This document shows, one piece after another, positions 1 to 64,000 of a stretch of 64,000 nt of DNA (its first letter is position 1; every line of letters starts with the position of its first letter). A model generated the notes under the pieces. The model saw nothing but the letters and a program-made list of their open reading frames with translations, had not been told where the DNA came from and did not search any database. The stretch is from Maritalea porphyrae (lineage in GTDB: Bacteria > Pseudomonadota > Alphaproteobacteria > Rhizobiales > Devosiaceae), in the NCBI RefSeq assembly GCF_027213965.1, contig NZ_JAPWGX010000002.1, forward strand, positions 686,412-750,411, in the 5' to 3' direction. Position numbers and translations under genes: made by a program.

Positions 1-771
1 GCGGGTTACCATGTGATCGTTCCAAATCAGCGCGGGTTTGGCGCTTCGTCTTCCCCTTCTGAGGTGACAGACTTTGATATTGAGCATTTGGCAGGCGATC
101 TGATCGCGCTGCTTGATCATTTTGACTATGAAAAGGCGACCTTTGTTGGTCATGATTGGGGCGCTGCGGTGGTTTGGGGGCTGACTTTATTGCACCCAAG
201 CCGGGTGGATAAAGTCATCAACTTGGCTTTGCCCTATCAAGAACGCGGTGACATGCCATGGATTGAAATGATGGAGGCCATATTTGGCGCTGATTTTTAT
301 TTTGTGCATTTCAACCGACAGGTTGGTGTTGCTGACGCTATTTTGGACCAGAACACGCACCAATTCCTGCGCAATATGTTCCGCAAAAACGTGCCCTTAA
401 CCCCGCCAGAACCAGGCATGATGATGATTAATCTCGCCAACGCAAAAACACCATTGGGTGACCCTTTGATGAGTGGAGCTGAATTGGCGGTTTTTGTTAC
501 TGCATTTGAACAATCAGGATTTACGGGCGGCATAAATTGGTATCGAAACCTTGATCGAAACTGGCATTTGTTGGCAAAGGTGGACCCAATTATTCAACAT
601 CCCGCCCTCATGATTTATGGTGATCGGGATATGGTTGCCAAGTCGGAAACCCTTAAGGATTTTGTGCCGAACGTTGATGTGGTCAACCTTGATTGTGGCC
701 ATTGGATTCAGCAAGAAAAGCCACAAGAAACAAATCACGCGATCCTTAATTGGCTGCAATCGCAGGATTGA
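1..771 (+). CDS. Alpha/beta hydrolase, epoxide-hydrolase-like (5' end cut by window)
   Basis: The frame is open from the first base (AGYHVIVPNQRG...), so the start lies outside the window. The visible 256 residues fit the C-terminal two thirds of an epoxide hydrolase/haloalkane dehalogenase-type alpha/beta hydrolase. The nucleophile elbow reads GHDWGA, with Asp as nucleophile as in epoxide hydrolases. A likely acid lies in the YGDRD segment and the catalytic His in CGHWIQQE near the end. The oxyanion HG motif would be in the missing part. The family hydrolyses epoxides or related esters and halides in the cytoplasm; the substrate cannot be read from sequence. A haloalkane dehalogenase is the alternative. 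Confidence 0.8.
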   Translation, partial: AGYHVIVPNQRGFGASSSPSEVTDFDIEHLAGDLIALLDHFDYEKATFVGHDWGAAVVWGLTLLHPSRVDKVINLALPYQERGDMPWIEMMEAIFGADFYFVHFNRQVGVADAILDQNTHQFLRNMFRKNVPLTPPEPGMMMINLANAKTPLGDPLMSGAELAVFVTAFEQSGFTGGINWYRNLDRNWHLLAKVDPIIQHPALMIYGDRDMVAKSETLKDFVPNVDVVNLDCGHWIQQEKPQETNHAILNWLQSQD

Positions 772-781
772 TCTGCCCATC

Positions 782-914
782 CGCGCTTCCCTCCCTCATA
801 AAGGGGGGAGGCGTGCTTTTTGCTCAGATGCGCATCGAGGCAAAAAGAGCATGGCGACAAATGTGCGGTTCGGTTAAGTTCACTTGCCTCAATGTTTTTA
901 AGTGAAACGAAAAC
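782..914. repeat. Intergenic inverted repeats after the hydrolase gene
   Basis: Two foldable segments occur here. CCTCCCTC pairs with a G-rich run about 6 bases later (near 790-811). A longer imperfect inverted repeat spans 813-854; its arms GTGCTTTTTGC and GCAAAAAGAGCAT flank the perfect palindrome GATGCGCATC. The T-run lies inside the stem rather than after it, so this is not a textbook terminator, but it could end transcription or protect the 3' end of the upstream message. Confidence 0.45.
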
Positions 915-915
915 T

Positions 916-1014
916 ATGTCGGATAAATTTCAAGAAATTTTACAACAATTTATGCCCAAAACGGCAGAAAAAACCTATGGCGCGCTTTACCAATATTGCA
1001 CCAGCGGCCAATGA
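916..1014 (+). CDS. Small ORF (32 aa), possibly the N-terminus of the next gene
   Basis: This ORF encodes 32 residues (MSDKFQEILQQF...). Its TGA overlaps the ATG of the next gene in an ATGA arrangement. The ribosome-binding site is weak. Either it is a short leader ORF translationally coupled to the 1011-1637 gene, or the two are one gene split by a frameshift: the 1011 gene has no Shine-Dalgarno sequence of its own and the junction is tight. I do not recognise the product. Confidence 0.4.
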   Translation: MSDKFQEILQQFMPKTAEKTYGALYQYCTSGQ

Positions 1015-1637
1015 ACGAAGATAAAGCAGCGCGGGCGTTTGAAGTGTTTGTGGCCTGGTTTGATGCGCAAGAAGAGCCGCTTGCTCAAAGCTATGGATTG
1101 CTCATTTTAGGCGGTCTAATTGATAGCGGACAGTTGAAAGTCCGTGCGCAGATCTTAGCTTTTTTTGTTGAGCGGGCTGGGTTGGTCAGTGACTATTCTG
1201 TGCTCGATGATGACAATCGGTTTTTGCATTTTCTAAGTCACTTTGCTTATTTGGCGGGGTCATGTGTTGAGCACTTAAACGATAAGATCGACGGTTTGAA
1301 CGGTGTCGTTTCCGCGCTGGTTGAATTGTATTTGCGCGCACCAACGGCTTTGTGGTGCGGCGAAGAAATGCTGGTGGCGCGCACGATGCTGGAAGCAAAC
1401 TTATCTGAGACGGCTTTTGCGGCTTTGTTGGCCCGGTTAAACCCTGAAGTGGTGATGCAGGACGCTGACAATTGGGATGATGCAGCGATGATGCGTTGGC
1501 AAGATGCTGTGGTGCACGAGAACCACAAGCGGCAATTGGTGATGGCACTTCATGGGATGAATGTAAAACTGGCGCGAAAGCCGGCAGAAATGTTTGCGCC
1601 GATCATTGGGGCGCATTATGCGGGCATGTTTGGCTAA
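1011..1637 (+). CDS. Hypothetical protein, helical, 208 aa
   Basis: This is an unrecognised soluble protein rich in Leu, Ala and Glu. It has no signal peptide or membrane segment and looks all-helical. The ATG at 1011 overlaps the stop of the 32-aa ORF upstream. No ribosome-binding site precedes it, so translation probably depends on the upstream ORF or on a frame shift between them. It converges with trmD, and a strong hairpin lies between the two genes. No domain could be named with confidence. Confidence 0.6.
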   Translation: MNEDKAARAFEVFVAWFDAQEEPLAQSYGLLILGGLIDSGQLKVRAQILAFFVERAGLVSDYSVLDDDNRFLHFLSHFAYLAGSCVEHLNDKIDGLNGVVSALVELYLRAPTALWCGEEMLVARTMLEANLSETAFAALLARLNPEVVMQDADNWDDAAMMRWQDAVVHENHKRQLVMALHGMNVKLARKPAEMFAPIIGAHYAGMFG

Positions 1638-1665
1638 GGGGGGGAACCATGTTGGGCGTAAAATG

Positions 1666-1687
1666 GTCCCGGCTCGGGGGCCGGGAC
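1666..1687. terminator. Perfect 8-bp GC hairpin between convergent genes
   Basis: GTCCCGGC and GCCGGGAC pair perfectly around a 6-nt loop. The hairpin lies between the convergent hypothetical gene and trmD. There is no strong T-run on either side; on the minus strand it is followed by CATTTTACG. It probably ends or stabilises the ffh-rpsP-rimM-trmD message. Confidence 0.5.
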
Positions 1688-1771
1688 GGTGCGCGTAGGG
1701 TTCTAAATCGCACCATCTTGCACTTGATGCGGGTTCGTTCTGTCAGGTTTTACGCTTTGAACCGCCTTCAG

Positions 1772-2467
1772 CTAAATCTTGCCTTTAAACTTTTCCCACA
1801 AATCTGGGCGGCGAGCTTTGGTCAGTTGCTCAGATTGTTCTTGGCGCCATTGATCAAGTTTTTTGTGGTCGCCACTGGTCACCACGTCGGGGATGGGCAC
1901 GCCTTCAAATTCGGCAGGGCGGGTATATTGAGGATATTCGAGCAAGCCATTTTCAAAGCTTTCGTCCATCTCACTTTCGTTCGAGCCCATAACGCCGGGC
2001 AGTAGGCGCGTGGTGGCTTCCAGCAAGGTCATGGCCGCCACTTCGCCGCCGCACAAAACATAATCGCCGACAGAAATTTCGATCAGGTTGCGCTGGTCGA
2101 TGACGCGCTGGTCGATGCCTTCAAAACGGCCGCAAATGATCACGGCGCCGGGGCCTTTTGATAATTCGCGGGCATAGTCTTGGGTCAAGGGTTTGCCGCG
2201 CGGGCTCATCAAGAGACGCGGACGCGGGTCATTTGAGGGGGAAATATCATCAATCGCGCGGGCGAGAATGTCTGGCTTTAACACAAGGCCGGGGCCACCC
2301 CCTGCTGGGGTATCGTCGACCTTTTTGTGTTTGTCTTTCGCATAATCACGCAATTGGGTGGCGGTTAAAGACCACAAGCCATTGTCCATGGCGCGGCCAA
2401 TAATGGATGCACCAAGCGGGCCGGGAAACAGCTCTGGAAAAAGGGTGATGACGTCAGCGCGAAACAT
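1772..2467 (-). CDS. trmD: tRNA (guanine-N1)-methyltransferase TrmD
   Basis: TrmD uses S-adenosylmethionine to methylate G37 (N1) next to the anticodon of several tRNAs, which prevents frameshifting. The 231-aa product starts [16 protein letters not shown], the typical N-terminus, and has the SPOUT knot segments around [22 protein letters not shown] and [13 protein letters not shown]. The ATG at 2467 was chosen because the family begins at [11 protein letters not shown]; the open frame extends 13 codons further into rimM. It is the last gene of ffh-rpsP-rimM-trmD. The rplS gene that usually follows in this order is absent here. Confidence 0.97.
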
Positions 2468-2477
2468 GGGGCTTGGC

Positions 2478-3032
2478 CTATTCGGGCTCGAACGCCTCTT
2501 CTTCATCGATCACAATGTCAGAAGGCATAATGATCGTGACATAGCCTTCAGCAATATTGATGGATGGGATGATGCGTTTGGTGAATGGCATCAGTTGGGA
2601 AGGACCGCGCACTGGACGCACCTCAAGAATGTCGCCAGCGCCGTGATTTTGGATCGCGGTGATGGTGCCATATTTATTGCCGTCTTCGTAGCGGGCTTCC
2701 AAGCCAATCAGGTCCGCTTGGTAAAACTCGTCTTCGTCTTCCATTTCTGGCAATTGGTCGCGATTGACGTAGAGTTTTACGCCATTGAGCGCTTCCGCTG
2801 CGGTGCGATCAGCTATGCCCGAAATAGAGGCAACGATTACCGATTTGTTCAACCGGGCTTTTTTGATGGTGATCTCTAAACCGGGTCGGTTGGTGCTCAA
2901 AGGCGAATAGTTTTTGATCGCCAAAGGGTCTTCGGTGTGGGATTTAATCCGCACTTGGCCCTGAATGCCATGGGCAGCACCAATCTGGCCCATAAGAACC
3001 CGACTTTTGAATTTCTTTTCAGTGCTGTCCAT
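2478..3032 (-). CDS. rimM: Ribosome maturation factor RimM
   Basis: RimM binds ribosomal protein S19 and helps mature the 3' domain of 16S rRNA in the 30S subunit. The 184-aa protein has an N-terminal RimM barrel ([20 protein letters not shown], about residues 13-32) and a C-terminal PRC-barrel ([12 protein letters not shown]...). The acidic C-terminus ([10 protein letters not shown]) is typical. A GAAGGAAA ribosome-binding site precedes the ATG. It lies 10 bp upstream of trmD and downstream of rpsP, the usual operon order. Confidence 0.96.
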
Positions 3033-3064
3033 GACTTATTTCCTTCAAGAAGCGTTAGAGTGGA

Positions 3065-3484
3065 TTACTCAGCCGCTGCTTCTTCTGCTGGTGCTGCTGC
3101 GGCTTCAGCTGCGGCGGCGGCTTCTGCAGCTGCTGCTTCTTTGGCATCTTCTTCAGCTTGACGTTTTTCTTCTAAACGTTCTTGGGCTTTTTTGCCTGGA
3201 AGACCTTTGTTTGGATTGCTTTTCTCGCCGCGCTTCAAAAGACCAGCTGCGTCGAGGAAACGGTGTACGCGGTCAGTTGGCTGCGCGCCGTTTGCAAGCC
3301 AGTGCTGAATGCGTTCTTCGTCAAGCTTAACACGGCCTTCTGCATCTTTTGGCAGCATTGGATTGTAGGCGCCAACGCGTTCGATGAAGCGGCCATCGCG
3401 TGGTGCGCGAACGTCTGCAACAACGATGTGGTAGTAAGGACGCTTTTTAGAGCCGCCACGGGCCAAACGAATTTTAGTTGCCAT
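3065..3484 (-). CDS. rpsP: 30S ribosomal protein S16 with long Ala/Glu tail
   Basis: S16 is a small-subunit protein needed for 30S assembly. The first ~80 residues are the conserved core ([20 protein letters not shown]..., then [13 protein letters not shown]). The protein has 139 residues, against about 80-90 in E. coli. The extra part is a charged segment followed by a low-complexity Ala/Glu tail (about residues 113-139). Such tails are known in alphaproteobacterial S16 proteins. It lies between ffh and rimM. Confidence 0.97.
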
Positions 3485-3556
3485 TTTTAGATCTCCTTAG
3501 ATGGACTTTGAACCGCTCATTTGAGTGGTAATTTGGTTTGTTCATATTCGGGGGAG

Positions 3557-5116
3557 CTATTTCTTGCCCCCCAATTTGGGACCCAAGCCGGGAAGGCCGG
3601 GAAAACGCGGTGCGCCGCTGCCCTTAAGCAGATCGTTGACGCTGGTTGGTAATTGTTTTTTTGGCTCTGGTGCGGCCAAGCTGCCCATATCTGGCATTTG
3701 CCCGCCCATTTGTTTTTCCATTTCGGCGAGCATTTGCGGATCCATTTGGGAAGGATCGATATTGGGCATGCCGCCACCGCCAAACATGCCGCCGAGGGCG
3801 CCAGCAAGCCCGCCTTTGCCTTTAGACATTTTTTTCATCATGTCGGCCATTTGGCGGTGCATTTTGATCAGCTTGTTAATTTCTTGAACCGAAGTGCCCG
3901 ACCCTGCTGCCACGCGCTTGCGGCGCGAGGCGTTGAGCAAAGCAGGTGTTGCGCGCTCTTTTTTGGTCATGGATTGGATGATGGCGACCTGACGATCAAA
4001 AACCTTCTCATCCACATTGGCGCCGGCAAGCTGCTTTTTCATTTTGCCCATGCCCGGCATCATGCCCATAAGGGACCCCATGCCGCCCATTTTTTTCATT
4101 TGAAGAAGTTGGTTTTTCAAATCATCAAGATCGAAAACCCCTTTCTTCATCTTTTTGGCCATTTTGGCCGCGTCTTCAGCATTGACGGTTTCAGCTGCTT
4201 TTTCAACCAGCGAAACAATGTCGCCCATGCCCAAAATCCGGTCAGCAACACGGCTTGGGTGGAAGTCTTCTAGGTCTTCAAGCTTTTCGCCTGTCCCCAA
4301 TAATTTGATCGGTTTGCCGGTGACCGCGCGCATGGAAAGCGCTGCGCCGCCACGGCCATCCCCATCAATACGGGTCAGCATAATGCCGGTAATGGCCACA
4401 CGCTCGTCAAATGAGCGGGCCAAGTTGACCGCGTCTTGGCCGGTTAGGGCGTCGGCAACAAGCAAAATTTCGTGAGGGTTGGTGGCCGCTTTAATTTCAG
4501 CGGTTTCCGCCATTAGTTCTTCATCGATATGGGTGCGACCCGCGGTATCGAGGAACAGAACGTCATAACCGCCAAGCTTGGCGGTTTTTTGGGCGCGTTT
4601 GGCGATTTCAAGCGGGCTTTGACCCGCAATGATCTCAAGCGTATCGACGCCGATTTGATCCCCAAGAACTTTGAGCTGCTCCATCGCGGCAGGGCGACGG
4701 GTATCAAGTGAAGCGAGCAGGACTTTTTTGTTTTGCTTCTCTTTAAGGCGTTTGGCGATTTTGCCGGTGGCAGTGGTTTTACCCGCGCCTTGCAAACCAA
4801 CCATCATAATGGCAACGGGCGGGTTTGCCTTAAGGTCCAGCGGGGCCGCATCTGTGCCCAAAACCGCAACCAATTCGTCATTTACAATTTTGACGACTTG
4901 TTGGCCCGGGGTAATGGATTTGGTGACTTCTGCACCAACTGCCCGGTCACGAACTTGCTCGATAAACCCGCGCACAACCTCAAGGGAAACATCGGCTTCA
5001 ATTAGCGCCCGGCGAACTTCGCGCAGGGCCTTGTTCACGTCGTCTTCAGAAAGAGCGCCGCGGCCTGTAATTCCGTCAAAGATGCCGCTTAAGCGGTCGG
5101 AGAGGCTTTGAAACAT
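3557..5116 (-). CDS. ffh: Signal recognition particle protein Ffh
   Basis: Ffh is the GTPase of the signal recognition particle. It binds signal sequences and 4.5S RNA and docks nascent chains on FtsY. The 519-aa protein has the helical N domain (1-90), the G domain with P-loop GLQGAGKTT (107-115) and DTAGR (190-194), and a Met-rich M domain (from about 300; MGGMGSLMGMMPGMGKM). A Gly/Met/Pro-rich tail follows. It is the first gene of a minus-strand operon with rpsP, rimM and trmD. Its receptor FtsY is encoded about 2.5 kb away on the other strand. Confidence 0.98.
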   Translation of the reverse strand: MFQSLSDRLSGIFDGITGRGALSEDDVNKALREVRRALIEADVSLEVVRGFIEQVRDRAVGAEVTKSITPGQQVVKIVNDELVAVLGTDAAPLDLKANPPVAIMMVGLQGAGKTTATGKIAKRLKEKQNKKVLLASLDTRRPAAMEQLKVLGDQIGVDTLEIIAGQSPLEIAKRAQKTAKLGGYDVLFLDTAGRTHIDEELMAETAEIKAATNPHEILLVADALTGQDAVNLARSFDERVAITGIMLTRIDGDGRGGAALSMRAVTGKPIKLLGTGEKLEDLEDFHPSRVADRILGMGDIVSLVEKAAETVNAEDAAKMAKKMKKGVFDLDDLKNQLLQMKKMGGMGSLMGMMPGMGKMKKQLAGANVDEKVFDRQVAIIQSMTKKERATPALLNASRRKRVAAGSGTSVQEINKLIKMHRQMADMMKKMSKGKGGLAGALGGMFGGGGMPNIDPSQMDPQMLAEMEKQMGGQMPDMGSLAAPEPKKQLPTSVNDLLKGSGAPRFPGLPGLGPKLGGKK

Positions 5117-5457
5117 TTATCGTCCCGTCATTGTCTTTTTAAGGTCAATTGTTCGATTGTGCCCCCACATATGGTCATCAAAAGCCCAAATTGGAAGGCT
5201 GACGAGCCATAAGCTTTTGACACCCACGGGCGCAACGCGCTGGTGGATGTTGACCCCTTGCATCAGTAAGACCGCACAAGGTAGTGGCTCGAGGTTTTCT
5301 CGATCAGTTAAACTTATTGGCTCGTGCAATAGAGGAATGGGGACTTTGAGTCAATAAAGAAGCGCGCCAAGCAAGCAATCTTGATGTGACATGGGTAGTA
5401 ATTGGGCCTAATCTGCGCCATATAAGGCAAAAGTTGACATTAGGCATAGGCACGATA
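5117..5457. other. Intergenic region between divergent ffh and dapF
   Basis: This 341-bp spacer should hold the promoters of the ffh operon and of dapF. A TTGACA lies about 25 bases before the dapF start, too close to be its only promoter element. A 70-codon minus-strand frame (5117-5329) has no family features and is probably chance. No SRP RNA core sequence was seen. Confidence 0.4.
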
Positions 5458-6327
5458 ATGAGCGGCGACGCGGTTTCTTATTTGAAAATGAACGGTTTGG
5501 GCAATGATTTTGTGGTCATTGACGCCCGAAAGCGCGCGCTGACCTTCACAAAGGATAAGGTGCGCTGGATCGCTGATCGTGAACAAGGTGTTGGCTGTGA
5601 TCAATTGATCATCATGGAAGCACCGCGTAACGAAGACGCTGATATTTTCATGCGGATCTATAATGCGGTAGGCGGCGAGGTCGATGCTTGTGGCAACGCC
5701 ACCCGTTGTGTTGGCTATTTGATGGCTGAGGAGTTGGGCCGCGCGGATGTGACCATTCAAACCAACGCGGGGCTGTTGCTCTCTCGCCTTGATGGGAAAA
5801 ATGTTACGGTGGATATGGGCGTGCCGCGCCTACAGTGGCAGATGATCCCTTTGGCTGAGCAGTTTGAAGACACAACGGGCATAGAGCTGCAAATCGGGCC
5901 AATTGATGCGCCGGTTTTGCATACCCCTTCGGTGGTGAATGTTGGTAATCCACATGCGATTTTTTGGGTGGATGATTTAGACGCGCATGATTTAAGCAAG
6001 GCAGGGCCATTGCTTGAAAATCACCCGGTTTTTCCCGAGCGGGCCAATATTTCCTTGGCGCAGGTGATGTCGCCAACTCATATCAAAGTGAAGGTTTGGG
6101 AGCGCGGTGCGGGCCTAACAAAGGCATGTGGTACGGCGGCATGTGCGGTTGGTGTTGCGGCTGTGCGCAAAGGCTTTGCGGATGGTAAAATTGATGTGGA
6201 GTTGCCCGGTGGCATTTTGCAAATCGAATGGCGCGACAGCGACAAGCACATTATGATGACCGGCCCCTATGAAACAGAGTTTGAGGGTGAATTGCCCGCG
6301 GACTTGTTTGAGGATGATGCTGCATGA
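5458..6327 (+). CDS. dapF: Diaminopimelate epimerase
   Basis: DapF converts LL- to meso-diaminopimelate for lysine and peptidoglycan synthesis. The 289-aa protein has both cysteines of the two-base mechanism: DACGNATRC (Cys78) and TKACGTAACA (Cys about 220). The N-terminal MNGLGNDFVVID motif is typical. The ATG at 5458 fits the family start; 24 more codons are open upstream but read like spacer. Its TGA overlaps the ATG of mtaB, so the two are translationally coupled. This dapF-mtaB-ftsY order is common in Hyphomicrobiales. Confidence 0.97.
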   Translation: MSGDAVSYLKMNGLGNDFVVIDARKRALTFTKDKVRWIADREQGVGCDQLIIMEAPRNEDADIFMRIYNAVGGEVDACGNATRCVGYLMAEELGRADVTIQTNAGLLLSRLDGKNVTVDMGVPRLQWQMIPLAEQFEDTTGIELQIGPIDAPVLHTPSVVNVGNPHAIFWVDDLDAHDLSKAGPLLENHPVFPERANISLAQVMSPTHIKVKVWERGAGLTKACGTAACAVGVAAVRKGFADGKIDVELPGGILQIEWRDSDKHIMMTGPYETEFEGELPADLFEDDAA

Positions 6328-7589
6328 GTGTTGAAACGCTAACATTTGGCTGTCGGCTCAACACATTTGAATCTGAAGTGATGAAAGACCAGGCCAAACA
6401 AGCGGGTTTGGATGATGTTATTATTGTCAATTCATGTGCGGTGACCCAAGAAGCTGTGCGCCAAACCCGCCAAGGCATTCGCAAAGCTCGGCGTGAAAAC
6501 CCGAACGCTAAAATTATCGTCACCGGCTGCGCAGCGCAAACTGACGCCGAAGGTTTTGCCCAAATGGGCGAAGTCGATCTGGTGATGGGCAATGCCGAGA
6601 AAATGAAAGCTGAGACCTATCAGGGCCTTAAGTTTGGCATTGGTGGCAATTCAAAGATCCTTGTTGACGACATTATGAGTGTTAAGGAAACCGCTGGCCA
6701 TTTAATTGAAGGTATGGACGGGCGGGCGCGGGCATTTGTGCAGGTGCAAAACGGTTGTGATCATCGGTGTACCTTTTGCATCATTCCTTACGGTCGGGGC
6801 CCTTCGCGCTCGGTGCCCATGGGCGTCGTGGTGGATCAGATTAAAAAACTGGCCGATAATGGGGTTGGTGAAGTTGTGTTGACCGGGGTTGATATTACCT
6901 CCTATGGGCCTGACCTGCCGGGCAAACCCACATTGGGCAAGCTCACCCAGCAGATATTGACCCATGTGCCGCAACTAAAGCGTCTTCGCATTTCCTCAAT
7001 CGATAGTATTGAAGCGGATGAGGCTTTGATGGAGGCCTTAAGGTCTGAACAGCGCTTGATGCCGCATTTGCACCTGTCGTTGCAGTCTGGCGACAATATG
7101 ATTTTAAAGCGTATGAAACGCCGGCATTTGCGTGAAGATACGATCAACTTTGTGAATGAGGCGCGGGCGCTGAGGCCGGACATGGTTTTTGGCGCAGACA
7201 TTATTGCTGGCTTCCCCACGGAAACAGATGAGATGTTCGCCAATTCTATGAAGATCATTGAAGAGTGTGATCTTACCTATTTGCATGTGTTTCCCTATTC
7301 GATCCGTCCGGGCACCCCAGCGGCAAAAATGCCGCAAGTGGATAAGGCTATTGCAAAGGCGCGGGCCAAGAAATTGCGGGTAGCGGGTGAAAAACAACAT
7401 GAAGCGTTTTTGGCGCGTCAAATGGGAGAAACCCATTCGGTATTGATTGAGCGGGACGGTATTGGCCGAACAGAACAATTTGCGCCCATTATGATTGAAG
7501 GCACTGAGCCAGGGCAGATTTTGCAGGCAATTGTGACCGGCGTTGGTGAGCATGGACTTATCGGCGCGCCTATTGAGCAAGTGGCATAA
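6324..7589 (+). CDS. mtaB: tRNA t6A37 methylthiotransferase MtaB
   Basis: MtaB is a radical-SAM enzyme that adds a methylthio group to t6A37 of tRNAs reading ANN codons. The 421-aa protein has three Cys for the auxiliary cluster (Cys10, Cys38, Cys69) and the radical-SAM motif CDHRCTFC (Cys145, 149, 152). A TRAM-like C-terminal region follows. The N-terminus VETLTFGCRLNTFESE is the MtaB form rather than MiaB or RimO. It overlaps dapF by 4 bp and lies 22 bp before ftsY. Confidence 0.94.
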   Translation: MSVETLTFGCRLNTFESEVMKDQAKQAGLDDVIIVNSCAVTQEAVRQTRQGIRKARRENPNAKIIVTGCAAQTDAEGFAQMGEVDLVMGNAEKMKAETYQGLKFGIGGNSKILVDDIMSVKETAGHLIEGMDGRARAFVQVQNGCDHRCTFCIIPYGRGPSRSVPMGVVVDQIKKLADNGVGEVVLTGVDITSYGPDLPGKPTLGKLTQQILTHVPQLKRLRISSIDSIEADEALMEALRSEQRLMPHLHLSLQSGDNMILKRMKRRHLREDTINFVNEARALRPDMVFGADIIAGFPTETDEMFANSMKIIEECDLTYLHVFPYSIRPGTPAAKMPQVDKAIAKARAKKLRVAGEKQHEAFLARQMGETHSVLIERDGIGRTEQFAPIMIEGTEPGQILQAIVTGVGEHGLIGAPIEQVA

Positions 7590-7611
7590 GGCTTTGACCT
7601 AAGGGATTTTT

Positions 7612-8793
7612 ATGAGCGAGAAAAAACCGGGCTTGTTTGGCCGCTTGTTTGGCAAAAAAGCAGTGCCTGCTGAAGAGGCGCCCACAGAAGCTGTGTCTGA
7701 TGCAGTTGAGTCCTCATCTGCAGAAGAGATTACAGTCGAAAAAACTGTTGCTTTGGAGCCAGAAGCGGCGAGCATTGCACCTGAGCCTGAGGGGGCTATC
7801 GCGCCGCCAACTATTGATGCGGTTGATGACGAGCCTAAAGCCGACACAGAACCTCAGCCTGAGGAAAAAAAGGGCTGGTTCCAGCGCCTGACGTCGGGGT
7901 TGAAAAAATCATCTGATCAACTCACCGATAATATTGCAGCCGTTTTTACCAAGAAAAAGCTTGATGATGAAACGCTAGAGCAGCTTGAAGATGTGCTGAT
8001 CCAGGCGGATTTGGGCATTGAAACTGCGGTTGATATCACCGAAAAACTAGCCAAAGACCGCTTTGATAAAGAGATCTCTGTTGATGAAATTCGGCAAGTC
8101 TTGCGCGACGAAGTGGCGAACGTGCTAGCGCCCGTGGCGCTACCGTTGGTGTTTGATGGTCGCCATCGTCCGCATGTTATTTTGATGGTTGGGGTCAATG
8201 GATCGGGCAAAACCACGACCATTGGCAAATTGACCGCCAAGCTGACCAAAGAGGGCAAGAAGGTTGTTTTGGCGGCGGGCGATACGTTTCGCGCGGCCGC
8301 AGTAGAGCAACTTCAGGTTTGGGGCGAACGATCCGGGGTAAAGGTGATTACGCGCGCCACCGGTGCGGATGCATCCGGGTTGGCGTTTGATGCGGTTAGC
8401 GAGGCAAAGGCGCAGGGCGCTGACGTTTTGATTATTGATACGGCGGGCCGCTTGCAAAACCGGGACGAATTGATGGCGGAATTGGAAAAAATCATCCGTG
8501 TTATCAAGAAGATCGACGCCAGTGCACCGCACACCACTTTGCTCACGCTTGATGCGACGACGGGACAAAATGCGCTAAATCAAGTAGAGATATTTGGCCA
8601 ACGGGCCGGTGTTACCGGTCTGGTGATGACAAAGCTAGATGGCACCGCGCGCGGTGGTATACTTGTTGCAATTGCAAAGAAATTTAAACTCCCTGTGCAT
8701 TTTATTGGTGTAGGAGAATCTATAGGCGATCTTGAACCTTTTCAGGCGCAGGATTTTGCGGAGGCAATTGCAGGGGCGAGCGACGTTACTTAA
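7612..8793 (+). CDS. ftsY: SRP receptor FtsY
   Basis: FtsY is the membrane-associated GTPase that receives Ffh-ribosome complexes and passes them to SecYEG. The 393-aa protein has an acidic, low-complexity A region (about 20-90), the helical N domain (about 95-185) and a G domain with P-loop GVNGSGKTTT (194-203), a DTAGR segment and a TKLDGTARGG motif near the end. AAGGGA precedes the ATG. It is the third gene of dapF-mtaB-ftsY. Confidence 0.97.
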   Translation: MSEKKPGLFGRLFGKKAVPAEEAPTEAVSDAVESSSAEEITVEKTVALEPEAASIAPEPEGAIAPPTIDAVDDEPKADTEPQPEEKKGWFQRLTSGLKKSSDQLTDNIAAVFTKKKLDDETLEQLEDVLIQADLGIETAVDITEKLAKDRFDKEISVDEIRQVLRDEVANVLAPVALPLVFDGRHRPHVILMVGVNGSGKTTTIGKLTAKLTKEGKKVVLAAGDTFRAAAVEQLQVWGERSGVKVITRATGADASGLAFDAVSEAKAQGADVLIIDTAGRLQNRDELMAELEKIIRVIKKIDASAPHTTLLTLDATTGQNALNQVEIFGQRAGVTGLVMTKLDGTARGGILVAIAKKFKLPVHFIGVGESIGDLEPFQAQDFAEAIAGASDVT

Positions 8794-8813
8794 TGCATTG
8801 AGGGAGAGGCAAA

Positions 8814-9896
8814 ATGATCGATCGGCGCAATATGGAAAAATGCGTGTATGTGCTGCCCAATTTTGCACCGCCCAATGTTACTGAAGTGTTCAAAATATTG
8901 GCCGCAAGTGAGCATGCGTTTTTGCCTTCCGATGTTTATGGCAAAGGGGGCGCTTGTGACGAGGTTGCGATGCGCTTGCAAAAGCTGTTCGATAAGCCTG
9001 CTGCGCGGTTCTGCGTTAAAGGCATGATTGGCCAAATGGCAGTTTTGCGGGCTGTCACCGAATTTGCTGGTAATAACCGCGTGGTGGTGCATCGGGCTTC
9101 CCACTTTGATTATGATGAAATGGAAGCAGTGGAAGTGCTGCATCCGATCCAGTTTTTGCGCGCTGGCAATCACCATCATCCCTTTACCGTGGATGACTTG
9201 GATAATTTGGGTGAAAAACCTGCTGTTGTGGCACTGGAGTTGCCCGTACGGCGTGCCGGTTATCGTTTGTTGCCTTTTGCGGAGTTGCAAAAGATTTCGA
9301 CCTGGTGTCACGTGCATGACGTGCATTTGCATATTGATGGCGCGCGCATATTTGGTGTTGCGGCTGCTTATGGGAAGAAGTTTAGCGAAATTGCGATGTT
9401 GTGCGACAGCATCTATTGCTCTTTTTACAAAGAACTTAGAGGTCTAGGCGGCTGCGGAATCGCAGGGAGCAAAGCGCTATTGGATGCGGTTGATGTTTGG
9501 ATCAGCCGGATGGGGGGCGATTTACCCTTCCAATTCCCCTATGCCATTTCAGCCCTGATTGGGATGGATAAGCATTTGAGCGAAATACCACATTATCTGG
9601 GGGCGGCGCGCACGATTGCGATGCTGATCAATCAAATTCCGGGCGTTTCGACCTCACCAGTGGTGCCGCACACCACAGGGTTTCAGGTGCATTTGAAGGC
9701 GGATAGAGCAAAAATTGAACAAGCGATAAAGCATATGATCGAATATGAACGTATTTGGATCACGGGAAGTGTAGCCCAAACCGCCATTGATGGGGTATAT
9801 GGGTTCGATGTTGAGATAGGCGAAAGTGCAATGGCACTCGCGCCAGAGCGCTGGGCGTTCAATATGGAAAAACTAATGAAGATCGCACGGGGTTAG
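8814..9896 (+). CDS. Threonine-aldolase-family PLP enzyme
   Basis: This is a fold-type I PLP enzyme of the beta-eliminating lyase/threonine aldolase family (360 aa). Family members split L-threonine or L-allo-threonine to glycine and acetaldehyde, or cleave related beta-hydroxy amino acids. The PLP-binding Asp lies in HIDGARIF (Asp175) and the Schiff-base Lys in SFYKELRGLGG (Lys206). The ATG at 8814 follows a GAGGGAGAGG ribosome-binding site. It sits between ftsY and yciB, a place where this gene is not part of the usual core order, so its substrate cannot be inferred from context. Confidence 0.85.
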   Translation: MIDRRNMEKCVYVLPNFAPPNVTEVFKILAASEHAFLPSDVYGKGGACDEVAMRLQKLFDKPAARFCVKGMIGQMAVLRAVTEFAGNNRVVVHRASHFDYDEMEAVEVLHPIQFLRAGNHHHPFTVDDLDNLGEKPAVVALELPVRRAGYRLLPFAELQKISTWCHVHDVHLHIDGARIFGVAAAYGKKFSEIAMLCDSIYCSFYKELRGLGGCGIAGSKALLDAVDVWISRMGGDLPFQFPYAISALIGMDKHLSEIPHYLGAARTIAMLINQIPGVSTSPVVPHTTGFQVHLKADRAKIEQAIKHMIEYERIWITGSVAQTAIDGVYGFDVEIGESAMALAPERWAFNMEKLMKIARG

Positions 9897-9905
9897 CAAG
9901 CGAAT

Positions 9906-10499
9906 ATGAGTGAGTTAAAACAACAGCCGGAAGAAATGAACTGGGCCGAACTTAAGCCGCAGCTGATCAAGCTCGCGCTGGAGTTGGGGCCTTTGGTGCT
10001 TTTCTTTGTGCTTAATGCGCGGGCGGGCATTTTTGTCGCTACGGGCTGGTTTATGGGCGCGATGGTGGTTTCGCTATTGGCCAGCTGGTTTTTGCTCAAA
10101 CGTATTGCGGTGATGCCGTTGGTCACGGGCGTTGTGGTGCTGGTTTTTGGCGGACTTACACTTTGGCTGCAAGATGATACTTTCATCAAACTCAAGCCGA
10201 CCATCGTCAACACATTGTTTGGCAGTGTTTTGTTGGGTGGGTTGCTGTTTGGTCAGAGCTTACTCAAATATGTATTTGGTGATGTCTATAAGCTTAAGCC
10301 TGAAGGCTGGCGTATTCTGACATGGCGCTGGTGTATCTTTTTCTTTGTTTTGGCCGTGATCAATGAGATCGTTTGGCGTAATTTCTCGACCGATTTTTGG
10401 GTGGCCTTTAAAGTCTGGGGGCTGATGCCCTTGACCTTGGTGTTCTCGTTTGCACTCGTGGTGCCAATTTTGACCAAATATGCGCCGGACGCTGAATAG
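9906..10499 (+). CDS. yciB: Inner-membrane protein YciB (septation protein A family)
   Basis: This 197-aa protein has about five or six hydrophobic helices and the YciB/IspZ signatures [39 protein letters not shown] and [12 protein letters not shown]. Members act in the inner membrane and affect septum formation and envelope synthesis; the mechanism is not settled. It follows the aldolase-like gene by 9 bp. The link to ftsY is common in this order. Confidence 0.93.
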
Positions 10500-10574
10500 G
10501 TTTTCACATTTTTTCAGGCCGCCGTTGGTCGCGGTGCTCCCGACCCGGCAGCTCCGCTGAATGGTGCCAAGGTT

Positions 10575-11126
10575 TTACGAGGTTGAAAGGGTATCCAATG
10601 CTTTTTCAATGGCTGGCACGACATCTTGTTCAAAGCTTTGTGCGTTAATCGGGCCGGTATGCTTATAAACAATCATGCCGTCTTGGTTCACCAAATAGCT
10701 TTCGGGCACCCCATAAACACCCCAGTCTAGGCTTACCCGACGGTTTCGATCGGCGCCGATGGCGGCGTAAGGGTTGCCCAATTCGGCCAAAAACTGGCGC
10801 GCGTTTTCTGGTTGATCATTATAATTAATGCCATAGATTTTGACATCGCTCCGTTTAGCGAGGGCGATGAGGAATTCATGCTCGTCGCGGCAGGGTACGC
10901 ACCAGCTCGCAAAAACATTCACCAATGTGATTTGGCCCATTAGGTCTTGGGTGGAAAAGCCGGATTGATTGTGCCCCTCAATCCCCGCCAATTCGAATTG
11001 GGGGGCTGGTTTGTTCAACAATGCTGAGGGCAACAGGTTTGGGTCTTTGTTGATTTGGCTGGCAAAGAGCGCAAATAGTCCGCCCGTTATGATCAGGGGC
11101 AGCAGATAAATCCAAATGCGCTTCAT
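10575..11126 (-). CDS. ccmG: Thiol:disulfide interchange protein CcmG (DsbE)
   Basis: CcmG is a membrane-anchored periplasmic thioredoxin that keeps apocytochrome c cysteines reduced for haem attachment. The 183-aa protein has an N-terminal anchor (about 5-23) and the active site FASWCVPCRDEHEF (Cys76, Cys79). The later GVYGVPESYLVNQDG holds the cis-Pro loop. Its ATG overlaps the ccmD stop by one base. It is the last gene of ccmA-B-C-D-G. Confidence 0.96.
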   Translation of the reverse strand: MKRIWIYLLPLIITGGLFALFASQINKDPNLLPSALLNKPAPQFELAGIEGHNQSGFSTQDLMGQITLVNVFASWCVPCRDEHEFLIALAKRSDVKIYGINYNDQPENARQFLAELGNPYAAIGADRNRRVSLDWGVYGVPESYLVNQDGMIVYKHTGPINAQSFEQDVVPAIEKALDTLSTS

Positions 11127-11296
11127 TAGCTTTTCTCTTCAGAACGGCGACGCACGCCTTTTGCTTCTAATTCGGCCAGGCGTTTTTCTTGGGTGTGATA
11201 GTCTTGATTGACCAAAAACACCAATGCACCAACAAGGGCGCAGGTGATCAAGTAAGAGCCCGCGATATATTCAAAGTGTTGGGAAATATCGATCAT
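11126..11296 (-). CDS. ccmD: Haem exporter protein CcmD
   Basis: This 56-aa protein (MIDISQHFEYIAGSYLITCA...) has a single membrane helix (about 10-30) followed by a charged coiled segment (TQEKRLAELEAKGVRRR), the CcmD pattern. CcmD links CcmABC to the haem chaperone CcmE. Its ATG overlaps the ccmC TGA, and its TAA overlaps the ccmG ATG, so the three are translationally coupled. Confidence 0.93.
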   Translation of the reverse strand: MIDISQHFEYIAGSYLITCALVGALVFLVNQDYHTQEKRLAELEAKGVRRRSEEKS

Positions 11297-12078
11297 GCGT
11301 GTTGTTCCCGTAAACGTTGGGCGTTGCGGCGTTCGAGCGCACGCACGCGGCGGCGCAATATTTCAGCGCGCATTGAAATGAAATGCAGCAGCAAAAACAG
11401 AAAAGAAAACCCAAAGAACATGACAAATAGCGGCAAAAGGATCGACATGGGCATGGTGGGCCCATCGGGTCTAAAGACGCTGGCGGGTTGATGCAGGGTG
11501 TTCCACCATTCAACGGAAAATTTGATAATGGGGATATTGATCGCGCCGACCAAAGTGATCACGGCGATAATGCGGCCCGCGCGGGCTTGGTCTTCAAAGG
11601 TGCGCCATAATGCAATGATCCCGAGATAAATGAACAGCATGACCAAGGTTGATGTCATGCGGCCATCCCATTCCCAAAAGGTGCCCCAAGTTGGTGCGCC
11701 CCAAAGTGCGCCGGTGGCTAAGGCAACGGCTGTAAATGTTGCGCCCAAGGGTGCCGCGGCTTTTGCAGAAACGTCCGCAAGCGGATGCCGCCAAACAAGC
11801 GAGCCAACCGAGGCCATAACCATTACCGCGTAGCAGAATTGGGAAAGCCAAGCGTTGGGCACATGCACATACATGATGCGCACCGTATCGCCTTGTTGAT
11901 AATCAGCTGGCGAATTGAAAAACGCTAAATAGGTGCCGAACAGCAAAAGCGCCACGGAAATAATTGTGAGCGGCATGAGCCAATGTTTGGACCACAATAG
12001 AAAATGCCCCGGGTGCGCGATACGCGAGAAAAAGCCAAGATCTTGTGGTGTGGGATCAATAGATGCGTTTTTTGACAT
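11293..12078 (-). CDS. ccmC: Haem ligase/exporter protein CcmC
   Basis: CcmC is the membrane protein that presents haem to CcmE. The 261-aa protein has six predicted membrane helices and the tryptophan-rich haem-handling loop WGAPTWGTFWEWDGRMTS. Flanking His residues lie in MYVHVPNAWLS and in the WWNTLHQPASV segment. It lies between ccmB and ccmD in the ccm operon and overlaps ccmD by 4 bp. Confidence 0.97.
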   Translation of the reverse strand: MSKNASIDPTPQDLGFFSRIAHPGHFLLWSKHWLMPLTIISVALLLFGTYLAFFNSPADYQQGDTVRIMYVHVPNAWLSQFCYAVMVMASVGSLVWRHPLADVSAKAAAPLGATFTAVALATGALWGAPTWGTFWEWDGRMTSTLVMLFIYLGIIALWRTFEDQARAGRIIAVITLVGAINIPIIKFSVEWWNTLHQPASVFRPDGPTMPMSILLPLFVMFFGFSFLFLLLHFISMRAEILRRRVRALERRNAQRLREQHA

Positions 12079-12087
12079 ATATTCTTC

Positions 12088-12753
12088 TTACTCGGCTCCC
12101 ATTTTCAACGCAAGCGCTGTTGCAAAGGGGGTGAACACCAAAGCCAAAAGCGTAAAACCTGCCAAAAACAGCAGGGCTGAACTTGCAGCCGTTTCAATTG
12201 CGCCGGTGGATAAGGCGCTGACCCCAAAAATCAGGGTGGGGATAGATAGTGGCAAAATAAGGATGGGGGCGATTAAGCCCCCGCGCTTTATTGTCACGGT
12301 TACAGCGGCTCCAATTGCGCCAAAACATACCAATGCGGGCGTGCCGATCAATAGGGTGAAAATCACCAAAAGGGTTTGGCCCGCATCCAAGTTGAGCAAG
12401 ATCGCCAAGAGCGGTGTGGCCGCAATCAATGGCAAAGCATTGGTCAGCCAATGGGCCAGAATTTTTGCCGTCACAATCATTTCAAGCGGCAATGGGGCTT
12501 GGCTCATAGCGATTAGCGAGCCATCTTCGTGGTCGGTGCGGAACAAGCGATCTAGCGCCAATAAAAGCGACAGGAGCGCTGAAATCCAGATAATCGCCGG
12601 TCCAAGTTTGGCCAAAAGCACTTTATCAGGGCCAATCGCAAAGGGCATGATCGCCCCAACCATTACATAGAACAACAAAACCGTCATCGCATCGCCACCA
12701 ATCCGAGTGGCGAGTTTGATGTCGCGTTTCACAACGGCCCAGAACGCTCTCAT
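12088..12753 (-). CDS. ccmB: Haem exporter permease CcmB
   Basis: CcmB is the permease partner of the CcmA ATPase, which releases haem-loaded CcmE from CcmC. The 221-aa protein has six hydrophobic segments and typical stretches (FWAVVKRDIKLATRIGGDA, DRLFRTDHEDGSLIAMSQAPLP given in part). Its ATG overlaps the ccmA stop by 4 bp. Confidence 0.96.
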   Translation of the reverse strand: MRAFWAVVKRDIKLATRIGGDAMTVLLFYVMVGAIMPFAIGPDKVLLAKLGPAIIWISALLSLLLALDRLFRTDHEDGSLIAMSQAPLPLEMIVTAKILAHWLTNALPLIAATPLLAILLNLDAGQTLLVIFTLLIGTPALVCFGAIGAAVTVTIKRGGLIAPILILPLSIPTLIFGVSALSTGAIETAASSALLFLAGFTLLALVFTPFATALALKMGAE

Positions 12754-13394
12754 GCTGGCGCTCCGTTGATCAGAACTGTTTTGATTTTTTCGGCTGGTAC
12801 ATTGGGAATGTCTAAATGAGTGGCGGCAATGATGATGCCACCCTTTTGGGAATGTCTAGCGATGAGGTTGCCCACCCAAGCGTCGCCTTGTTTATCAAGG
12901 GCGGAAGTTGGTTCGTCTAATATCCAAATCGGGCGTTCAGCCACCAGCAATCGCGCCAAAGCCAATCGGCGGGTTTGCCCGGCTGATAATATGGATGCGT
13001 CACTATCGGCAATTGGGTGCAGGCCAGCAGCGTCAATCGCATTTTCTACATTTGCGGCGCTGCCATAAAGATCTGCCCAAAATTGCAAGTTTTCGCGCAC
13101 GGTAAGGGTGGTTTTGACGCCGGGCACGTGGCCGATGACATGGATTAACTCGCGGGTTGAGCGGTTTTCGTCGCTCAAATGAATATCGATCAAGCCATGG
13201 GTTGGGGCAAGCGCGCCATAAAGGGCCGCGAGGCAGGTGGACTTGCCTGCGCCATTTGGCCCACGCAAAAGAATCACTTCACCGGGCATTGCATCAAAGG
13301 AAATGCCTTCGAAAATAACAAATCCGCCGCGCGACACAGCTAATTCGCGCACCTTAATGAACGTTTTTTCAACCATTTGAGCCATTTGATCCAT
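12750..13394 (-). CDS. ccmA: Cytochrome c biogenesis ATPase CcmA
   Basis: CcmA is the ABC-type ATPase of the CcmAB complex. It has Walker A LRGPNGAGKSTCLAAL, the signature LSAGQTRRLALARLL and Walker B PIWILDEPTSALD. The start is uncertain: an ATG at 13394 gives 214 aa, and in-frame ATGs at 13385 and 13376 are also possible. The open frame extends to a TTG at 13430, but no ribosome-binding site supports it. The gene runs divergently from the aconitase leader copy; its 5' end lies only about 30 bp from that promoter. Confidence 0.95.
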   Translation of the reverse strand: MDQMAQMVEKTFIKVRELAVSRGGFVIFEGISFDAMPGEVILLRGPNGAGKSTCLAALYGALAPTHGLIDIHLSDENRSTRELIHVIGHVPGVKTTLTVRENLQFWADLYGSAANVENAIDAAGLHPIADSDASILSAGQTRRLALARLLVAERPIWILDEPTSALDKQGDAWVGNLIARHSQKGGIIIAATHLDIPNVPAEKIKTVLINGAPA

Positions 13395-13423
13395 ATTGGA
13401 GTGATATTGGATTAAAGTAGAGG

Positions 13424-13567
13424 CTGGCAAGAGGAGAATATTTTCATTATAAAGCGCGCGAACACCTCCGTGGGGACAGAGGTGATCATTTCATGCTTTA
13501 TGATCAAAAGCACATCTAGCGCTTTTGGTCGGGGCAAGTTTGAAATTTGAATGGACAGGCAGACGCC
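13424..13567 (+). promoter_or_regulatory. Duplicated acnA-type promoter and structured leader (copy A, before acnB)
   Basis: This segment matches the acnA leader at 16833-16979. It has CTGGCA (13424-13429), an 18-bp spacer, TATAAA (13448-13453), then two hairpins. Hairpin 1 is CACCTC/GAGGTG (13463-13484) with loop CGTGGGGACA, which is identical in the acnA leader although the stems differ. Hairpin 2 is GATCAAAAGC/GCTTTTGGTC (13502-13530). A GGACAGGCAG segment near 13553-13562 matches the acnA ribosome-binding region. Spacing of every part agrees with the acnA leader within 2 nt. If active, it would give acnB a leader of about 430 nt. Confidence 0.7.
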
Positions 13568-13606
13568 GTGACAGGATCCCCTTTGAACAGCTTTTACGTC
13601 AGACAG
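13568..13606 (+). pseudogene. Remnant of the acnA 5' coding end
   Basis: A GTG here begins MTGSPLNSFYVRQ. The real acnA begins [13 protein letters not shown] at 16980, so 9 of 13 residues agree, and the DNA also agrees (TTGAACAG, CAGACAGA). Similarity stops after this and the frame ends at 13750. I read this as the broken start of an acnA copy next to ccmA, left when acnB was placed between ccmA and acnA. Chance is unlikely because the match continues directly from the matching leader. Confidence 0.7.
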
Positions 13607-13891
13607 ATTATAACGGACAGCTTTGGGCAACTTTGCGGCTTTAGTGTTGGCTCGGGTTTCAAGAGAAACCGCTCACGCATGTCCTGTGCACGTCAAAATC
13701 TACATTTTCACTGGTCTCCAAAGCTTGGTTTTTCGCGCAAAGAACCCTAGCTCTGGATTAAAGACTGTTCAAAATTTCTTGCCAGACGCAAGACGTTAAA
13801 ATATTGATGCGCTTAGTTCGCTTTCGTGGCTTCTCTCAGGAACAAGTGAGGTCGTTTTGAAAGCAATATCAGGAATGGAAGGTTGCAAACC
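13607..13891. other. Spacer between acnA remnant and acnB
   Basis: No gene or known element was recognised. The frame of the acnA remnant continues to 13750 with no family features. A GGAAGG ribosome-binding site for acnB lies at 13877-13882. No second strong promoter was seen, so acnB may depend on the promoter at 13424. Confidence 0.4.
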
Positions 13892-16684
13892 ATGGGCTTA
13901 TATACGGATTATTTTAACGAGATTGAAACTCGAAAAGCTGACGGATTGCACCCTAAGCCAATTGATGATGGTGGGTTGGTTGCAGAACTTGTTGCGCAGA
14001 TCAAAGATGAGGGCAATGAGCACCGCAAGGAAAGCTTGAACTTCTTCATTTATAACACATTGCCAGGCACGACCAGTGCGGCAGGTGTTAAAGCCAAGTT
14101 CCTAAAAGAGATCATTCTTGGACAATCTGTTGTTCAAGAGATTACGCCAGATTTTGCTTTTGAGCTTTTGTCACACATGAAGGGTGGCCCTTCGATTGAA
14201 GTGCTGTTGGATTTGGCGCTGGGTGATGACGTAGCGATTGCTGAACAAGCAGCTGACGTGTTGAAAACCCAAGTGTTCCTTTATGATGCGGATACGAGCC
14301 GCCTGAAAGAAGCTTTTGAAGCGGGCAATGTGATTGCTAAAGACATTCTTGAAAGCTATGCGAATGCGGAGTTTTTCACCAAGCTTCCCGGCGTTGAAGA
14401 AGAAATTAAAGTGGTGACTTATATTGCTGGGGAAGGCGATATTTCGACGGATTTGCTGTCACCTGGCAATCAAGCGCACTCGCGTTCAGACCGCGAATTG
14501 CACGGCAAATGCTTTATTTCGGACAAAGCACAGGCCGAAATTCAAGCGCTCAAACTCCAACACCCTGATAAGCGCGTGATGTTGATTGCGGAAAAAGGCA
14601 CCATGGGTGTTGGCTCTTCTCGCATGTCAGGCATCAACAACGCAGCATTGTGGACGGGCAAACAAGCCAGCCCCTATGTGCCCTTTGTGAACTTTGCGCC
14701 GATTGTTGCGGGCACCAATGGCATTTCGCCGATCTTTTTGACCACTGTTGGGGTTACCGGCGGTATTGGGATAGATTTGAAAAACTGGGTCAAGAAAACC
14801 GGCCCAGACGGCAAGCCGATCATCAACAATAATGGTGATGCGGTATTGGAAGAAAAATATTCCGTTGAAACCGGCACTGTGTTGACCATCAACACAAAGA
14901 AGAAAAAGCTTCTCGATGAGAATGGCGAAAAAGAGCACGCGGATATCTCATCAGCTTTGACAGCGCAAAAAGTTGAGTTCATCAAAGCTGCGGGCTCATA
15001 TGCGATTGTGTTTGGTAAAAAGCTGCAAACTTTTGCGGCTGCAACGTTGGGCATTGAGGCGCCGCTTGTTTTTGCACCAGCCAAAGAGATTTCTCACGAA
15101 GGCCAAGGCCTGACGGCGGTTGAAAAGATTTTCAACAAGAACGCGGTTGGCGTGAAAAGCAAAACACCATTGCACGCCGGTTCAGACGTCCGGGTGGAAG
15201 TGAACATTGTTGGTTCGCAAGACACAACAGGTTTGATGACCGCCCAAGAGCTTGAAGCCATGGCGGCGACCGTGATTTCACCGATTGTTGATGGGGCATA
15301 TCAATCTGGCTGTCACACCGCATCTGTGTGGGACATTAAAGCGCAAAACAATATTCCAAAGCTGATGAGCTTTATGAATAAGTTTGGTCTAATCACCGCG
15401 CGCGATCCCAAAGGCAGCTATCACGCGATGACCGATGTGATCCACAAGGTGCTCAATGACATCACTGTGGACGATTGGGCGATCATTATTGGTGGCGATT
15501 CACACACTCGTATGTCCAAAGGCGTTGCCTTTGGTGCGGACAGTGGCACGGTGGCGCTCGCGCTCGCGACAGGTGAAGCGACCATGCCAATTCCTGAATC
15601 TGTGAAGGTGACCTTTAAAGGCAAAATGGCCGACCACATGGATTTCCGTGATGTTGTGCATGCGACCCAATTGCAAATGCTAGAGCAATTTGGCGAGAAC
15701 GTTTTCCAAGGCCGCATCATCGAAGTACATATTGGTACATTGTTGGCTGACCAAGCCTTCACCTTTACCGATTGGACCGCTGAGATGAAGGCGAAAGCCT
15801 CAATCTGTATCTCACAAGACGATACATTGATTGAATCGCTTGAGATCGCCAAACACCGCATCCAAGTGATGATCGATAAGGGCATGGAAAATGAAGCCAA
15901 AACGCTGCATAGCCTGATCGCCATTGCCGACAAGCGCATTGGGGAAATCAAGTCGGGCGAAAAGCCTGCGTTGCGCCCAGACGACAATGCGAAGTACGCC
16001 GCTGAAGTTGTTGTTGACCTCGACCAAATCGTTGAGCCAATGATTGCTGACCCGGATGTGAACAATATTGAGATTTCTAAACGTTACACCCACGATACGA
16101 TCCGCCCAATCAGCTATTATGGGTCGGACAAAAAGGTTGATCTTGGGTTCGTTGGGTCATGCATGGTGCATAAGGGCGACATGAAGATCGTGGCGCAAAT
16201 GCTGCGCAATCTTGAAAAAGTAAATGGCAAGGTGGAGTTTAACGCCCCGCTTGTTGTTGCTGCGCCGACCTACAATATCATCGACGAGTTGAAGGAAGAG
16301 GGCGACTGGGAAATCTTGCAAAAGTATTCAGGCTTTGAGTTTGACGACCTTAAGCCAAAAGCCGCGGCGCGCACGGAATATGAGAACATCATGTATCTTG
16401 AGCGCCCGGGCTGTAACCTTTGCATGGGGAACCAAGAAAAAGCGGCCAAAGGCGACACGGTGCTGGCCACCTCAACCCGCCTATTCCAAGGCCGGGTAGT
16501 GGAAGACAGTGCTGAGAAAAAAGGCGAAAGCCTGCTTGCATCAACACCAATCGTCGTGCTTTCAGCAATCCTTGGGCGCACCCCAAGCCTTGATGAGTAT
16601 AAAGAAGCAGTTGAGGGTATCGACCTGACCAAATTCGCACCGCCTCAGGTGAAGCCGATCGACACAAAGTCTGTTCACTTCTAA
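13892..16684 (+). CDS. acnB: Aconitate hydratase B, Bacteroidota-like
   Basis: AcnB interconverts citrate and isocitrate in the TCA cycle using a [4Fe-4S] cluster. The 930-aa protein has the AcnB domain order: helical N-terminal domain (1-160), swivel domain with GSSRMSG, then the catalytic domains with GSQDTTG, IIGGDSHTRMSKG, GFVGSCM and PGCNLCMGN; the last two carry the cluster cysteines. From memory, the text (SLNFFIYNTLPGTTSAAG, DLLSPGNQAHSRSDRELHGK) is of the Bacteroidota AcnB type and unlike E. coli AcnB. The ATG at 13892 follows GGAAGG by 9 nt; a TTG at 13883 is less likely. The gene lies between ccmA and acnA, which are usually adjacent in this order. Transfer is inferred. Confidence 0.95.
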   Translation: MGLYTDYFNEIETRKADGLHPKPIDDGGLVAELVAQIKDEGNEHRKESLNFFIYNTLPGTTSAAGVKAKFLKEIILGQSVVQEITPDFAFELLSHMKGGPSIEVLLDLALGDDVAIAEQAADVLKTQVFLYDADTSRLKEAFEAGNVIAKDILESYANAEFFTKLPGVEEEIKVVTYIAGEGDISTDLLSPGNQAHSRSDRELHGKCFISDKAQAEIQALKLQHPDKRVMLIAEKGTMGVGSSRMSGINNAALWTGKQASPYVPFVNFAPIVAGTNGISPIFLTTVGVTGGIGIDLKNWVKKTGPDGKPIINNNGDAVLEEKYSVETGTVLTINTKKKKLLDENGEKEHADISSALTAQKVEFIKAAGSYAIVFGKKLQTFAAATLGIEAPLVFAPAKEISHEGQGLTAVEKIFNKNAVGVKSKTPLHAGSDVRVEVNIVGSQDTTGLMTAQELEAMAATVISPIVDGAYQSGCHTASVWDIKAQNNIPKLMSFMNKFGLITARDPKGSYHAMTDVIHKVLNDITVDDWAIIIGGDSHTRMSKGVAFGADSGTVALALATGEATMPIPESVKVTFKGKMADHMDFRDVVHATQLQMLEQFGENVFQGRIIEVHIGTLLADQAFTFTDWTAEMKAKASICISQDDTLIESLEIAKHRIQVMIDKGMENEAKTLHSLIAIADKRIGEIKSGEKPALRPDDNAKYAAEVVVDLDQIVEPMIADPDVNNIEISKRYTHDTIRPISYYGSDKKVDLGFVGSCMVHKGDMKIVAQMLRNLEKVNGKVEFNAPLVVAAPTYNIIDELKEEGDWEILQKYSGFEFDDLKPKAAARTEYENIMYLERPGCNLCMGNQEKAAKGDTVLATSTRLFQGRVVEDSAEKKGESLLASTPIVVLSAILGRTPSLDEYKEAVEGIDLTKFAPPQVKPIDTKSVHF

Positions 16685-16716
16685 GAGCCCTAAAGGCGCT
16701 AGAAACTAGACAAATC

Positions 16717-16748
16717 AAGCCGGTGGGGTGACCCGCCGGCTTTTTTTT
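16717..16748 (+). terminator. Rho-independent terminator of acnB
   Basis: AAGCCGG and CCGGCTT form a stem around a 12-nt loop, followed by a run of eight T. It begins 32 bp after the acnB stop. Confidence 0.9.
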
Positions 16749-16832
16749 GTGGCCAGCTGAGCATCACGTCTTCGTGTTTTTCAAAGTTTGTTCGATTTCG
16801 CTATTTTGTTGCCAAAGGGATGGAACCAAATA

Positions 16833-16979
16833 CTGGCAACAAACGTTTCGTTTTACTATATGATGTTTGAACGTTGCCGTGGGGACAGTGACGTTTCTCC
16901 ATCGGCTGTTGGTCGAAAGCGTCCCCTTATTGCTTTTGATCGACACCAGTTTGAACCATCTGGATAGGCAGGCAGCAAA
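16833..16979 (+). promoter_or_regulatory. acnA promoter and two-hairpin structured leader (copy B)
   Basis: CTGGCA (16833-16838), an 18-bp spacer and TATATG (16857-16862) form the likely promoter. The message would begin near the first hairpin. Hairpin 1 (16870-16895) has the stem AACGTTGC/GTGACGTT and loop CGTGGGGACA. Hairpin 2 has a 10-bp stem, GGTCGAAAGC/GCTTTTGATC (16911-16941), extendable to 14 bp (16907-16945), and an 11-nt loop that starts with GTCCCC. That hexamer is complementary to GGGGAC in loop 1, so the loops could kiss. A second copy precedes acnB at 13424. The ligand or binding partner is unknown. Confidence 0.75.
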
Positions 16980-19655
16980 TTGACACACACTTCATTGAAC
17001 AGTTTCAACGCCAGACAGACTTTGGTTGTTGGCGACAAATCTTACACTTATTATTCGCTCCCAGAAGCAGAGAAAAACGGGCTTTCGGGTATCTCGAAAC
17101 TTCCAATTTCCCTCAAAGTGGTTTTGGAAAATCTATTGCGCTTTGAAGATGGCCGCACGGTCACCAAAGATGATATTGTGGCCTGCGCTGATTGGCTAAA
17201 AACCAAATCTTCTGCGCAGGAAATTTCCTTTCGTCCTGCGCGTGTGCTGATGCAGGATTTTACGGGTGTGCCCGCAGTTGTTGATTTGGCCGCGATGCGC
17301 GACGCCACCGCAAAGCTTGGCGCTGACCCACAAAAGATCAACCCCCAGGTGCCGGTGGATTTGGTGATTGACCACTCGGTGATGGTTGATTTCTTTGGTA
17401 CTGGGCAAGCTTTTACCCAAAATGTGGAGCGTGAATATCAACGCAATGGCGAACGCTATGAGTTTTTGCGCTGGGGCCAAGAGGCGTTTGATAATTTCCG
17501 CGTGGTGCCGCCCGGAACGGGCATTTGCCACCAGGTGAATCTTGAGTATTTGGCCCAAACGGTTTGGACGAAAGAAGCCAACGGCGAAACCATTGCATAT
17601 CCGGATACGCTTGTGGGTACAGATAGCCACACCACTATGATCAACGGTTTGGCCGTTTTAGGCTGGGGCGTTGGGGGCATTGAAGCTGAAGCTGCGATGC
17701 TGGGACAGCCGATCTCCATGCTGATCCCTGAAGTGATCGGTTTTAAACTTGAAGGCAATATGCGGGACGGTATTACCGCAACCGATTTGGTGTTGCGGGT
17801 GGTTGAAATGCTGCGTGAGCGGGGCGTGGTGGGTAAATTCGTTGAGTTTTATGGCCCAGGCCTTGATAATTTGACGTTGGAAGATCAGGCAACAATTGCC
17901 AATATGGCTCCAGAATATGGGGCGACTTGCGGTTTCTTTCCGGTGGACAGCGAAACGCTCGCCTATTTGGACACTACGGGTCGTGATGGGGACCGAGTGG
18001 CTTTGGTTGAAGCTTATTCTAAAGCTCAAGGCATGTTCCGCGATGCAAATACGGTTGAGGCAACTTATACCGATGTTCTTTATCTTGATTTGGATGGTGT
18101 GGTGCCAGCGATTTCTGGGCCAAAACGCCCACAAGATCGGGTGAATTTGGATGAGGCGAAGCAAAAGTTTGCTGAAGCGCTTGCGGGCGAATATGCCAAA
18201 ACAGATGTACCAGCTGCACCGGTTGAGGGCACAGACTATTCGATCACCCATGGGGATGTGGTGATTGCGGCGATTACATCTTGCACCAATACCTCAAACC
18301 CTGCGGTTTTGGTGGCGGCTGGATTGGTGGCGCGCAAGGCGCGGGCGCTGGGGCTAGAGGTTCAACCTTGGGTCAAAACCTCTTTGGCGCCCGGATCACA
18401 AGTTGTGACCGAATATTTGACCGCTTCTGGTCTGCAAGATGATTTGGATGCGCTTGGTTTTAATCTTGTTGGATATGGCTGCACGACTTGTATTGGAAAC
18501 TCGGGGCCTTTGCCCCCTGCCATTTCAAAAGCCATTGGTGCAAAAGATTTGGTGGCTTGCTCTGTCTTATCCGGTAACCGAAACTTTGAGGGTCGCGTGA
18601 ACCCGGATGTAAAAGCGAACTATTTGGCCTCGCCGCCGTTGGTGGTTGCCTATGCGTTAGCGGGCAAAATGAGTATCGACATTACAACCGAACCCTTGGG
18701 CACGGGTAGCGATGGAAAACCGGTTTATTTAAAGGATTTGTGGCCAACGCTTGAAGAAATCTCTTCGATAGTGCGCCAGTCAGTTACGCGTGAGATGTTC
18801 ATCAAACGCTATTCCGACGTGTTTAAAGGCGATGCAGGTTGGCAAAAGATTAAGGTTGAAGGGGGAGAAACTTACAATTGGAACTCTGCTTCCACCTATG
18901 TGCAAAACCCGCCGTATTTTGAGGGGGTGAGCAAAGAAATTACACCGCAAAAAGATGTGAAATCAGCGCGGATCTTGAGCCTATTTGGCGATAGCATCAC
19001 AACTGATCATATTTCGCCAGCCGGGTCGTTTAAAGCGGATACACCAGCGGGTAAATATTTGCTGGACCGTCAAGTTGGGGTGAAAGACTTTAACTCCTAT
19101 GGGTCGCGTCGGGGTAACCATGAGATTATGATGCGCGGCACATTTGCAAATATTCGAATCAAAAACCAAATGGTGCCCGGCGTTGAAGGTGGTTTCACCA
19201 AAGACCCATCAGGTGACGTTGCCGCCATGTATGACGCGGCAATGGCCTATGCTGAAAAAGGCACCCCTTTGGTGGTTTTTGGCGGCAAGGAATATGGCAC
19301 AGGTTCTTCAAGGGATTGGGCGGCAAAAGGCACAAGACTGCTCGGCGTTCGCGCGGTGATCGTTGAGAGCTTTGAGCGTATTCATCGCTCAAACCTCGTG
19401 GGTATGGGGGTTCTTCCGTTGCAGTTTAAAGATGGTGCGAGCTGGAGTTCCTTGGGTCTAACCGGTGATGAAGAGGTGTCGATTGATGGGATTGGTGAGA
19501 TCACGCCACGATGTGACGTAATCGTTAAGGTGAAATCAGCGGATGGATCTGAAAAGAGCTTTGAAGCGCTTTGCCGGATCGATACGGAAGACGAGTTAGA
19601 TTACTTCCGAAATGGTGGTATTTTGCATTATGTCTTGCGCAATCTTGTTGCTTGA
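16980..19655 (+). CDS. acnA: Aconitate hydratase A
   Basis: AcnA is the 891-aa monomeric aconitase of the IRP1/AcnA family. It interconverts citrate and isocitrate with a [4Fe-4S] cluster. Cluster cysteines lie in SCTNTSNP and [10 protein letters not shown]. The substrate segments [37 protein letters not shown] and [15 protein letters not shown] are present. The start is probably the TTG at 16980 after AGGCAGG; a TTG at 16995 is the alternative. In Hyphomicrobiales acnA is usually directly divergent from ccmA; here acnB separates them. AcnA proteins can act as RNA-binding proteins when the cluster is lost, which makes the structured leader notable. Confidence 0.97.
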
Positions 19656-19679
19656 TATTTGACATTGAACAGAATTTGG

Positions 19680-19706
19680 AGCGCGGCTTTTAAGCCGCGC
19701 TTTTTT
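19680..19706 (+). terminator. Rho-independent terminator of acnA
   Basis: AGCGCGGCTT and AAGCCGCGCT pair perfectly around TT, followed by TTTTTT. It overlaps the 3' end of the convergent quinone-reductase gene, whose stop is at 19690. Confidence 0.92.
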
Positions 19707-20289
19707 GTTGGCGAGACGAATATTTGAACGCCATGTTTTTGACCTGTTCCAGCTTTTTTGCACGCGCGATATCGCTCATGTTCCGAACGGGTGAGATGTG
19801 TGTGGAGCGAACTGGTTTGAGACCAATGAACTTGAGGATTTGATTTTTCATCAGATTTGTCTGTGCACTGCAATAGCCAAACCGGTAATACCAATCCGGT
19901 GTATCAGAGGTCATGATGAGTTCGGCGGTGCGATCAGCCAATAGGCCCTTGGGGAAGGCTTTTCCCTGTTGATATTGGTAAGCGGTGCCTGAAACCAGCA
20001 ACCGATCAAATAGCATTTTAAGCTCGCCTGGCATGCTGCCCCACCAAAGCGGGTGAGCGATAACAACGTGATCTGCTGCTTTCATTTCTTGCCAAAGTGC
20101 CTTCATATCAGCCGTCCAACTTGATTGTGATGGCAATGGACTATCTGTTTGGTTACCCAATTGGATGTTGGACAAAGACACAAGGCTTGTTTGCGCGCCG
20201 GCAAGCTGCGCGCCCTCTTGATAGGCTTTTGAAAGGGCGTGGGTGAAGCTTTGTTGGCGCGGGTGTCCGGATAAAATGAGAATATTCAT
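19690..20289 (-). CDS. NAD(P)H:quinone oxidoreductase, flavodoxin-like
   Basis: This 199-aa protein has a flavodoxin-like fold of the KefF/MdaB/NQO type. The N-terminal MNILILSGHPRQQSFTHAL binds the FMN/FAD phosphate. AHPLWWGSMPGELKMLFDR is the typical second motif near residues 78-96. Such enzymes reduce quinones or xenobiotics by two electrons in the cytoplasm. It is divergent from a TetR gene, and two near-identical palindromes lie between them, which suggests that it is the regulator's target. Confidence 0.88.
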   Translation of the reverse strand: MNILILSGHPRQQSFTHALSKAYQEGAQLAGAQTSLVSLSNIQLGNQTDSPLPSQSSWTADMKALWQEMKAADHVVIAHPLWWGSMPGELKMLFDRLLVSGTAYQYQQGKAFPKGLLADRTAELIMTSDTPDWYYRFGYCSAQTNLMKNQILKFIGLKPVRSTHISPVRNMSDIARAKKLEQVKNMAFKYSSRQQKSAA

Positions 20290-20305
20290 GAGTTACTTCC
20301 AATAA

Positions 20306-20319
20306 TTGACCATGGTCAA
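20306..20319. promoter_or_regulatory. Palindromic operator 1 (TTGACCATGGTCAA)
   Basis: This perfect 14-bp palindrome lies 16 bp upstream of the quinone-reductase start. A near-identical copy lies 31 bp away, centre to centre, which is about three helical turns. It is probably a site for the divergent TetR protein. An FNR/FixK site (TTGA-N6-TCAA) would also fit the letters but explains the pair less well. Confidence 0.65.
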
Positions 20320-20336
20320 CTTCTATAAAGTTCTTT

Positions 20337-20350
20337 TTGACCCCGGTCAA
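20337..20350. promoter_or_regulatory. Palindromic operator 2 (TTGACCCCGGTCAA)
   Basis: This second copy of TTGACC-N2-GGTCAA lies 18 bp upstream of the TetR start. It overlaps a possible -35 (TTGACC) of the TetR gene, as expected for autorepression. Confidence 0.65.
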
Positions 20351-20368
20351 CTATGTTAGGGAGTGATT

Positions 20369-20917
20369 ATGAATAGACGAGTTGAAGCCAAACAAGTTCG
20401 CGCTCAAGAAACCAGGCGTGCTATTTTAGGTGCGTACCGAACCTTGGCGGAGCAAAGCCGTTATGATGAAATCTCCATTGCGCAAATAGCGCTGGCAGCT
20501 GGCGTGGGCAAGGGCACCGTACTCGCCCATTTTAGTGAAAAGCTGGCGATTGCAGCGACCATTTTCGCTAAAGAACTTGAACGTATTGCAAAGCGCTTAA
20601 AACAAGAGGGTACGTCTGACATAAGCACGATATGTGCGCAGCTCGCATCAATTTTGGAGTGGGCGGCAAAAGACGATGTTTATGCACGCCTAAGCGTTGG
20701 AGATGGCGCACAGATTTGCCGCGAGGTCATCGCCCCAAGCGAAGACAGATTGGTGGAACAGCTTACTACGTGTTTTGGTGCATCTGATGCCGCTTTGGCG
20801 GATGATCGCGCACAAGCGGTCAGGGCAAATTTGGTTTATGCCATTGTGGTCTTGCGCGTTTGTGCTGATATTGAAGAGGCAAAGTCCGTGTTTTTTCGGC
20901 TTTGTGCGCGTGTATAA
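20369..20917 (+). CDS. TetR family transcriptional regulator
   Basis: The 182-aa protein has an N-terminal helix-turn-helix (about 15-60; ISIAQIALAAGVGKGTVLAHFSEK), the TetR pattern, and a divergent C-terminal ligand domain. An ATG at 20369 follows TTAGGGAG; a GTG two codons upstream is in frame but too near it. The gene is divergent from the quinone reductase. Two TTGACC-N2-GGTCAA palindromes between them are the likely binding sites, so it probably represses both genes until an electrophile or quinone binds (inference). Confidence 0.9.
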   Translation: MNRRVEAKQVRAQETRRAILGAYRTLAEQSRYDEISIAQIALAAGVGKGTVLAHFSEKLAIAATIFAKELERIAKRLKQEGTSDISTICAQLASILEWAAKDDVYARLSVGDGAQICREVIAPSEDRLVEQLTTCFGASDAALADDRAQAVRANLVYAIVVLRVCADIEEAKSVFFRLCARV

Positions 20918-20986
20918 ATCTATGATCGCGAATTTGTCAGCGTGTGTGACTGGCGGGTGAGCGATACTTGGCTTAAGACAAAGGGC

Positions 20987-21727
20987 ATGAAAAACATTAT
21001 TTCAAAAATTGCGCTGCTGGCCAGCATGGTTGTTGGCGGCGTTGCGCCGGTGAAGGCAATGGACGTAAAAGGCCAGCCGATTGCGGTTTTGGAGCTTTTT
21101 ACCTCGCAAGGGTGCTCATCTTGTCCACCAGCGGACGAGATTTTGGCCGAATTGGCCAAAGATAAAAATCTAATCACGCTCGCTTATCACGTGGACTATT
21201 GGAATTATATCGGCTGGGAAGATACGTTTAGCCAAAAAGAACACTCAGAATTGCAACGCCGCTATGCGCGCCAACGCAATGAAAAGCAGGTTTATACCCC
21301 TCAATTGCTGATCAATGGCACTGTTGATGTGGTGGGGTCGCATTTGGATGAAATTAAAGAAGCAACGGCAAATGCGAAACTTGACGTGATTGTCAATTTG
21401 CACGCTGAAGGTGACATGCTCTCCATCAATATTCCAAGCGCTGAAATTGCAGTGAAAGACGCGACCATTTGGTTGGTGCCGTTTGTCTCTAAAGCGCAGG
21501 TAAAGATCGAGCGGGGAGAAAACCGTGGTCAATTGATCACCTACTCATCCATCGTGCAAAAGCGTCAGCTGGTTGGCATGTGGTCGTCCAAAAAGGCGAC
21601 CGAGTTGCGCATCCCGATGCCGCAGATGATGAATGAAGGCGTTGATGGGCTTGCGGTGCTGGTACAAGAACGAGCGCCCAACGGTTTGCCCGGTCGCATG
21701 CTCGGCGCGGTTTCGTTGCTGCGCTAA
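20987..21727 (+). CDS. DUF1223 thioredoxin-like exported protein
   Basis: The 246-aa product begins with a signal peptide (MKNIISKIALLASMVVGGVA, cleavage near residue 24). It then shows the DUF1223 pattern: VLELFTSQGCSSCPPADEIL, a CxxC thioredoxin-like site, then AYHVDYWNYIGWEDTFS and YTPQLLINGTVDVVGS. Its redox role in the periplasm is not established. AAGGG lies unusually close to the ATG at 20987; upstream GTG codons (such as 20942) are possible but would spoil the signal peptide. Confidence 0.87.
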   Translation: MKNIISKIALLASMVVGGVAPVKAMDVKGQPIAVLELFTSQGCSSCPPADEILAELAKDKNLITLAYHVDYWNYIGWEDTFSQKEHSELQRRYARQRNEKQVYTPQLLINGTVDVVGSHLDEIKEATANAKLDVIVNLHAEGDMLSINIPSAEIAVKDATIWLVPFVSKAQVKIERGENRGQLITYSSIVQKRQLVGMWSSKKATELRIPMPQMMNEGVDGLAVLVQERAPNGLPGRMLGAVSLLR

Positions 21728-21755
21728 TCTTTAAGCCAAAAGGTCTTCAACAAAG

Positions 21756-21781
21756 AACCCCCAATTTGGAGTTTGGGGGTT
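21756..21781 (+). terminator. Terminator-like hairpin after DUF1223 gene
   Basis: AACCCCCAA and TTGGGGGTT pair perfectly around an 8-nt loop, followed by a short T-run (TTGG). It begins about 28 bp after the stop codon. Confidence 0.75.
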
Positions 21782-22001
21782 TTGGCTGTGCATGGTCAAT
21801 ATTTGGGGTCCGGCACCTTGGAGCTGCTCTTCGATTGGGGGCTAAAACAGTCCAAGGGCCGGGGTACTGGAGGCTATGATTGATATATAGAAGCGCAATC
21901 CGGCGATATCTTGAGCGAAATGTGACGATTTTGGGGCTTTTTATACCTTGTCTTAACCAAATATTGGCGCAATCATGTCAGGATAAGCTTGGTTAGGAGG
22001 T
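21782..22001 (+). other. Intergenic region with a long imperfect hairpin
   Basis: A second hairpin spans 21810-21862. CCGGCACCTTGGA pairs with TCCAAGGGCCGG with one bulged A, and CTG/CAG can extend it inwards. It is not followed by a T-run. It could be part of a leader or small RNA, or the end of one; nothing else was recognised. AGGAGG at 21995-22000 belongs to the next gene. Confidence 0.35.
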
Positions 22002-22007
22002 TTGACA

Positions 22008-22397
22008 TTGACGGAGCATTTTTCACCAAAATCACCGGTTAAACTAAAGCTGGTTCATTCAAGTGACACTGTTCAATCAAGCAAACCCAAGCCCATTCCT
22101 GAAACCGTTGCCTTTGATCGCAAAGAGCTTTCCACCATTCTTAATGTTTACGGCCGACAGGTCGCAAAAGGCGAGTGGAAAGATTATGCCATTGATATGA
22201 TGAAAGACCGGGCGGTGTTTTCGATTTTTAAGCGGGCCAGTGAAATGCCGGTTTTTCGGATCGAAAAGGACCCTAAGCTGCGCAAAAAACAAGGCATGTA
22301 TCGGGTGGTTGGCCACGCCGGGCAAGTGCTCAAACGTGGGCACGAGCTGCACCAAGTATTGCGGGTTTTAGATGGTGATATTGTCGCTTTACGCTAA
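22008..22397 (+). CDS. DUF2794 family protein
   Basis: This 129-aa protein matches the alphaproteobacterial DUF2794 family (VAFDRKELSTILNVYGRQVAKGEWKDYAID, then FSIFKRASEMPVFRIEKDP). Function is unknown. A TTG at 22008 is preferred because AGGAGG lies 7 nt upstream; a TTG at 22002 would be only 1 nt from it. It converges with the GNAT gene, whose stop overlaps by 4 bp. Confidence 0.88.
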   Translation: MTEHFSPKSPVKLKLVHSSDTVQSSKPKPIPETVAFDRKELSTILNVYGRQVAKGEWKDYAIDMMKDRAVFSIFKRASEMPVFRIEKDPKLRKKQGMYRVVGHAGQVLKRGHELHQVLRVLDGDIVALR

Positions 22398-22900
22398 TCT
22401 GCGTTATCGAGTTTGCGCTGCATAATAGTGACCCCATGCCATTGGCCAAACTTGTAGCCAACCTCCCCTAAGTAACCAACAGATTTAAAGCCAAATTTTT
22501 GATGCAAGCTGATGGAGGCTTTTGCATCATCTGCTATCATGGCGACGGCTGAGTGGAAATTTGGATCGGCTTCCAACTTTAACAAAAGAGCCTGCATAAG
22601 CGCGCTGCCAATGCCTTGGCCGTGTGCGCTGGGGTCTACATAAATGGTGATTTCGGCTGAATGTTGATAGGCGCGTTTGGGGCGGTAGGCGCTAGCATAA
22701 GCAAACCCGAGCAAGGCTTGATTGTCATCTAAGGCCATAAGGACCGGATAGCCATCGCGTGTCAGCGCCTCTAGCTTTTGTTCCATTTGCGCCGTGCATG
22801 GGGCGTCTAGATCAAACGTGATGGCACTGTTGGTGACATAGTGCTTATAGAGCGCTGTGATGCTTTCAAGCCATTCAAATGTGTAAGCTGCAATATGCAT
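22394..22900 (-). CDS. GNAT acetyltransferase, phosphinothricin-acetyltransferase-like
   Basis: The 168-aa protein has the GNAT fold. The acetyl-CoA-binding motif is VDPSAHGQGIGSALMQALL (about residues 93-111), and the C-terminal FGFKSVGYLGEVGYKFGQW pattern matches the PAT/MnaT group, which acetylates amino groups of methionine-sulfone- or phosphinothricin-like molecules. The ATG at 22900 follows GGGAG. It lies downstream of the Bax-inhibitor gene, but a terminator separates the two. Confidence 0.85.
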   Translation of the reverse strand: MHIAAYTFEWLESITALYKHYVTNSAITFDLDAPCTAQMEQKLEALTRDGYPVLMALDDNQALLGFAYASAYRPKRAYQHSAEITIYVDPSAHGQGIGSALMQALLLKLEADPNFHSAVAMIADDAKASISLHQKFGFKSVGYLGEVGYKFGQWHGVTIMQRKLDNAD

Positions 22901-22917
22901 GTGGTCGCTCCCGCCCA

Positions 22918-22950
22918 ACAAAAAAGGCCCCGTAAATGATACGAGGCCTT
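22918..22950 (-). terminator. Rho-independent terminator of the Bax-inhibitor gene
   Basis: On the minus strand AAGGCCTCGT pairs with ACGGGGCCTT with one mismatch, followed by TTTTTTG. It ends the message from 23755 before the GNAT gene begins. Confidence 0.85.
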
Positions 22951-22984
22951 CTTGGTATTTCAAAGCCCTTTTGGGCGATGCCTG

Positions 22985-23755
22985 TTAGTTGCGATTGCCG
23001 AACAAACGCAACAGCATGATGAACAGGTTGATGAAATCAAGATACAGGGTCAAAGCGCCCATCAGCATCTTCTTGCCCATGGTTTCTGCGCCGTCACCTT
23101 CAAAATACATATTCTTGATCTTTTGTGTGTCGTAGGCGGTTAGGCCAACAAAGACCAGCACACCGATCACTGAAATGGCGAAAGCCAAAGGACCAGATGC
23201 CAAGAAGATGTTCACGATCGAAGCAATGATGATACCGATCAGACCCATCATAAGGAATGAACCCATGCCGGTTAGATCACGCTTGGTTGTGTAACCATAA
23301 AGGCTCATCGCACCAAATGTACCTGCAGTAATAAAGAATACCCGTGCAATTGAGGCACTGGTGTACTGCAAGAAGATTGATGAGAGCGACAGACCCATTG
23401 CGATGGCAAAACCCCAAAACACAAGTTGCGCTGTGGCGAACTTCATTTTGTTGATGCCCATGCTCAGGCCGAATACAAAGCCCAAGGGTGCAAGTGCAAC
23501 AACCCACTGCAAAGGCGACCCATAAAGAGTTTGGCCGAGTGAAGTGAGCAGAATGCCGTTTTGCATTTGTGCAACGGCGGCTTCTGGGTTGGTTGTTGTG
23601 GTAAGCGTTGTCAAAAAGAACGCAACCACGCCGGTAATACCAAGCGCGATACCCATATAGTTATAGATGCCCAGCATGTAGCTGCGCAGGCCCTCGTCGA
23701 TAGCGGCCTGTGTGCCGCTATGCGTGGCCGATGTTTGACGATCAAATTGTGCCAT
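22985..23755 (-). CDS. Bax inhibitor-1/YccA family membrane protein (YbhL-like)
   Basis: The 256-aa protein has seven hydrophobic helices and the BI-1 pattern: a polar N-terminus ending RSYMLGIYNYMGIALGITG, and an end AYDTQKIKNMYFEG... LYLDFINLFIMLLRLFG. Members are calcium-leak or stress-related inner-membrane proteins; the bacterial role is uncertain. The ATG at 23755 follows AAAGAGG; 33 more codons are open upstream but cover the leader. A known RNA motif (ybhL leader) precedes such genes in alphaproteobacteria, and a fitting hairpin is present here. Confidence 0.93.
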   Translation of the reverse strand: MAQFDRQTSATHSGTQAAIDEGLRSYMLGIYNYMGIALGITGVVAFFLTTLTTTTNPEAAVAQMQNGILLTSLGQTLYGSPLQWVVALAPLGFVFGLSMGINKMKFATAQLVFWGFAIAMGLSLSSIFLQYTSASIARVFFITAGTFGAMSLYGYTTKRDLTGMGSFLMMGLIGIIIASIVNIFLASGPLAFAISVIGVLVFVGLTAYDTQKIKNMYFEGDGAETMGKKMLMGALTLYLDFINLFIMLLRLFGNRN

Positions 23756-23838
23756 TGATGATAACCTCTTTATCAAATGCATCATTTTTGGCCATAGCCT
23801 TTGCGCCATGGGCCCTTCATCGCTCAATATGGCGATGG
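23756..23838 (-). promoter_or_regulatory. Candidate ybhL-type RNA leader
   Basis: On the minus strand, GATAA-AGAGG-TTATC forms a small hairpin with the ribosome-binding site in its loop, inside outer arms TGAT/ATCA, just before the ATG. A second hairpin with CATCGC/GCGATG arms lies at 23818-23837, near the probable 5' end. A ybhL RNA motif is reported upstream of this gene family in alphaproteobacteria; I infer this is that element from position and the ribosome-binding-site hairpin, not from a covariance search. Confidence 0.45.
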
Positions 23839-24033
23839 ATTGTATAAAATACAAGACGGGGCTGCGTTAATTTTTGGCAAGAGCGGGGATGGAAAGGCAA
23901 AATAAAACAATGTGTTGAGTAGGATACGGCCCATTGTCAGAAAAATGTGATGCGAATCATGGTATGTTTTTGGTGTAGGCGCTTTAATATGGGCGTTAGA
24001 ATATGTGGTCCACGTCACAAAAAGTGAGGTTTT

Positions 24034-24573
24034 ATGCCGCGTTTATTTACGGGCTTAGAAATTCCACACGATGTTGGTTTTGCGCTCTCTTTAAAGCGGG
24101 GCGGGCTTGGTAAGTCCCGCTGGATCGATGCTTCCAACTATCACATAACGTTGCATTACATTGGCGATGTTGACAATCAAACCGGCAATGCGGTGGCCAA
24201 TTGTTTGGATGGGTTGCGCGTTGATCCCCCCTTTAGTGTCACCATCAATCAGCTTGGGGTGTTTGGGGGCAATCGACCTCGGGTTCTTTATGCAGGGGTT
24301 GAACCATGCCCCCAATTATTGGCCCTGCACGAAATGCATGAACGGGCTTTGCAAAAGATCGGTTTAAAACCCGAAGGGCGTAAGTTTACCCCACACGTCA
24401 CGCTGGCGCGGCTAAACGGGGTGAGCGCTGAAGAGGTGGCCAATCACATTGGCCGCGCGGGGGTGTTTTATCCTTTAACCTTTACGGTCAATCAATTCGT
24501 GCTCTATTCGGCCAAAGACTCGGTTGGCGGTGGGCCTTATCTGGTGGAAGAACGCTATCCATTGGCGGCTTAG
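24034..24573 (+). CDS. thpR: RNA 2',3'-cyclic phosphodiesterase
   Basis: ThpR (LigT family) opens 2',3'-cyclic phosphates at RNA ends. The 179-aa protein has both catalytic HxTx motifs: HITL (His37) and HVTL (His121), inside the two-lobed 2H fold. It is divergent from the Bax-inhibitor gene and stands alone. Length and motif spacing are normal for the family. Confidence 0.92.
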   Translation: MPRLFTGLEIPHDVGFALSLKRGGLGKSRWIDASNYHITLHYIGDVDNQTGNAVANCLDGLRVDPPFSVTINQLGVFGGNRPRVLYAGVEPCPQLLALHEMHERALQKIGLKPEGRKFTPHVTLARLNGVSAEEVANHIGRAGVFYPLTFTVNQFVLYSAKDSVGGGPYLVEERYPLAA

Positions 24574-24586
24574 TTTTTGCACGTGC

Positions 24587-25408
24587 CTATGTTTGAGCGC
24601 GTGCTGGGGCATCCAATTCCTTGCGCTTGAACCAAAATATGGTGCCCACGACCACGCCGGAAAGGGCGAGGGCAATGCCTGACTCGGACAATAAGTATTC
24701 CGACATTTGCGTTTTGACAAAAAGTGGGCTGATGTCTTGTAAGAAAGAATTGTGGGTGGTGTGCAGCAATACGGCCGTCCAAAGACTGCCCGAAATAATG
24801 CGCAACCAATTGATCGCAAGGTTCACCCCAAAGGCCAAAACAGTGAAGCACAATAGTCGCAGCCAAAGTGGTGCGCCGCCTGCATTGTAATCGGCGAATA
24901 TGAAAATGGGAAAATGCACGAGAATCCAAACGACCCCTACGATCGTTGAGGCTTTTGCAAAGCTTGTGACTTTGCACAACTGAGGCAATAAAAAGCCGCG
25001 CCAGCCGATTTCTTCCCCCAAAACAAGAACACACAGGATCAAGATGTTGGCGAAAAAGAACTGAATGACTTCAGTTAATCCAAGTTCCGCCATCGCACTT
25101 GCGTCCAACAAAACCAATCCAGTGGCAAGCAAGAAAACGTAAGGAACAAGAATATACAAAAGTGGGATGAGGTAAGACACCAACATGAGTTTTGGCGATC
25201 CTAATCTCCAGCCAAAGCCTTTGAGGGATTTTGTGAAAAACCAACTGGTGCCCAGCCCAACGATGGCGGGCGAGAGCATGAGGGTCAAGGCATATGGGAT
25301 ATTTTGCGAAAGTCCCCGTCCGTCAAGGATGATCAGCGTGCTAAATAGAGCAACGATAATCGTTTCAATGATCAGAAAAGCAAAGATGCCTTTTTTGGTT
25401 TTGTTCAT
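24587..25408 (-). CDS. CPBP family intramembrane protease
   Basis: The 273-aa protein has about eight hydrophobic helices and the CPBP (CAAX/Abi) motifs: GEEIGWRGFLLP (Glu132, Glu133, Arg137), a His in WILVHFP and HTTHN near residue 217. Such proteins are glutamic intramembrane endopeptidases; bacterial members are linked to bacteriocin immunity or maturation, or have no known role. No bacteriocin gene was seen nearby. It converges with thpR, 14 bp apart. Confidence 0.88.
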   Translation of the reverse strand: MNKTKKGIFAFLIIETIIVALFSTLIILDGRGLSQNIPYALTLMLSPAIVGLGTSWFFTKSLKGFGWRLGSPKLMLVSYLIPLLYILVPYVFLLATGLVLLDASAMAELGLTEVIQFFFANILILCVLVLGEEIGWRGFLLPQLCKVTSFAKASTIVGVVWILVHFPIFIFADYNAGGAPLWLRLLCFTVLAFGVNLAINWLRIISGSLWTAVLLHTTHNSFLQDISPLFVKTQMSEYLLSESGIALALSGVVVGTIFWFKRKELDAPARAQT

Positions 25409-25495
25409 TTGTGGCCCAACTCATAATCTGCAAAGATATCTGTAGAGCCAATGTTTGGCCGCGCAGTTGAGCCTGATCAAGAGGCGCAGAAAACC

Positions 25496-25999
25496 TCAAC
25501 TTTCTTTAAGCGTTTTTAACAAACCGTCGCTGGCGGCTTCGATGAGATCGAGTACGTTCTCAAATCCCTGGTCACCACCATAATAGGGATCGGGAACATC
25601 GGTGGTTGTGCTTTGTTCATAATTCAAAAACAGTTCGATTTTTGCCTTGCTGTTTTTGGGTGCTGCGCGCACCAAATCGACAAAGTTTTGCTGATCCATT
25701 GCTAGGATTAGATCGAAATGCTCAAAATCGGTTGGGTCAACGGCGCGGGCGCGCAAGGGCGACAAGTCATAGCCACGCAATTTGGCGTGGTGGGTAGCCC
25801 GCTGATCAGGTGGATTGCCCACATGCCAAGCGCCGGTGCCAGCGCTATCGATGCGCAAATCGGAGCGACCTTGGCCAATGGCTTTTTGGGAAAACACGGC
25901 TTCGGCCGTGGGCGATCGACAAATATTGCCAAGGCAAACAAATAGAATTGATCGGATCAAGGTGGGCTCGATTTCGGTTTTTGTTAAGACTTCATTCAC
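25496..25999 (-). CDS. Low-molecular-weight protein tyrosine phosphatase
   Basis: The 167-aa protein has the LMW-PTP P-loop CLGNICRS (nucleophile Cys22, Arg28) and the general-acid loop DVPDPYYGG. Such phosphatases often act on tyrosine kinases of exopolysaccharide synthesis, but no such gene is near. The start is uncertain: the frame opens at a GTG (25999) without a clear ribosome-binding site, and a TTG nearer ILFVCLGN is possible. Confidence 0.9.
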   Translation of the reverse strand: MNEVLTKTEIEPTLIRSILFVCLGNICRSPTAEAVFSQKAIGQGRSDLRIDSAGTGAWHVGNPPDQRATHHAKLRGYDLSPLRARAVDPTDFEHFDLILAMDQQNFVDLVRAAPKNSKAKIELFLNYEQSTTTDVPDPYYGGDQGFENVLDLIEAASDGLLKTLKES

Positions 26000-26160
26000 C
26001 TTGAAAGGTGAAACAAGACAAAAGGTTTGGCAAGCGCCAAAATACCGCCCAATTTTGGACTATGTTGGCATTTGTATAAAATGGTTGCGATTTTTGCAGC
26101 TTGGTAACTTCGTTGGCGGATAATAGGCGGGAAGCGGGTATTTTGGACAGGAACCCAGAG

Positions 26161-26688
26161 ATGATGACGGCAAAGAACATGAAAAAATTCGCACTGGCAG
26201 CTGGATTTGCTGCGCTCTCAACTTTTTCAGTTGTAGGAAGCGCTGAAGCTGCGACAAAACTTGGTACTTTTAAAGTCTGGACAGCATGGACGGACAAAGA
26301 CGCAAATGGCACAATTTGCTATATATCTGCGACCCCAAAAGACAGCCAGCCCACAAATGTGAAGCGCGGGCCAATTCATTTTTTGGTGACGCATAGAATG
26401 GCAACAAAACAAAAGAACGAAGTTGCGACAATGATTGGCTATCCGTTCAAGGATAAAGCTGAAGCATCAGCAACAGTTGATGGCAAAGCCTATCCGATGG
26501 TTACCGACCCAAAACTAGAAGCTGGTTGGCTCTATAAAGAGCATGAAAATGGTTTTGTTGAAGCAATGAAGCGAGGCACCGAAATGGTGGTACGTGGCAT
26601 TTCTTCTCGTGGCACCCGCACAACCGACACTTATTCATTGTCTGGCGTAACGGCTGCGATGAATGAGATCGATAAGGCGTGTAAATAG
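26161..26688 (+). CDS. Invasion-associated locus B (IalB) family protein, copy 1
   Basis: The 175-aa exported protein has a signal peptide (about 1-30, ending VGSAEA) and the IalB-family pattern: FKVWTAWTDKDANGTICYISATP, then IHFLVTHR, and a C-terminal SLSGVTAAMNEIDKACK. The name comes from Bartonella, but the family is widespread in free-living Hyphomicrobiales with no proven role. AGGA lies 8 nt before the ATG at 26161. A paralogue follows 75 bp downstream. Confidence 0.82.
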   Translation: MMTAKNMKKFALAAGFAALSTFSVVGSAEAATKLGTFKVWTAWTDKDANGTICYISATPKDSQPTNVKRGPIHFLVTHRMATKQKNEVATMIGYPFKDKAEASATVDGKAYPMVTDPKLEAGWLYKEHENGFVEAMKRGTEMVVRGISSRGTRTTDTYSLSGVTAAMNEIDKACK

Positions 26689-26763
26689 AATTTGCTGCAC
26701 GAATGTTGGTTTTGTGGTTTAGTGCCACAAACCAACAGTGCTCAACATAGTTTGCTTAATTTC

Positions 26764-27285
26764 ATGCGTCGCCAACTCATTAAAACGATCATCTCTTTCT
26801 GCGTTTTGGCGCTGGCCGCTTTGCCGCAAAGTGCTGTTGCGCAATCTGTGCAGTCGCTTGGCGATTTTAAAGCCTGGTCGGCTTACTCAACGACCCGCTC
26901 TGCAACACCATTTTGCTTTATTCACTCGAAACCGATTTCAGTTGAACCGGAATTGGAAGGCATGGAGCAACCCTATTTTTATGTGACCCACCGCCCCAGC
27001 GAAGGGGTGGCGCATGAGATGAATTTGGTGGCTGGGTTTGAATTGGGAACAGATAGTTTGGCCGTGATCAAAATTGGCGGCAATGAGTTTTCCATGTTTA
27101 CCCAACAAGACTCAGCTTGGCTTGAAGATCCTTCTTTGTCGGGCGAAATGGCCTCTGCCATGCGGCGTGGTACCACCATGGAATTTGAAGGTGTGAACAA
27201 GCAAGGTGCGCGCGTTACCTTGACATTTTCACTGTCTGGGGCCACCGCATCGATGCGCAAAATCGACAGTGCGTGCAACCAATAA
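26764..27285 (+). CDS. IalB family protein, copy 2
   Basis: The 173-aa product has a signal peptide (MRRQLIKTIISFCVLALAAL, cleavage after AVA) and the same plan as the gene upstream: GDFKAWSAYSTTRSATPFCFIHSKP, YFYVTHRPS and a C-terminal FSLSGATASMRKIDSACN. It is a clear tandem paralogue that has diverged. No strong ribosome-binding site was seen. A terminator follows. Confidence 0.82.
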   Translation: MRRQLIKTIISFCVLALAALPQSAVAQSVQSLGDFKAWSAYSTTRSATPFCFIHSKPISVEPELEGMEQPYFYVTHRPSEGVAHEMNLVAGFELGTDSLAVIKIGGNEFSMFTQQDSAWLEDPSLSGEMASAMRRGTTMEFEGVNKQGARVTLTFSLSGATASMRKIDSACNQ

Positions 27286-27286
27286 A

Positions 27287-27318
27287 GCCAACACAGCGCA
27301 AAGATGTTGGCGTTTTTG
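27287..27318 (+). terminator. Rho-independent terminator after IalB pair
   Basis: GCCAACA and TGTTGGC pair around an 11-nt loop, followed by GTTTTTGC. It directly follows the second IalB stop. Confidence 0.8.
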
Positions 27319-27415
27319 CATTGTGTGTGATAGGTGAGCCAACCTTAAATTTTCAAACGCGAATTGAGATGGGCCAGTTCCTTGATAGAATTGGCATCGC
27401 GTAGGTGGTGAATAA

Positions 27416-28612
27416 ATGGCTATTACCCTTGATTTAGCCGCTGCAAAACCTGCAGCGGAAAAGAAACAGTCCCTGATTGGTATGGATCGCGCGCAGTTGA
27501 GCGAAGCGTTGGCGTCACTTGGTTTGCCTGAAAAGCAAATTCGGATGCGTGTTTCCCAACTGTGGAACTGGCTCTATGTTAATGGTGTGACCGACTTTGA
27601 CGATATGTTGAATATCGCCAAAGGCCTGCGCGATCAGCTCAAGGAAAAGTTTGTTCTCAACCGACCTGAAATCGTGTCCGAGCAAGTCTCAACAGATGGC
27701 ACCCGTAAATGGTTGTTCCGTTTTACTGACCCCGCACAACCCCATATGCCGCCAGTGGATGTTGAAACGGTTTATATCCCAGAAGAAGATCGCGGCACCC
27801 TTTGTGTATCTTCGCAAGTGGGTTGCACGCTGACCTGTACATTTTGCCACACGGGCACACAGAAGCTGGTGCGTAACCTGACGGCTGGTGAAATTGTTTC
27901 CCAAGTGCTGATGGCGCGCGAGCGTTTGGGCGATTATGCGGGCGGCACGCGCCCCACAGATGGTGTGGTGCCCAAAGAGGGCCTGCGCACGGTCACCAAT
28001 GTGGTGATGATGGGCATGGGCGAGCCGCTTTATAATACGGAAAATGTTAAACGAGCGATGTTGTTGATGGCAGATGGTGATGGGATTTCCCTATCTAAAC
28101 GCCGTATTACTTTATCGACTTCGGGTGTCGTGCCCGCGATTGCTGAAATTGGCGAAGAAACCGGCGTGATGTTGGCGATTTCCCTGCACGCTGTGCGCGA
28201 TGAGTTGCGCGATATTTTGGTGCCGATCAACAAGAAATACCCGTTGGCAGAATTGCTTGATGCTTGTCGCAATTACCCAGGCGTATCCAACGCGCGTCGG
28301 ATCACGTTTGAATATGTGATGCTTAAGGGCATCAACGATTCTATTGCGGACGCAAAAGCGCTGGTGCGCTTGCTTGACGGTATTCCAGCGAAAATCAATT
28401 TGATCCCGTTCAACCCTTGGCCAGGTTCAGAATATGAATGTTCAAGCTGGGCGCAAATTGAGAAATTTGCGGATGTGGTGAATATTGCTGGTTATGCTAG
28501 TCCAGTGCGCACCCCGCGTGGTCGCGATATTTTTGCGGCTTGTGGGCAGCTGAAATCTGAAAGCGAACGGTTGAAGAAAAAAGACCGGGATGCCTTGCAG
28601 GTAGGGTCATAA
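27416..28612 (+). CDS. rlmN: Dual-specificity 23S rRNA/tRNA methyltransferase RlmN
   Basis: RlmN is a radical-SAM enzyme that methylates C2 of A2503 in 23S rRNA and A37 of some tRNAs. The 398-aa protein has the motif CTLTCTFC (Cys137, 141, 144), the GMGEPLYN and TLSTSG motifs, and a late FAACGQL with the mechanistic Cys near residue 375. It is a single gene; an AGGTGGTG sequence precedes the ATG. Confidence 0.96.
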
Positions 28613-28626
28613 AACTAAGCTAGGGG

Positions 28627-29502
28627 TTAGGCCTGGTCTAATACCCATTGGCAAACGGTTTGCACCGCTGCGCGCTGGTTTTGTGCTTTTGTCATCAGAT
28701 AAAATTGAATGTCTGTTTGAAGATCATATTCTTTGGGCAAGGCGCGCACCAGCTTGCCAGTTTTTAAGATCTCTTCCACCAGCATAAAAGGCACTAAGGC
28801 AATGCCAAGGCCATTGATGGCGGCATCGATAGCGTGGTTTGTTTGGCCAAAATCGAGCGGAATTGAGGGTAAATCAACAGCGAATGTGGTCGACCATTTT
28901 CGCCAAAAGTGATGGCCGTCATTGATGAGGGTCAGGTTTGCTAGATTTGTAACAGTAGGTAAGGCGGACTTTACCAAAGCTGGACTGGCAACAGCGATCA
29001 GCAAATTGGAAAGAATTGGTTTTGCGTCCAGATCTTCACTGGGTGTGCCGCCCCAACGAAGGGCAATATCAATGGCGTCAGGTCCGGTGAAGCGGCGAAG
29101 CTTTTCTGACGCATCTATGGTGATTACGATATCTGCGTGGTGCACATAAAAACTGGAAAGCTTTGGAATTAGCCAGCGGCTGGCAATTGAGGGGGTCGTG
29201 CTGACCGTAACCTGATTGGCGCTGGTTTGATGATTGGTGCTGAGTACGGCCGTTGCTTCGCCAATGCGCTCGAGGGCAGGTTCGATTTCTGCAAGATATA
29301 TTTTGCACGTTGAGGTGGGTCTTAGACCTCGCGCCCATCGTTCAAAAAGCTTAAATCCAATCTCAGCTTCAAACTGCCTTACTTTTTGCGCAACAGCGCC
29401 CTGGGTCACCCCCAGCTGTTCGGCTGCGGCGCTGAAACTTCCAGAATTGGCTGTGGCGCGCAGCGCGCGCAAGGTCAGAATGCTGGGTAAACGTTGTTGC
29501 AT
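28627..29502 (-). CDS. LysR family transcriptional regulator
   Basis: The 291-aa protein has the LysR helix-turn-helix (about 8-65; LRALRATANSGSFSAAAEQLGVTQGAVAQKV) and an effector domain of the GcvA type. It is divergent from an SDR gene. Two copies of TAGAA-N-TTCTA lie in the shared 108-bp spacer and are candidate binding sites. It probably regulates the SDR gene and itself (inference). Confidence 0.9.
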   Translation of the reverse strand: MQQRLPSILTLRALRATANSGSFSAAAEQLGVTQGAVAQKVRQFEAEIGFKLFERWARGLRPTSTCKIYLAEIEPALERIGEATAVLSTNHQTSANQVTVSTTPSIASRWLIPKLSSFYVHHADIVITIDASEKLRRFTGPDAIDIALRWGGTPSEDLDAKPILSNLLIAVASPALVKSALPTVTNLANLTLINDGHHFWRKWSTTFAVDLPSIPLDFGQTNHAIDAAINGLGIALVPFMLVEEILKTGKLVRALPKEYDLQTDIQFYLMTKAQNQRAAVQTVCQWVLDQA

Positions 29503-29517
29503 GTTTGCTCAAGATGA

Positions 29518-29528
29518 TAGAATTTCTA
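29518..29528. promoter_or_regulatory. Candidate LysR site 1 (TAGAATTTCTA)
   Basis: This 11-bp palindrome lies inside a larger inverted repeat (GATAG...CTATC). A second copy lies 66 bp away in the same spacer. The T-N(9)-A shape fits a LysR-type site only loosely. Confidence 0.5.
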
Positions 29529-29583
29529 CTATCTTGTGCCACAAATATTGATTTGTGTCGAGATAGTGTGGCTGTCATGGTGG

Positions 29584-29594
29584 TAGAAATTCTA
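29584..29594. promoter_or_regulatory. Candidate LysR site 2 (TAGAAATTCTA)
   Basis: This second copy of TAGAA-N-TTCTA lies 16 bp before the SDR start. Confidence 0.5.
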
Positions 29595-29610
29595 TTCTAT
29601 GAGGTTGATT

Positions 29611-30315
29611 ATGACGGATTTAAAGGTTGCACTTATCGTTGGTGGTGGCAGTGGAATTGGCGCGGATGCCGCCCGTCACTTTTCTGAAAATGGCTGGCAG
29701 GTTGCCATCCTTTCCTCTTCAGGAAAAGGGGAAGCACTGGCCCAAAAGCTTGGCGGCATTGGGGTGACGGGTAGCAACCAAAGTGTTGCGGACTTGCAAA
29801 AACTAACGGATCTGGCCTTGGCTCACTGGGGGCGCATTGATGCGGTTGTCTCAAGCGCTGGACATGGTCCTAAAGGTCCTGTGCTTGAGATATCGGATGA
29901 TGACTGGCATGTGGGCATGGATGTTTATCTGCTGAATGTCATCCGGATTGCTAAAATCGTTGAACCGATCATGCAAAAGCAAGGCGGTGGTTCATTCGTC
30001 AATATTTCTACTTATGCCACTTTTGAGCCAGAGGCTCTGTTTCCGACGTCAGGGGTTTTTCGTGCCGCCTTGGCCGCTTTTACAAAGCTATTTTCGGACA
30101 AATATGCATCCGACAATATTCGGATGAATAATGTGCTGCCCGGTTTCATCGACAGTCTGCCAGAAACTGAAGATCGGCGTGCGCGCATTCCAATGGGACG
30201 TTATGGCCATGTTGAAGAAGTGTCTAACCTTATTGAGTTTTTGGCCTCGGATAAATCAAGCTATATGACCGGTCAAAACATTCGGGTGGATGGCGGTATT
30301 ACGCGATCTGTTTGA
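29611..30315 (+). CDS. SDR-fold protein lacking the YxxxK catalytic pair
   Basis: The 234-aa protein has the SDR fold: GGGSGIGADAARH binds the cofactor, and SSAGHG and FVNIS follow. Where family members have YxASKAAL, this one reads SGVFRAAL, so Tyr is Ser and Lys is Arg. Classical SDR dehydrogenase chemistry is therefore doubtful, although the rest of the fold and the C-terminal GQNIRVDGG are intact. It may bind NAD(P) as a sensor or use other residues. The ATG at 29611 is preferred over 29599. It is divergent from a LysR gene. Confidence 0.87.
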   Translation: MTDLKVALIVGGGSGIGADAARHFSENGWQVAILSSSGKGEALAQKLGGIGVTGSNQSVADLQKLTDLALAHWGRIDAVVSSAGHGPKGPVLEISDDDWHVGMDVYLLNVIRIAKIVEPIMQKQGGGSFVNISTYATFEPEALFPTSGVFRAALAAFTKLFSDKYASDNIRMNNVLPGFIDSLPETEDRRARIPMGRYGHVEEVSNLIEFLASDKSSYMTGQNIRVDGGITRSV

Positions 30316-30319
30316 ACAA

Positions 30320-31312
30320 TTACACTTGTTGGGATTGTCGCCATTGAGTTGGTGACAATTGATGATGTTTTTGCCACGCGCGGCGGAAATGGCGGGACGA
30401 GCCGAAACCCAAATCTCCCACCAGATGTTCAATGTTGATCTGTTCAGCACGCAGGGCATTCTCTGCAATGGCGATGCGCAGACCGTTGACATAGTCGGGT
30501 ACGGACAGGCCTGTTTGATTGTTGAACAAGCGCGAGAAATGTCGCGCGCTCATATGGGCGTGTTTGGCCAAAGAACCCACATCCCAATCCTTTGTCGGAT
30601 CGGCTGCAATAAGGTCCTGAATGCGGTGAATGGTGGGGTGCAGGTGAGAGCGGCCCTGCAACCAGGGTGAAAGCTGGGGGGCATCGCCATTGCGACGCGC
30701 ATAGACCACCATATGTTTGGCGATCTCAGCGGCGGCGGCAATGCCCAACTTCTTGCCCACAATATGCAACATCAAATCGGTGCCGGAGGTGATGCCGGCG
30801 CTGGCAAAACGGTTTCGATCCTCCGTAAACAGCCGGTTTTCTTCGATCTTGATTTGCGGGCTTATGCTGCGCAATTCTTCCAAACAGTCGTGATGGGTTG
30901 TGCAGCGATATCCATCAAACAGGCCCGCCCGTGCGGCCAGCAAAGCGCCGCTGCAGATGGTGAGCAGGGTCTGCTTGGCAGTGAAAGTGGCACGTAGCCA
31001 TTCAACGATCTTTTCATTGTCTGCCGTCCGCTGCGCCGCAGAAGGGCTGGGCAAATCCCCCAAAATGTCCTTTGTTGTGCCTGAGACCATCAAAAAACAG
31101 TTTGGTTGCAACTGATTGGGCAATTTAGATAGGCCTGAGACCTTTAGTCCCGCCGAGGTCATCATTTCATCACGGGGGGCGATATATTGCACATCAAAGA
31201 TGATTTCAGATTGGATTTTGTTGGCGCGGCGCAGCACTTCGGCGGGCCCTGCGAAATCCAACATCAATGGGTTGGGGGCCAATAGAATATGAACCTTGAT
31301 ATGCTGCGCCAT
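30320..31312 (-). CDS. GlxA-type AraC regulator (DJ-1/PfpI domain + AraC)
   Basis: The 330-aa protein has an N-terminal DJ-1/PfpI-like domain (about 5-190, with TICSGALLAARAG at the nucleophile elbow) and a C-terminal AraC DNA-binding domain (about 225-325; VGSLAKHAHMSARHFSRLFNNQTG and IEHLVGDLGFGSSRHFRRAW). The ATG at 31312 follows GGAAAA; 40 more codons are open but lie inside the next gene. It starts 7 bp after the stop of the isochorismatase gene, so the two probably form an operon. Confidence 0.9.
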   Translation of the reverse strand: MAQHIKVHILLAPNPLMLDFAGPAEVLRRANKIQSEIIFDVQYIAPRDEMMTSAGLKVSGLSKLPNQLQPNCFLMVSGTTKDILGDLPSPSAAQRTADNEKIVEWLRATFTAKQTLLTICSGALLAARAGLFDGYRCTTHHDCLEELRSISPQIKIEENRLFTEDRNRFASAGITSGTDLMLHIVGKKLGIAAAAEIAKHMVVYARRNGDAPQLSPWLQGRSHLHPTIHRIQDLIAADPTKDWDVGSLAKHAHMSARHFSRLFNNQTGLSVPDYVNGLRIAIAENALRAEQINIEHLVGDLGFGSSRHFRRAWQKHHQLSPTQWRQSQQV

Positions 31313-31319
31313 ATTTTTC

Positions 31320-31874
31320 CTACTCTGAGAAATGGACGATGGCATCGTCAACGCTGCGTATGGTGGCGAAGCGGCCAGACAATACGGTTTCGGTGCGATG
31401 TTTGATTTGCTCCGCGGTGAGCAAGGAGCCATCGGGGTGGTTCATATCAAACGTTAGGGTCGCTTCGGTGACATAATTGACTTTATAGCCAATGTCAGAG
31501 CCGTGGCGCGTGGTGGTTTCGCAGCATTGCTCGGAGCGGATGCCACAAACGGTTATCTCGTTGATGCCGTTTTCTTTGAGCCAAATATCAAGCGTTGTAC
31601 CGGCAAAAGCGGAGTGGCGGTGCTTTTCAATAATGGTGGCGGGTTCAATTTTAATCGGCGCGAGGGTTTTGATGTTGCCAGAAGCTTTTGAAAATGCGCC
31701 TTCAGGTTCCACGTGAAAGATTTGCACAATGGGTATGCCAGCCTCTTGCGCCCCATCGATCAGCTTTTGAGTGGCTTCAATGAAGGCGGGGACGTATTTT
31801 TCTTGATAATAGTCGCGCTTGGGAAAACTCTCTTGCACATCGACAACAAGGAGCGCTTGGTTGGTATGGGACAT
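31320..31874 (-). CDS. Isochorismatase family cysteine hydrolase
   Basis: The 184-aa protein has the isochorismatase/nicotinamidase triad: Asp12 (VVDVQESF), Lys84 (IEKHRHSAF) and Cys117 (GIRSEQCCETTTR). The second cysteine beside the nucleophile is unusual. The substrate is unknown; nicotinamide, N-carbamoyl compounds and isochorismate are all family substrates. It is followed by a GlxA-type regulator, which may control it. Confidence 0.88.
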   Translation of the reverse strand: MSHTNQALLVVDVQESFPKRDYYQEKYVPAFIEATQKLIDGAQEAGIPIVQIFHVEPEGAFSKASGNIKTLAPIKIEPATIIEKHRHSAFAGTTLDIWLKENGINEITVCGIRSEQCCETTTRHGSDIGYKVNYVTEATLTFDMNHPDGSLLTAEQIKHRTETVLSGRFATIRSVDDAIVHFSE

Positions 31875-31984
31875 GCTCTGCCTCTCTCTCAGTTTGAGTT
31901 TGGGGGCAGAATGGCCTTTCTTTCAAGAAGAATATACGTTCGAGTAGGTCAGCAAGAGGACAATTTAGGCCAAAAGGCGCCATA

Positions 31985-32836
31985 TTAGTCCTCGTTGTAA
32001 ATCCAATCGATCTTAAAATCACCTTTGCCTGATGGGGCAAGAATGGGCTGGAGTTCCGCCAAGATCAGTTTGAGCTCTTCAACCAGCGTGAAAGGGGGAT
32101 TGACGATGATCATGCCCGTGCCATGCAAGGTTGGTGGGAATGTTGGTTGGTGAATGTTGAACTCGACCCGCAGCACTTTTTTGATACCGGTGTTGTAGAG
32201 CTGGGTCGCGAAAACTTCTTTTTGCGCCACGTCTTTGATCGGGTACCAAAGCATATAGGTGCCTGTGCTAAAGCGCTTGTGGGCGCGGAATAGGCCAGAC
32301 CCCATGCGGGTAAATTCGTCAGGTTTTTCAAAAGGTGGATCAACCAGAACGATGCCGCGCTTTTCTTTAGGGGGCATATGCGCCACCAGCGCTTGCCAGC
32401 CATCCAACTCAATCGCCTTAACTTGGATGTCACCCTCAAAATGAGATTTAAGTCTGATAGCATCTCTTGGGTGCAATTCTGTGGCAGTCAACCGGTCTTG
32501 TTCGCGCAACAATTTACGCGCGAGCAATGGGGAACCGGGATAAAGCTTAAGCGTGCCCGATGTGTTCAAGCTTTCAACCACGTCTAAATAGGGTTTGATC
32601 AATTCGTCGAGCGCTTTTGAGCGTTTGGCGTTCATGAGCGCTTGAATGCCATTTTTCCACTCGGGTGAGCGTTGGGCTTCGTCGCTCGTTAGGTCATAAA
32701 GGCCGATGCCTGCGTGGGTGTCGAGCACCCGAAACCCCTTATCCTTTTTTTGCATATAGCAAATGATGCGGGTGAGGATAATGTGTTTGATGACGTCAGC
32801 GAAATTGCCAGCGTGGAAGGCGTGTCGGTAGTTCAT
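31985..32836 (-). CDS. rlmJ: 23S rRNA m6A2030 methyltransferase RlmJ
   Basis: RlmJ methylates N6 of A2030 in 23S rRNA. The 283-aa protein has the family N-terminus MNYRHAFHAGNFADVIKH, the SAM-binding region DTHAGIGLYDL and the catalytic motif VLVDPPFEKPDEF (DPPF). It lies 6 bp downstream of a LysE-type gene on the same strand. Confidence 0.95.
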   Translation of the reverse strand: MNYRHAFHAGNFADVIKHIILTRIICYMQKKDKGFRVLDTHAGIGLYDLTSDEAQRSPEWKNGIQALMNAKRSKALDELIKPYLDVVESLNTSGTLKLYPGSPLLARKLLREQDRLTATELHPRDAIRLKSHFEGDIQVKAIELDGWQALVAHMPPKEKRGIVLVDPPFEKPDEFTRMGSGLFRAHKRFSTGTYMLWYPIKDVAQKEVFATQLYNTGIKKVLRVEFNIHQPTFPPTLHGTGMIIVNPPFTLVEELKLILAELQPILAPSGKGDFKIDWIYNED

Positions 32837-32842
32837 GAAAGT

Positions 32843-33505
32843 CTAATGTCTCGCTTGAGCGGTCAGAATGATAGCGGCAAAGCTGGCGAATACGGCGGCA
32901 AATCCATAGTTGAGCATACGGCCAATCCATTTGGATTTGGTCAGGGTGACGGAAAGCCAATCGGCGGCAAATATCATCGCAGCCGTGATGGGTAAGCTGA
33001 TGATGACGAAGAATACGCCCAAGGTGCAAAGTTTATAGGCGGCATAGGGGTCGGTGGCGGAAACAAACTGGGGCAAAAACGTGATGAAAAACAGCACGAT
33101 TTTTGGGTTCAGCAAATTAATGCCAATGCCGGTGAGGTAGCTTTTGAATAGCGAAGGCGTTTTAGCGCTTGATTTGCTGGTCATGGCGAAATCACCGCCC
33201 GAACGTAGCGCAGAAAAAGCCAGCCAAAGCAAATAGAGCGCACCAACAATTTTTAGCGCAAGGAATGCAACTGGCGCGGCGGCAATCAGCACGGAAATGC
33301 CAAGTGCGACAAGTAATGTATGCACCAAAATGCCCGAACAAGCGCCCGCTAAAGCGGCAAGACCATGGGCGCGGCCATGGTTGAGGGCACGGGACAAAAA
33401 CAGCGCCATATCCGGGCCTGGGGTGATGGCCAAAATGATCCCGGCCACACTAAAGGCGACCAACATGGGCCATTCGGGTATAAAGATGTGCAGTAGATCT
33501 TGCAT
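32843..33505 (-). CDS. LysE/RhtB family amino acid exporter
   Basis: The 220-aa protein has about six membrane helices and the LysE/RhtB N-terminal motif GIILAITPGPDMALFLSRAL, with GIGINLLNPKIVLFFITFLPQFV in the middle. Members export basic or neutral amino acids. The ATG at 33505 follows AAGGA; the open frame runs on into the argG promoter region but without family sequence. It is divergent from argG, so export of arginine-related compounds is possible but not shown. Confidence 0.88.
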   Translation of the reverse strand: MQDLLHIFIPEWPMLVAFSVAGIILAITPGPDMALFLSRALNHGRAHGLAALAGACSGILVHTLLVALGISVLIAAAPVAFLALKIVGALYLLWLAFSALRSGGDFAMTSKSSAKTPSLFKSYLTGIGINLLNPKIVLFFITFLPQFVSATDPYAAYKLCTLGVFFVIISLPITAAMIFAADWLSVTLTKSKWIGRMLNYGFAAVFASFAAIILTAQARH

Positions 33506-33655
33506 TGTTTCGTCCTTGCGGGCCTCAAAGCCCCTGTTTGGGCCATATGAGCCAGCAATTGGACGTTTGTCTAGCAAAATGACATTGCACCGATCCGGTG
33601 GTTTGCCATATGGTGGCAAAAATCCTTGGAACTTGAACAAAGAACAGCGTTTTTC

Positions 33656-34876
33656 ATGAGCAAAGACATCAATAAAGTTGTGCTCGCCTATTCTGGCGGC
33701 CTTGATACCTCGATCATCTTAAAGTGGCTCAAAGTGGCCTATGATTGCGAAGTGGTGACCTTTACCGCTGACCTTGGTCAGGGTGAAGAGTTGGAACCCG
33801 CCCGCAAAAAAGCGGAACTGATGGGCATCAAGGAAATCTATATTGAAGATGTGCGCGAAGAATTTGTGCGCGACTTTGTGTTCCCCATGTTCCGGGCCAA
33901 TGCGCTTTATGAGGGGGTCTATTTGCTCGGCACGTCAATTGCGCGGCCTTTGATTTCGAAGCGTTTGGTTGAGATTGCCCATGAAGTTGGCGCAGATGCG
34001 ATTTCGCATGGCGCAACAGGCAAGGGCAACGACCAAGTGCGGTTTGAATTGAGCGCCTATGCGCTTGATCCGAGCATTAAGGTGATTGCACCTTGGCGTG
34101 AGTGGGATTTGCAGTCGCGCACCAAATTGCTTGAGTTTGCGGAACAGAACCAAATTCCGGTGCCAAAAGACAAGCGTGGCGAAGCGCCGTTTTCAGTGGA
34201 TGCGAACCTGTTGCACACCTCTTCTGAAGGTAAAGTGCTTGAAGACCCAGCAGATATTGCACCTGAATATGTTTATCAGCGCACCGTGAACCCAGAAGAT
34301 GCGCCAGATAAGCCGGAAATCATTACAGTGGGCTTTGAAAAAGGCGATGCGGTTTCGATCAATGGTGAAAAACTCAGCCCTGCGACCGTTTTGACCAAAT
34401 TGAATGAACTTGGTGGCAAGCATGGCATTGGTCGTTTGGACCTGGTGGAAAACCGTTATGTGGGCATGAAGTCCCGTGGGGTTTATGAAACACCGGGCGG
34501 CACCATTTTGCTTGCGGCGCACCGTGGCATTGAATCGATCACGTTGGATCGGGGCGCTGCGCATCTTAAAGACGAGATTATGCCGCGCTATGCGGAACTG
34601 ATCTATAATGGTTTTTGGTACTCTCCAGAGCGTGAAATGCTACAAGCATTGATCGACAATAGCCAAGAAATGGTGGCTGGTGAGGTGACCTTGAAGCTTT
34701 ATAAAGGCAGCGCCAATGTGATTGCGCGCTCCTCGCCATATTCTTTGTATTCAGAAGATTTGGTGACCTTTGAAGAAGGTTCGGGCACTTATGATCATCA
34801 TGATGCTCAGGGCTTTATCAAGCTCAATGCTTTGCGGTTGAAAACCTTTGCCGCACGCAAAAAGCTATATAGTTAA
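33656..34876 (+). CDS. argG: Argininosuccinate synthase
   Basis: ArgG joins citrulline and aspartate using ATP to form argininosuccinate in arginine synthesis. The 406-aa protein has the PP-loop [14 protein letters not shown] near the N-terminus and the substrate motifs [14 protein letters not shown] and [12 protein letters not shown]. The ATG at 33656 is the family start ([15 protein letters not shown]). It is divergent from the LysE-type gene, and the VOC gene follows within 2 bp of its stop. Confidence 0.98.
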
Positions 34877-34877
34877 G

Positions 34878-35489
34878 ATGTTAAAGCTGGATCACATTGC
34901 CCTTGGGGCGAATGATCTTGAAAAATCTTGTGAAGCGCTCAGCCAACAGCTGGGCGTTTTGCCGTTTGGGGGCGGTGAACATGAACTGTTTGGCACCCAC
35001 AACAAGCTGTGGCGCATAGAAACAGCTGACTATCCTGTCTATTTAGAGCTGATCGCTGCTAACCCAAAGGCTGAACCAAAACGGGCGCGTTGGTTTGGGT
35101 TGGAAAAGTCATTCTTGAGCGAAGATATTCAATTGCTCGGGTTTATTGCCAGTACACAGAGTATTGATGGCTTGGTTCAAAAACCGCCATTTGATCTGCT
35201 TGACGTTATTGATGTGACGCGGGGCGTGTTGAACTGGCGATTTGGGATCACCAAAGATGGCGCTTTGTTGGATGATGGCGCGCTGCCCTATTTGATTGAA
35301 TGGCAAGGTGGGCGGCACCCGCTTGATGGTGTTGCGCCCCAGCATATTGAATTGAAGTCCATGGCTGGTAAGGCATTGGACGGTCTTGACCTAAATTGGC
35401 CGTGTATGTTGGCGCGCGGCGGGGGGCAGGCTTTGTCTGTGGAGCTGATCGCAGCGAACGGCGAAACTTTGCGTTTTAAACGCGCCTAA
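34878..35489 (+). CDS. VOC family (glyoxalase-like) protein
   Basis: The 203-aa protein matches a VOC-superfamily glyoxalase-like domain (LDHIALGANDLEKSCEALSQQLGV; then EHELFGTHNKLWRIETADYPVYLELIAANP). Family members bind a metal and act on small molecules; the substrate is unknown. The ATG lies one base after the argG stop, so it is probably translated from the same message. A strong terminator follows. Confidence 0.85.
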   Translation: MLKLDHIALGANDLEKSCEALSQQLGVLPFGGGEHELFGTHNKLWRIETADYPVYLELIAANPKAEPKRARWFGLEKSFLSEDIQLLGFIASTQSIDGLVQKPPFDLLDVIDVTRGVLNWRFGITKDGALLDDGALPYLIEWQGGRHPLDGVAPQHIELKSMAGKALDGLDLNWPCMLARGGGQALSVELIAANGETLRFKRA

Positions 35490-35668
35490 TATTGACCACT
35501 CAGGTCTGACTTTGGTCTACGCAAAAACTGTTAGAACCCCTGAAAATCAAGGGATTGGTATCTATTTGGTTCTCTTGTCAGGGGTGGGGCAGCTGTGCAA
35601 TATCGCGCCCGCATCTTTGATGCATTGTGAACTCCCTTTTTGCTTTGTGATGGCTTTAAGGGGAACTT

Positions 35669-35704
35669 GCCCCGAAGCATCGCTTCGGGGCCCTTTTATT
35701 TTTG
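35669..35704 (+). terminator. Terminator after argG-VOC
   Basis: GCCCCGAAGC and GCTTCGGGGC pair perfectly around a 3-nt loop, followed by CCTTTTATTTTTG. It reaches into the 3' end of the convergent BenE gene. Confidence 0.9.
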
Positions 35705-36874
35705 GGTGATGAATTTTGATGCGCCCAAAATCGCAATGCCAGCAAGCAATCCCCAAAACGCCCCTGATATACCAAAAAAGCTAACGCCTGATCCGGTGAT
35801 CAAAAAGGTGACCGCGGCAGCATGGCGGTCTTTTTCATTGTTGAGTGCACCAAATGCGGCGGCGGCAAATGCACCCACAAGAGCAAGGCCCGCCACAGCT
35901 TCTACCAATATGGCGGGAGCGAGGGAGATAAAGGTGATGGCAAGACCGGCAAATAGGCCGATGATGACATAGACTACGCCCGTTACAATGGCGGCCCAAT
36001 AGCGTTTGTCTTTGTCCGGGTGGGCATCTGGGCTGGCGCACATGGCGGCTGTGATGGCGGCAAGGTTGACCGCGTGGCTACCAAATGGGGCGGCGAGGGC
36101 GGAAAACACACCCGTAAGGGTAAACAGGGGTCCTGCCGGGGTTTGATAGTGGTTGGCTTTAAGCACCGCCATACCCGGAATGTTTTGTGAAGCCATAGTC
36201 ACCAAAAACAAAGGCAAACCAAGGGAAATGATCGCGGCGAGATCAAAGACCGGGGCGGTAAACACCATCTGAGGCAATAAGGAGTTTGCGAGTTGGCTCA
36301 TGGTATCTGCGGGCAAATCGACGCCAAATATGATGACAAGAATGAAGGCCAAAAGGGCAGCAGGCACGGCCATCAATTTGTTAAAAAAACCAGTGATGAG
36401 CCAAGCCAAAGCGATGGGCAGTCCAAGGATTGGATCAAAGCCAATCGCTTTAATGGGGGCAAAACATAAGGGCATCAAAATGCCTGCGAGCATGGCATTG
36501 GCCAAAGATACAGGAAGCTTTTCAACGGCACGTCCAAAGGGGCGCCAAACCCCAGAAATGATGATCAGCGTCGCACACACAAGAAATGCGCCAACGGCGG
36601 CGGCAAAACCGCCTGAAAGCTGCCCGGACGTGACCATTAGCGCCGCGCCCGGAGTTGACCATGCCACCGAAATTGGCATTTTACGTTGTGCGCTTAAAAT
36701 GATCGCGCAAACCCCCATGGCGATGCACATGGCGGTGAGGCCGCTGGCTGCTTGTTCGGGACTTGCGCCCACGGCAAACAAGCCTTGCAAGACGATGGCA
36801 AAAGAGCTTGAAAAGCCCACAAATCCCGTAATTAGCCCCATTATAAGGGCTTGAGGAGAAAAATCGCGCAACAT
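35696..36874 (-). CDS. BenE family benzoate/H+ symporter
   Basis: The 392-aa protein has about 12 hydrophobic helices and the BenE pattern: GLITGFVGFSSSFAIVLQGL at the N-terminus, STPGAALM, and the segment FGSHAVNLAAITAAMC. Family members carry benzoate or related aromatic acids with protons. No aromatic degradation genes are near, so the substrate is open. It is divergent from typA, 184 bp apart. Confidence 0.88.
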   Translation of the reverse strand: MLRDFSPQALIMGLITGFVGFSSSFAIVLQGLFAVGASPEQAASGLTAMCIAMGVCAIILSAQRKMPISVAWSTPGAALMVTSGQLSGGFAAAVGAFLVCATLIIISGVWRPFGRAVEKLPVSLANAMLAGILMPLCFAPIKAIGFDPILGLPIALAWLITGFFNKLMAVPAALLAFILVIIFGVDLPADTMSQLANSLLPQMVFTAPVFDLAAIISLGLPLFLVTMASQNIPGMAVLKANHYQTPAGPLFTLTGVFSALAAPFGSHAVNLAAITAAMCASPDAHPDKDKRYWAAIVTGVVYVIIGLFAGLAITFISLAPAILVEAVAGLALVGAFAAAAFGALNNEKDRHAAAVTFLITGSGVSFFGISGAFWGLLAGIAILGASKFITQK

Positions 36875-37058
36875 GGTTTTGAACTCAAAAGGCAGGAAAT
36901 GTGTTGCAGCTTAGCGGCCGGTTTGCACTTTGCAAGCCCCAAAATTAAGCAAAAGCCAAGGATTTGGGGCCGTTTTAGCAATTAAAACTTGCCCTTTTGC
37001 CTGTTCAGCCTTAAAGCACGGCCAAGAGATGATTTCCCTATTAGATTGGAACTGAATA

Positions 37059-38882
37059 ATGGCATTGCGCAATATCGCCATCATCGCGCACGTTGACCAT
37101 GGCAAAACGACGCTAATTGACGTGCTGTTGAAGCAATCGGGCTCATTCCGCGATAACCAGCGCGTTGAAGAACGCGCCATGGATAGCAACGACCTTGAGC
37201 GTGAGCGTGGCATTACCATTTTGGCGAAGGTAACTTCGGTAAACTGGAAAGACACACACATCAACATCGTTGACACACCAGGACACGCCGACTTTGGCGG
37301 TGAAGTTGAGCGGATTCTCAACATGGTGGATGGCGCGATCATTTTGGTTGATGCGGCTGAAGGCCCAATGCCACAAACCAAGTTTGTTTTGGGTAAAGCG
37401 CTTAAAATTGGTCTTAAGCCAATTGTTGCGATCAATAAGATTGATAAGTCTGACGAGCGCCATGAAGAAGTGCTCGACGAGATTTTCGATTTGTTTGTGT
37501 CGCTGGACGCGAATGAAGAACAGCTCGACTTTAAAGTGCTTTATGGTTCCGCCAAACAAGGTTGGATGGCTGAAGAGCCAACCGGTCCACAAGAAAGCAT
37601 GTCTCCACTTTTGGATATGGTGCTTGACCATGTGGAAGAGCCACATGTTGAAGAAGGCCCGTTCCGTATGTTGGCCACAACCATTGAATCTAACCCATTT
37701 TTGGGCCGGATTTTGACTGGTCGTGTGCTTTCAGGTTCTATCAAGCCAAATGATGCGGTTCACGCCTTGTCAAACGATGGCAAGATTATTGAGCGTGGCC
37801 GGATTTCAAAGGTGTTGAGCTTTAAAGGTCTTGAGCGCGAGCCGGTTGAAGAAGCCAATGCGGGTGACATTGTTGCGATTTCTGGTTTGGTGACCGCAAC
37901 TGTTGCGGACACAATCGCAGCACCAGGTGTAACCGAAGCCTTGCAAGCCCAGCCTATTGATCCTCCAACTTTGTCCATGGCGTTCCGCGTGAACGATGGT
38001 CCATTGGCTGGTCAAGAAGGTGACAAAGTGCAGTCTCGCGTGATCCGCGATCGATTGTTTGCAGAAGCTGAAGGCAATGTGGCGCTTAAAGTGTCTGACG
38101 GCGAAGAAGGCGACGGCGACAGCTATGAAGTGGCTGGCCGTGGCGAATTGCTTTTGTCTGTTTTGATCGAGACCATGCGTCGCGAAGGTTTTGAGTTGTG
38201 CCTTGGTCGCCCGAAAGTGGTTTACCGGGAAATTGATGGTCAACGTTACGAGCCGATTGAAGAAGTCATCATCGATGTGGATGAAGAGTTCTCTGGCCCT
38301 GTTGTGCAAAAGCTTGCAGAACGAAAAGGCGACCTGATCGAAATGAAGCCATCTGGTGGCGGGCGTACACGCCTTGTGTTCCATGTGCCAACACGTGGTT
38401 TGATCGGATATCAGCCTGAGTTGCTTTCAGATACTCGCGGAACTGCAATCTTTAACCGTGTGTTCCATGAATATGCGCCTTACCGTGGCAAAATGCAGGG
38501 TCGTCGCACAGGTGTTCTGATTTCAAACGGCACCGGCAAATCTGTGGCTTTTGCGATGTTCAACCTTGAAGACCGTGGTCCAATGATCATTGAACCCGGT
38601 GTTGATGTTTATGAAGGCATGATCGTTGGTGAACACTCACGTGGCAACGATTTGGAAGTGAACGTGTTGAAGGGCAAACAGCTCACCAACATGCGGGCTT
38701 CTGGTAAAGACGAAGCGGTTAAGTTGACCACACCAAAGAAAATGTCTTTGGAACAAGCTTTGTCTTACATTGCTGACGATGAGTATGTGGAAGTGACACC
38801 AAAAAGCATTCGTATCCGTAAAATCATGCTTGATCCGCATGATCGCAAACGCGCTTCGCGTGCGGCGGCAAAAACGGGCTAA
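37059..38882 (+). CDS. typA: Ribosome-associated GTPase TypA/BipA
   Basis: TypA (BipA) is an EF-G-like GTPase that helps 50S assembly and stress adaptation. The 607-aa protein has the G domain with [24 protein letters not shown] and NKIDK, a beta-barrel domain, EF-G-like domains III and V, and the special C-terminal domain. The segment [15 protein letters not shown] is the switch I region. Length and start are normal. Confidence 0.97.
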
Positions 38883-38905
38883 ACGTCAAAAGAGATTTTG
38901 GTGAT

Positions 38906-39388
38906 TTAATCAGCGGCGTTGGACTTATTGTCTGACGCCGCTATTTTTATGTCGCGCAAGGGGCGGGCCAATTCGGCTTCAAGCGCCACATGGCGACGCA
39001 GGCTTTCAAAAAAGCCTCGCAACATATACCCGGTGGCGTCGGCTGTTTGGGTTGGCTTGCCTTCCCCATAAGAAATCAAAACATCGCGTACTTCTTCGCC
39101 AAAGCACCGATCCTCATAGTGTTCAGATTTTAGTCGGTCGAACATTAGTGTTTGATCAGGTTTACCGTTGAGTAAACGCTGCAGCGCCGGGTACAATTCT
39201 TCTTCTTCATATTGATGCGCTTTTTTAAGAATCGGCTCGATGGCCCGAGCGGTTGTCGAACAGATCTGGCGATCAATATTATCAGGAAGCGCGTCAGCGA
39301 TCTCCTCCAACCTGTCACATAGGGCTAGTTTGTCATGATGATTCTTGCGCAGATACGCGAGCATTTTTGAACCTTCAATTTGGGCCAT
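38906..39388 (-). CDS. Hemerythrin-domain protein
   Basis: The 160-aa protein fits a four-helix hemerythrin-like (HHE) domain. Candidate di-iron ligands are the His of RKNHHDKL, the His/Glu of HQYEEEELYP, the His of SEHYED and the His/Glu of RRHVALEAEL. Such proteins sense or store O2 or NO or repair iron-sulfur centres. It is divergent from ccoN, and an FNR-type box lies between, so low oxygen may control it too. The typA terminator lies inside its 3' end. Confidence 0.8.
   Translation of the reverse strand: MAQIEGSKMLAYLRKNHHDKLALCDRLEEIADALPDNIDRQICSTTARAIEPILKKAHQYEEEELYPALQRLLNGKPDQTLMFDRLKSEHYEDRCFGEEVRDVLISYGEGKPTQTADATGYMLRGFFESLRRHVALEAELARPLRDIKIAASDNKSNAAD
38913..38949 (+). terminator. 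typA terminator inside the hemerythrin gene 3' end
   Basis: AGCGGCGT and ACGCCGCT pair around a 15-nt loop, followed by ATTTTTATG. It lies within the last codons of the convergent hemerythrin gene, so those codons have a double role. Confidence 0.75.
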
Positions 39389-39495
39389 CGCTAGATTGCT
39401 CTTTTGTTAACAGGAGGTTACGCAAGGTCACACCTTTGTTGCAACCGACTAATATTTCTCATGAGACATTTGGCCACAAGCGACATAGGGTAACC

Positions 39496-39509
39496 TTGAC
39501 TTAGATCAA
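39496..39509. promoter_or_regulatory. FNR/FixK-type box upstream of ccoN
   Basis: TTGACTTAGATCAA fits TTGA-N6-TCAA. Its centre lies about 105 bp before the ccoN start and about 115 bp before the hemerythrin start, so it could serve both. A box of the same form precedes ccoG, and an FnrL-like gene lies at 58348-59076. Confidence 0.75.
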
Positions 39510-39517
39510 CGTAGGCT

Positions 39518-39531
39518 GTTTCAAGTGAAAC
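39518..39531. promoter_or_regulatory. Second palindrome in the ccoN promoter
   Basis: GTTTCA-AG-TGAAAC lies 9 bp after the FNR-type box. It may be a second regulator site, for example for a redox regulator. The protein is not known. Confidence 0.4.
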
Positions 39532-39607
39532 TAAGTTGCGTCTTGGCTGAGTAGGGGTGCATCGGTACTTTGTTGAGGCTATTGCGAGAATTATTGCGGG
39601 GAATAAA

Positions 39608-41221
39608 ATGAAAAACTTAGGCTGGACCATTGTGTTGGGGCTGGCGGCGCTATGCGCTGTAATTGCAGCCGCCTTAGGGCAGGATCAACTCTATCAAACC
39701 CATGCGTGGGTGCTGGCAGGCACCACGGCAATTGGGGCAATTATCATGCTGCGTCGCGTGGGCGTTGTTGGCGACGGTGTCGTCGACAAATCGGGCTATT
39801 TAGACGATCCGATTCGTTACGGGGTGATCCTTACGACTTTTTGGGGATGTGTCGGCTTTTTGGTTGGGGTGATTGCAGCTTTGCAATTGGCTTTTCCAGA
39901 ACTCAACATTGAGCCATATTTGAATTTTGGCCGTGTGCGCCCGCTGCACACCTCTGCTGTGGTGTTTGCCTTTGGCGGAACGGCGCTGATTACTTCGAGC
40001 CTTTATGTGGTGCAGCGTACCTGTCAGGCGCGACTGATTTCAGACAATCTAACTTGGTTCGTGTTCTGGGGTTATCAGTTGTTCATCGTTCTGGCGGCAA
40101 CTGGTTACTTGTTGGGATCGACCCAAGGCCGCGAATATGCAGAGCCTGAGTGGTACGTTGATTTGTGGCTAACTGTGGTTTGGGTTGGTTATCTTGTTTT
40201 GTTCATGGGCACCCTGATCAAACGTAAAGAGCCGCATATCTATGTGGCCAACTGGTTCTACCTCGCGTTCATTTTCACGATTGCTATGCTACACGTGGTC
40301 AATAACCTTGCGGTGCCTGTATCGTTCTTTGGCTCGAAGAGCTATTCATTGTTTGCTGGCGTTCAAGATGCTTTGACACAGTGGTGGTACGGCCATAATG
40401 CGGTTGGATTCTTCCTTACTGCTGGCTTTTTGGGCATGATGTATTATTTCATGCCAAAACAGGCTAACCGCCCAGTATATTCTTACCGCTTGTCGATCAT
40501 TCACTTTTGGTCACTGATCTTTATGTATATTTGGGCGGGTCCGCACCATTTGCATTATACAGCCTTGCCCGATTGGGCGCAGACATTGGGCATGGTGTTC
40601 TCGATTATGCTCTGGATGCCTTCTTGGGGCGGTATGATCAACGGTTTGATGACCCTTTCTGGTGCATGGGACAAAATCCGCACAGATCCGATTATCCGCA
40701 TGATGGTGATCGCGGTGGCGTTCTATGGCATGTCAACGTTTGAAGGGCCGATGATGTCCATTAAAGCGGTGAACGGGCTTTCACACTATACCGATTGGAC
40801 CATTGGTCACGTGCACTCTGGTGCGCTTGGTTGGGTTGGGATGATCAGCTTTGGCATGATTTACTTCTTGGCACCAAAATTGTGGGGCCGTAAGCAGCTC
40901 TATTCTTTGCGGATGGTCAATTGGCACTTCTGGCTTGCGACCCTTGGTATCGTTGTATACGCGGCGGTGATGTGGGTTTCTGGTATCACCCAGGGCCTGA
41001 TGTGGCGCGAATATGACGCGGAAGGGTTCCTTGTTTACTCCTTCGCTGAATCAGTTGCAGCGCTCAAGCCTTACTATATTTTGCGCGCAATTGGCGGCCT
41101 GATGTATTTAGCAGGTGGTTTGGTGATGGCTTACAATGTGTGGATGACCATTAAGGGCAAAACCCGCAATGAAAAGCCAATTGTTATTGCTCACACCGCA
41201 TCCGCGCAGCCGGCAGAATAG
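39608..41221 (+). CDS. ccoN: cbb3 cytochrome oxidase subunit I (CcoN)
   Basis: CcoN is the catalytic haem-copper subunit of the high-affinity cbb3 terminal oxidase. The 537-aa protein has about 12-14 membrane helices. Conserved His-containing segments include [49 protein letters not shown] and the late [12 protein letters not shown]. The ATG at 39608 follows a GGGG ribosome-binding site and matches the family start; the open frame begins earlier at 39557. It is the first gene of ccoNOQP. Confidence 0.97.
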
Positions 41222-41233
41222 GGGAGAGATCAA

Positions 41234-41965
41234 ATGGGACTACTAGATAAACACGGCGTTATTGAACGTAACGCGACCCTATTGCTTGTTGGTGGCTTGG
41301 TTGTTGTAAGCATTGGTGGCATCGTTGAGATTGCGCCATTGTTCTACCTTGAGAACACGATTGAGAAGGTGGAGGGGATGCGTCCTTATTCACCTCTCGA
41401 GCTTGCAGGTCGTAACATTTATATTCGCGAAGGGTGCTACAATTGTCACTCTCAAATGATCCGCCCGTTCCGCGACGAAGTGGAGCGCTATGGGCATTAT
41501 TCTTTGGCAGCGGAGAGCATGTATGACCATCCGTTCCAGTGGGGATCTAAGCGTACTGGGCCAGATTTGGCGCGGGTTGGTGATCGCTATTCTAATGAAT
41601 GGCACGTGCAACACTTGATGGACCCACAATCTGTGGTGCCTGAGAGCATTATGCCATCGTACAAGTTCTTGGCAAAAGCTGAGCTTGGCTATGAGAATAT
41701 TGGGGACCACTTGGTGGCGAACCAGCGTGTGGGTGTACCTTACACCGAGGAGATGGTGGCCAATGCTTATGCGGATATGACCGCACAGGCCGACCCAGAA
41801 GCTGATTGGGAAGGGGTTGAAACCCGTTATCCAAAAGCGGTTTTGGGGGACTTTGATGGTGACCCAACTCGGCTGACAGAAATGGATGCTTTGGTTGCCT
41901 ATATGCAAATGCTTGGCACGCTTGTTGATTTGAGTGCGTACAATGCTGAAGAAAACTATCGATAG
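41234..41965 (+). CDS. ccoO: cbb3 oxidase monohaem subunit II (CcoO)
   Basis: CcoO is a membrane-anchored c-type cytochrome that passes electrons to CcoN. The 243-aa protein has an N-terminal anchor (about 14-38) and one haem c site, [15 protein letters not shown] (CYNCH). The axial Met is probably in IMPSYKFL. It follows ccoN by 12 bp with a GGGGAGAG ribosome-binding site. Confidence 0.97.
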
Positions 41966-41971
41966 GAGCTG

Positions 41972-42148
41972 ATGATGATTGATTACAATTCATTTCGGCA
42001 TTTCGCCGATAGTTGGGGCCTTCTTTATATGCTGATTGTTTTTGTTGGGGTTGTGCTGTTCATGTTCCGCCCGGGCGCAAAAGATCACGCCGAGACAGCT
42101 GCCAAAATAGCACTCAAAGACGATCATGCACCTGAGGGGAAGGAATAG
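41972..42148 (+). CDS. ccoQ: cbb3 oxidase subunit CcoQ
   Basis: CcoQ (58 aa) has one membrane helix (about 15-33; WGLLYMLIVFVGVVLFMFRP) and a charged tail. It stabilises the cbb3 complex. The sequence FRHFADSWGLLYM is typical. It lies between ccoO and ccoP, with a GGAG before the start. Confidence 0.93.
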   Translation: MMIDYNSFRHFADSWGLLYMLIVFVGVVLFMFRPGAKDHAETAAKIALKDDHAPEGKE

Positions 42149-42152
42149 GTCA

Positions 42153-43019
42153 ATGAGCGACAAAAAAGAAATTGACGACATCTCAGGCGTTGAGACCACT
42201 GGTCACGAATGGGACGGTATTAAAGAGCTGAACAACCCATTGCCACGCTGGTGGCTGTGGACGTGGTATGCCTGTATTGCTTGGGCGTTGGTCTATGTGA
42301 TCTTGTTCCCGGCCATTCCTTTGATCAAAGGGGCAACACCGGGCATTCTTGGCTATTCCAGTCGAGGCGAGTTGGCCAAAGATGTGGCATTGGCTGCTGA
42401 AGCAAAGTCTGGTTCTGTGACCAAGATCGAAAATATGGAAGTCGCTGAGATTTTCAACGATGGTGATCTGACCCGGTTTGCTGTGCAGGGCGGTAAGTCC
42501 GCATACAAAGTCTATTGTTCGCAGTGTCATGGAGCCGGTGCTGAAGGCGCATCTGGTTTTCCAAACTTGAATGATGATGATTGGCTATGGGGCGGCACAA
42601 TCGAGGACATTTACACAACTATTGCCCATGGTATTCGGTATGAAGCTGATGATGACACTCGTCTGTCAGATATGCCCGCTTTTGGCGATATTTTGGAAAC
42701 AGCTGAAATTCGTGCCACGGCAGATTTTGTGGCCAGCCTTTCAGGTATAGAGCACGACGAAGCCCATGTTGACGAAGGCAAAGCCTTGTACGAGGAAAAC
42801 TGTGCGGCCTGTCATGGTGATTTTGGTGAAGGTATCCGTGATGTGGGCGCACCTAAACTCAATGATGCATTGTGGCTTTATGGCGGTACGGTTGACCAAA
42901 TCGCAACGCAAATTGCGCAGCCTAAACATGGTGCAATGCCTGCGTGGCAGGCCCGCTTGGGTGATGCTACTGTAAAGCAATTGGCTGTTTATGTGCACTC
43001 TTTGGGTGGCGGCGAATAA
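42153..43019 (+). CDS. ccoP: cbb3 oxidase dihaem subunit III (CcoP)
   Basis: CcoP is the dihaem c subunit that takes electrons from the bc1 complex via cytochrome c. The 288-aa protein has an N-terminal segment (EWDGIKELNNPLPRWWLWTWYA), a membrane helix, and two haem c sites, CSQCH and CAACH, in tandem cytochrome c domains. The ATG at 42153 is the family start. It is the last gene of the operon; the assembly genes ccoGHIS lie about 8 kb away instead of directly downstream. Confidence 0.97.
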   Translation: MSDKKEIDDISGVETTGHEWDGIKELNNPLPRWWLWTWYACIAWALVYVILFPAIPLIKGATPGILGYSSRGELAKDVALAAEAKSGSVTKIENMEVAEIFNDGDLTRFAVQGGKSAYKVYCSQCHGAGAEGASGFPNLNDDDWLWGGTIEDIYTTIAHGIRYEADDDTRLSDMPAFGDILETAEIRATADFVASLSGIEHDEAHVDEGKALYEENCAACHGDFGEGIRDVGAPKLNDALWLYGGTVDQIATQIAQPKHGAMPAWQARLGDATVKQLAVYVHSLGGGE

Positions 43020-43059
43020 GTCACTTCCAAAGCTACGTGTTGTTCCTTGGAGGGAACAT

Positions 43060-43095
43060 ACCCCGGGATGTCTTATGGCTCCCGGGGTTTTTTTG
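43060..43095 (+). terminator. Rho-independent terminator of ccoNOQP
   Basis: ACCCCGGGA and TCCCGGGGT pair around a 12-nt loop, followed by TTTTTTTG. It begins about 40 bp after ccoP. Confidence 0.92.
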
Positions 43096-43119
43096 TTTTT
43101 CGCCGCTAGACGGGATCGG

Positions 43120-43698
43120 TTAGGCCGCTTGTGTGCGGTTGAACCGGTTGGCAATCTCAGTGACCTTGCGGCCTAAAAGTTTGGCTGTTTCTAAGTCTGA
43201 GGCGATCGGACCATGTTCGGGTCCTTGGTCAGCGTTTGACTGAGCCATCGCTCCCAATGAAGCGCCGAGGCGGTTGACGTCTTCAACTGATCCTTCAGAC
43301 GAATTGTTGCCTGGGGCCAAGCCCAATGGAACCCACAGCATGCCGTGCTGTGCCGCAAGAATTGACAGTTGTTGAAGCGTTGAGTGTTTATCCCCGTTTT
43401 GGCTGGACGAATTGGTAAAGCCTGCTGCGATTTTGTCCTGCCAGCCGCGGGTGAACCAAACTTTTGATGATTTATCGGCGAAGGTTTTGAACTGGGCTGA
43501 AACACCGCCCATATAGGTTGGCGAGCCGAATATAATCGCATCTGACGCCTCAAGCGTTTCCCAATGATCGTCAACATCATCAACTGGGATCAAGTGCACC
43601 TCATCATTGGTGTTGGCCGCAGCACCATCGCGTACAGCTTCGGCTTGTTTTTGTGTGTGGCCATAGCCAGAATGATAGACGATTGAAATTTTTGACAT
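43120..43698 (-). CDS. WrbA-like flavodoxin family NAD(P)H:quinone oxidoreductase
   Basis: The 192-aa protein has the flavodoxin fold: ISIVYHSGYGHTQKQAEAV binds FMN phosphate and FGSPTYMGGVSAQFKTFAD is the second FMN loop. This is the WrbA/NADPH-dependent reductase family. The ATG at 43698 fits the family start; 46 upstream codons are open but lie in the promoter. It is divergent from an HxlR regulator, the common arrangement for redox-stress reductases. Confidence 0.88.
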   Translation of the reverse strand: MSKISIVYHSGYGHTQKQAEAVRDGAAANTNDEVHLIPVDDVDDHWETLEASDAIIFGSPTYMGGVSAQFKTFADKSSKVWFTRGWQDKIAAGFTNSSSQNGDKHSTLQQLSILAAQHGMLWVPLGLAPGNNSSEGSVEDVNRLGASLGAMAQSNADQGPEHGPIASDLETAKLLGRKVTEIANRFNRTQAA

Positions 43699-43805
43699 GG
43701 TTTTACTCACTAATTGTTGGTTCGGGCCAAGCCTGATCATCATTCGATGAGTGACTTGCTTGACATCAAATTGCGCATTAGGATAAAAATCACAAGAAGG
43801 CACTA

Positions 43806-43826
43806 TTTTGTAATGTAGATACAAAA
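43806..43826. promoter_or_regulatory. Candidate HxlR operator
   Basis: TTTTGTA and TACAAAA form a perfect 7-bp inverted repeat with a 7-bp spacer, about 108 bp from the reductase start and 89 bp from the HxlR start. HxlR-family sites are often of this GTA-N-TAC type. Confidence 0.55.
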
Positions 43827-43914
43827 AGTATACCAAGCGAATTGGTGAAGTGCGATTTGGCTTGGATTTGCTGGCATTCGCTGAATAATGGTGTGCTTAA
43901 GAGCGGAGAAAAAA

Positions 43915-44298
43915 ATGTGCGATTTTGAACATAAGGCCGGCGTTCAATTGCCACAAAACCTGTCGGAGCAGGAAAGAAGTCAACTTTGCCCCGTGGTGTT
44001 TGCCATTGGCCAATTGGGGGGCAAGTGGAAATTGATTGTGTTGCACAATCTGGTTGATGGGCCGATGCGGTTTGGCGAATTGCGCCGCGCGATCCCTGAT
44101 ATTACGCAGCGCATGTTGACCTTGACCCTGCGCGAATTGGAAGAGGATGGCATCGTAAACCGTAAGGTCTTTGAAGTGGTGCCGCCCCACGTTGAATATT
44201 CCATGACCGATTTGGGCCAACAACTTGCCCCGGTCATGGATAGCTTGCGGGCTTGGGGGCGTGCCAATTTTGCCTTAAAGGTTGAAGCTGTCGCCTAG
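43915..44298 (+). CDS. HxlR family transcriptional regulator
   Basis: The 127-aa winged-helix protein shows the HxlR pattern: CPVVFAIGQLGGKWKLIVLHNLVDGPMRFGELRRAIP, then ISQRML-like ITQRMLTLTLRELEEDGIV. It has cysteines at 2 and near 28 that could sense oxidants or electrophiles. GGAG precedes the ATG. It probably controls the divergent WrbA-like gene. Confidence 0.9.
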   Translation: MCDFEHKAGVQLPQNLSEQERSQLCPVVFAIGQLGGKWKLIVLHNLVDGPMRFGELRRAIPDITQRMLTLTLRELEEDGIVNRKVFEVVPPHVEYSMTDLGQQLAPVMDSLRAWGRANFALKVEAVA

Positions 44299-44952
44299 CT
44301 AAGACTTCAGATAGGTCGCTCGTACATTTACGATGCAGCGTTGACGCGATGAGCGTAAGCGCTCGTGGGGCGCGAATGGCGGCTCAACTTGATCTAGGGC
44401 GTTCACCACTTTCAAAAGGCTTTCCAACTCGACGTCGTTGTTCTTTTTTTGCTGGCGCTGCAAAAATCGATCGATGGTGCTCACCAGCGTTTGTTTGAGA
44501 ACAATTGTTTCTGGCAGCCCATCTGTTGTGCAAACGCCATAAGTCCCATCAAGAAAATGTCGCCATGTTTCGTCTCGTCGTTGTTTACTGAGTGATGTCA
44601 GTTTTTCGCATCCCACATTTTGAGCATGTTGCGCTATCTCTGTTTGCCTGAATTGCTCAAATGCTTTTGCGCACCGGCTTTCAAAATAGGCTTGCGCTTT
44701 TAAGCCGGTTTCAATTTGCTCCGCTTTCAAATCGATCAACCATTGGCGTTGCCCTGTGGCAAAGAAGTGAAGTTCTGATTGTTCTGAAAATGCTCCAAAA
44801 TAGGAGCTGCACGTAAGAGGGGCGATCACCTCATACGATGGTTTTGGGGCGCATTGGTTTTTGATTTGCCGGTCGAGCAGAGTGACATCCTTATCAAACA
44901 TGGTGAGCAGATGATCGCGTTCGTGAAAGAATTGAAACAAGTAATTCAGCAT
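44299..44952 (-). CDS. DUF6058-like hypothetical protein
   Basis: The 217-aa soluble protein resembles DUF6058 proteins as I remember them: an N-terminal LNYLFQFFHERDHL with APKPSYEV, a following SSYFGAF, and WRHFLDGTYGVCTTDGLPETIVLKQ in the middle. The family has no established function; some members sit near natural-product genes, none of which are here. It stops next to the HxlR gene. The spacer upstream holds a striking 27-bp palindrome. Confidence 0.6.
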   Translation of the reverse strand: MLNYLFQFFHERDHLLTMFDKDVTLLDRQIKNQCAPKPSYEVIAPLTCSSYFGAFSEQSELHFFATGQRQWLIDLKAEQIETGLKAQAYFESRCAKAFEQFRQTEIAQHAQNVGCEKLTSLSKQRRDETWRHFLDGTYGVCTTDGLPETIVLKQTLVSTIDRFLQRQQKKNNDVELESLLKVVNALDQVEPPFAPHERLRSSRQRCIVNVRATYLKS

Positions 44953-45004
44953 TGTTGGCTCCGGGTTATGTCTTACCCGTAGCGTTTTTGGTTAGGGAGT
45001 TGTT

Positions 45005-45018
45005 TCGGCGCGCGCCGA
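45005..45018. repeat. Perfect 14-bp GC palindrome
   Basis: TCGGCGCGCGCCGA is its own reverse complement. It lies in the spacer between the DUF6058-like and DUF6622-like genes. Confidence 0.6.
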
Positions 45019-45021
45019 GAT

Positions 45022-45048
45022 GTGCATTTCACGTTACGTGAACTGCAC
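45022..45048. promoter_or_regulatory. 27-bp near-perfect palindrome between divergent genes
   Basis: Two 13-bp arms flank a single T; the inner part is TTCACGT-T-ACGTGAA and the outer part is GTGCA/TGCAC, with one mismatch overall. It lies between the divergent genes starting at 44952 and 45161. This form fits a dimeric regulator site. The cognate protein is unknown. Confidence 0.6.
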
Positions 45049-45160
45049 GGCTGTGTAAATTTGCGAATTTGGCCCCGTGGTTCGCGCAAATGCATGTGCG
45101 CTTTCCATTTAAATTGGCCATTGGTTTGTCATCAAACAAATCGCACAGGCGGAGATGAAG

Positions 45161-45652
45161 ATGATAATGCAGATTTTGACAAAGACACCGATTTGGGTTT
45201 GGCCCCTATTGATCGGCTTGCTGGCACTCGGACTGCGGGCCAGCAAAGAACGCTGGATGCCAGCTGTGATGATATATTTCATGCCGCTGCTCGGTTTATT
45301 GTCGATCAACAATATGGTTGCGTTGCCCAATCAGATCTTGGTTTGGTCTGTATTTGCGGGATTCTATATTGTTGGCGCGCTGGCCGGTTTGCGTTGGCAG
45401 GCGAAGTGGACACTTGGCAAAGAGGGTGGCCGGGTCCAAGTGGCGGGTGAATGGCTCACCATGATCACCATCCTTGTGGTTTTTTTGACCAGCTTCTTGA
45501 ACGGTCTATTTGTCGCCATTGCGCCAGACCTTGTGGCAGTGCCCGCCGTTTATTTGGGGCTTACCCTGATTAAGGGGACAATCTCAGGGATCTTTATTGG
45601 GCGGGCCGTATTCATCTGGCGGTTCATGAATGTTGACCCGAAAATCGCGTAA
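45161..45652 (+). CDS. DUF6622-like membrane protein
   Basis: The 163-aa protein has about four or five hydrophobic helices. Its N-terminus (ILTKTPIWVWPLLIGLLALGLRASKER) resembles DUF6622 proteins, which have no known function. Several in-frame ATGs occur; 45161 has the best spacing from GGAG (45151-45154). It converges with the MarR gene (stops adjacent). Confidence 0.65.
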   Translation: MIMQILTKTPIWVWPLLIGLLALGLRASKERWMPAVMIYFMPLLGLLSINNMVALPNQILVWSVFAGFYIVGALAGLRWQAKWTLGKEGGRVQVAGEWLTMITILVVFLTSFLNGLFVAIAPDLVAVPAVYLGLTLIKGTISGIFIGRAVFIWRFMNVDPKIA

Positions 45653-46093
45653 CTATTGGTCATTGATCTTTTTGACTTGGGCCAAGAACTTTTTGAATAG
45701 CTTGAATTGTTCTTGTCCCAAGTGGTTTTCATATTCGGATTCAATGTTTAGCTTCACCTCGTTGGCAAGGGTGAAAGCTTGCAATCCAATATCTGTGAAA
45801 CGCACCAGTTTTGCCCTCTTGTCTTTCGGGTTTTGCGTGCGCACGATGATGCCATCACGCTCCAATTTGTCCAAAAGCTGTTGGACTGCTTGTTTGGACA
45901 ATGAGGTTTTGGTCTGTAGCGCGGTTTGTGAAATACCGTTTGGCCCAATATGCATGGTGAGCATGCCCGGTGCACCATCGAACCAGTCATAGCCCTTAAT
46001 AACCATTTCTCGAATTAGCCTTTGGCGCCAGCTGTGCGCGGCACTCCATAAATCCAGTCCAATATGGTCGATCAATTCCGGCTTTTTGGTCAA
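45653..46093 (-). CDS. MarR family transcriptional regulator
   Basis: The 146-aa protein has the MarR winged helix (about 50-110; GISQTALQTKTSLSKQAVQQLLDKLERDGIIVRTQNPKDKRAKLV given in part: wing motif NPKDKRAK). It is divergent from the DOMON-domain gene. An inverted repeat with CTTGACT/AGTCAAG arms lies in the 65-bp spacer, right at its own start, which suggests autorepression. Confidence 0.9.
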   Translation of the reverse strand: MTKKPELIDHIGLDLWSAAHSWRQRLIREMVIKGYDWFDGAPGMLTMHIGPNGISQTALQTKTSLSKQAVQQLLDKLERDGIIVRTQNPKDKRAKLVRFTDIGLQAFTLANEVKLNIESEYENHLGQEQFKLFKKFLAQVKKINDQ

Positions 46094-46097
46094 GATG

Positions 46098-46129
46098 CTT
46101 GACTTTCTATCGATTGATATATAGTCAAG
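46098..46129. promoter_or_regulatory. Candidate MarR operator
   Basis: CTTGACT and AGTCAAG form a perfect 7-bp inverted repeat with an 18-bp spacer, which itself holds TATC-GATT-GATA. A further repeat, TAGTC/GACTA, follows directly. The site lies 5 bp upstream of marR and about 30-60 bp before the DOMON gene. Confidence 0.55.
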
Positions 46130-46158
46130 TTGCTAGACTAAATAGGAATGGTGTGCAA

Positions 46159-46674
46159 GTGATCTCAAGAAGAAAAGCGCTCAGAATAATTGGATTCTCC
46201 ACATTGAGTATGGCGAGCGGGCAGGCGCTGGGATTTCAACAAACGCAAGAATTGGCATTGGATAATTGCCGGTTTGTATGGTGGAGAGATGCTTCGCGGT
46301 TGCGCTGCACGTTTGTTGCGCCTGCGCGTGGATGGGTGGCCGTTGGTTTTGGGCCTACGTTGGATATTATTGGTACACGGTTTGTCATGGCTGATCCGCA
46401 ACTGGATAAGCTTAGATTTGTCGAAATGCTGGCGGCACCAACAGGGCCGATGCCCTATCCAACTGGTTCGCAAGTCCGCGCTTTTCAAGCGATTACCGGG
46501 GGGCGGGACACCAACTCTGCTTGGGTGTCTTTTGCGATGGCCCTACCGTTTTTCAATGGTGAAACCGCACTGGTCCGGCCAAAGCAAAAGGCAAACTTGA
46601 TGCTTGCTTGGTCCACATCAACTGATTTTGCCCACCATAGCGCATGGCGGCGCCACATAAAAATCGACGTTTAA
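46159..46674 (+). CDS. Exported DOMON-like domain protein
   Basis: The 171-aa product begins with SRRKALRIIGFSTLSMASG, a Tat-like signal, so it is probably exported folded. The mature part has the DOMON pattern (CRFVWWRDASRLRCTFVAPARGWVAVGFG, then AWVSFAMALPF). DOMON domains bind haem or sugars. Starts are uncertain: GTG at 46153 or 46159, after AGGA at 46143-46146. It is divergent from MarR and followed by an unknown 110-aa gene, which may share its message. Confidence 0.7.
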   Translation: MISRRKALRIIGFSTLSMASGQALGFQQTQELALDNCRFVWWRDASRLRCTFVAPARGWVAVGFGPTLDIIGTRFVMADPQLDKLRFVEMLAAPTGPMPYPTGSQVRAFQAITGGRDTNSAWVSFAMALPFFNGETALVRPKQKANLMLAWSTSTDFAHHSAWRRHIKIDV

Positions 46675-46686
46675 ACAAGAGAGAGA

Positions 46687-47019
46687 ATGATGAGTACTTC
46701 AAATCTGAGTGAGCAAACCATCCAAGTGTTATTGAGCGGCAATACGGTTTATCTTGAAACCATCGAAGGCGCAAAAGGCCATGTCTATTATGCGCCTGAG
46801 GGGACTGCCTATATGCAGCACTTCGAGCATGGCCGCTTGCACGGCCCTTGGCAGTTTACAGAAACGGGATATCGCGTTGTCTGGAATAAGGTCGGTGAAA
46901 TCGCGTGGCAGTTGCGTCATGAAGACAGTCAGGTCGCCTATTATTCGGCGGAGGGGGTGAAGCGGGCGCGGGTTCTTAAACTCGTTTCAGGCGATGCAGA
47001 AAAACTCGCTGCTCAATAA
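46687..47019 (+). CDS. Hypothetical protein, 110 aa
   Basis: This is an unrecognised soluble protein (LLSGNTVYLETIEGAKGHVYYAPEGTAYMQHF...) without signal peptide. It is mostly beta-rich and aromatic. An AAGAGAGAG ribosome-binding site precedes the ATG, and the gap to the DOMON gene is only 12 bp, so the two are probably cotranscribed. Confidence 0.7.
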   Translation: MMSTSNLSEQTIQVLLSGNTVYLETIEGAKGHVYYAPEGTAYMQHFEHGRLHGPWQFTETGYRVVWNKVGEIAWQLRHEDSQVAYYSAEGVKRARVLKLVSGDAEKLAAQ

Positions 47020-47051
47020 ACTCAAAACGCCCGAATAGATTTATCACCCAA

Positions 47052-47651
47052 TCAGTTGCGCGGCATGTCCATTTTCCATTGCAAATTAGCTTTTACGCTG
47101 GGCCATTCGTTCGGAATAATCGAATAAACGGCCGTGTCGCGCACCGTGCCATTGGGCAAGACCGAATGCTGGCGCAAGATGCCATCCAGTTTAGCGCCCA
47201 ACCGCTCAATCGCATTCCGGCTTTGGTGGTTCATAATGTGGGTGCGAAATTCAACGGCGATGGCATTAAGCGTTTCAAAAGCGTGGGTGAGCATCAAGAT
47301 TTTGCACTCAGTGTTGAGCGGCGACCGTTGCACAGATTTCCGGTACCAAGTGGAACCAATTTCTAACCGTTTGTTGACGCTATCAATATTCATAAAAGTG
47401 GTCATACCGACCACTAGACCTGTGGTTTTATCGATGATCGAAAAGGGCATCATGGACCCGTGAGCCATCAGTTTTAGCCGACGGGTGATTTCGCTTTCCA
47501 TTTTGTCAGGTGAAGGCACACTCGTATACCAAAGGCGGTGCAATTCGCCGTCAGCTGCGGCTTCTTGCAAATCGGTAAGGTGGTTGTGTGACAGCGGGAC
47601 AAGTCTGACGTGTTGCCCTTCAAGCGTGATCGGTTCAACCCAGTTTGACAT
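47052..47651 (-). CDS. GNAT acetyltransferase, RimJ/RimL-like
   Basis: The 199-aa protein fits the RimJ/RimL branch of GNAT enzymes: LEGQHVRLVPLSHNHLTDLQ, LEIGSTWYRKSVQRSPLNTECK and the C-terminal NHQSRNAIERLGAKLDGILRQ. Members acetylate ribosomal-protein N-termini or small amines; the target here is unknown. It is followed on the same strand by nothing closely spaced; the cupin gene starts upstream. Confidence 0.88.
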   Translation of the reverse strand: MSNWVEPITLEGQHVRLVPLSHNHLTDLQEAAADGELHRLWYTSVPSPDKMESEITRRLKLMAHGSMMPFSIIDKTTGLVVGMTTFMNIDSVNKRLEIGSTWYRKSVQRSPLNTECKILMLTHAFETLNAIAVEFRTHIMNHQSRNAIERLGAKLDGILRQHSVLPNGTVRDTAVYSIIPNEWPSVKANLQWKMDMPRN

Positions 47652-47661
47652 TATGGATATC

Positions 47662-48012
47662 CTATATATTTACTTTTACCGCAGCAGTTTTGTGGTCGCC
47701 TGAGTTCGGTGTGCCTTTGGGTTCAATGAGCAAAACACTTGCGCCATTTTTGGTGGAAGGCTTGTGCTCGACCCCTTTGGGCACAACATACATTTCACCC
47801 GGACCAAGGGTAACTGTTTTATCCGGCATTTCAATGGTCACGTCGCCCTCAATCACTAAAAAGAAATCGTCCGTGTCCGGGTGCGAATGCCAGGTGAATT
47901 CACCATCAAATTTGGCCAACATTACTTCATTGCCATTATAGTTCGAGATGATTTTTGGCGACCAGCAATCAGTGAATTTGGAGAGTTTTTCTTTTAGATT
48001 TATGGCGGTCAT
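47662..48012 (-). CDS. Cupin-domain protein
   Basis: The 116-aa protein is a single cupin domain: GEFTWHSHPDTDDFFLVIEG is motif 1 with metal-binding His/His/Asp/Glu-like residues, and GPGEMYVVPKGVEHKP is motif 2. The role is unknown. AAGGAA precedes the ATG at 48012. That ATG overlaps the stop of the upstream membrane gene (ATGA), so the two are coupled. Confidence 0.87.
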   Translation of the reverse strand: MTAINLKEKLSKFTDCWSPKIISNYNGNEVMLAKFDGEFTWHSHPDTDDFFLVIEGDVTIEMPDKTVTLGPGEMYVVPKGVEHKPSTKNGASVLLIEPKGTPNSGDHKTAAVKVNI

Positions 48013-48287
48013 GACGATGTTCCTTTTGGAGCGTGGCGGAAATATTGGATGATCCCGAGAATTGAAATGATGATCCAAAAGAATTCAATTAGCGCCGATG
48101 CAAGATTGAAATTCACATAGAGCGATGCGCCAATAAGCAAGGAGCCGACTAGATTGATCACTGGGAAGGCAAGATCAGTGGCGCTCATTGTGCGCATTTG
48201 CGTCAGAAAATAGGCCAGAACCACCATTAAGGTGCCAAATGAGCCGACATAGTCAATCCAAGTGATTTGAGCAAAGAATGCAAACAT
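48009..48287 (-). CDS. CBU_0592-like small membrane protein
   Basis: The 92-aa protein has three hydrophobic helices and the pattern DYVGSFGTLMVVLAYFLTQ, NLVGSLLIGASLYVNFN and IEFFWIIISILGI, as in the CBU_0592 family, which has no known function. It overlaps the cupin gene by 4 bp. Confidence 0.7.
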   Translation of the reverse strand: MFAFFAQITWIDYVGSFGTLMVVLAYFLTQMRTMSATDLAFPVINLVGSLLIGASLYVNFNLASALIEFFWIIISILGIIQYFRHAPKGTSS

Positions 48288-48448
48288 GAGGTTTGTCCGG
48301 TGCAAATGGGCAATGGGCGGGACCCGCATCAAAGCGCAGTTTGGTGATTTGCGCTAGTCCTCAACTCCACCCCAATTGCACAATCTTGCGAAAAAAGTGA
48401 TTGGGCAGTACGGCAAAATCGGGGCAGGATCGGATGAAGGTGGGGAAT

Positions 48449-48664
48449 ATGACAAATCAAAACGTTAATCTAAATTCACAAATTACCTGTCCGCATTGCG
48501 GTCACAAATCTGTTGAACAAATGCCAACGGACGCATGCCAATATTTTTACGACTGTAAGGGATGCGCAAAAGTGCTTAAGCCGAAAGCCGGAGACTGCTG
48601 TGTTTATTGTTCTTATGGCACGGTGCCCTGCCCGCCGATCCAAGAGGGGAAGGCGTGTTGCTAG
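48449..48664 (+). CDS. GDCCVxC-domain protein (Cys form)
   Basis: The 71-aa protein has CPHCGHKS near the N-terminus and the signature GDCCVYCSYGTVPCPPIQ. The family is known as GDCCVxC-domain (seleno)proteins; some members have selenocysteine, but here both residues are cysteine codons. Its ten cysteines suggest metal binding or redox work; the role is unknown, although some members lie near mercury genes. GGGGAA precedes the ATG. It overlaps the stop of the convergent TetR gene by 4 bp. Confidence 0.8.
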   Translation: MTNQNVNLNSQITCPHCGHKSVEQMPTDACQYFYDCKGCAKVLKPKAGDCCVYCSYGTVPCPPIQEGKACC

Positions 48665-49254
48665 GAGAAGTTGAAAAGCTTCTTGGTCAAGATCATCGCT
48701 TTATCGGCACGCGCGTCTATTTCAGCTGACGTTGGTTCGGCCAGGGTTCCAATGGCTCTGCGAATCTGTTGATCTCCTACCAACAGATTTAGATAAGTCT
48801 GAGCGGTTTCTAGCGCTTGGTCATTATCCATAGGACCAAGGTCTGAGAATAGTTTCACGATCATGGGGAAAACGGTCTCACGGCCAGCTGCTGAAAGTGC
48901 ATGGCCCAACTCTCCTGTGGGGTCAGCGGCTGCGGCGCGATTGAGCGCAATGGCGCGCTCACTGAGCAACAGTTTCAGCAGGATAGGTCCAAGTGTTACA
49001 AGCGTTTCTTCTGGTGAGCACTGGGGATGTGTGCTGCTTTGCAAAAGGGTGCGCACTTGTTCCGCATTTTGTTCGATCAGTTCTTTGAACAGGCCCTGTT
49101 TGTCCCCGTACCAATTGTAGAGCGTTTCGTTTGACGCTTTAGCGCGCTTGGCGATAGCGAGCATGGATGTGCCCAAATAGCCTTTTTCTTCAATCAATGC
49201 GTATGCAGCTTCGGCAATATCTTGTTTTTTTTGTCGTCGTTTTTCTGCGCGCAT
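48661..49254 (-). CDS. TetR family transcriptional regulator
   Basis: The 197-aa protein has the TetR helix-turn-helix (about 8-55; AAYALIEEKGYLGTSMLAIAKRAKASNETLYNWYGDK) and a C-terminal domain of the TetR_C_7-like AefR type. GGAAG precedes the ATG at 49254. It is divergent from two small membrane-protein genes. Direct repeats of CCGTACACT-N2-ATTAC lie between them. Confidence 0.9.
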   Translation of the reverse strand: MRAEKRRQKKQDIAEAAYALIEEKGYLGTSMLAIAKRAKASNETLYNWYGDKQGLFKELIEQNAEQVRTLLQSSTHPQCSPEETLVTLGPILLKLLLSERAIALNRAAAADPTGELGHALSAAGRETVFPMIVKLFSDLGPMDNDQALETAQTYLNLLVGDQQIRRAIGTLAEPTSAEIDARADKAMILTKKLFNFS

Positions 49255-49283
49255 ATTTCTTCCAAAATTGTTTCTTGACAAAT

Positions 49284-49327
49284 CCGTACACTGCATTACG
49301 TATATTTGCAACCGTACACTAAATTAC
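49284..49327. promoter_or_regulatory. Paired direct repeats, candidate TetR operators
   Basis: CCGTACACTGCATTAC (49284-49299) and CCGTACACTAAATTAC (49312-49327) repeat with a 28-bp period. Each holds GTA-N8-TAC, a short inverted repeat. They lie between the TetR gene and the divergent membrane genes, near a TTGACA (49275-49280). Confidence 0.6.
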
Positions 49328-49343
49328 ACTTTAGGAGTTCGCT

Positions 49344-49700
49344 ATGATTAGTTACGTAAAACCATCTTTGATCATGCTGATTGTCTTGCAGCTCACCATG
49401 ATCTTCTCGCTGTTTTTTAAAGTCCCGCCACATCCCCCGATCGCAATACCTATTTCAGGAATTGGCCCATTGATTGGGGTTTCAATAGGCGTTGCGCTAA
49501 TGGCGATCCTAATTGATCCAGCAAAGGACCGCGTGGCGCGCATATTGTCAGTGATTGCAGTTGCACTGGCGCTTATCTCTTATGGGCCACAGAAATATAT
49601 AGATCCGCAATTCCCGCTCATCTGGCCGGCAGTTATTGCAGCACAATTGGCAAGTTTGGTCATTCTTGTGGGCGTATCCCATAAAAGACAGGGGGCTTAA
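49344..49700 (+). CDS. Small membrane protein, unknown
   Basis: The 118-aa protein has four hydrophobic helices (MISYVKPSLIMLIVLQLTMI...). No family was recognised. AGGAG precedes the ATG. Its stop meets the GTG of the DUF1772 gene, so the two are coupled, and both probably answer to the divergent TetR. Confidence 0.7.
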   Translation: MISYVKPSLIMLIVLQLTMIFSLFFKVPPHPPIAIPISGIGPLIGVSIGVALMAILIDPAKDRVARILSVIAVALALISYGPQKYIDPQFPLIWPAVIAAQLASLVILVGVSHKRQGA

Positions 49701-50249
49701 GTGATACAATTGGGTCGACAAATCCTTAGCCCATTTGAGGCGCTGCTAGTGCTATCGCTTGTGGCCAATGGGCTGATGTTGGGGTTCTTTTATGCCTGGG
49801 TCTGTTCAACAATGTGGGGGTTAGATGCTGCTGATCCCCGCGTTGCGATTAGCGCGATGCAGGCCATGAACGCATCGGTGCGCAATTTTGCTTTTGGACC
49901 TGTGTTTTTCGGCACGCCCTTTTTATTGCTGGTCACCGCGTTGATCGGGTGGCGGCAAGGCGTTTATCGCACCGCAAGATTGCTGGGCCTTGCAGGAGTG
50001 GTTCTCTTGTTCGGCTATTTAGTGCTCACAGCGTCCATAAATGTGCCAATGAACGTCGCGCTCGGGCAACAAATTGTGCCGCAAGAAACGGAGGCGGCAC
50101 AACTCATGTGGAACAATTATAGCCAAACTTGGCAGTTTTGGAACACGACGCGATTCATTGCTACCGGTATAGGCTTTATTCTTGCTGTTTATGCGTCAGT
50201 AATTGTGTTGCCAAACGAACGGTTAGCTTTGCGGGAACAGGTCCAATAG
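49701..50249 (+). CDS. DUF1772 (anthrone-oxygenase-like) membrane protein
   Basis: The 182-aa protein has four membrane helices and the DUF1772 pattern: [20 protein letters not shown] near the N-terminus, [10 protein letters not shown] and a late [17 protein letters not shown]. Some fungal members are anthrone oxygenases; bacterial roles are unknown. A GTG start follows directly on the previous gene. Its 3' end overlaps msrB (convergent) by 27 bp. Confidence 0.82.
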
Positions 50250-50672
50250 ATCGCCGTAGCCTTCTTTTTCCATTTGGTCTTTTGGCACAAAACGCAAAGA
50301 GGCGGAATTGATGCAATAGCGCAGGCCGCCTTGATCTTGTGGGCCATCGTTAAACACGTGGCCCAAATGGCTGTCACCATCTTTAGAGCGCACTTCGGTG
50401 CGCACCATGCCTAAGGTTTCGTCGGTTAGTTCGGTGACTTGTTCTTGCACAATGGGGCGGGTGAAGCTGGGCCAGCCGCAACCGGCATCATATTTATCGG
50501 ATGAGGCGAAAAGAGGTTCGCCCGAGACGATATCTACATAAATGCCGATGTCATCTCGGTTCCAAAACTCGTTCTGGAACGGGCGCTCTGTGCCATTTTG
50601 TTGGGTGACGCGAAATTGTTCTGGGGTCAGGCTTTGAATGGCCGCATCAGATTTCTCATAGCGTTTTGACAT
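50223..50672 (-). CDS. msrB: Peptide methionine (R)-S-oxide reductase MsrB
   Basis: MsrB reduces the R form of methionine sulfoxide in proteins. The 149-aa protein has [21 protein letters not shown] and [13 protein letters not shown]; the last Cys is the nucleophile and the Cys of GCGWPSF is the likely resolving one. The two CxxC zinc sites of E. coli MsrB are replaced ([17 protein letters not shown]), so this is the zinc-free form known from other bacteria. It has no signal peptide. Confidence 0.94.
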
Positions 50673-50839
50673 GTAGCACCTCGCATGGTTGCAAAATTAT
50701 TCATCCCTAGTGGCCTAAATAGCCATCGATTGGCATTCCATCAAGCTTTTGCGTAAACACATTTGATGCACAGTGATGTGATGATGCGTCAAACAAAGGG
50801 TGCGACAGGCTGACCCGTGCGACAGCATGCGCCAACAGT

Positions 50840-50853
50840 TTGACCCATATCAA
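50840..50853. promoter_or_regulatory. FNR/FixK-type box upstream of ccoG
   Basis: TTGACCCATATCAA fits TTGA-N6-TCAA and shares TTGAC-N4-ATCAA with the box at ccoN. Its centre is about 70 bp before the ccoG start. Confidence 0.75.
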
Positions 50854-50915
50854 AGCTATAGATGTTAAATACTGGCATAAGCGCTATTATAGCGATCGAT
50901 AGGGACCGGGTCGGC

Positions 50916-52490
50916 ATGAATAAACAAGCAAATTCAGACAAGACGTCTGGGGTTGATCAATTTGATGTGGCAGCAGTAAACGCGGCGAACAACCGTCCAG
51001 CTTTATATGCGCCGCGAGAAAAAATATTCCCCAAGCGGGCTTCCGGTTTCTTCCGGCAATTGAAATGGGTGATCATGATCATCACCCTTGGCATCTATTA
51101 TTTAACGCCTTGGTTGCGTTTTGATCGGGGCGAATTTGCCCCAGATCAGGCCGTTTTGGTGGATTTGGCCAATCGGCGCTTCTATTTCTTTTTCATCGAG
51201 ATTTGGCCGCAAGAATTTTATTATGTGGCAGGTCTTTTGGTTATGGCTGGGGTTGGCCTGTTTTTGGTTACTTCAACCGTTGGCCGCGCGTGGTGTGGAT
51301 ATGCTTGTCCGCAAACGGTTTGGGTTGATTTGTTTTTGCTTGTCGAGCGGTTCTTTGAAGGCGATCGCAATCAACGCATAAAGCTGGACAAGGGCCCTTA
51401 TGATTTCAATAAGGTCTGGCGAAGGCTCGCAAAGCACTCCAGTTGGATTTTAATCGCTGTAGCCACGGGCGGCGCGTGGATCTTTTATTTCGCAGATGCG
51501 CCCACGCTGGCGCTGGATGTGATCCGGTTTGAAGCGCCTGCCATTGCATATTTCACGATTTTGATTCTGACGGCCACCACCTATATTTTTGGCGGTTTTA
51601 TGCGCGAGCAGGTATGCACTTATATGTGCCCTTGGCCCCGCATTCAGGGAGCAATGTTGGACGAGTTTTCGCTGACGGTGACCTATAATGATTGGCGCGG
51701 GGAGCCGCGCAATAAGCACACCAAAAAAGCCATCAAAGAAGGTAAGCCCGTTGGTGACTGCGTGGATTGCAACGCCTGTGTTGTGGTGTGCCCCATGGGC
51801 ATAGATATCCGGGACGGACAGCAGCTTGAATGTATCACATGTGCCTTGTGTATTGATGCTTGTGACAATGTGATGGACAAATTGGGCAAAGAGCGGGGCC
51901 TGATTTCCTACGCGACGTTGAACGATTATAATACCAATATGGAACTGGCCATGGATGAGGCGAATATTATTCGGCCAGATCGGTTGCGGGACAAAGCGGG
52001 CAAGTTTGTTGATGCCATCAAGCACACAAGTTTGCAGACGATTGTGAGATGGCGCACACTGATCTATTTTGGCGTTTGGGCGGCAATTGGATTGGCTATG
52101 TTGGTGGTTCTGTCTATGCGGGATCGGCTGGACGTGAACGTGCAACATGACCGCAATCCACTGTTTGTGGTGCTTAGCGATGGAGCTGTGCGCAACGGCT
52201 ATGATGTCAAAATTCTCAATATGACCCCAGAACCGCGCACCATGAAACTCACGATTGTTGGTCTGCCCGGTGGGGAGATGACACTGGCCAGCTCGCAAAA
52301 CGAGCCTCAGCAGTCTATAGTCTTGGACGTGGAGCCAGACAGGGTGTTGCCATTGCGGGTTTATGTGCGCACAGATCCGAAACTTCTGACAGAACAACCA
52401 ACAAAGTTCACATTTTTGGTGGAAGACATTTTTGGCGACGAGTCGTCACAAGAATTGGTGAAATTTGAAACACCGAAAGTAGGGGAATAG
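50916..52490 (+). CDS. ccoG: cbb3 oxidase accessory protein CcoG
   Basis: CcoG (FixG/RdxA) is a membrane iron-sulfur protein that helps deliver copper for cbb3 assembly, probably by reducing Cu(II). The 524-aa protein has several membrane helices, the motif CGYACPQTVWVDLF, and two ferredoxin-like clusters, CVDCNACVVVCPMG and CITCALCIDACD. A C-terminal immunoglobulin-like domain follows. The ATG at 50916 fits the family start; the open frame begins at 50862. It is the first gene of ccoGHIS. Confidence 0.96.
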   Translation: MNKQANSDKTSGVDQFDVAAVNAANNRPALYAPREKIFPKRASGFFRQLKWVIMIITLGIYYLTPWLRFDRGEFAPDQAVLVDLANRRFYFFFIEIWPQEFYYVAGLLVMAGVGLFLVTSTVGRAWCGYACPQTVWVDLFLLVERFFEGDRNQRIKLDKGPYDFNKVWRRLAKHSSWILIAVATGGAWIFYFADAPTLALDVIRFEAPAIAYFTILILTATTYIFGGFMREQVCTYMCPWPRIQGAMLDEFSLTVTYNDWRGEPRNKHTKKAIKEGKPVGDCVDCNACVVVCPMGIDIRDGQQLECITCALCIDACDNVMDKLGKERGLISYATLNDYNTNMELAMDEANIIRPDRLRDKAGKFVDAIKHTSLQTIVRWRTLIYFGVWAAIGLAMLVVLSMRDRLDVNVQHDRNPLFVVLSDGAVRNGYDVKILNMTPEPRTMKLTIVGLPGGEMTLASSQNEPQQSIVLDVEPDRVLPLRVYVRTDPKLLTEQPTKFTFLVEDIFGDESSQELVKFETPKVGE

Positions 52491-52491
52491 C

Positions 52492-52965
52492 ATGGCCGAA
52501 ACCAAGCAGCGCGAGTTTACCGGAAAGCACATGATTTTGGTGGTGGTGCTGTTTTTTGGCACCATCATAACGGTCAATTTGATCATGGCCTATTTTGCGA
52601 CTTCAAGCTGGACGGGCTTGGTGGTGAAAAACTCATATGTGGCCAGTCAGCACTATAATGAAAAGCTTGAAGCGCAACGGGCGCAGGCGGCGCTTGGCTG
52701 GACACCGCTGCTGTCTTATGAGGGCAAAAAGTTGGTCTTTGATCTAAAAGATGCCGCTGGTAAGCCAGTGGTTGCGGGCTTTGCTGAAGCTGAACTGCGA
52801 CGCCCAAGTTACGAGCGCGAGGACCAAGTGATAACATTGCTGCCGCAAGAGGGTGCTTTTGTTGCCAATCACGATTTTGCCAAAGGCGCGTGGGATGTTT
52901 TTATATCGCTGACTAGCGAAAATGGCACCCCTTTCATCTATCGTGAGCGCATTGTCGTTCAATAG
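52492..52965 (+). CDS. ccoH: cbb3 assembly protein CcoH (FixH)
   Basis: CcoH (FixH) is a small membrane protein needed for cbb3 assembly and stability. The 157-aa protein has an N-terminal membrane helix (about 13-35) followed by TGLVVKNSYVASQHYNEKLE, the FixH signature, and a beta-rich periplasmic domain. It begins 1 bp after the ccoG stop. Confidence 0.95.
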   Translation: MAETKQREFTGKHMILVVVLFFGTIITVNLIMAYFATSSWTGLVVKNSYVASQHYNEKLEAQRAQAALGWTPLLSYEGKKLVFDLKDAAGKPVVAGFAEAELRRPSYEREDQVITLLPQEGAFVANHDFAKGAWDVFISLTSENGTPFIYRERIVVQ

Positions 52966-52973
52966 GAGCCAAG

Positions 52974-55250
52974 ATGAGCTGTTGTGCCCCAGGCATTGAA
53001 GCGGCCAATGAATTGGCTGAAAAAGGCCAGAGCAAAATTGACAATGAGAGTTTGATCGCAGGTTCCATCGATTTGAAGGATGGACGGCGTCAGCTTGAGT
53101 TGGCGGTGCCCGATGTGCATTGCGCAGCCTGTATGCGCTCAATTGAAAGTGAATTGAGCAAGTTAGAGCCAGTTGAATTGGGGCGCGTCAATCTTTCCAC
53201 CAAAAGGGTAAAAGTGATCTGGCGCACCCAGACAGACTTTGCGCCAACCGAATTGGTGAATGCGGTCAATCGTGCGGGTTATCGCGCTATGCTGCTTGAA
53301 GCGGAAGACGAAAACGCAAAAGACAAAACCTTCTCCCAATTGGTGCGTGCGCTCGCGGTTGCGGGCTTTGCGGCCATGAACATTATGTTGTTCTCCATTT
53401 CGATCTGGTCCGGGGCGGATGCTTCCACTAGGGATTTGTTCCACTGGATTTCAGCACTGATCGCCATTCCCGCGGTTGCTTTTGCCGGGCAGCATTTTTT
53501 CCGCTCAGCTTTTGCAAGTCTAAAGGTTGGTCGCCTCAATATGGATGTGCCCATATCTCTTGCGGTGATTTTGGCACTGGGGTTGAGCGTTTTTGAAACG
53601 GCCAATTCGGGTGAACACGCCTATTTTGATGCTTCGGTGACCTTGTTGTTCTTTTTGTTGATTGGGCGCACGCTTGACCATTTGATGCGAGAGCGGGCCA
53701 GATCCGCGGTGCGCAATCTTGCTTCTTTGGCCCCTCGCGGGGCGTTGCAGCGGTTGGATGATGGTCGTCATAGCTTTATCAAGCTCAATCAAATCGAGGT
53801 GGGGATGCGCCTAGACATCGCAGCGGGAGAGCGCATTCCGGTCGATGGATTTGTGGTGCAGGGCAATGGGGAAATTGATCTTAGCCTTGTCACTGGTGAA
53901 TCAGCCCCTGAACCGGTGTCTAAAGGGCATTTGCTGTTGGCTGGTGCAACCAACTTGTCTGGCATGATCACCATGCAGGTGACAAAGCCGGCGCACGAAA
54001 GCTTTTTGGCCCGCATGGTGTCGATGATGGAAGCGGCGGAAGGATCACGCGCTGGATATAAGCGGATTGCGGATCGGGCGGCGGAAATCTATGCGCCGGT
54101 TGTGCATTTATTGGCGTTGGCGACGTTCCTTGGTTGGGGGTTGTACAATGGGGATTGGCACCATGCATTGGTCACCGCAATTGCAGTTCTAATTATCACT
54201 TGCCCTTGTGCGCTGGCTTTGGCGGTGCCGATTGTGCATGTGGTGGCCGCTGGGCGCTTGTTTGAACGTGGCATGATGATGCGTGATGGGGCCGCATTGG
54301 AGCGGTTGGCGAAAATTGACTATGCGGCGTTTGATAAAACCGGCACCCTGTCGCAAGGCAAGCCTGAGTTTGTTTCTCAAACAGAGGGCGGCACACCTGA
54401 ACTTGAAATGGCTGTTCGCTTGGCCCGATTGAGTCATCATCCCTTTTCCAAAGCCCTGGCGCAGGCACACAAAAGCATCACTGTGATTGAATTTGATCAG
54501 GTTGATGAATTGCCCGGACAAGGTATTGAAGCCAGGTTTGGTGGCGATGTATGGCGGCTGGGACGGGCAGCATTTTGTGCGGCCCAAGACGAAGGCGATG
54601 AGGGGCTAAGTCGGGTATATTTAGCCAAGAACGGGGTTCCTGTTGGTGTCTTTGAGTTTGAAGATCAATTGCGCCCCGAAGTGCCAGCAATGATTGAGCG
54701 ATTGCGCGCCCAGGTAAAGGGCATATCGTTATTGTCCGGTGACCGCAAAGCGCCGGTGCAATTGGTGGCCAAGCAGCTGGGGTTGAACCAGGTTCAATGG
54801 GGATTAACGCCGCAAGAAAAACTTGATCAGCTCACAGCTTTAGAGAAAGCGCACAATCGGGTGCTGATGGTTGGGGATGGCATAAATGATGCGCCATCAT
54901 TGCGGGCGGCCTATGTGTCGATGGCCCCATCAAGCGCTGCAGACGTGGGCCGTAATGCTGCAGATTTCGTTTTGACCCGAGATCGTTTAGATCAAATTCC
55001 ATTTGCTCTTACACTGGCAAAACGCGCCGCCAACGCTGTGAAGCAGAATTTTGGATTGGCCATTGCATATAATATGGTGGCCATTCCTTTGGCGATTATG
55101 GGCTTTGCGACCCCGTTGGTGGCTTCGATCGCCATGTCGACCTCTTCAGTTTTGGTGACCTTGAACGCGCTGCGGTTGCGGATCGACGCAAAAGAGCGCA
55201 AAGTTCAGATTCCATTGTCCACCAACCAAAAAGTGATGCCGGCCGAATGA
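52974..55250 (+). CDS. ccoI: Copper-transporting P-type ATPase CcoI (FixI)
   Basis: CcoI exports copper into the periplasm for insertion into CcoN. The 758-aa protein has an N-terminal metal-binding domain with CAACMRSIE, eight membrane helices, the translocation motif CPCAL, the phosphorylation site DKTGTLSQG, a TGES actuator motif (VTGESAPEP) and GDGINDAPSL. The N-terminus MSCCAPG is typical. Its TGA overlaps the ccoS ATG. Confidence 0.96.
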   Translation: MSCCAPGIEAANELAEKGQSKIDNESLIAGSIDLKDGRRQLELAVPDVHCAACMRSIESELSKLEPVELGRVNLSTKRVKVIWRTQTDFAPTELVNAVNRAGYRAMLLEAEDENAKDKTFSQLVRALAVAGFAAMNIMLFSISIWSGADASTRDLFHWISALIAIPAVAFAGQHFFRSAFASLKVGRLNMDVPISLAVILALGLSVFETANSGEHAYFDASVTLLFFLLIGRTLDHLMRERARSAVRNLASLAPRGALQRLDDGRHSFIKLNQIEVGMRLDIAAGERIPVDGFVVQGNGEIDLSLVTGESAPEPVSKGHLLLAGATNLSGMITMQVTKPAHESFLARMVSMMEAAEGSRAGYKRIADRAAEIYAPVVHLLALATFLGWGLYNGDWHHALVTAIAVLIITCPCALALAVPIVHVVAAGRLFERGMMMRDGAALERLAKIDYAAFDKTGTLSQGKPEFVSQTEGGTPELEMAVRLARLSHHPFSKALAQAHKSITVIEFDQVDELPGQGIEARFGGDVWRLGRAAFCAAQDEGDEGLSRVYLAKNGVPVGVFEFEDQLRPEVPAMIERLRAQVKGISLLSGDRKAPVQLVAKQLGLNQVQWGLTPQEKLDQLTALEKAHNRVLMVGDGINDAPSLRAAYVSMAPSSAADVGRNAADFVLTRDRLDQIPFALTLAKRAANAVKQNFGLAIAYNMVAIPLAIMGFATPLVASIAMSTSSVLVTLNALRLRIDAKERKVQIPLSTNQKVMPAE

Positions 55251-55405
55251 CACCCTTATTGATTATTATTCCGGTTGTGTTGCTGGTTGGGGTGTTGGCG
55301 CTTGGGGCTTTCATGTGGTCGCTTAGGGCGGGGCAATATGAGGATATGGATGGGGCCGCCCAACGCATCTTGGACGATAGCGCGGATGATCAACCGCCAA
55401 AGTAA
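55247..55405 (+). CDS. ccoS: cbb3 oxidase maturation protein CcoS
   Basis: The 52-aa protein has one membrane helix (about 4-25) and the CcoS signature SLRAGQYEDMDGAAQRIL. CcoS is needed for haem and copper insertion into CcoN. It overlaps ccoI by 4 bp and ends the ccoGHIS operon. Confidence 0.95.
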   Translation: MTPLLIIIPVVLLVGVLALGAFMWSLRAGQYEDMDGAAQRILDDSADDQPPK

Positions 55406-55436
55406 CAAGTAGCTTCGGTTCTTGGGGAGGAAATCG

Positions 55437-55721
55437 TTGACCTTATTGCAAGCTAATGAATTAGAGACCGCACTGGAGTCACTTCCGGATTGGCTGGCAA
55501 TCTCTGCGCGCAAAGGGATTGCGCGACGGTTTAAGTTTAAAAATTTTATCGAGGCGTTCGGTTTTATGAGCCGGGTTGCACTGTTGGCTGAAAAAGCCAA
55601 CCACCATCCTGAGTGGTCTAATGTTTATGCGCAGGTCGATATATTCCTCACCAGCCATGACGCGGGTGGTTTGACCCAAAAGGACGTGGATTTAGCCCTG
55701 CAGATCGACAAATTGTTGTGA
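55437..55721 (+). CDS. phhB: Pterin-4a-carbinolamine dehydratase
   Basis: This enzyme dehydrates 4a-hydroxytetrahydropterin to recycle the pterin cofactor, or salvages related pterins. The 94-aa protein has the active-site [14 protein letters not shown] and the late [19 protein letters not shown] at 55437 lies 6 nt after GGGGAGG (55424-55430) and is the likely start; a TTG at 55422 is in frame but precedes that site. It follows ccoS by 31 bp. No phenylalanine hydroxylase gene is near. Confidence 0.92.
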
Positions 55722-55728
55722 TTACTCG

Positions 55729-56241
55729 TTAGAATTGCCTGATTTTGTAAAAAGCCAGCCAGCACAGAGTTGCCCCCAGCATAATCGCGGTGACCAATTG
55801 GGCTGTGGCGCTTAGGGTCAATAGGCGCGGCGCGGCGTAAGAGAGCAGTGCAAGGGGTAGGGTAAGGCCAAGCGCTTTATCGTGTTTGCCCAATGGATAT
55901 AGCCAGTTCGCCCAGAGCATTGCCCCAATAATCATGAGCGTTTGGGGGAACCAAAATAGAAAATTGGCAAAATGGCTTGAATGGGGTGATAGTCCATAAG
56001 CCATAATATCAAAATAGAAGAAGGCTGACACAAAGAACCCAAGAATCATGCAAATTGCGCCATAGCGGTTTGTTGGGGGGGCGAAGGGCGCAAACAAAAA
56101 ACGCAATGTGCTAAGTGCGAGCAATAGCATTGCCAACATCAAAACACTGGCGTTGATGGGGTCGTAGCGGTTTGCCGCAAATAGCATAGTTTCACCCAAA
56201 CCAAACAAAAATACGGCAACTAGATTGGTGGTTCTAAGCAT
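55729..56241 (-). CDS. Hypothetical membrane protein, 170 aa
   Basis: This unrecognised protein has five or six hydrophobic helices (for example LVAVFLFGLGETMLFAA, FGALS-like LFAPFAPPTNRYG loop). It ends 7 bp from the pterin dehydratase stop. Upstream it is divergent from the TerB-like gene. No family could be named. Confidence 0.65.
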   Translation of the reverse strand: MLRTTNLVAVFLFGLGETMLFAANRYDPINASVLMLAMLLLALSTLRFLFAPFAPPTNRYGAICMILGFFVSAFFYFDIMAYGLSPHSSHFANFLFWFPQTLMIIGAMLWANWLYPLGKHDKALGLTLPLALLSYAAPRLLTLSATAQLVTAIMLGATLCWLAFYKIRQF

Positions 56242-56364
56242 TTATTTGGCCCATTTGTTGCGCGAGATTCATCAAACGCGTACCAATTTGGTGGTTTGGA
56301 GGTTGAGAACTCAGGTTTGACAGTCTACATGTGCTGTTAAACCTTTAATAGCGGCAGGTATCAA

Positions 56365-56820
56365 ATGTTTGAAGCAATCACCAAATTATTCGGCGGGAAA
56401 TCTGCACAAGGTGATGATGACCCCATGCTCGATCCCAAAGTTTGCGCAGCGGCGTTGCTGGTGCATTTATCCGCTGTTGATGGTGAGGTGAGCGAAAGCG
56501 AGCGCAAAACCATCGAGCGCACGCTAACAGAGCACTATAAGCTAAGCGCAGCGGAGGTTGCTGACCTTGTTGTGTTGGCCACAGCAAAAGATCATGACGC
56601 TGTGGATTTTTATGGGTTCACCTCAACGCTCAACAAGCTTGATCCCAACGAAAAACTCAACCTTATACGCATGATGTGGCAGGTGGTGTTTGCGGACAGC
56701 GAAAACCATGAGTTGGAAGACAATATGGTTTGGCGCGTGGCTGAACTGATCGGTGTTTCGGCCCGCGATCGCACGCTATTGCGTTCTGAAGTGCGACGCG
56801 AAACCACCAAGGGCGGATAG
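56365..56820 (+). CDS. TerB-like (tellurite resistance family) protein
   Basis: The 151-aa protein is all-helical with the TerB-like pattern: AAALLVHLSAVDGEVSESERKTIE, and a later LIRMMWQVVFADSENHELEDNMVWRVAELIGV. This is the acidic metal-binding motif family; most members do not confer tellurite resistance and may sense metal at the membrane. No other ter gene is near. Confidence 0.88.
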   Translation: MFEAITKLFGGKSAQGDDDPMLDPKVCAAALLVHLSAVDGEVSESERKTIERTLTEHYKLSAAEVADLVVLATAKDHDAVDFYGFTSTLNKLDPNEKLNLIRMMWQVVFADSENHELEDNMVWRVAELIGVSARDRTLLRSEVRRETTKGG

Positions 56821-57194
56821 GGGCGCAAGCTTTTGTTCATATTCGCATGCTGCAACGGGCTGAGCTGACTTTTTGCATTTTGCATTGCAGGGTGCGAACC
56901 CACTTGTGGCGCAGGTTAACAAAGCTCACCTAAACCCCAGATTTCTAACGCTAATTGTAAACTTTGGTGCTCAGCTAAACTGGCACGCTTTGTGCAACCT
57001 GTTAGACGTCGGAGATTTGTATTGCGTACCGACCGAAAATTCATGGCTCGCTCGTCCGGCGTATTTCGGGAGCGGGCCATAAATTTAACTGCGATTTGAT
57101 TTCTCTGAGGCTGCGCATTGCTGCCCCCTTGTCGTAACGGGTTTCAATCGCTACATATGCCAACAAGCGGCACGCAAATTAGGAGACCCCTTGC
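56821..57194. other. Intergenic region before yggT
   Basis: This 374-bp stretch holds no recognisable gene. A short hairpin, GGGT-GCGA-ACCC, lies near 56890-56901. AGGAG before 57195 is the yggT ribosome-binding site. No tRNA fold was found on reading. Confidence 0.4.
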
Positions 57195-57488
57195 ATGACT
57201 TTTGCCTTGATCCAAACATTGCTGATGATATTGGGCCTTGTGAAATGGATTGTGATCATCATGATCATCATGAGCTGGCTTTTTGCTTTCAACGTCATCA
57301 ATGGTTCCAACCAAGTTGTTGCGATGATTTGGAAGTTGGTTGACGGGCTAACGGATCCTTTGCTTCGCCCTATCCGCAAAATCGTTCCAAATATCTCCGG
57401 TCTTGATCTGTCCCCCATCGTTTTGTTCGTCATCATTTTCTTCATTGAAATGCTGTTGAGCAGCTGGGCACGCGGTATGTTCTTCTAA
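57195..57488 (+). CDS. YggT family membrane protein
   Basis: The 97-aa protein has two hydrophobic regions and the YggT motif DPLLRPIRKIVPNISGLDLSPIV. Members are small inner-membrane proteins linked to cell division or osmotic stress, with no proven mechanism. AGGAG precedes the ATG. It is followed by a DUF167 gene, the usual partner. Confidence 0.92.
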   Translation: MTFALIQTLLMILGLVKWIVIIMIIMSWLFAFNVINGSNQVVAMIWKLVDGLTDPLLRPIRKIVPNISGLDLSPIVLFVIIFFIEMLLSSWARGMFF

Positions 57489-57504
57489 GCACCGAGCGAT
57501 TTTT

Positions 57505-57819
57505 ATGAGCAATGTTCAAGCCTGGCGCCAAACCGACGCTGGGCTTGAAGTCTTTTTGCGCGTCACTCCAAACGCCCATGCCGACCAGATCGGTACAATT
57601 GAGGGGCGTGATGAGGGCACTGCCAACCTTGTTGTGCGGGTGCGCGCAATCCCGGACAAAGGCAAGGCCAATAAGGCGGTTGTGGCGTTGTTTGCCAAAC
57701 ATTTCAAATTGCGAAAATCGGATATAGCCATTATTCGTGGCCATCAGGCAAGGCAGAAAACTCTGCTGGTGCGAGAAGCAGCAGTTGCGGATTTGATTGC
57801 AAAGTTTGATGGACTTTGA
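57505..57819 (+). CDS. DUF167 (YggU) family protein
   Basis: The 104-aa protein has the DUF167 pattern: FLRVTPNAHADQIG, then VVRVRAIPDKGKANKAVVALFAKHF and IIRGHQARQKTLLV. The function is unknown. It follows yggT by 16 bp; the pair is conserved in many proteobacteria. Confidence 0.93.
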   Translation: MSNVQAWRQTDAGLEVFLRVTPNAHADQIGTIEGRDEGTANLVVRVRAIPDKGKANKAVVALFAKHFKLRKSDIAIIRGHQARQKTLLVREAAVADLIAKFDGL

Positions 57820-57875
57820 TGGTCAAACGCAAGCGCGTCGCGTAAACTTGCCCTTGTCGTTATTTAGGAGGCAAC

Positions 57876-58343
57876 ATGCAGCACTCTGGCTTGAACGCAG
57901 ATGATAGACGTTTTTTGCGCTTGGCGTATGAAGAAGCCAAAGCAGGCTTTGATGAGGGGGGCTGCCCGATCGGTTCGGTCTTGGCGCGCGGGGGCGAGTT
58001 GATCGCCCAGGGGCGCAACCAGCGGGTTCAGGGGGGTGACCCTATCGCGCATGGGGAAATGGACTGCTTGCGCAAAGCGGGGCGGCAGAAATCCTACAAG
58101 GGTATGACGCTTTATACGTCGCTTTCACCATGCATGATGTGTTCGGGCACCATCGTGCAGTTTGGTATTGAGCGGGTTGTTGTGGGGGAAAATGCCAATT
58201 TTGGCGGCAATGAAGATTTTCTGCGCCAACGAAATGTTGAGGTGATCGTGGCCGATGACCCTGATTGCATCGATTTGATGGCGCGGTTTATTCGTGAAAA
58301 GCCTGAGCTTTGGGCCGAGGATATTGCTGAAGATGGCGCTTAG
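57876..58343 (+). CDS. Cytosine deaminase, yeast Fcy1-like
   Basis: The 155-aa protein has the cytidine-deaminase fold: HGEMDCL holds the zinc His and catalytic Glu, and SPCMMCSGTI the two zinc Cys. The C-terminal part (VVVGENANFGGNEDFL... FIREKPELWAEDI) is like yeast cytosine deaminase Fcy1, unlike the large amidohydrolase CodA of E. coli. It probably deaminates cytosine or a related base to a uracil product. It converges with the FnrL-like gene, 4 bp apart. Confidence 0.85.
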   Translation: MQHSGLNADDRRFLRLAYEEAKAGFDEGGCPIGSVLARGGELIAQGRNQRVQGGDPIAHGEMDCLRKAGRQKSYKGMTLYTSLSPCMMCSGTIVQFGIERVVVGENANFGGNEDFLRQRNVEVIVADDPDCIDLMARFIREKPELWAEDIAEDGA

Positions 58344-58347
58344 GCAT

Positions 58348-59076
58348 TTAGCCGCAACGCAACTCCAAACGTTCCATGCTTGGAACAATGAAGGTGCGAT
58401 TATGTTCGATTTGGATCACATCGTCTTTGCGCAACTTAGTGAGCTGACGCGAAACTGTTTCAACGGTTAAGCCCAAAAAATCGGCGATATCGACACGGGT
58501 CAGCGGCAGATCAAATTTGGCAGATGTCATCTCGTCTGGGTCAAGACTTGGGTTGATGTTTGTTGCGATCAAATACAAGAAGCTGGCAACTTTTTCAGCT
58601 GCTGTTTTGCGGCCTAAGGTGACCATCCAGTCGCGTGCCTCATCCAGCTCTTTTAACGTTTGCATCAACAAACGATGTTCGAGCTGTGGGTTTTGCTTCA
58701 TCATGGATTCTAGGGCTTTGCGCGGAATTTTGCACAAGGAAACATCTGAGGCCGCTTCAGCGCTCATCTTGCTTTCGGGGGCGAACGGTCGGCCCAAAAA
58801 GTCGGGCGCGAACTGCAACCCGATGACCTGTTGGCGACCATCAGAAAGCATTTTGGTGAGTTTGACCACGCCTTGCATTACATTGGCGTAGGAGTTTACC
58901 TCTTCAGAGTCGGCAACCAACTCGGTACCACTTTGCTGTTTGACCTGACGGGTGTGCCGCGCCAACTCGATCAATTGCTCAGCATCTAAGGCGCCGCAAA
59001 TGCCACGATGGCGCGCTTCGCAAGATTGACAAAGCACCGGAATTTCCGAGTTATGGATGTCTTTTCTGGTGGTCAC
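58348..59076 (-). CDS. FNR-type oxygen-responsive regulator (FnrL-like)
   Basis: The 242-aa Crp/Fnr protein has an N-terminal cysteine cluster, CQSCEARHRGIC (Cys16, 19, 27), and a fourth Cys115, as in FNR proteins that bind an oxygen-labile [4Fe-4S] cluster. A cAMP-binding-like fold and the C-terminal helix-turn-helix (LTRVDIADFLGLTVETVSRQLTKL; E..SR recognition residues) follow. It probably activates ccoNOQP and ccoGHIS, which have FNR-type boxes, at low oxygen. Confidence 0.92.
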   Translation of the reverse strand: MTTRKDIHNSEIPVLCQSCEARHRGICGALDAEQLIELARHTRQVKQQSGTELVADSEEVNSYANVMQGVVKLTKMLSDGRQQVIGLQFAPDFLGRPFAPESKMSAEAASDVSLCKIPRKALESMMKQNPQLEHRLLMQTLKELDEARDWMVTLGRKTAAEKVASFLYLIATNINPSLDPDEMTSAKFDLPLTRVDIADFLGLTVETVSRQLTKLRKDDVIQIEHNRTFIVPSMERLELRCG

Positions 59077-59241
59077 GCAATATCCCCAAGTTCACCCAAC
59101 TTTACCATAAAAATCCAGTTTGGCGACACTCATAAAACAAAATCTCAACAAGGTCTGTGATTTTCGTGTTTGTGAAGCGAGTTCAGTCAGTGCCATTATT
59201 GTCGAACTTGCATAAGCTTGTCGGTTTCACCAGTATCTGAT

Positions 59242-59255
59242 AAAAATTCCAGTAT
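59242..59255. promoter_or_regulatory. Operator-like repeat at the XRE-cupin promoter
   Basis: AAAAATTCCAGTAT lies 22 bp before the XRE-cupin start. The same 14 bases precede kbl. CCAGTAT also occurs 19 bp upstream, giving a direct repeat. It is probably where the regulator controls its own gene. Confidence 0.6.
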
Positions 59256-59276
59256 GATGGATAAAGAAGCTTTATT

Positions 59277-59846
59277 ATGCAAGACAAGTTGATTCCACCG
59301 CCACATCTGGGGGCGATTGTGCGCAAAGCGCGCAAGGACCACCATTTGACATTGGAAATGCTGGCCGAGCGCTGTGGCGTTTCAAAATCGATGCTCAGCC
59401 AAATTGAACGGGGGGCGGTGAACCCAACCTTTACGTTGGTGTGGAACCTAACCCAAGCGTTGGGGTTGGACTTGTCACTCTTGGGTGAGCGGGCAGTTTC
59501 TGATCACATGATTACCCATATTCCCGCCTATTCCACGCCGTCCAAGGGCAGCGCAGATGGGAAGTGTGTGGTGAAGTTGCTCAATCCGCCGCGCACCGCT
59601 ATGCCCATAGAATGGTATGATTTTAGTGCGGAAGTTGGCGGCAGTCTGATCTCTGAACCCCATGCAGCGGGTACAATGGAGCATATCACTTGTATTTCGG
59701 GGACAATAGAAGTTGAAGCGGGGGATTTGCGTGCGCAAGCTAAGGCGGGGGACACCCTGCGGTATAGAGCCGACCAGCCTCATGCGATCCACAATGTTGG
59801 TGAGGGCAAGGCGCAGGCATTTTTGGTGGTTGCGCTGCCCCAATAA
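59277..59846 (+). CDS. XRE family regulator with cupin domain
   Basis: The 189-aa protein has an N-terminal XRE helix-turn-helix (about 12-66; LTLEMLAERCGVSKSMLSQIERGAVNPTFTLVWNL) and a C-terminal cupin sensor (about 115-189; EHITCISGTIEVEAGD...). Such proteins often control the genes next to them in response to an amino acid or amine. It lies 70 bp upstream of kbl-tdh and shares an operator-like sequence with the kbl promoter, so it probably regulates threonine catabolism. Confidence 0.9.
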   Translation: MQDKLIPPPHLGAIVRKARKDHHLTLEMLAERCGVSKSMLSQIERGAVNPTFTLVWNLTQALGLDLSLLGERAVSDHMITHIPAYSTPSKGSADGKCVVKLLNPPRTAMPIEWYDFSAEVGGSLISEPHAAGTMEHITCISGTIEVEAGDLRAQAKAGDTLRYRADQPHAIHNVGEGKAQAFLVVALPQ

Positions 59847-59881
59847 TGTGGGTGATGTGTTGATTATGGGGCAACTTCCTA

Positions 59882-59904
59882 TATAGTGGAAAAATTCCAG
59901 TATA
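59882..59904. promoter_or_regulatory. Operator-like palindrome before kbl
   Basis: Two 10-bp arms (TATAGTGGAA and TTCCAGTATA) flank AAA with one mismatch. It contains AAAAATTCCAGTAT (59890-59903), the sequence also found at the XRE-cupin promoter. It ends 12 bp before the kbl start, where a bound protein would block transcription or translation start. Confidence 0.65.
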
Positions 59905-59916
59905 AAGAGAAAAGCC

Positions 59917-61122
59917 ATGTCTCACCAATTGATCAGCGATACAACCGACGCCCTTAACGTGCTGCGCACGGACGGTTTGTTCAAAAATGAATATGAAATC
60001 ACCTCGCCACAAGCTGCAAATATTGCCGTAAAAAACCCTGAAGGTGGTGATGACCTTCAGCTGTTGAATATGTGCGCCAATAATTACTTAGGGCTCGCCA
60101 ATAATGAGCGCTTGGGCAAGGCGGCGATTAATGCGATTGAGCAACATGGACTTGGCATGGCGTCGGTGCGGTTTATTTGCGGCACGCAATTGCTCCACCA
60201 TCAGCTTGAGGCGCGGCTTTCTGCCTTTTTGGGGACACAAGATACTATTCTTTTTGCCTCGTGTTTTGATGCGAATGCGGGGATATTTGAAAGCCTTTTG
60301 GGTGCTGAAGATGCAATTATTTCAGATGCCTTGAACCATGCGTCAATCATTGATGGGGTGCGTTTGTGCAAAGCGCAACGGTTCCGTTATGCCAACAATG
60401 ATATGGCAGATTTGGAACAAAAACTAATTGAAGCGCAAAGTGCGCGGCATCGGTTGATTGTTACCGATGGGGTGTTTTCGATGGATGGGATTATTGCCGA
60501 TCTGCCGGGTATTTGCGATTTGGCTGAAAAATATGACGCACTGGTGATGGTGGACGATAGCCACGCGGTTGGCTTTATGGGGCCAAAGGGCCAGGGCACA
60601 CCGCATCATCATGGGGTGCAGGATCGGGTGCACCTATATTCGGGCACCTTCGGTAAAGCGCTTGGCGGCGCAGCGGGCGGCTATATTGCGGGGCCCAAAC
60701 CATTGGTTGCTATGCTGCGCCAAAAAGCGCGGCCCTATTTGTTTTCAAATGCCTTGCCCCCGATGATTGTGGCGGCAACACTGGAAGCATTGGACATTGT
60801 TGAAACCAGCCCAAAACTGCGCCCGACGTTGATGATCAACGCCAAATATTTCCGCAATGAAATGGGCAAATTGGGCTTTGATTTGGTGCCGGGTGAACAT
60901 GCGATTATTCCAGTAATGTTGGGCGATGCGGTGTTGGCGCAAAAGTTTGCCAAGGCCATGTTGGCGCAGGGCATTTATGTAACGGCCTTTTCGTTTCCGG
61001 TGGTGCCCAAAGGGCAGGCGCGCATCCGCACGCAAATGTCTGCAGCGCACACCAAGGATGATCTGGATCGCGCCATTACAGCGTTTGCCAAAGTGGGCAA
61101 AGACTTGGGCGTGATTTCGTGA
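59917..61122 (+). CDS. kbl: Glycine C-acetyltransferase
   Basis: Kbl (2-amino-3-ketobutyrate CoA ligase) splits 2-amino-3-ketobutyrate with CoA to glycine and acetyl-CoA. The 401-aa PLP protein has [15 protein letters not shown], the PLP-contacting [11 protein letters not shown] and the Lys site [15 protein letters not shown]. It overlaps tdh by 4 bp (GTGA), which makes the substrate of this enzyme. The two form the threonine dehydrogenase pathway. Confidence 0.97.
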
Positions 61123-62147
61123 GGGCGCTGGTAAAAGCGCATGATGCGCCGGGTCTTGAACTACAAGATGTTGCAAAACCCACCATCGGTGTGCATGAGG
61201 TTTTGATCCGCGTCAAAAAGGCCTCGATCTGTGGCACTGATATGCATATTTGGCATTGGGACGCTTGGGCGCAAAAAACGGTGCCGGTGCCCATGGTGAC
61301 CGGGCACGAATATGTGGGCATCGTTGAAGAAATCGGCGCTGAAGTGAGCGAAGTTAAAGTTGGTCAACGGGTGTCCGGCGAAGGGCATATACCTTGCGGC
61401 CATTGCCGCAATTGCCAATCTGGTCGCGCCCATATTTGTGCCAACACCAAAGGCATCGGGGTGAATACGCCGGGGGCGTTTGCGGAGTACATCTCCATCC
61501 CTGAAGCTAATGTGCGAATTTTACCTGAGAGCATCAGCGATGATGTGGCGTCGATTTTGGACCCGCTGGGCAATGCGGTAAATACGGCGCTAGCGTTCGA
61601 TGTGTCGGGCGAAGATGTATTGATCACCGGAGCTGGCCCTATTGGGTGTATGGCGGTTGCTGTGTGCCGGCATGTGGGCGCGCGCCATATCGTTGTGACG
61701 GACCTTAACGACGAGCGACTGGCTTTGGCAAAAAAAATGGGAGCGACCCGTGGGGTGCGGGCCGATAAAGAAAACCTTAAAGACGTAATGGCCGAATTGG
61801 GTATGCGTGAAGGGTTTGATATTGGCTTGGAAATGTCTGGCGCGACCCCTGCCTTGTCAGCCATGGTGGAAGCCATGATCACTGGCGGCAAAGTGGCGCT
61901 GTTGGGTCTGTTCCCCGGCAAGGTGGAGATGGATCTGAACACGGCGATTTTTAAGGGCCTGACATTTGAAGGCATTTACGGTCGCAAGATGTTTGAAACC
62001 TGGCACAAAATGCTGGCGATGCTTGAAAGTGGAATGGATGTAACCCCGGTCATTTCCCATCATTTGCCATTTGAAGATTTCGCAAAAGGCTTTGAAGCGG
62101 TGGCGGCAGGCAAAGCCAATAAGGTGATTTTGGATATTGCCAGCTAG
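61119..62147 (+). CDS. tdh: L-threonine 3-dehydrogenase
   Basis: Tdh oxidises L-threonine to 2-amino-3-ketobutyrate with NAD+. The 342-aa zinc MDR protein has the catalytic Cys in [13 protein letters not shown], the GHEYVG motif, four structural Cys in [15 protein letters not shown] and the GAGPIGCMA nucleotide fold. The GTG start overlaps the kbl stop. Kbl uses its unstable product. Confidence 0.97.
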
Positions 62148-62171
62148 GTCCGAACCGCATAGCTTTTCGCT

Positions 62172-62918
62172 ATGAAAAATATTGCGATTGTAACAGGCGG
62201 TAGCCGCGGCATTGGTGCAGCGATTGCCAAGTTGTTGGCTAAATCTGGCGTTGATGTTTGCTTGTCCTATCAGAGCGACCTGCAAAGTGCTGGGGCGGTT
62301 GTCGAGACGTGCAAAGCTTTAGGTGTTCGCGCCTCAGCTTTTAGAGCGGATGTTGCAAGTGCTGGGGATGTTCATAGTCTCTTTCAATATTGCGATCAGC
62401 AACTTGGTGCCGCCAATATCTTGATCAACAATGCTGGCATTGTCGGAGAAGCTGGAAAGCTTGTCGATTTGAAACCTGATGTGCTTCAGCGTGTGTTTGC
62501 AGTGAACCTTTATGGCGCGATCTATTGTTGCCAAGAAGCGATCAAACGGATGGCAAAATCGCGCGGTGGAAACGGCGGCTCAATCGTCAATATTTCGTCA
62601 ATGGCCGCAAAGTTTGGCAGCCCGAACGAGTATATTCACTATGCCGCTTCAAAAGGCGCGCTGGACAGCATGACCATTGGTTTGGCAAAGGAAGTTGGAC
62701 CTGAGGGCATTCGCGTCAACGCCATTCATTCGGGCACAGCCGACACAGATATTCATGAACGTACGGGCAATCCAGATCGCCCAGCGATGGTGGCGAGCAT
62801 CAACCCGCTTGGTCGGGTTGCACGGCCTGAAGAAATTGCAGAGGCTACAGTTTGGTTGGCGCTTGACAAGTCCAGTTACACCAATGGCGCAATTATGCCG
62901 GTCACGGGCGGTATGTGA
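62172..62918 (+). CDS. SDR family oxidoreductase
   Basis: The 248-aa protein has the SDR motifs: TGGSRGIGAAIAKLL, NNAGIVG, the catalytic Ser in IVNISSMAA, YAASK with Tyr and Lys, and a C-terminal MPVTGGM. It begins 24 bp after tdh and is probably part of the kbl-tdh message. Its substrate is unknown; a sugar or beta-hydroxy-acid role would fit the family. Confidence 0.88.
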   Translation: MKNIAIVTGGSRGIGAAIAKLLAKSGVDVCLSYQSDLQSAGAVVETCKALGVRASAFRADVASAGDVHSLFQYCDQQLGAANILINNAGIVGEAGKLVDLKPDVLQRVFAVNLYGAIYCCQEAIKRMAKSRGGNGGSIVNISSMAAKFGSPNEYIHYAASKGALDSMTIGLAKEVGPEGIRVNAIHSGTADTDIHERTGNPDRPAMVASINPLGRVARPEEIAEATVWLALDKSSYTNGAIMPVTGGM

Positions 62919-62921
62919 TTT

Positions 62922-62956
62922 GTCGGGCGCAAAAGATAGCGCCCGACTTTTTTTTA
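62922..62956 (+). terminator. Rho-independent terminator after kbl-tdh-SDR
   Basis: GTCGGGCGC and GCGCCCGAC pair perfectly around an 8-nt loop, followed by nine T. It lies 3 bp after the SDR stop. Confidence 0.93.
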
Positions 62957-62963
62957 CGAAAAA

Positions 62964-63881
62964 CTAGTTGTTCTGCAATTGGCTTTCTCTATATGCGATG
63001 AACAAAGATGCGGCGATGATCAGCGCTGCACCAAGCCACAGGTTGCCGCCCGGCACCCAACCAAACACATAAAAACCCGCAAGCACATTGAACGGCAATT
63101 TGAGGTGATCAAAGGGCTGCACATAGGCTGCGTCTGCCGTTGCGTAAGCTTTGGTGATGAACCATTGGGCCAATGCCACTAAAATACCCGCGATCACGAT
63201 CCATTGGATGGCGGAGCCTGTTGAGATGGCGATGCCCGTTTCAGTACCCAGAGCCAGGGCGAGGTTGATCGGGGTGAGCAACAACAACAAATAGAGTGTG
63301 ATGGACTGTGGGTTTTCGGTTTTGGTGAGTTCTTTGGTGAATAGGCTGGTGACCGCCCAAAAGAAGGCCGCGCCGATGGGCAGCAAGGTTTTAAGCTCAA
63401 ACGCATCTGACCATGGTTGCAAGATGATCATGCCGCCGGCAAAACCAACTAATGTTGCGAGCCAACGGGCTGGCCCCACTTTTTCGTTCAGCAACAGGGC
63501 TGCACCAATGGTGACGAAGAATGTGGAGGTCATGATTAGAGCAATGGCTTGCCAAATCGGTACGCCCAGCGACAGGCCATAGACCCATAATTGCACGCCA
63601 ATCGTTGCGGCAATCACGCGCAAAACATGTAAGACAAGGTGGTTGGTTTTAAGGCCGGATAGTCCCGCTTTGAGGACAAATGGCACGCTTAAAACGGCTG
63701 CAATGGCATATTGCCAGAACGCTGCAGAGGTTGAAGATGTGCCTTCAACCATTGTGGCCAATTGGGTGAGTGAATTAACAGCGGCGAAGGCAATGCCTGC
63801 ACCAACCATATATAGCCCGGCGATGATCGCTGGACTTTTTAAAGTTAGACCTGTGCTTGAAGCTCTTACGGTCTGATCCAT
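62964..63881 (-). CDS. DMT family (EamA) transporter
   Basis: The 305-aa protein has ten hydrophobic helices in two EamA repeats (about 15-150 and 165-300). Segments such as LILQPWSDAFEL and YVQPFDHLKLPFNVLAGFYVFGWVPGGN match the family, which exports amino acids and other metabolites. It converges with the threonine-catabolism operon, so a metabolic link is possible but not shown. Confidence 0.9.
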   Translation of the reverse strand: MDQTVRASSTGLTLKSPAIIAGLYMVGAGIAFAAVNSLTQLATMVEGTSSTSAAFWQYAIAAVLSVPFVLKAGLSGLKTNHLVLHVLRVIAATIGVQLWVYGLSLGVPIWQAIALIMTSTFFVTIGAALLLNEKVGPARWLATLVGFAGGMIILQPWSDAFELKTLLPIGAAFFWAVTSLFTKELTKTENPQSITLYLLLLLTPINLALALGTETGIAISTGSAIQWIVIAGILVALAQWFITKAYATADAAYVQPFDHLKLPFNVLAGFYVFGWVPGGNLWLGAALIIAASLFIAYRESQLQNN

Positions 63882-63926
63882 TTTCGTTCCTCTCGAACAA
63901 ATGAATCAGGGCGCGATTGGGAGTAT

Positions 63927-64000
63927 CTAACGTTGTGCACCCCAAATTGCACGCAAAGGCGCAAGGGTGGCGTCAACATCTTTCAACCCCTTCTCTCTCA
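63927..64000 (-). CDS. C-terminal end of a gene running off the window
   Basis: A minus-strand frame is open from the window edge to a TAG at 63927. The visible 23 residues (REKGLKDVDATLAPLRAIWGAQR) look like a protein end. No family can be named. It would be upstream of the DMT transporter on the same strand. Confidence 0.4.
   Translation of the reverse strand, partial: REKGLKDVDATLAPLRAIWGAQR

Follow-up and report, generated by a model that had tools for sequence, protein, structure and literature searches.

Why should the leader of the aconitase gene acnA occur twice within a few kilobases, with one hairpin loop kept and its stems exchanged? The original prediction, made on the window analysed here (the whole stretch of 64,000 nucleotides), described two copies of an aconitase leader and took this pattern for a selected RNA structure. 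We asked what the two copies are, how far the structure is conserved, and what its loop might recognize.

Results

Both leaders proved to be real, but copy 1 is cut off and opens only a remnant of acnA. On the forward strand, the copy 1 promoter (13424-13453), read from the sequence as CTGGCA, 18 nt and TATAAA, is followed by hairpin 1 (13463-13484; stem CACCTC / GAGGTG, loop CGTGGGGACA, octamer GTGGGGAC at 13470-13477) and hairpin 2 (13502-13530; stem GATCAAAAGC / GCTTTTGGTC). The GTG at 13568 starts the acnA 5'-end remnant, about 14 codons (13568-13609, forward strand) that align with the acnA start and head a short chimeric open frame. Copy 2, on the same strand, comprises a promoter (16833-16862; CTGGCA, 18 nt, TATATG), hairpin 1 (16870-16895; stem AACGTTGC / GTGACGTT, again with loop CGTGGGGACA, octamer at 16879-16886) and hairpin 2 (16911-16941), whose loop contains a GTCCCC (16921-16926) complementary to the hairpin 1 loop; it leads into acnA itself (aconitate hydratase A, 16980-19655, forward strand; TIGR01341 1379 bits, cut-off 945). 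Recounting from the coordinates reproduced the distances originally given, that is, 17 and 15 nt between the hairpins of copies 1 and 2, and 83 and 84 nt from hairpin 1 to the start codon (GTG and TTG). The common promoter spacing, the identical hairpin 1 loop over unlike stems that each pair, and the three stem bases of hairpin 2 that differ between copies with pairing kept through G-U were likewise found as described. The sigma-70 consensus scan listed no promoter at copy 1, where the call was made because the spacing pattern is present in 86/91 acnA leaders examined.

Between both leaders, on the forward strand, lies an acnB-like aconitase (13892-16684, start near 13892), which scored 961 bits with NF006690 (cut-off 782) and below the TIGR00117 cut-off in the profile search. 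It is followed by an intrinsic terminator recognized by eye (16718-16748, forward strand) and preceded by a probable promoter region (13779-13812, forward strand; TTAAAATATTGATGCGC), absent from the list of the sigma-70 scan. The same sequence also stands 5' of acnB in genome G005, and G036, which has acnB at another location, carries a version shorter by one base. Copy 1 was ruled out as a leader of acnB: it is an acnA-type leader adjoining ccmA, with its acnA codons interrupted by the inserted acnB. A recent tandem duplication was also ruled out, by the order ccmA-acnA in G036 (judged by eye) and by the leader identities, copies 1 and 2 being 58% identical to each other, copy 1 78% identical to M. 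porphyrae and copy 2 72% identical to G036. Judged from these sequences, the two copies are old or xenologous, and the window holds one working acnA leader (copy 2) and one cut-off leader (copy 1).

The claim of a selected structure with a fixed loop is backed by covariation of both hairpins within the genus, in a set of seven acnA leaders from six Maritalea genomes. Over hairpins 1 and 2, 96.0% of the cells were paired as against 82.5% in column shuffles, and 21 cells were double-sided as against 8.7 (0/500 shuffles reaching either value), while slid controls gave at most 56.5% paired; the structures scored had been derived from the same sequences. Hairpin 1 by itself was 98.0% paired (slid controls at most 69.6%) with 7 double-sided cells against 2.6, and the joint acnA and acs stem had 12 against 3.9 (0/500). 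In all three runs, two of the five measures were not clearly above the shuffles; for hairpins 1 and 2 these were the pairs with double-sided change (9 against 6.5, 20/500 reaching 9) and the pair types (22 against 21.1, 211/500 reaching 22). Since three of the six genomes are closely related, the independent events behind these figures are few. On this evidence, hairpin 1 is supported as an RNA structure under selection, with its loop kept constant.

Folding gave z = -2.04 for hairpin 1 of copy 1 and only -0.99 for that of copy 2. The latter is the minimum fold of an isolated 33-nt segment; once 50 nt or the full leader are included, an alternative is predicted in which GCCGTGGGGA pairs with TCTCCATCGGC and the loop is hidden. 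A long-range pairing GCUUGU/ACAGGC proposed by RNAalifold was dropped, as it had zero double-sided changes, and no conserved downstream complement, of the kind relevant to a pseudoknot or riboswitch, was seen when the leaders were inspected by eye.

Outside Maritalea the picture is different. GGGGACA is constant in 13/13 sites (seven acnA and six acs leaders, six genomes) and occurs in 0/84 acnA leaders examined from other genera; GTGGGGAC occurs in 0/25 of their acs leaders. The expectation that relatives conserve the loop upstream of acnA was borne out within the genus and failed beyond it, and by these counts the leader element looks genus-specific. Leaders of other genera have a different conserved dyad just after the predicted -10 box (54/86); loss of Irr as the reason why Maritalea lacks it was ruled out, IrrA scoring above the cut-off in 61/61 genomes. 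The supposition that no described RNA element matches also stood, Rfam giving no family for the leaders: nine leader loci, the aceA 3'UTRs of G000 and G024 and three acs loci gave nothing near a gathering score, and the sole match in the window was ffh, at another position. Covariance model R1 (full leader, stricter filters) recovered, from 101 genomes, the seven training leaders plus three matches at E 0.1-0.75. Model R2 returned the seven acnA leaders and 25 weaker matches, of which the 18 inspected all overlap open frames; two further weak matches, both truncated, coincide with the G036 and G005 acs leaders. R3 returned its 13 training sites, by construction, and 24 weaker matches from E 0.15, and the 17 inspected again all overlap open frames.

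The acs (acetyl-CoA synthetase) leaders carry GTGGGGACA in 6/6 Maritalea genomes, near the predicted 5' end of the mRNA. The octamer GTGGGGAC is present in 6/6 acs and 4/7 acnA leaders, the remaining three acnA leaders retaining 6-7 nt of it. The stability of the acs hairpin did not go beyond that of shuffles (z -0.49 and -0.70 in the two tested), and its 5' flank is conserved and shows no covariation. This genome has 15 sites with GTGGGGACA, 11 of them within open frames of at least 90 codons and the others at acnA (two), at acs and beside dnaN; an antisense to the complete 9-mer at another locus was rejected.

A complement of the loop is found at the other end of a transcript, that of aceA (isocitrate lyase). 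GTCCCCAC lies between the aceA stop codon and the terminator in 5/5 Maritalea genomes read (G024, G000, G005, G017 and G030; G036 was left out). The G024 site was chosen among 15 distinct matches of one pattern search; its recurrence was then set as a test, for which aceA of the four other genomes was fetched by gene order, and GTCCCCAC was present in 4/4, against a base rate of 6 occurrences in 398 kb on both strands of the stretches fetched, including those of G010 and G001. In those two stretches, from other genera, aceA was not found, and the single aceA 3' end read from another genus (G060) lacks GTCCCC. Without octamer and terminator, the 3'UTRs are 33-43% identical across clades, and the octamer is 100% identical. 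The T-run follows the stop codon after 91-116 nt, and the octamer sits in the loop of a predicted hairpin (z -1.67 to -2.75) whose stems change between genomes: all eight bases are unpaired with a probability of at least 0.93 in G000 and G005, and in G030, G017 and G024 this applies at 0.94 or above to the final five (CCCAC), with the first and third partly paired (unpaired 0.12-0.52). As regards membership among SdhX-like, 3'UTR-derived sRNAs, a conserved short seed before a Rho-independent terminator is present in 5/5 aceA 3'UTRs, and complementary conserved sites are present in the candidate targets acs and acnA.

Read as its reverse complement, the hairpin 1 loop GUGGGGAC is identical to GUCCCCAC in the aceA hairpin loop. 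Among 116 open frames in 104 kb, aceA alone has GTCCCCAC in the 100 nt on its 3' side, and acnA alone has GTGGGGAC in the 150 nt on its 5' side. When 113 open-frame leaders (104 kb of this genome) were compared, the most favourable duplex calculated for the aceA loop was that with acnA (-20.1 kcal/mol); the value for acs (-17.4) was equalled or bettered by four of the 113. Five of these leaders, acnA included, match the 19-nt aceA loop over at least 8 nt and one reaches 10, so that matches of such length are not rare and the weight of the aceA-acnA match lies in its conservation. Members of the M. myrionectae clade have a shorter octamer match at acnA (6 nt in G017, 7 nt in G030 and G024), G024 having 10 pairs when the flank is included. 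Duplex energies of whole leaders against whole 3'UTRs gave no guidance, since the program takes no account of internal structure.

Discussion

We believe that the 3' end of the aceA mRNA, free or as a released sRNA, probably uses its loop to pair with the acnA and acs mRNAs at their 5' ends, hairpin 1 being the 5'-terminal target for antisense pairing. Such pairing would alter the stability or the translation of both mRNAs and could coordinate three steps of acetate use, namely acetate to acetyl-CoA, citrate to isocitrate and isocitrate to glyoxylate. We infer from the sequence the acnA and acs transcript starts, the RNA-RNA pairing, the sRNA release and an effect on stability, the last because the site lies about 85-100 nt before the start codon, well clear of where the ribosome binds. 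As to the sign of the effect, we lean slightly towards repression.

That the GGGGACA loop of the acnA and acs mRNAs is recognized by a protein, whether apo-aconitase or some other RNA binder, with the aceA complement arising by chance, seems to us unlikely. A constant loop over a changing stem is typical of protein-bound hairpins, and the acnA loop of the myrionectae clade loses full complementarity to aceA yet retains GGGGACA. However, CsrA, a binder of GGA loops, had no match at E <= 0.001 in 61/61 family genomes searched, and the CAGUGN loop that, with a bulged C, makes up the IRE motif is not common to the seven Maritalea leaders. Bacterial aconitases can bind mRNA, as in the part of PMC7821165 that describes apo-AcnB of E. 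coli on its own 3'UTR, but a protein reader would leave unexplained why, in 5/5 genomes read, the aceA 3'UTR has the exact complement in a hairpin whose stem varies. The suggestion in the original prediction that aconitase itself binds the leader, as IRP1 does in animals, drew no support from these results.

It is improbable that the octamer is a transcription-factor DNA site at the acnA and acs starts, present at aceA in the opposite orientation. The sites do stand directly 3' of predicted -10 boxes, GTTGTGGGGACAAC at the core of the acs site forms a DNA dyad, and other genera have their own conserved dyad there; nevertheless, the acnA flanking stems vary on both sides with pairing retained, and the aceA site belongs to a hairpin of varying stems located after the stop codon and before the terminator. 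Least of all do we expect hairpin 1 to be a mere, partnerless 5'-terminal stabilizer, since, although it starts a few nt from the transcript start predicted from the -10 box and the first 34 nt of acnA leaders have a genus-balanced mean z of -1.28 against shuffles (-0.53 and +0.29 further down), genus g15 lacks this signal (40 leaders, mean z 0.10) and the invariant loop, the acs motif and the aceA complement would be unaccounted for.

Within the pairing hypothesis, the cut-off leader of copy 1 may act as a decoy or allow read-through into acnB. A fuller version, which we put forward only tentatively, is a genus-specific acetate and glyoxylate circuit in which the aceA tail kisses the acs and acnA 5' ends, the stems being free to change and the loops locked together; copy 1 would either draw off the aceA loop as a decoy or put acnB under its control, and hairpin 2 of the copy 2 lineage would compete with that loop through a copy of it in cis, GUCCCC. 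If true, the mRNA tail of one enzyme tunes the mRNAs of two enzymes that act earlier in this pathway, and the marine genus Maritalea would show the origin and persistence of regulatory RNA pairing inside one genus. In the open-access literature searched, we found no such link between aceA and acs or acnA for these bacteria.

Several known systems invite comparison. One is that of the ompA-type 5' stabilizing stem-loops, listed among the references of PMC3997798. Hairpin 1 resembles them in lying at the extreme (predicted) 5' end. Such stem-loops are not known to combine a conserved loop and a complementary partner, in contrast to what is proposed for hairpin 1. In B. subtilis, CitB acts on the citZ leader. 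This system and that of E. coli AcnB (PMC7821165, in the part cited above) resemble our proposal in placing a TCA-cycle mRNA under post-transcriptional control through a stem-loop, but they are protein-based, unlike the RNA pairing proposed for Maritalea. In C. glutamicum, the aceA 3'UTR has a role in RNase E/G processing of aceA itself; it is, as proposed here, a functional 3'UTR on an isocitrate lyase mRNA, whereas the section of PMC7821165 that deals with it names no trans target. The closest parallel is SdhX (RybD), presented in the relevant parts of PMC6393394 and PMC9438474 as an sRNA that Salmonella and E. coli derive from the 3' end of sdhCDAB-sucABCD and that connects this TCA operon to acetate kinase (ackA). 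The Maritalea candidate differs from SdhX as portrayed there in its host gene (aceA), its targets (acs and acnA) and its bacterial class, in having the seed in a hairpin loop, and in targeting, on acnA, a hairpin loop that by prediction lies at the 5' terminus of the mRNA, distant from the start codon. What the two would share, on the Maritalea sequences and granting that an sRNA is released there, is the 3' end of a central-carbon mRNA, a short conserved seed in a variable context and a connection to acetate metabolism.

Results

On the + strand of the window, leader copy 1 (13424-13567) is followed by acnB, a terminator, leader copy 2 (16833-16979) and acnA, with ccmA upstream on the opposite strand; the best segment of this acnA shares 89% identity with M. 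porphyrae acnA. The promoter spacing, loops, stems and distances originally reported for both leaders were reproduced here. The original prediction of two copies of an aconitase leader was right in that both leaders are real, but the GTG lying 83 nt 3' of hairpin 1 in copy 1 begins an acnA remnant of about 14 codons and not acnB, whose start is near 13892. Inspection by eye of positions 13568-13750 disclosed a short chimeric open frame in which about 14 acnA codons are followed by unrelated sequence. This frame is what the insertion of acnB left behind. The sequence TTAAAATATTGATGCGC upstream of acnB also precedes acnB in two Maritalea genomes where the gene is placed elsewhere (the version in genome G036 being one base shorter), and no acnB match was present in three of the six Maritalea genomes. 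Since a scan between copy 1 and acnB found neither an intrinsic terminator nor a sigma-70 consensus promoter, read-through from copy 1 into acnB appears possible.

Copies 1 and 2 share 58% identity, copy 1 being 78% identical to the M. porphyrae leader (genome G005) and copy 2 72% identical to that of G036, which by eye adjoins ccmA. Given this low identity, the closer relatives elsewhere and the position of the G036 leader, the two copies either come from different Maritalea lineages or represent an old pair. The swapped stems belong to a genus-wide difference.

We aligned seven acnA leaders from six Maritalea genomes, with hairpins 1 and 2 as first given. Paired cells amounted to 96.0% of 126 (82.5% in column shuffles, at most 56.5% in partner-slid controls) and 21 cells carried double-sided changes (8.7 in shuffles), the values for hairpin 1 alone being 98.0% paired (at most 69.6% in slid controls) and 7 versus 2.6 double-sided cells, all of them counts that lean towards structure because three of the seven leaders are closely related and the same sequences served to derive the structure. 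The numbers of pairs with double-sided change and of pair types were not clearly above shuffles, either for both hairpins (count reached in 20 and 211 of 500, respectively) or for hairpin 1 alone (139 and 309 of 500). The loop core GGGGACA was invariant in the seven leaders, and covariation among them bears out the claim of a selected RNA structure with a fixed loop. Copy 2 taken alone is predicted to adopt an alternative fold that buries this loop. The hairpin 2 loops of copy 2 (GTCCCC, 16921-16926) and of the G036 leader (L084; GTCCC) are complementary to the hairpin 1 loop and could possibly act as a cis mimic of the aceA loop described below.

A covariance model run against 101 family genomes recovered its seven training leaders (E at most 4e-19), but beyond them yielded only hits with E of 0.1-0.75. 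Likewise, the loop expected in related species was conserved throughout the Maritalea leaders but GGGGACA was absent from about the last 160 nt of the 84 other-genus acnA leaders obtained from 93 genomes with an acnA match. As anticipated, no described element matched in Rfam. Elsewhere in the window, at 5213-5264 (- strand), there was a match to the ffh sRNA family (RF01793, 53.8 bits). Other Devosiaceae (for example, loci L005, L090 and L092) displayed a dyad like TTGGA(A/G)-N3-TTCCAG right after the acnA -10 box. Of the 86 acnA leaders that could be anchored on a promoter, 54 have it (38 of the 40 from genus g15, 11 of 18 from g11 and none of the seven from Maritalea). It resembles an Irr/ICE box and would be consistent with Irr-mediated iron control of acnA; Irr was present in 61 of 61 genomes.

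A search of four Maritalea genomes for TGTCCCC near a T-run gave 15 distinct sites, one of which (G024) follows the aceA (isocitrate lyase) stop codon and precedes a strong terminator. In a test with aceA located by gene order in four further Maritalea genomes, all four carried GTCCCCAC there, in a predicted hairpin loop, and these were the only four occurrences of the octamer on both strands of those 159 kb (base rate in other genera, 6 per 398 kb). The octamer was identical in the five aceA 3'UTRs read (all but that of G036), although between the two clades these are only 33-43% identical outside octamer and terminator; the hairpins have differing stems and z values of -1.67 to -2.75. Folding predicts the entire octamer to be open in G000 and G005, with each base at 0.93 or above; in G017, G024 and G030 its last five bases are predicted to be open and the first and third partly paired (unpaired 0.12-0.52). 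GTCCCC was absent from the one readable other-genus aceA 3' end (G060).

GTCCCCAC complements GTGGGGAC exactly. The latter is present in acnA leader copies 1 and 2 of this genome, in the acnA leaders of M. porphyrae and G036, and in all six Maritalea leaders of acs (acetyl-CoA synthetase). Loop-loop duplex energies lay between -13.4 and -23.9 kcal/mol, with M. myrionectae acnA (6 pairs) giving the weakest duplex. When the 113 open-frame leaders in 104 kb of this genome were ordered by duplex energy with the aceA loop, acnA came first; the acs duplex, computed separately (-17.4 kcal/mol), was equalled or exceeded by four of the 113. Judged only by their length, matches of 8 nt are not unusual: 5 of the 113 leaders, acnA included, reach this length.

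The acs gene was found through GTGGGGACA, with 15 occurrences in the genome (11 for a reversed-pattern control), one about 100 nt upstream of acs. At that site, all six Maritalea acs leaders have CACGGTGTTGTGGGGACAAC, downstream of TTGACC-17-TAGCC, a putative acs promoter. Another GTGGGGACA, intergenic and adjoining dnaN (L114, 1501-1509), lies within the palindrome CCCCATGTGGGG. Among 25 readable acs leaders from 55 other-genus genomes, none carried GTGGGGAC and one (G011) carried GGGGACA; a further other-genus acs locus was truncated and is not among the 25. In the latter (L246), ACGGGGACAAGT is located 73 nt upstream of acs, a single case perhaps due to chance. GGGGAC was found in none of six Maritalea acs paralogues. 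When the 13 sites (seven acnA and six acs leaders) were aligned in register, GGGGACA was common to all and the joint stem had 12 double-sided cells (3.9 in shuffles); the pair and type counts did not exceed shuffled values, 201 and 132 of 500 shuffles reaching them. The acs hairpin is weak (z of -0.49 and -0.70 in the two tested).

Discussion

The interpretation of the leader as a selected RNA stands. As to its partner, the comparisons favor the complementary loop in the aceA 3'UTR as the best-supported candidate, rather than aconitase itself, one of the binders first put forward. We propose that the aceA mRNA tail, either as a released sRNA or as part of the entire aceA mRNA, would act on the acs and acnA mRNAs, which encode two earlier steps in acetate use. 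Since the target is near the predicted mRNA 5' end and distant from the ribosome site, an effect on mRNA stability seems more likely than a direct ribosome block.

Among the papers listed in searches of the openly licensed literature, we found no description of an acnA leader element or of an isocitrate lyase 3'UTR-derived sRNA acting on acetyl-CoA synthetase or aconitase, and neither "aceA" nor "isocitrate lyase" appears in the main text of one review (PMC9438474). The closest parallel is SdhX (PMC6393394, PMC9438474), which derives from the released 3' end of a TCA-cycle message and acts as a repressor of acetate kinase. The system suggested here would similarly have the 3' end of a central mRNA acting on acetate metabolism, but with acs and acnA, instead of acetate kinase, as the proposed targets.
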